From an uncultured Eubacterium sp. (GTDB taxonomy: Bacteria; Bacillota; Clostridia; Peptostreptococcales; Anaerovoracaceae), in assembly GCA_947367725.1 (NCBI GenBank), contig CANBFZ010000080.1, positions 1-7,703 of the forward strand: a DNA stretch of 7,703 nucleotides. Reading direction: 5' to 3'. Below are positions 1 to 7,703 of this stretch, one piece after another. The position numbers were made by a program, and so were the translations under genes. The stretch's first letter is position 1. Every line of letters begins with the position of its first letter. The notes beneath the pieces were generated by a model that saw only the letters and a program-made list of their open reading frames with translations, was not told the origin of the DNA and made no database searches.

Positions 1-1
1 C

Positions 2-1471
2 GGAAGCGCCGCCTTGATCGGCTGCATGATCGGTTTCTTTGGCTGCAGCTATATCTTTCCGCAAATTATCTGGAATGCCTACGGTATGATGTATGATTTC
101 AGCGGAGAACTTGCTTATATTATCGATCTGCCGCTTTCTGCCGGTTCCCTGTTTGTTGCACTTCTGTGCTCCATGGGCGCCACGCTCTATTCCTGCTATG
201 CAGAATTTCGGGAAGTACCTGCGCAGTTGATTCGCCCCAAAGCACCAAAAGACGGCAAGCGAATTCTGCTGGAACGAATCCCCTTGCTATGGAATCGACT
301 GAGCTTCCTTTATAAGGTTTCCTTCCGAAATATTTTCCGCTACAAAAAACGGTTTTTCATGATGGTGCTGGGGATCAGCGGCTGTACAGCCCTCCTGCTT
401 ACTGGTCTTGGCGTCAACGATTCAGTACGTAACTTTGCCGACTACCAATACGATGAAATCCAACTCTATGACTACAGTATCACTTTTAACAAAGAAATGA
501 CACAAAAGCGCCAAACCCGTTTCCTCACCAAAAACGCGGCTTATCTGGGAGACGTACTATTTCTACATCAGAGCAACGCGGATTTTGTCAGCGGAGACAG
601 CGTCAAGTCTGTCAATTTGATCGCAGCAGACAATCCCAACTTCGCAGACTTTATCAAGCTGCAGGATAAAAACGGCAACGCCATCTCATATCCTTCGGGC
701 ACGGATGCAGTCATCTGTAAAAAGCTGGCTAACACTTATGATTTACAGCCAGGCGATCGGTTTTCACTGAGAAATAACGACGGAAAAGAAGCGCAGCTTA
801 CTGTCAGCGCAGTGTGTGAAAACTATGTGCAGAACTATATTTACATCGCGCCAAGCGCAGTAAAAGACGCCTGGGGCAGCGTACCGGAAATTAAATCAGC
901 GCTGGTTTACGCCGCAGAGAACGTAAGCGGTACAGAAGATACTGCTGATGCGGGTGACCCTACTCGCCATATCTATCAGTCCTCGGCTAAAGTACTGGGT
1001 GATTCCTCTGTATCCGCTGTATTCATCAACAACGACTTCAGAAATCGTGTCAAATCCATGATGGAAAGCCTGGATTACGTCATTCTGCTGGTCATCGTCA
1101 GCGCCGGCGCCCTGGCCTTTATCGTACTCTATAATCTGACCAACATAAATATAACAGAGCGAATTCGCGAAATCGCCACGATCAAAGTGCTGGGCTTCTT
1201 CCCGGGAGAAACTTCTGCTTATGTATTTCGGGAAAATTTCTTTCTGACCGGCATCAGCGCCCTGATAGGACTGGTGCTCGGCAAACTGCTGCATACCTTT
1301 GTCATGGAACAGATTCAAGTGGATCTGATTTCCTTTGATATTCGCATCACCCCGCTTAGCTATCTACTGGCAGTCGTTCTGACATTTGCCTTTGCTGGTA
1401 TCGTCAGTCTCGCCATGTACTATAAGCTGGAAAAGATCAGCATGACCGAATCTCTAAAATCCATCGAATAA
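2..1471 (+). CDS. ABC transporter permease, FtsX/MacB type, C-terminal part (5' end cut by window edge)
   Basis: The open frame runs in from the left edge and ends at TAA 1469-1471. Counting from the first visible Met (base 14), hydrophobic segments lie at about residues 1-18, 46-63, 114-134, 350-375, 406-430 and 447-471. A polar, probably extracytoplasmic domain fills about 135-350. The order is end of a first FtsX module, a linker, a juxtamembrane basic stretch (FRNIFRYKKRFF), one membrane segment, the outer domain, then the last three helices. This is the build of large permeases with two FtsX modules. The stretch NITERIREIATIKVLGF, just after the first of the last three helices, is the typical FtsX-family cytoplasmic signature. 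Such permeases work with an ATPase subunit, which must lie outside the window. Members export peptides or lipids or act as mechanotransmission devices, and the substrate cannot be told here. It converges with the collagen gene on the opposite strand and has no evident link to it. Confidence 0.9.
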   Translation, partial: GSAALIGCMIGFFGCSYIFPQIIWNAYGMMYDFSGELAYIIDLPLSAGSLFVALLCSMGATLYSCYAEFREVPAQLIRPKAPKDGKRILLERIPLLWNRLSFLYKVSFRNIFRYKKRFFMMVLGISGCTALLLTGLGVNDSVRNFADYQYDEIQLYDYSITFNKEMTQKRQTRFLTKNAAYLGDVLFLHQSNADFVSGDSVKSVNLIAADNPNFADFIKLQDKNGNAISYPSGTDAVICKKLANTYDLQPGDRFSLRNNDGKEAQLTVSAVCENYVQNYIYIAPSAVKDAWGSVPEIKSALVYAAENVSGTEDTADAGDPTRHIYQSSAKVLGDSSVSAVFINNDFRNRVKSMMESLDYVILLVIVSAGALAFIVLYNLTNINITERIREIATIKVLGFFPGETSAYVFRENFFLTGISALIGLVLGKLLHTFVMEQIQVDLISFDIRITPLSYLLAVVLTFAFAGIVSLAMYYKLEKISMTESLKSIE

Positions 1472-1522
1472 CCCCACCAAATAAATGAAAAAAAGTCGGC
1501 TGCGCCAATTCTTTTCCAGTGA

Positions 1523-1606
1523 AAAGTTCTGCACATTGTAGCTAAAAAGGCAAAACTGCAGAACCAAGTTCTGCAAATCAGTAAAAAATAACATAAAATG
1601 CAGAAC
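1523..1606. repeat. Two tandem 42-bp units, each with inverted octamer arms GTTCTGCA / TGCAGAAC
   Basis: Unit 1 is 1523-1564 and unit 2 is 1565-1606. The octamer GTTCTGCA occurs at 1526-1533 and 1568-1575, and its reverse complement TGCAGAAC at 1557-1564 and 1599-1606. Same-sense copies are exactly 42 bases apart; the arms match exactly while the AT-rich middles have diverged. The inner pair (1557-1575) can form a hairpin with an 8-bp stem and a 3-base loop. The outer pair extends to 10 bp (1524-1533 with 1599-1608). It lies 50-140 bases after the permease stop codon. It could be a protein-binding array, part of a terminator region, or a remnant of a small repeat element. No function is claimed. 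Confidence 0.6.
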
Positions 1607-1632
1607 TTAAAAATTTCTATCTGGTTTCAGCG

Positions 1633-1739
1633 GCAGTACCCCACATAAGAAAAGTGTGCATGACGGAATCAAAGATTCCTATGCACATATGCTGTACGCT
1701 TTGGGGCAGCATTTCGTAAGGTACTATTACTGCTTTTTT
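1633..1739 (+). other. Nested hairpin region ending in T6, possible structured RNA or terminator
   Basis: Three stems nest. GCAGTA 1633-1638 pairs with TACTGC 1728-1733, CCCCA 1639-1643 pairs with TGGGG 1702-1706, and an inner hairpin joins TGTGCAT 1655-1661 to ATGCACA 1681-1687 with a further GGAATC/GATTCC stem around AAA (1665-1679). The outermost stem is followed directly by six T (1734-1739), as in a factor-independent terminator read on the plus strand. GTACC 1636-1640 could instead pair with GGTAC 1720-1724, which would break the CCCCA stem. No known RNA family was recognised. It could simply be a terminator region for the permease transcript. Confidence 0.35.
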
Positions 1740-1798
1740 CTACTGATTCATTTCTCCACTGCATCGGCATCAGCCCTCATATATAGCGGCATAAACAG

Positions 1799-1829
1799 TG
1801 CAAGGATTCCGAAATTCGGAATCCTTGCA
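1799..1829 (-). terminator. Perfect 15-bp inverted repeat downstream of the large collagen gene
   Basis: TGCAAGGATTCCGAA at 1799-1813 is exactly complementary to 1815-1829, with only base 1814 at the centre. In RNA the last pairs would open to give a small loop. It begins 21 bases after the collagen stop codon on the minus strand, which fits a transcription terminator or an mRNA 3'-end stabiliser. A T run is lacking on either strand, so classic intrinsic termination is not certain; the hairpin may act on both convergent transcripts. Confidence 0.5.
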
Positions 1830-1849
1830 TTAAACTTAATCACTCGTGT

Positions 1850-3244
1850 TTAATTGATGCTAAGACCAGCACTTGCGTATCCTGCAACGGTATTGACCAG
1901 TGACAGCCCACTTGCTGACGCAGAAAATACCAGCATCAGTCGTGTTTGCGCAGTCACAGGAATATTCAGACCTGTCAATGCTCCATTTAACAAGGTTCCG
2001 ACAGAGATTACGCCAGTAAGCGCTGGTGTCAGGTTGATCAGCGTTCCGGCAATCGGTGTGAAAACGTTGTTTGGCGTTGTCGACTGATAAATCTGTGCTT
2101 TCACAGTCACATTAGAACCGACTAAAGAAAGTGCTGCAGTTGTACTGAAGAATGCGCTGAAAGAGGTAATGACCCCTGCACGCGGAACCTGGAATGCAAA
2201 GTTAGAAAGCGTTCCGCTGGCATTTGTGATATCAATGGTGGATCCCAATAGTGTGAGACCTTGCGCGCTGCTTCCAAACCCCACAAACGCAGGCAGTCCT
2301 GCAAGTCCTCCAGCGATTGTTGTCAGAGAAACTGGCGTTCCTGAAGCAAATGGAACGATTGCACCTGTACCATCCACACCTGTCGCGCCAGTTGCACCGG
2401 TCGGACCCGTTGCACCGTCTGCTCCCGTTGGACCCGTCGCGCCATCTGCTCCTGTTGGACCTGTCGCGCCGTCTGCTCCTGTTGGACCTGTTGCGCCGTC
2501 TGCTCCCGTTGGACCTGTTGCACCATCTGCTCCTGTTGGACCTGTTGCGCCGTCTGCTCCCGTTGGACCTGTTGCGCCGTCTGCTCCCGTTGGACCTGTT
2601 GCGCCGTCTGCTCCCGTTGGACCTGTCGCGCCAGTTGCACCGGTCGGACCGTCATCCCCTGGACATCCCTTCGGACCTTGTGGTCCAATTGGACCCGTTA
2701 CACCTTGTACTCCCTGCGGACCGGTTACGCCTTGCGGCCCCATAGAACCAGTGGCACCAGTCCCACCAGTTGGTCCCGGAATCCCTCTCGGACCCTGTGG
2801 TCCAATGTCACCTTGTGGGCCAACTGGACCTGTCGGACCGATCGGTCCTGCAGGTCCCTGTGGACCAATATCACCCTGGGGACCTTCGCAGCCTGGATCC
2901 CCTTTCGGCCCAATATCTCCACGAACCCCCTGGATTCCCTGGATTCCCTGCGGACCTGCGTAGCCTCTTGGGCCTGTATAACCCCTCGGTCCTGTGTTTC
3001 CCGTCGGACCAACCGGACCAGTATTGCCTCTTGGTCCTCTTGGACCAGGGGCGCCAGGAATGCCCTGCGCACCTTGCGGACCAGGTTCTCCTCTGTCCCC
3101 TTTCGGACCAGGGCAACCACTATCGCCTTTCATGCCCTGTGGACCGACCGGACCCTGATCTCCTTTGGGACCTGCCGGACCACGTTCACAACAGTTGATG
3201 CTGCACTGATTCTGGCAGCCATTATATAAATTATTTTGATTCAT
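1850..3244 (-). CDS. Collagen-like spore-surface protein with BclB-like C-terminal domain
   Basis: 464 residues. Residues 1-21 form a short cysteine-rich head (C10, C14, C18, C19). Residues 22-291 are 90 consecutive Gly-X-Y triplets without one interruption. Residues 292-464 are a hydrophobic Ala/Ser/Thr/Leu/Val-rich domain that resembles the BclB exosporium C-terminal domain (TIGR03721 type), an assignment made by eye. There is no signal peptide, LPXTG motif or transmembrane anchor at the N terminus. This suits proteins made in the mother cell and assembled on the spore from outside, as BclA is. The first 59 triplets are charged ([12 protein letters not shown]); from triplet 60 on there is no Lys or Arg, and the strand becomes Thr-rich (22 Thr in residues 199-288), a likely site of O-glycosylation. 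Cysteines also lie inside the helix at 44, 119 and 194. The start is supported by AAGGGTG at 3253-3259, 8 bases before ATG. The protein would form a trimeric filament. Confidence 0.92.
2381..2650 (-). repeat. In-frame minisatellite, 10 x 27 bp, inside the collagen gene
   Basis: Ten contiguous 27-base units encode nine residues each. The first and last (2624-2650 and 2381-2407) encode GPTGATGAT; the eight between (2408-2623) all encode GPTGADGAT. Differences among the eight are synonymous, such as GAC/GAT for Asp. A perfect 30-base direct repeat (2378-2407 and 2621-2650) closes both ends and is separated by 243 bases, exactly nine units. Such arrays change copy number by slippage or recombination without breaking the frame, as in bclA of Bacillus anthracis, where array length sets filament length. 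Confidence 0.95.
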
Positions 3245-3252
3245 TCAAAATT

Positions 3253-3259
3253 CACCCTT
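3253..3259 (-). promoter_or_regulatory. Ribosome binding site of the large collagen gene
   Basis: The minus strand reads AAGGGTG, then 8 bases, then ATG at 3244-3242. It supports this start codon, and no other in-frame start with a better site was noticed. Confidence 0.7.
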
Positions 3260-3271
3260 ATTCAATGATTT

Positions 3272-3301
3272 AGAGAAAGCGCATCGAAAGCATCTTTCTC
3301 T
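3272..3301 (-). repeat. Leader hairpin of the large collagen transcript
   Basis: AGAGAAAG at 3272-3279 is complementary to CTTTCTCT at 3294-3301, with a 14-base loop. If transcription starts about 7 bases after the CATA-type -10 at 3307-3315, this stem would sit at the extreme 5' end of the mRNA, upstream of the ribosome binding site. A 5'-terminal stem commonly protects mRNA from decay. The role here is inferred. Confidence 0.45.
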
Positions 3302-3306
3302 ACTTA

Positions 3307-3315
3307 TATTTTATG
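3307..3315 (-). promoter_or_regulatory. Putative sporulation-type -10 element (CATAAAATA)
   Basis: The minus strand reads CATAAAATA, a full match to CATANNNTA, the -10 consensus of sigma K (sigma E is related). At the sigma K -35 position (17 bases upstream) the sequence is AG rather than AC, so only half of the promoter is supported. It is placed 62 bases before the start codon of a gene expected to be expressed in the mother cell. Any AT-rich region can give such a match by chance. Confidence 0.35.
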
Positions 3316-3328
3316 CGACCGTGCGCCG

Positions 3329-3357
3329 GTTGCTACTGTTAAATCACACAGAGCAAC
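3329..3357. repeat. 10-bp inverted repeat with one bulge between the glycosyltransferase and collagen genes
   Basis: GTTGCT 3329-3334 pairs with AGCAAC 3352-3357 and CTGT 3336-3339 with ACAG 3348-3351. Base A3335 is bulged and the loop is 8 bases. It lies 25 bases after the glycosyltransferase stop codon and just upstream of the putative collagen -10. It overlaps by 5 bases a second imperfect hairpin at 3315-3333 (GC-ACCG / CGGT-GC arms), so the two cannot form together. It may end the upstream transcript (though no T run follows) or bind a regulator of the collagen promoter. Confidence 0.5.
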
Positions 3358-3381
3358 AAAGCGCGTCTTGAACCAAAAAAT

Positions 3382-4449
3382 TTATAAACCAGCAAAGTAC
3401 TGTTTATTGTAAAGATACGCCTTAGAATACGGTTTACAAGCACCAGCTTTTTCGTTATAGGCTTCCGCCTTCTCCCGATCTCCTAATTTATCATAGCATA
3501 CACAAAGCTGCATCAGCGGGATATAATCATAACAGTCCGGCAGAACGAAGCCACTGGCATATTCCTTTTTCGGTATTTGCAATGCGGTTTCATACCAATA
3601 GACCGCAAGATGGTAATTCCCATGCTGCAGAAAATAATTTCCAATTTCACAGCATAGTTCAGCCCTTGGCAAATCAAAACTCATACTGCGTAATAGCGCC
3701 ATCAGTGCAGACTGATCCTGCCCCATCCGTGTGTAGCAGCTCGCACAGACAGAACATGCCTCAATTTTATTTTCTACCCATCCCTGCTCGGAAAGCAAAA
3801 ACTGCTCCAGCACAGAAGCCGCCTCTTCATATGCCGCATGGTAATACAACTCACGTCCATAATAATATTGCTGTCGCGCCTCCAAAGTTTTTCCCTCTGC
3901 GAGCAAATTCTGATAGATCCGCAGATTGCGGTCAGGATCTCCTCCATGGATTTTTTTATGACTGACCGCAATATCAGAATACATGACCCTACCCTGGGGC
4001 GGAATGACTTCATGCACTTCACCAACCCAGCGATACTGCGGACTATTCCTGATCCATCTCTCTCTGAAGTAAGAAAAAGAAGGTTTGCCCGCTTCATCAA
4101 AAGAAGTATGATATTTCATCATCACGATGTCGATCTCTGGTGACAAAGACTGCTTTAACTTCAGAAACTGCTCTCTTTCCGATTCCTCTAACACATCATC
4201 CGCATCCATCCACATGCAGTAATCCATCGACGCTTTAGAAAAAGATACATTTCTGGCGTCCGCAAAATCGTCTTTCCACGAATAGGCATACACTTTTTCA
4301 GTATAACCTGATGCGATTTCCACCGTTCGGTCAGTAGAGCCAGTGTCTACAACGATGATTTCCTCTACAAGTTCCGCCACACTGTCAAGACAGCGTGCAA
4401 TGTGCATCTCCTCGTTTTTTACAATCATGCAAAGGCTGATTGTCGGCAT
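3382..4449 (-). CDS. Family 2 glycosyltransferase with TPR-like C-terminal tail
   Basis: 355 residues. The N-terminal half is a GT-A fold of glycosyltransferase family 2. It opens with ISLCMIVKNEE (4-14), followed by IIVVDTGSTDRT (31-42), FADARN (62-67) and the metal/nucleotide-sugar site MDADD (81-85, the DxD motif). From about residue 190 it becomes helical with TPR-like repeats (for example GNYHLAVYWYETAL and KLGDREKAEAYNEKA), as in protein glycosyltransferases that grip their acceptor. No signal peptide or membrane segment is seen, so it acts in the cytoplasm. It starts 22 bases after the short collagen gene stops, with AAAGGAGG at 4460-4467 placed 10 bases before ATG; the two are probably cotranscribed. 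By analogy with SgtA beside BclA3 in C. difficile, it probably glycosylates Thr/Ser of the neighbouring collagen-like proteins. The family and fold are firm; the acceptor is inferred and the sugar unknown. Confidence 0.9.
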   Translation of the reverse strand: MPTISLCMIVKNEEMHIARCLDSVAELVEEIIVVDTGSTDRTVEIASGYTEKVYAYSWKDDFADARNVSFSKASMDYCMWMDADDVLEESEREQFLKLKQSLSPEIDIVMMKYHTSFDEAGKPSFSYFRERWIRNSPQYRWVGEVHEVIPPQGRVMYSDIAVSHKKIHGGDPDRNLRIYQNLLAEGKTLEARQQYYYGRELYYHAAYEEAASVLEQFLLSEQGWVENKIEACSVCASCYTRMGQDQSALMALLRSMSFDLPRAELCCEIGNYFLQHGNYHLAVYWYETALQIPKKEYASGFVLPDCYDYIPLMQLCVCYDKLGDREKAEAYNEKAGACKPYSKAYLYNKQYFAGL

Positions 4450-4471
4450 ATGATCTCATCCTCCTTTTGAA

Positions 4472-5287
4472 TTACTGCCTGCAAAGTTTTTCGATGTGCA
4501 GATCCATATCGATTTTAGAAGCGTCTGCAGAAGATTGCCATGCAAAAGACAATATCGCATGTTCCGGTATCCAAATGATAAAATGTCTCGACAGCGTCAG
4601 CATTTCCTTTTGTCTTGCCGCTTCAGCATAGGCAGTATACATGGTCTGCACACACTGATTTAAAACTGGCGTTACCTTCATAAAACAGTGCCGTTTCATC
4701 ACCGCGGCGATATAATAACTGATCGCATAATAACCTGATGTCAAAGAAATCGAATGTCCATCACATAGCGCAATATTCTGCGTTATATCCGGAATTTGAA
4801 GCTTCAGCGGCAAGCTGGCATACGCCGACATGCCCAGTCCTCGATCTGCAAACGATGCAAAGATACTATTTTGCGGATAACCAGATGGACCCGCTGGTCC
4901 GCGGGGGCCAGGTTCTCCTCTTGGGCCTTGTGGTCCTGTCGCCCCCTGTGGTCCCTGCGGTCCTGTGACACCCTGCGGTCCTGGTTCTCCTCGTTCCCCC
5001 GGACAGCCCGGTGGGCCAGCTTCTCCTCTTGGACCCTGAAGCCCCTGTATTTCTATTGTCGCTGACGGTTCTGATTCCCAGTCATCCAGAGTGGCGCGCG
5101 GCGCCGGTTCTGCAGTACATGCCTGCTGGTCAAAATCCAACGCGTCAGAATCTATCTCATGGGTAAAACCCGAAGCAGGCAGCACTGCGTATAGATTGCG
5201 CTGCGCTCCCGAAATTTTTGTACTGAATGGATTCATCGAATCAAACATCCAGTTTGTAGGAAAGTTATCCAATTCAAAACACCTCAT
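4472..5287 (-). CDS. Short collagen-like protein with C1q/TNF-like C-terminal domain
   Basis: 271 residues from the ATG used here. Residues 1-81 are a unique, acidic N-terminal region ([19 protein letters not shown]) without a signal peptide. Residues 82-138 are 19 unbroken Gly-X-Y triplets, rich in GPQ, GPR and GEP and with one Cys (GCP). Residues 140-271 look like a trimerising jelly-roll domain of the C1q/TNF kind found at the end of BclA. Signs are the beta-rich [18 protein letters not shown] stretch and a last strand [10 protein letters not shown] at the C terminus. That fold call is by pattern, not by alignment. The likely role is a spore-surface (exosporium) filament or basal-layer protein, in an operon with the glycosyltransferase. 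The start is uncertain: AGGA abuts this ATG with no spacing, whereas GAGGTG at 5280-5285 stands 7 bases before an in-frame TTG at 5272-5270, which may be the true start (266 residues). Confidence 0.85.
5280..5285 (-). promoter_or_regulatory. Ribosome binding site pointing to a TTG start for the short collagen gene
   Basis: The minus strand reads GAGGTG within codons 1-3 of the ATG-started frame, then TTTTGAA, then in-frame TTG (codon 6, 5272-5270). The spacing of 7 bases is ideal, while the ATG at 5287 has only AGGA directly attached. The TTG start is therefore plausible. Confidence 0.4.
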
Positions 5288-5303
5288 TCCTATTGCTTAT
5301 TGC

Positions 5304-5320
5304 GTGAAACTACATTTCAC
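5304..5320. repeat. Inverted repeat GTGAAA-N5-TTTCAC in the short collagen leader
   Basis: A perfect 6-bp stem with a 5-base loop lies between the putative -10 and the start codon. With a start site about 7 bases after the -10, the hairpin would be at or across the 5' end of the mRNA. It could equally be an operator for a dimeric regulator. Confidence 0.45.
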
Positions 5321-5324
5321 ATAA

Positions 5325-5352
5325 CAGTATATGCACGAAAAGAAAATTCCGT
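5325..5352 (-). promoter_or_regulatory. Putative sigma K-like promoter of the short collagen-glycosyltransferase operon
   Basis: On the minus strand AC (5352-5351) is followed by exactly 17 bases and then CATATACTG (5333-5325). The sigma K consensus is AC-N17-CATANNNTA; only the last base differs. Location 38 bases before the ATG is suitable. The motif is short, so a chance match is possible. It agrees with mother-cell expression expected for spore-surface proteins. Confidence 0.4.
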
Positions 5353-5371
5353 TTTTAAAAGCTGTCATCCC

Positions 5372-5406
5372 AAGAAAATAGCAGGTCTTCTGTGAGAAAA
5401 CCTGCT
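5372..5406 (-). terminator. Terminator of the lipoyl operon
   Basis: AGCAGGT (minus strand, 5406-5400) pairs with ACCTGCT (5386-5380) over a 13-base loop, followed by ATTTTCTT. It begins 15 bases after the stop codon of the lipoyl-domain gene and before the promoter of the short collagen gene, so it separates the two operons. Confidence 0.7.
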
Positions 5407-5421
5407 CTCTCCCTTACCAAT

Positions 5422-5706
5422 TTATGTAATATACCCCAACACATCGCCTGCCTTAAAAACATGGGCGTCTTCAATTAAAATTTCAGTCAGCACCCCCGTT
5501 GCTGGTGCTTTGATTTCTATTGTCTTCTTATCCACTTCCCCTTCACAGATGACCTGACCTTCACACACGCTGTCACCTGTTTCGCAAAGCCAAGTCACGA
5601 TACTCTTCTTTTCGCTCAAATCAATTGGTTCCTTCATACATGCACAGTTTCTGTACGGCTGTGGTTTCGGAAGCAAATGATCTGGTACAATAATCGCAGT
5701 TGCCAT
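5422..5706 (-). CDS. Free-standing lipoyl-domain (biotin/lipoyl attachment) carrier protein
   Basis: 94 residues. From about residue 24 to 94 it is a complete lipoyl domain of the kind found at the front of E2 acyltransferases, with the hairpin turn VDKKTIEI in which K60 is the expected lipoylated lysine (equivalent to the K of ETDKA). Supporting features are TGDSVCEGQVI before the turn, and KAPATGVLTEIL and FKAGDVLGYI after it. It lacks the biotin motif AMKM and has no E2 catalytic or peripheral-subunit-binding domain, so it is a small carrier rather than an enzyme. Residues 1-23 are an extension with C21 and C23; C41, C48 and C54 lie in the domain, the last only six residues before K60. Its ribosome binding site AAGGAGG (5715-5721) is inside the last codons of the gene before it, with 8 bases to ATG, which suggests coupled translation. 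It probably carries lipoate as a swinging arm between the dehydrogenase encoded upstream and an unidentified partner. Confidence 0.87.
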   Translation of the reverse strand: MATAIIVPDHLLPKPQPYRNCACMKEPIDLSEKKSIVTWLCETGDSVCEGQVICEGEVDKKTIEIKAPATGVLTEILIEDAHVFKAGDVLGYIT

Positions 5707-5709
5707 TGT

Positions 5710-6297
5710 CTATCCCTCCTTATAAAACGGACATGTCTCTTCCAGACATTGTGCATTCTTCCTATGATAGTTACACTGGATATCCTTGGAAATTTCCAGG
5801 TGCAACCCGCATGTTTCATTGATATAAGGCACGCCTTCCAATGCAGCAAGAAACGTGGTTCTCTTACAGCATCTCGGTCCTGGATATTTTGCAATCGCAA
5901 GCAGACACCTGCCTGTACCCTCGTTGGCCCATTGCCAGTTTTCCACTGCCAGTGGACTGCCGCCTGTATACACACTGATAAAAATTCCAACACCTACCGC
6001 CGCACCGCACGCTCCGCAATTTCCACAAAATCCCGGCGGCACAGTTCTCGCCCGTTCTTCCGTGATAGAAAGCCACTGATCCAGTTCCTCCCAAGACTTC
6101 CCGTCCTCCATAGCCGCCAGGGTCAAAAGGGCGGCAGGCATGATAAAGTGGTGATACGGACAGTGCATCAAAATTCCTTCCATATTCATCAGCTCCATCA
6201 GTGCATCCTCTGTTTTTATCATTTTTCCGGTCTCATAGATGCGTTTACAGACCTCGCGCATTGCTGCAAAAACTTCGTCTTTCATCATAAATGCCAT
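5710..6297 (-). CDS. Cysteine-rich protein of unknown function, resembles DUF5714 family
   Basis: 195 residues with 12 cysteines: 17, 46, 91, 94, 97, 131, 143, 144, 163, 175, 184 and 189. The strongest motifs are HCPYHH (45-50), GFCGNCGACGAA (89-100, two CxxC steps), GPRCCKR (140-146) and a C-terminal cluster (C175, C184, C189). There is no signal peptide. A small-residue, weakly hydrophobic stretch follows the CxxCxxC motif (98-110) but is short for a membrane helix. The pattern is that of DUF5714 proteins, a family without a settled function; the match is from memory of the motif pattern, not a search. Spacing suits an iron-sulfur cluster or other metal, or thiol redox chemistry. The gene starts one base after the lplA stop (TGA-C-ATG), with AAGGAG 8 bases upstream, and overlaps the ribosome binding site of the lipoyl gene. 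This context ties it to lipoyl chemistry. Confidence 0.75.
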   Translation of the reverse strand: MAFMMKDEVFAAMREVCKRIYETGKMIKTEDALMELMNMEGILMHCPYHHFIMPAALLTLAAMEDGKSWEELDQWLSITEERARTVPPGFCGNCGACGAAVGVGIFISVYTGGSPLAVENWQWANEGTGRCLLAIAKYPGPRCCKRTTFLAALEGVPYINETCGLHLEISKDIQCNYHRKNAQCLEETCPFYKEG

Positions 6298-6298
6298 G

Positions 6299-7303
6299 TC
6301 ATTGACTCCTTCCCTCTAAAAAATCTAAAATCTCCGCTCTGCTCTCCGTTCCAAAAAATGGGCGTAAATCCAGTTCTGCCAGTGCAGTTTCGATAGCACC
6401 TCTGGTAAACACGCACCCCTGCAGCAATGCAGCAATTTCCTCAAAATCTCCTGCTGCAAGGTAATCTCCCGTAAAACAACAGTGCTTTATCTTACCGCCT
6501 TTCATCTCTGCATGAAATTCCACCATCCCTACAGGAAATCTGCAGCGGTTCTCCATGGTATACCCTGGATTTCTGCCGATGTTCCATGCGTTGGTTCCAT
6601 ATTTCTCTGACATGAGTTGTTCCACGCGCGCCAGCTCCTTGGCATTGCTTATCGGTGCAGGCTTACAAACGGTAGCAAGTGTACTGCACCAGTCTGCAAA
6701 AAATCCATCACAATCCAGGCGCTTAAGCGCTGGCACCAGGTTGCGCAGATTGCCAACTCTGCTGCGCACCGAGGGAATTCCCTTGCTGCGCAATTTTTCA
6801 CTGCGCGGTGTCAATACAGAAGAAAGGCTGCAAAGATCGCTATCGTAAAGCACACAGCCATGGATGATGCCCCGCGCTTCTCGCTGGGTCATAGCAGTTC
6901 CACAGATCTTTACAATTGCGCCCGCCGTATCTGTCATACAGATATCGTTGCGTCCCGATAAAAAACACGCAGCACCGCGGCTTTGCAGAAAATCCAGGAT
7001 CAGCGACAGTCCCTTTTTCTGCTGTGCCACAACATCTCCCTCTACAAATATATAGGAAAGATTGATGTTGCCCAGGTCATGGTATACGGCGCCGCCGCCC
7101 GTCAGCCGTCGCACAATAGGAATGTCTTTCTGCTGGCAAACCTGCGTATTGACTTCTGCCCATGTATTCTGATGACGCCCCACGATGACCGACGGCTCGT
7201 TTCTCCACAAATAAATGGTGTCCTCTCTGGTCTGCTCCAGCAGTGTTTCCTCCCGCGCCAAATTGTGTCTTGGGTCAAAACTGTCTTCGATGATTAAACG
7301 CAC
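6299..7303 (-). CDS. lplA: Lipoate-protein ligase A, two-domain form
   Basis: 334 residues, the usual length for the two-domain enzyme. It activates free lipoate with ATP to lipoyl-AMP and transfers it to the lysine of a lipoyl domain in the cytoplasm. Motifs are RRLTGGGAVYHDLGNIN (65-81, the lipoyl-AMP site), KICGTA (132-137, with catalytic K132; KISGSA is common in the family) and GIIHGCVLYDSDL (145-157). The small accessory domain is present from about 225 to 330 (NPGYTMENRCRFPVGM, then GKIKHCCFTGDY), which suits full ligase rather than transferase activity. The start is GTG at 7303-7301: AGGAGG sits at 7309-7314, 5 bases away, and the gene overlaps the lpd stop by 10 bases. C134 replaces the usual serine beside the catalytic lysine. 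Its natural substrate is probably the carrier encoded two genes downstream, although it may also serve other lipoyl proteins of the cell. Confidence 0.93.
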   Translation of the reverse strand: MRLIIEDSFDPRHNLAREETLLEQTREDTIYLWRNEPSVIVGRHQNTWAEVNTQVCQQKDIPIVRRLTGGGAVYHDLGNINLSYIFVEGDVVAQQKKGLSLILDFLQSRGAACFLSGRNDICMTDTAGAIVKICGTAMTQREARGIIHGCVLYDSDLCSLSSVLTPRSEKLRSKGIPSVRSRVGNLRNLVPALKRLDCDGFFADWCSTLATVCKPAPISNAKELARVEQLMSEKYGTNAWNIGRNPGYTMENRCRFPVGMVEFHAEMKGGKIKHCCFTGDYLAAGDFEEIAALLQGCVFTRGAIETALAELDLRPFFGTESRAEILDFLEGRSQ

Positions 7304-7703
7304 AAAAGCCTCCTGACTGCCTCTTTCAAAAGTTCCCCTTCTGTCGGATGCGGCAGCACCATCTGCAGAAAAGTTTCTGCTCGCAGCTCTGCTGCTACTG
7401 CCATCTGTCCGATCTGAATGGTTTCTGACGCCAGTGGTGTGAACAAATGAAAGCCGCGCAGCTTGTGGCTGTCTGCCTCCATGACAACTTTCACAAAGCC
7501 GCCCTGCGCCCCAAAAATCAATCCTGCAGCTGTCAGGTCAATGGGATAATAACTTTCTAAAAGCCCTTCCCCACAGAGACTTCCTGTCGTTGCAGCTTCC
7601 AGCGGCGTAAAAATACACTGACTAAATACCGCAGCAGAAGTTTCTTGCACCGGCTGCGCAGCCGCTCCATCCCTGTGGGCAGCAGCAAGGGCTGCACCCG
7701 TAC
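7294..7703 (-). CDS. lpdA: Dihydrolipoamide dehydrogenase, C-terminal part (5' end beyond window edge)
   Basis: The frame is open to the right edge; only about 136 residues are visible. They cover the end of the FAD domain (TGAALAAAHRDGAA, the region after the GDA motif) and the dimerisation domain. Family signs are CIFTPLEAATTG (usually V-Y-T-x-P-E-x-A-x-V-G), GGFVKVVMEADSHKLRGFHLFTPLASE, and the active-site PHPTEGELLKEA, where the His and the Glu five residues later form the catalytic dyad seen in HPTxxE. The enzyme reoxidises dihydrolipoyl groups with NAD+ through FAD and a disulfide; those parts are outside the window. The canonical AHPTLSE is here PHPTEGE, and the AxVG turn is altered, so this is a divergent member. 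The GTG at 7650 is internal, not the start. The ribosome binding site and start of lplA lie inside its 3' end, so the genes are cotranscribed. Confidence 0.88.
   Translation of the reverse strand, partial: TGAALAAAHRDGAAAQPVQETSAAVFSQCIFTPLEAATTGSLCGEGLLESYYPIDLTAAGLIFGAQGGFVKVVMEADSHKLRGFHLFTPLASETIQIGQMAVAAELRAETFLQMVLPHPTEGELLKEAVRRLLCV
7309..7314 (-). promoter_or_regulatory. Ribosome binding site fixing the GTG start of lplA
   Basis: AGGAGG on the minus strand lies within the last codons of the lpd gene, 5 bases before GTG 7303-7301. No ATG in the frame has a comparable site near the N-terminal motif RLIIED, so the GTG start is favoured. Confidence 0.7.

What the first reader, a model, noticed from the sequence alone, without database searches (positions are those of the whole stretch)
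5422..7703. Compact lipoyl module: dehydrogenase, ligase, cysteine-rich protein and orphan lipoyl carrier
Seen directly: four same-strand genes with overlaps of or gaps under 10 bases, ribosome binding sites inside upstream genes, and a terminator after the last. Established: LplA loads lipoate on lipoyl domains and Lpd reoxidises them. Not explained by the standard complexes: the carrier is a bare 94-residue lipoyl domain without E2 catalysis, no E1, E2 or glycine-cleavage gene is present here, and a DUF5714-like protein sits between ligase and carrier. Inference: this is a self-contained lipoyl redox or acyl-carrier pathway in which the cysteine-rich protein is the missing partner. It is reminiscent in logic of the lipoate-binding proteins with dedicated ligases known from sulfur-oxidising Hdr-like systems, but no Hdr gene is visible.
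Basis: partly seen in the sequence, partly recalled or inferred. Interest (0 to 1): 0.7.

Follow-up and report, generated by a model that had tools for sequence, protein, structure and literature searches.

The report
Lipoyl module tied to methylamine demethylation
Gut bacteria of the Emergencia group carry a four-gene kit (a small lipoyl carrier, the enzyme that likely loads it, the enzyme that likely recycles it, and a cysteine-rich protein that in many relatives is fused to the carrier), and every genome of the genus sample that holds it also holds a gene cluster predicted to strip methyl groups from trimethylamine, so lipoate probably has a job there that has not been described.

Summary
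The minus strand carries the end of a dihydrolipoyl dehydrogenase (cut by the contig end), LplA, a DUF5714 protein and a 94-residue lipoyl carrier, packed like an operon. The cassette recurs in 8 of 13 genomes of the genus; no E1, E2 or Hdr gene was recognised beside it. The cysteine-rich gene really is the carrier's partner: both domains are fused in 26 of 120 listed homologues and 8 of 80 named loci. In 7 of 8 cassette genomes the cassette's LplA is the only one found, none of the 13 has GcvH or lipA over cut-off, and a full E2 core occurs only in G004. The context is new: all 8 cassette genomes, and none of the other 5, encode an MtaA-type corrinoid methyltransferase with a C-terminal CAAC domain, within a pyrrolysine cluster for tri- and dimethylamine. 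In two named loci the DUF5714-lipoyl fusion sits in such a cluster. Best reading: a dithiol relay, NADH to Lpd to carrier to DUF5714, serving corrinoid demethylation; the exact step is inferred. Boldest open reading: dihydrolipoamide replaces coenzyme M as methyl acceptor. Against necessity: 33 of 40 sampled genomes with that methyltransferase have no DUF5714 hit.

The parts
7294..7703 (-). dihydrolipoyl dehydrogenase (Lpd), C-terminal dimerisation part with the HPT-E base; the N-terminal part lies beyond the contig end
   Evidence: PF02852 48.7 bits; full-length orthologues of 404-440 aa in six genus loci; CxxxxC can be read by eye in 9 of 9 Lpd N-termini printed (the script's own, stricter pattern returned none)
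6299..7303 (-). lipoate-protein ligase LplA, 334 aa, GTG start
   Evidence: TIGR00545 306.8 bits over cut-off 280; PF21948 and PF10437; RRLTGGGAVYHD and KICGTA present
5710..6297 (-). DUF5714 cysteine-rich protein, 195 aa
   Evidence: PF18978 169.5 bits; all-helical AlphaFold2 model, mean pLDDT 94.6
5860..5880 (-). GPRCCKR motif of DUF5714 (residues 140-146) with the vicinal Cys143-Cys144
   Evidence: G140, R142, C143, C144, K145 and R146 invariant in 80 aligned DUF5714 proteins, all found with the window's own protein
5422..5706 (-). 94-residue lipoyl carrier
   Evidence: PF00364 53.3 bits
5527..5529 (-). codon of Lys60, predicted lipoylation site
   Evidence: Lys in 33 of 33 ungapped rows of 34 aligned carriers
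5638..5646 (-). Cys21-x-Cys23 motif of the carrier's N-terminal extension
   Evidence: C21 in 33 of 34 and C23 in 34 of 34 aligned carriers
5380..5406 (-). terminator-like hairpin after the carrier gene
   Evidence: 12 pairs then ATTTTCTT; such sites are as frequent in shuffles

Best explanation
This is a dedicated lipoyl module in which LplA likely loads lipoate onto a small carrier, Lpd likely keeps it reduced with NADH, and the carrier likely hands its dithiol electrons to DUF5714, which would serve corrinoid-dependent demethylation (in Emergencia, predicted to be that of tri- and dimethylamine). Shown: the gene order, the DUF5714-carrier fusions, the scarcity of other recognised lipoate users in these genomes, and the co-occurrence with an MtaA-type methyltransferase that ends in a CAAC thioredoxin-like domain and lies in a pyrrolysine cluster. 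Inferred: lipoylation of Lys60, the direction NADH to Lpd to carrier to DUF5714 (through its Cys143-Cys144 pair), and the final acceptor. Most likely acceptor: the CAAC domain of the methyltransferase; next, the RACo-type reactivator of the corrinoid protein.
For: Conserved cassette in 8 of 13 genus genomes. Fusions: PF00364 and PF18978 in one protein in 26 of 120 listed homologues and in 8 of 80 named loci, at three places in the DUF5714 tree, one of them (L105) on a weakly supported branch. Lipoyl next to or fused with DUF5714 in 31 of 80 named loci; LplA within 8 kb in 15 of those 31 against 0 of the other 49, Lpd within 5 kb in 11 of 31 against 0 of 49. LplA in exactly the 8 cassette genomes of 13, with a second copy only in G004; GcvH over cut-off in 0 of 13; full E2 core (211 bits) only in G004; lipA over cut-off in 0 of 13. 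MtaA-Trx at 770 bits or more in exactly the 8 cassette genomes, 0 of 5 others, 1 chance in 1287 if genomes were independent. In 6 of 6 clusters fetched at length it lies with two corrinoid proteins, split MttB and MtbB, RACo, PylB, C, D, Sc, Sn and CobW by local profile, tRNA-Pyl in 6 of 6; family identities checked on L190/L191 proteins, the in-frame TAG read in one MttB and one MtbB. The fusion sits in such a cluster in L105 and L112. All 39 DUF5714 rows with lipoyl or MtaA-Trx nearby lie outside a supported 38-row clade. Carrier signature CxC, C54 (30 of 33), K60.
Against: In Emergencia the cassette is not next to the demethylation cluster. Of 31 lipoyl loci, 17 (7 of them genus loci) have none of CobW, MtaA-Trx, corrinoid protein, RACo or Pyl genes within 10 kb. 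MtaA-Trx within 10 kb is not enriched at lipoyl loci over other DUF5714 loci (8 of 31 against 8 of 49, p=0.39); CobW 12 of 31 against 9 of 49, p=0.07. In the class sample 33 of 40 MtaA-Trx genomes have no DUF5714 hit and 37 of 40 no DUF5714-lipoyl pair found, so the module is not essential to that enzyme. G003 has PylB but no cassette and no MtaA-Trx; its contig ends inside RACo. Pyl genes of G001 are seen only as a 42-residue PylB stretch at a contig end. E2-core-like proteins of about 290-300 aa, matching only the last third of PF00198 but over its cut-off, occur in 7 genomes with and without the cassette; PF00364 itself was not searched. The genus pattern may reflect one gain or loss. No biochemical evidence exists, and no solved structure resembling DUF5714 was found.
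Confidence: 0.45

Rival explanations
1. The carrier's dihydrolipoyl arm is the methyl acceptor: the MtaA-type enzyme, whose archaeal relatives methylate the thiol of coenzyme M, methylates protein-bound dihydrolipoamide, and DUF5714 or a second corrinoid protein passes the methyl on; Lpd rescues arms that become oxidised.
For: The enzyme's relatives are MtaA/CmuA methyltransferases (TIGR01463 156 bits for the L115 copy, below its 235.4 cut-off); it coexists with the carrier in all 8 cassette genomes; no coenzyme M is expected in these bacteria (recalled); two corrinoid proteins in 6 of 6 full-length clusters.
Against: 37 of 40 sampled MtaA-Trx genomes show no DUF5714-lipoyl pair. A thioether on lipoyl would be hard to clear and no S-methyl-lipoyl carrier is known to me (recalled). 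MTHFR is present in 12 of 13 genomes regardless of the cassette, so tetrahydrofolate is an ordinary alternative acceptor.
Confidence: 0.12
2. The module delivers electrons for reductive reactivation of inactive Co(II) corrinoid through RACo rather than to the methyltransferase.
For: RACo-type proteins lie in the genus clusters and within 10 kb of DUF5714 in 6 of 31 lipoyl loci; the physiological donor of such activators is unsettled (recalled).
Against: Dihydrolipoamide is a weak reductant for that step (recalled potentials); RACo is within 10 kb in 3 of 49 loci without lipoyl too.
Confidence: 0.15
3. DUF5714 and the dithiol carrier hold or deliver a metal (zinc for the MtaA site or cobalt) together with the CobW GTPase, and Lpd only keeps the thiols reduced.
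For: CobW within 10 kb in 12 of 31 lipoyl loci; DUF5714-CobW fusions in L124 and L134; two invariant cysteines in a CxC of 9 aligned CobW proteins; DUF5714 has 23 invariant positions in 195 residues, among them six Cys (91, 97, 143, 144, 175, 184) and His49 and His50; its relative MbdU is named metal-binding (PMC13188914, passages).
Against: A ligase plus a dehydrogenase is an elaborate way to hold a metal; CobW is not within 10 kb of any of the 7 genus loci counted, though one lies in 6 of 6 full-length pyl clusters.
Confidence: 0.15
4. The cassette is a thiol-redox system unrelated to demethylation (for example peroxide or metalloid detoxification) and merely shares hosts with it.
For: The Lpd-lipoyl-AhpD peroxidase of mycobacteria is a precedent (recalled); 17 of 31 lipoyl loci lack demethylation genes within 10 kb; other DUF5714 proteins sit in molybdenum-hydroxylase and radical SAM contexts.
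Against: 8 of 8 against 0 of 5 co-occurrence, fusion inside pyl clusters in L105 and L112, tree grouping.
Confidence: 0.13

Closest known systems
Lipoate-binding proteins (LbpA) with dedicated ligases in sulfur-oxidising Hdr-like systems (recalled)
   Same: small stand-alone lipoyl carrier with its own ligase, outside 2-oxoacid dehydrogenases
   Different: no Hdr-like gene recognised (no profile run); the carrier matches PF00364, the E2/biotinyl type, and no GcvH model matched it; Lpd and DUF5714 are the partners; demethylation context
Mycobacterial Lpd - lipoyl E2 - AhpD - AhpC peroxidase (recalled)
   Same: Lpd and a lipoyl domain used as an electron shuttle to a cysteine protein
   Different: there the lipoyl domain belongs to a working E2; here it is a dedicated carrier with its own ligase and a DUF5714 partner
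Pyrrolysine-dependent tri- and dimethylamine methyltransferase system (MttB, MtbB, corrinoid proteins, RamA/RACo)
   Same: this cluster is found in the cassette genomes
   Different: a second methyltransferase with a CAAC thioredoxin-like domain, a CobW GTPase, and the lipoyl cassette elsewhere in the genome
Acetoin-type dehydrogenase with split E2, as in Emergencia timonensis (L040)
   Same: a bare lipoyl domain of 87 residues, with another LplA and Lpd in L279
   Different: has E1 and a separate E2 core; the window-type cassette is a second locus in that genome
MbdU double selenoprotein (NF045648) and radical SAM-DUF5714 proteins
   Same: contain a DUF5714 region
   Different: the window protein scores 63.9 bits against a 600 cut-off, has no in-frame TGA, and goes with a lipoyl carrier

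Membership tests
2-oxoacid or acetoin dehydrogenase complex | E1 and E2 acyltransferase genes with the lipoyl domain | tested here: not met
   none in the window; BLAST with E1 alpha, a presumed E1 beta and an E2 core found no match in L031-L037 or in lipoyl loci (one weak 21% match in L135 only); full E2 core only in G004 at another locus. Only 4 of 8 genus loci show DNA upstream of lpd, and 7 genomes have partial E2-core-like proteins over the PF00198 cut-off elsewhere
Glycine cleavage system | GcvH-type lipoyl protein | tested here: not met
   PF01597 over cut-off in 0 of 13 genus genomes, one sub-cut-off match in G012; the carrier is PF00364
Lipoate-protein ligase A | LplA catalytic and C-terminal domains over the curated score | tested here: met
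   TIGR00545 306.8 over 280; PF21948 and PF10437
Dihydrolipoyl dehydrogenase | FAD/NAD domains with CxxxxC and C-terminal HPT-E | tested here: inconclusive
   only the C-terminal part is in the window; relatives show CxxxxC by eye in 9 of 9, the base motif in 6 of 9; TIGR01350 matches are below cut-off in the two proteins tested
sHdr/LbpA lipoate system | Hdr-like genes with a lipoate-binding protein | tested here: inconclusive
   no such gene recognised among the proteins scanned, but no Hdr profile was run
Pyrrolysine-dependent methylamine demethylation (cassette as part of it) | cassette and pathway occur together | tested here: inconclusive
   MtaA-Trx 8 of 8 against 0 of 5; PylB full length in 6 of 8 and at contig ends in 2, but also in 1 of 5 without cassette
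DUF5714 (PF18978) | Pfam gathering score | tested here: met
   169.5 over 26.2 bits

The most novel reading that the evidence does not exclude
Protein-bound dihydrolipoamide replaces coenzyme M: a lipoyl carrier accepts the methyl group from a corrinoid protein by way of an MtaA-thioredoxin methyltransferase, DUF5714 moves the methyl on, and lipoate thus becomes a one-carbon (methyl) carrier in bacterial trimethylamine degradation.
Probability: 0.1. Interest if true: 0.95.

Novelty: new variant of a known kind. Interest (0 to 1): 0.7.

Why it matters
Lipoate has few known jobs. Here genomes without a lipA above cut-off keep a lipoate ligase for what looks like a single small carrier, and that carrier occurs with the machinery predicted to remove trimethylamine, the precursor of a compound linked to heart disease. 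Emergencia was among the groups most active in trimethylamine-lowering genes in gut metatranscriptomes (PMC10653893, passages seen). If the link is real, lipoate supply would limit a trimethylamine-lowering pathway, and the open question of where these bacterial MtaA-type enzymes put the methyl group becomes testable. It also gives the unknown family DUF5714 a defined partner.

Tried and rejected
Standard lipoyl complexes: rejected (membership test). Hdr-like system: no gene recognised, not tested with a profile.

Literature: DUF5714 in 0 papers; lipoyl domain with corrinoid, methyltransferase and lipoate-protein ligase in 0; corrinoid with CobW, thioredoxin, trimethylamine and methyltransferase in 0; none of the 10 listed of 47 held 'lipoate'. 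These searches cover only an open-licence library. Haft's two selenoprotein papers were not held.
Full report
What is in the window. The window is one whole contig, G000:C80, of a draft genome that is 73.64% complete. Its minus strand carries, in transcription order, the end of Lpd, LplA, a DUF5714 protein and a 94-residue lipoyl carrier, with a 10-base overlap and gaps of 1 and 3 bases and a hairpin after the last gene. Genus relatives include contigs whose lengths equal those of named Emergencia records, so the host is taken to be an Emergencia-group member of the Anaerovoracaceae; that is inferred.

The cassette is conserved. Searches of 61 genomes with the carrier and of 119 with PF18978 find the pair in the same 8 of 13 genus genomes. 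The order Lpd, LplA, DUF5714, carrier is kept in all 8; Lpd is cut by the contig end in G000 and G005. In G001 DUF5714 and the carrier are one protein of 328 residues. Upstream DNA is available in 4 loci; there a DUF4230 gene diverges from lpd.

DUF5714 is the carrier's partner. Of 230 proteins found with the window's DUF5714, 120 are listed and 26 of these carry both PF18978 and PF00364. A scan of named genomes kept the best 80 of 252 loci; in 31 of 80 a lipoyl domain is adjacent or fused to DUF5714, 8 of them fused. LplA lies within 8 kb in 15 of these 31 and in 0 of the other 49; Lpd within 5 kb in 11 of 31 and 0 of 49. Without the 7 genus loci, LplA is 8 of 24 against 0 of 49 and Lpd 4 of 24 against 0 of 49. 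In the tree of these 80 DUF5714 domains, 38 rows form a supported clade (100/96) with neither lipoyl nor MtaA-Trx nearby; the other 42 rows are 31 with lipoyl, 8 with MtaA-Trx only, and 3 with neither (L126, L128, L142).

Few other lipoate users. In the 13 genus genomes LplA occurs in exactly the 8 with the cassette, once each except a second copy in G004. GcvH is over cut-off in none. A full E2 core occurs only in G004, in an acetoin-type locus with its own bare lipoyl domain. Seven other genomes, with and without the cassette, have proteins of about 290-300 residues that match only the last third of the E2 core, over its cut-off; their role is unknown, and no lipoyl domain was found in the three scanned. 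The carrier search itself gave one further genus hit each in G000 (a 167-residue frame just upstream of a 462-residue one that I take for biotin carboxylase, unscanned) and G004, but PF00364 was not searched. lipA is over cut-off in none, so lipoate is presumably taken up. Draft assemblies can hide genes.

The demethylation link. In loci of other Bacillota and one Synergistota record, neighbours of DUF5714 of this clade include a CobW GTPase, an MtaA/CmuA-like methyltransferase, corrinoid proteins and RACo. All 13 such methyltransferases aligned end in a domain with CAAC; it is Thioredoxin_3 over cut-off in the one non-genus copy scanned with Pfam. Profile A4 found the enzyme at full length (770 to 779 bits) in exactly the 8 cassette genomes and in 0 of 5 others; with independent genomes this has a chance of 1 in 1287, but they are related. 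In 6 of 6 clusters fetched at length it lies with two corrinoid proteins, split MttB and MtbB, RACo, PylB, PylC, PylD, PylSc, PylSn and CobW and tRNA-Pyl; Pyl, MttB and MtbB identities were checked with NCBIfam on L190 and L191 proteins, the MttB and MtbB pieces scoring below full-length cut-offs, and one in-frame TAG was read in one MttB and one MtbB. The clusters of G001 and G000 are cut short; G000 has MtaA-Trx on C287 and the PylB end, PylC, PylSc, PylD and tRNA-Pyl on C274, G001 only a 42-residue PylB stretch at a contig end. PylB is over cut-off in 7 of 13: 6 with the cassette and G003 without, whose contig ends inside RACo. In L105 the DUF5714-lipoyl fusion lies between an ABC transporter and PylSc on one strand; in L112 it lies beside CobW, MtaA-Trx, MttB and MtbB.

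How far the link goes. In a class sample of 391 genomes MtaA-Trx occurs in 40 (E 1e-60 or better) and DUF5714 in 28 (E 1e-30 or better). Of the 28, 3 have a lipoyl gene within about 1.5 kb (G000, G488, G319), and all 3 have MtaA-Trx; 7 of the 28 have it in all. But 33 of the 40 MtaA-Trx genomes have no DUF5714 hit at that threshold. Near DUF5714 in named loci MtaA-Trx is not significantly commoner with lipoyl (8 of 31) than without (8 of 49), and 17 of 31 lipoyl loci have no demethylation gene within 10 kb. So DUF5714 of this clade goes with the methyltransferase, lipoyl goes with DUF5714, and the methyltransferase can apparently work without both.

Mechanism. Conserved parts fit a thiol relay: CxxxxC in Lpd (read by eye), Lys60 with a CxC and a third cysteine in the carrier, invariant Cys143-Cys144 in DUF5714, CAAC in the methyltransferase. 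I infer the flow NADH to Lpd to carrier to DUF5714 and on to the methyltransferase domain or to corrinoid reactivation. AlphaFold2 gives a confident all-helical DUF5714 (pLDDT 94.6) and a fusion model (91.4, pTM 0.72), with no solved relative found. Nothing here shows electron transfer.

Known and new. Pyrrolysine-type mttB in Emergencia genomes, and its expression in the gut, is in print (PMC10653893, passages); Bilophila likewise (PMC7593587, start of abstract and one passage; Bilophila itself from PMC10653893). A dedicated lipoyl carrier with ligase is known from sulfur oxidisers (recalled). I found no paper joining lipoate to corrinoid demethylation or naming DUF5714 (open-licence library only). 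I rate it a new variant of a known kind, categorically new only if the lipoyl arm proves to carry methyl.

Noticed in passing
L088:344-9661: A second organisation joining DUF5714 and lipoate: Lpd-like, ferredoxin, a DGC-GcvH fusion, DGC, LplA-like, a radical SAM-DUF5714 fusion and a thioredoxin-thioredoxin reductase-like fusion.
   Followed up: partly
L135:8157-10480: In a Thermoproteota record, a GcvH-like protein, two DGC-like proteins and DUF5714 in a row, by local profiles.
   Followed up: no
L198-L226 and L255-L273: MtaA-type methyltransferase with C-terminal CAAC domain, in 40 of 391 class genomes and mostly beside CobW in the loci read.
   Followed up: partly
L124:9965-11689; L134:10010-11683: DUF5714 fused to a CobW GTPase (Pfam).
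   Followed up: partly
L040:7554-10538: Emergencia timonensis: E1 alpha, a bare 87-residue lipoyl domain and a separate 231-residue E2 core.
   Followed up: partly
L094:922-1818; L095:1435-2331; L096:955-1824: Proteins of about 290-300 residues matching only the last third of the 2-oxoacid dehydrogenase E2 core, in 7 genus genomes with and without the cassette.
   Followed up: partly
L190:10041-10760: A 239-residue protein between MtaA-Trx and RACo with no Pfam or NCBIfam match; fused to RACo in L112.
   Followed up: no
window 1850-5287: Two collagen-like proteins flank a glycosyltransferase whose best NCBIfam match is SunS, below cut-off.
   Followed up: no
L086:2794-4794: DUF5714 fused to a MobA-like NTP transferase and a histidine phosphatase domain in an XdhC/molybdenum-hydroxylase cluster.
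   Followed up: no
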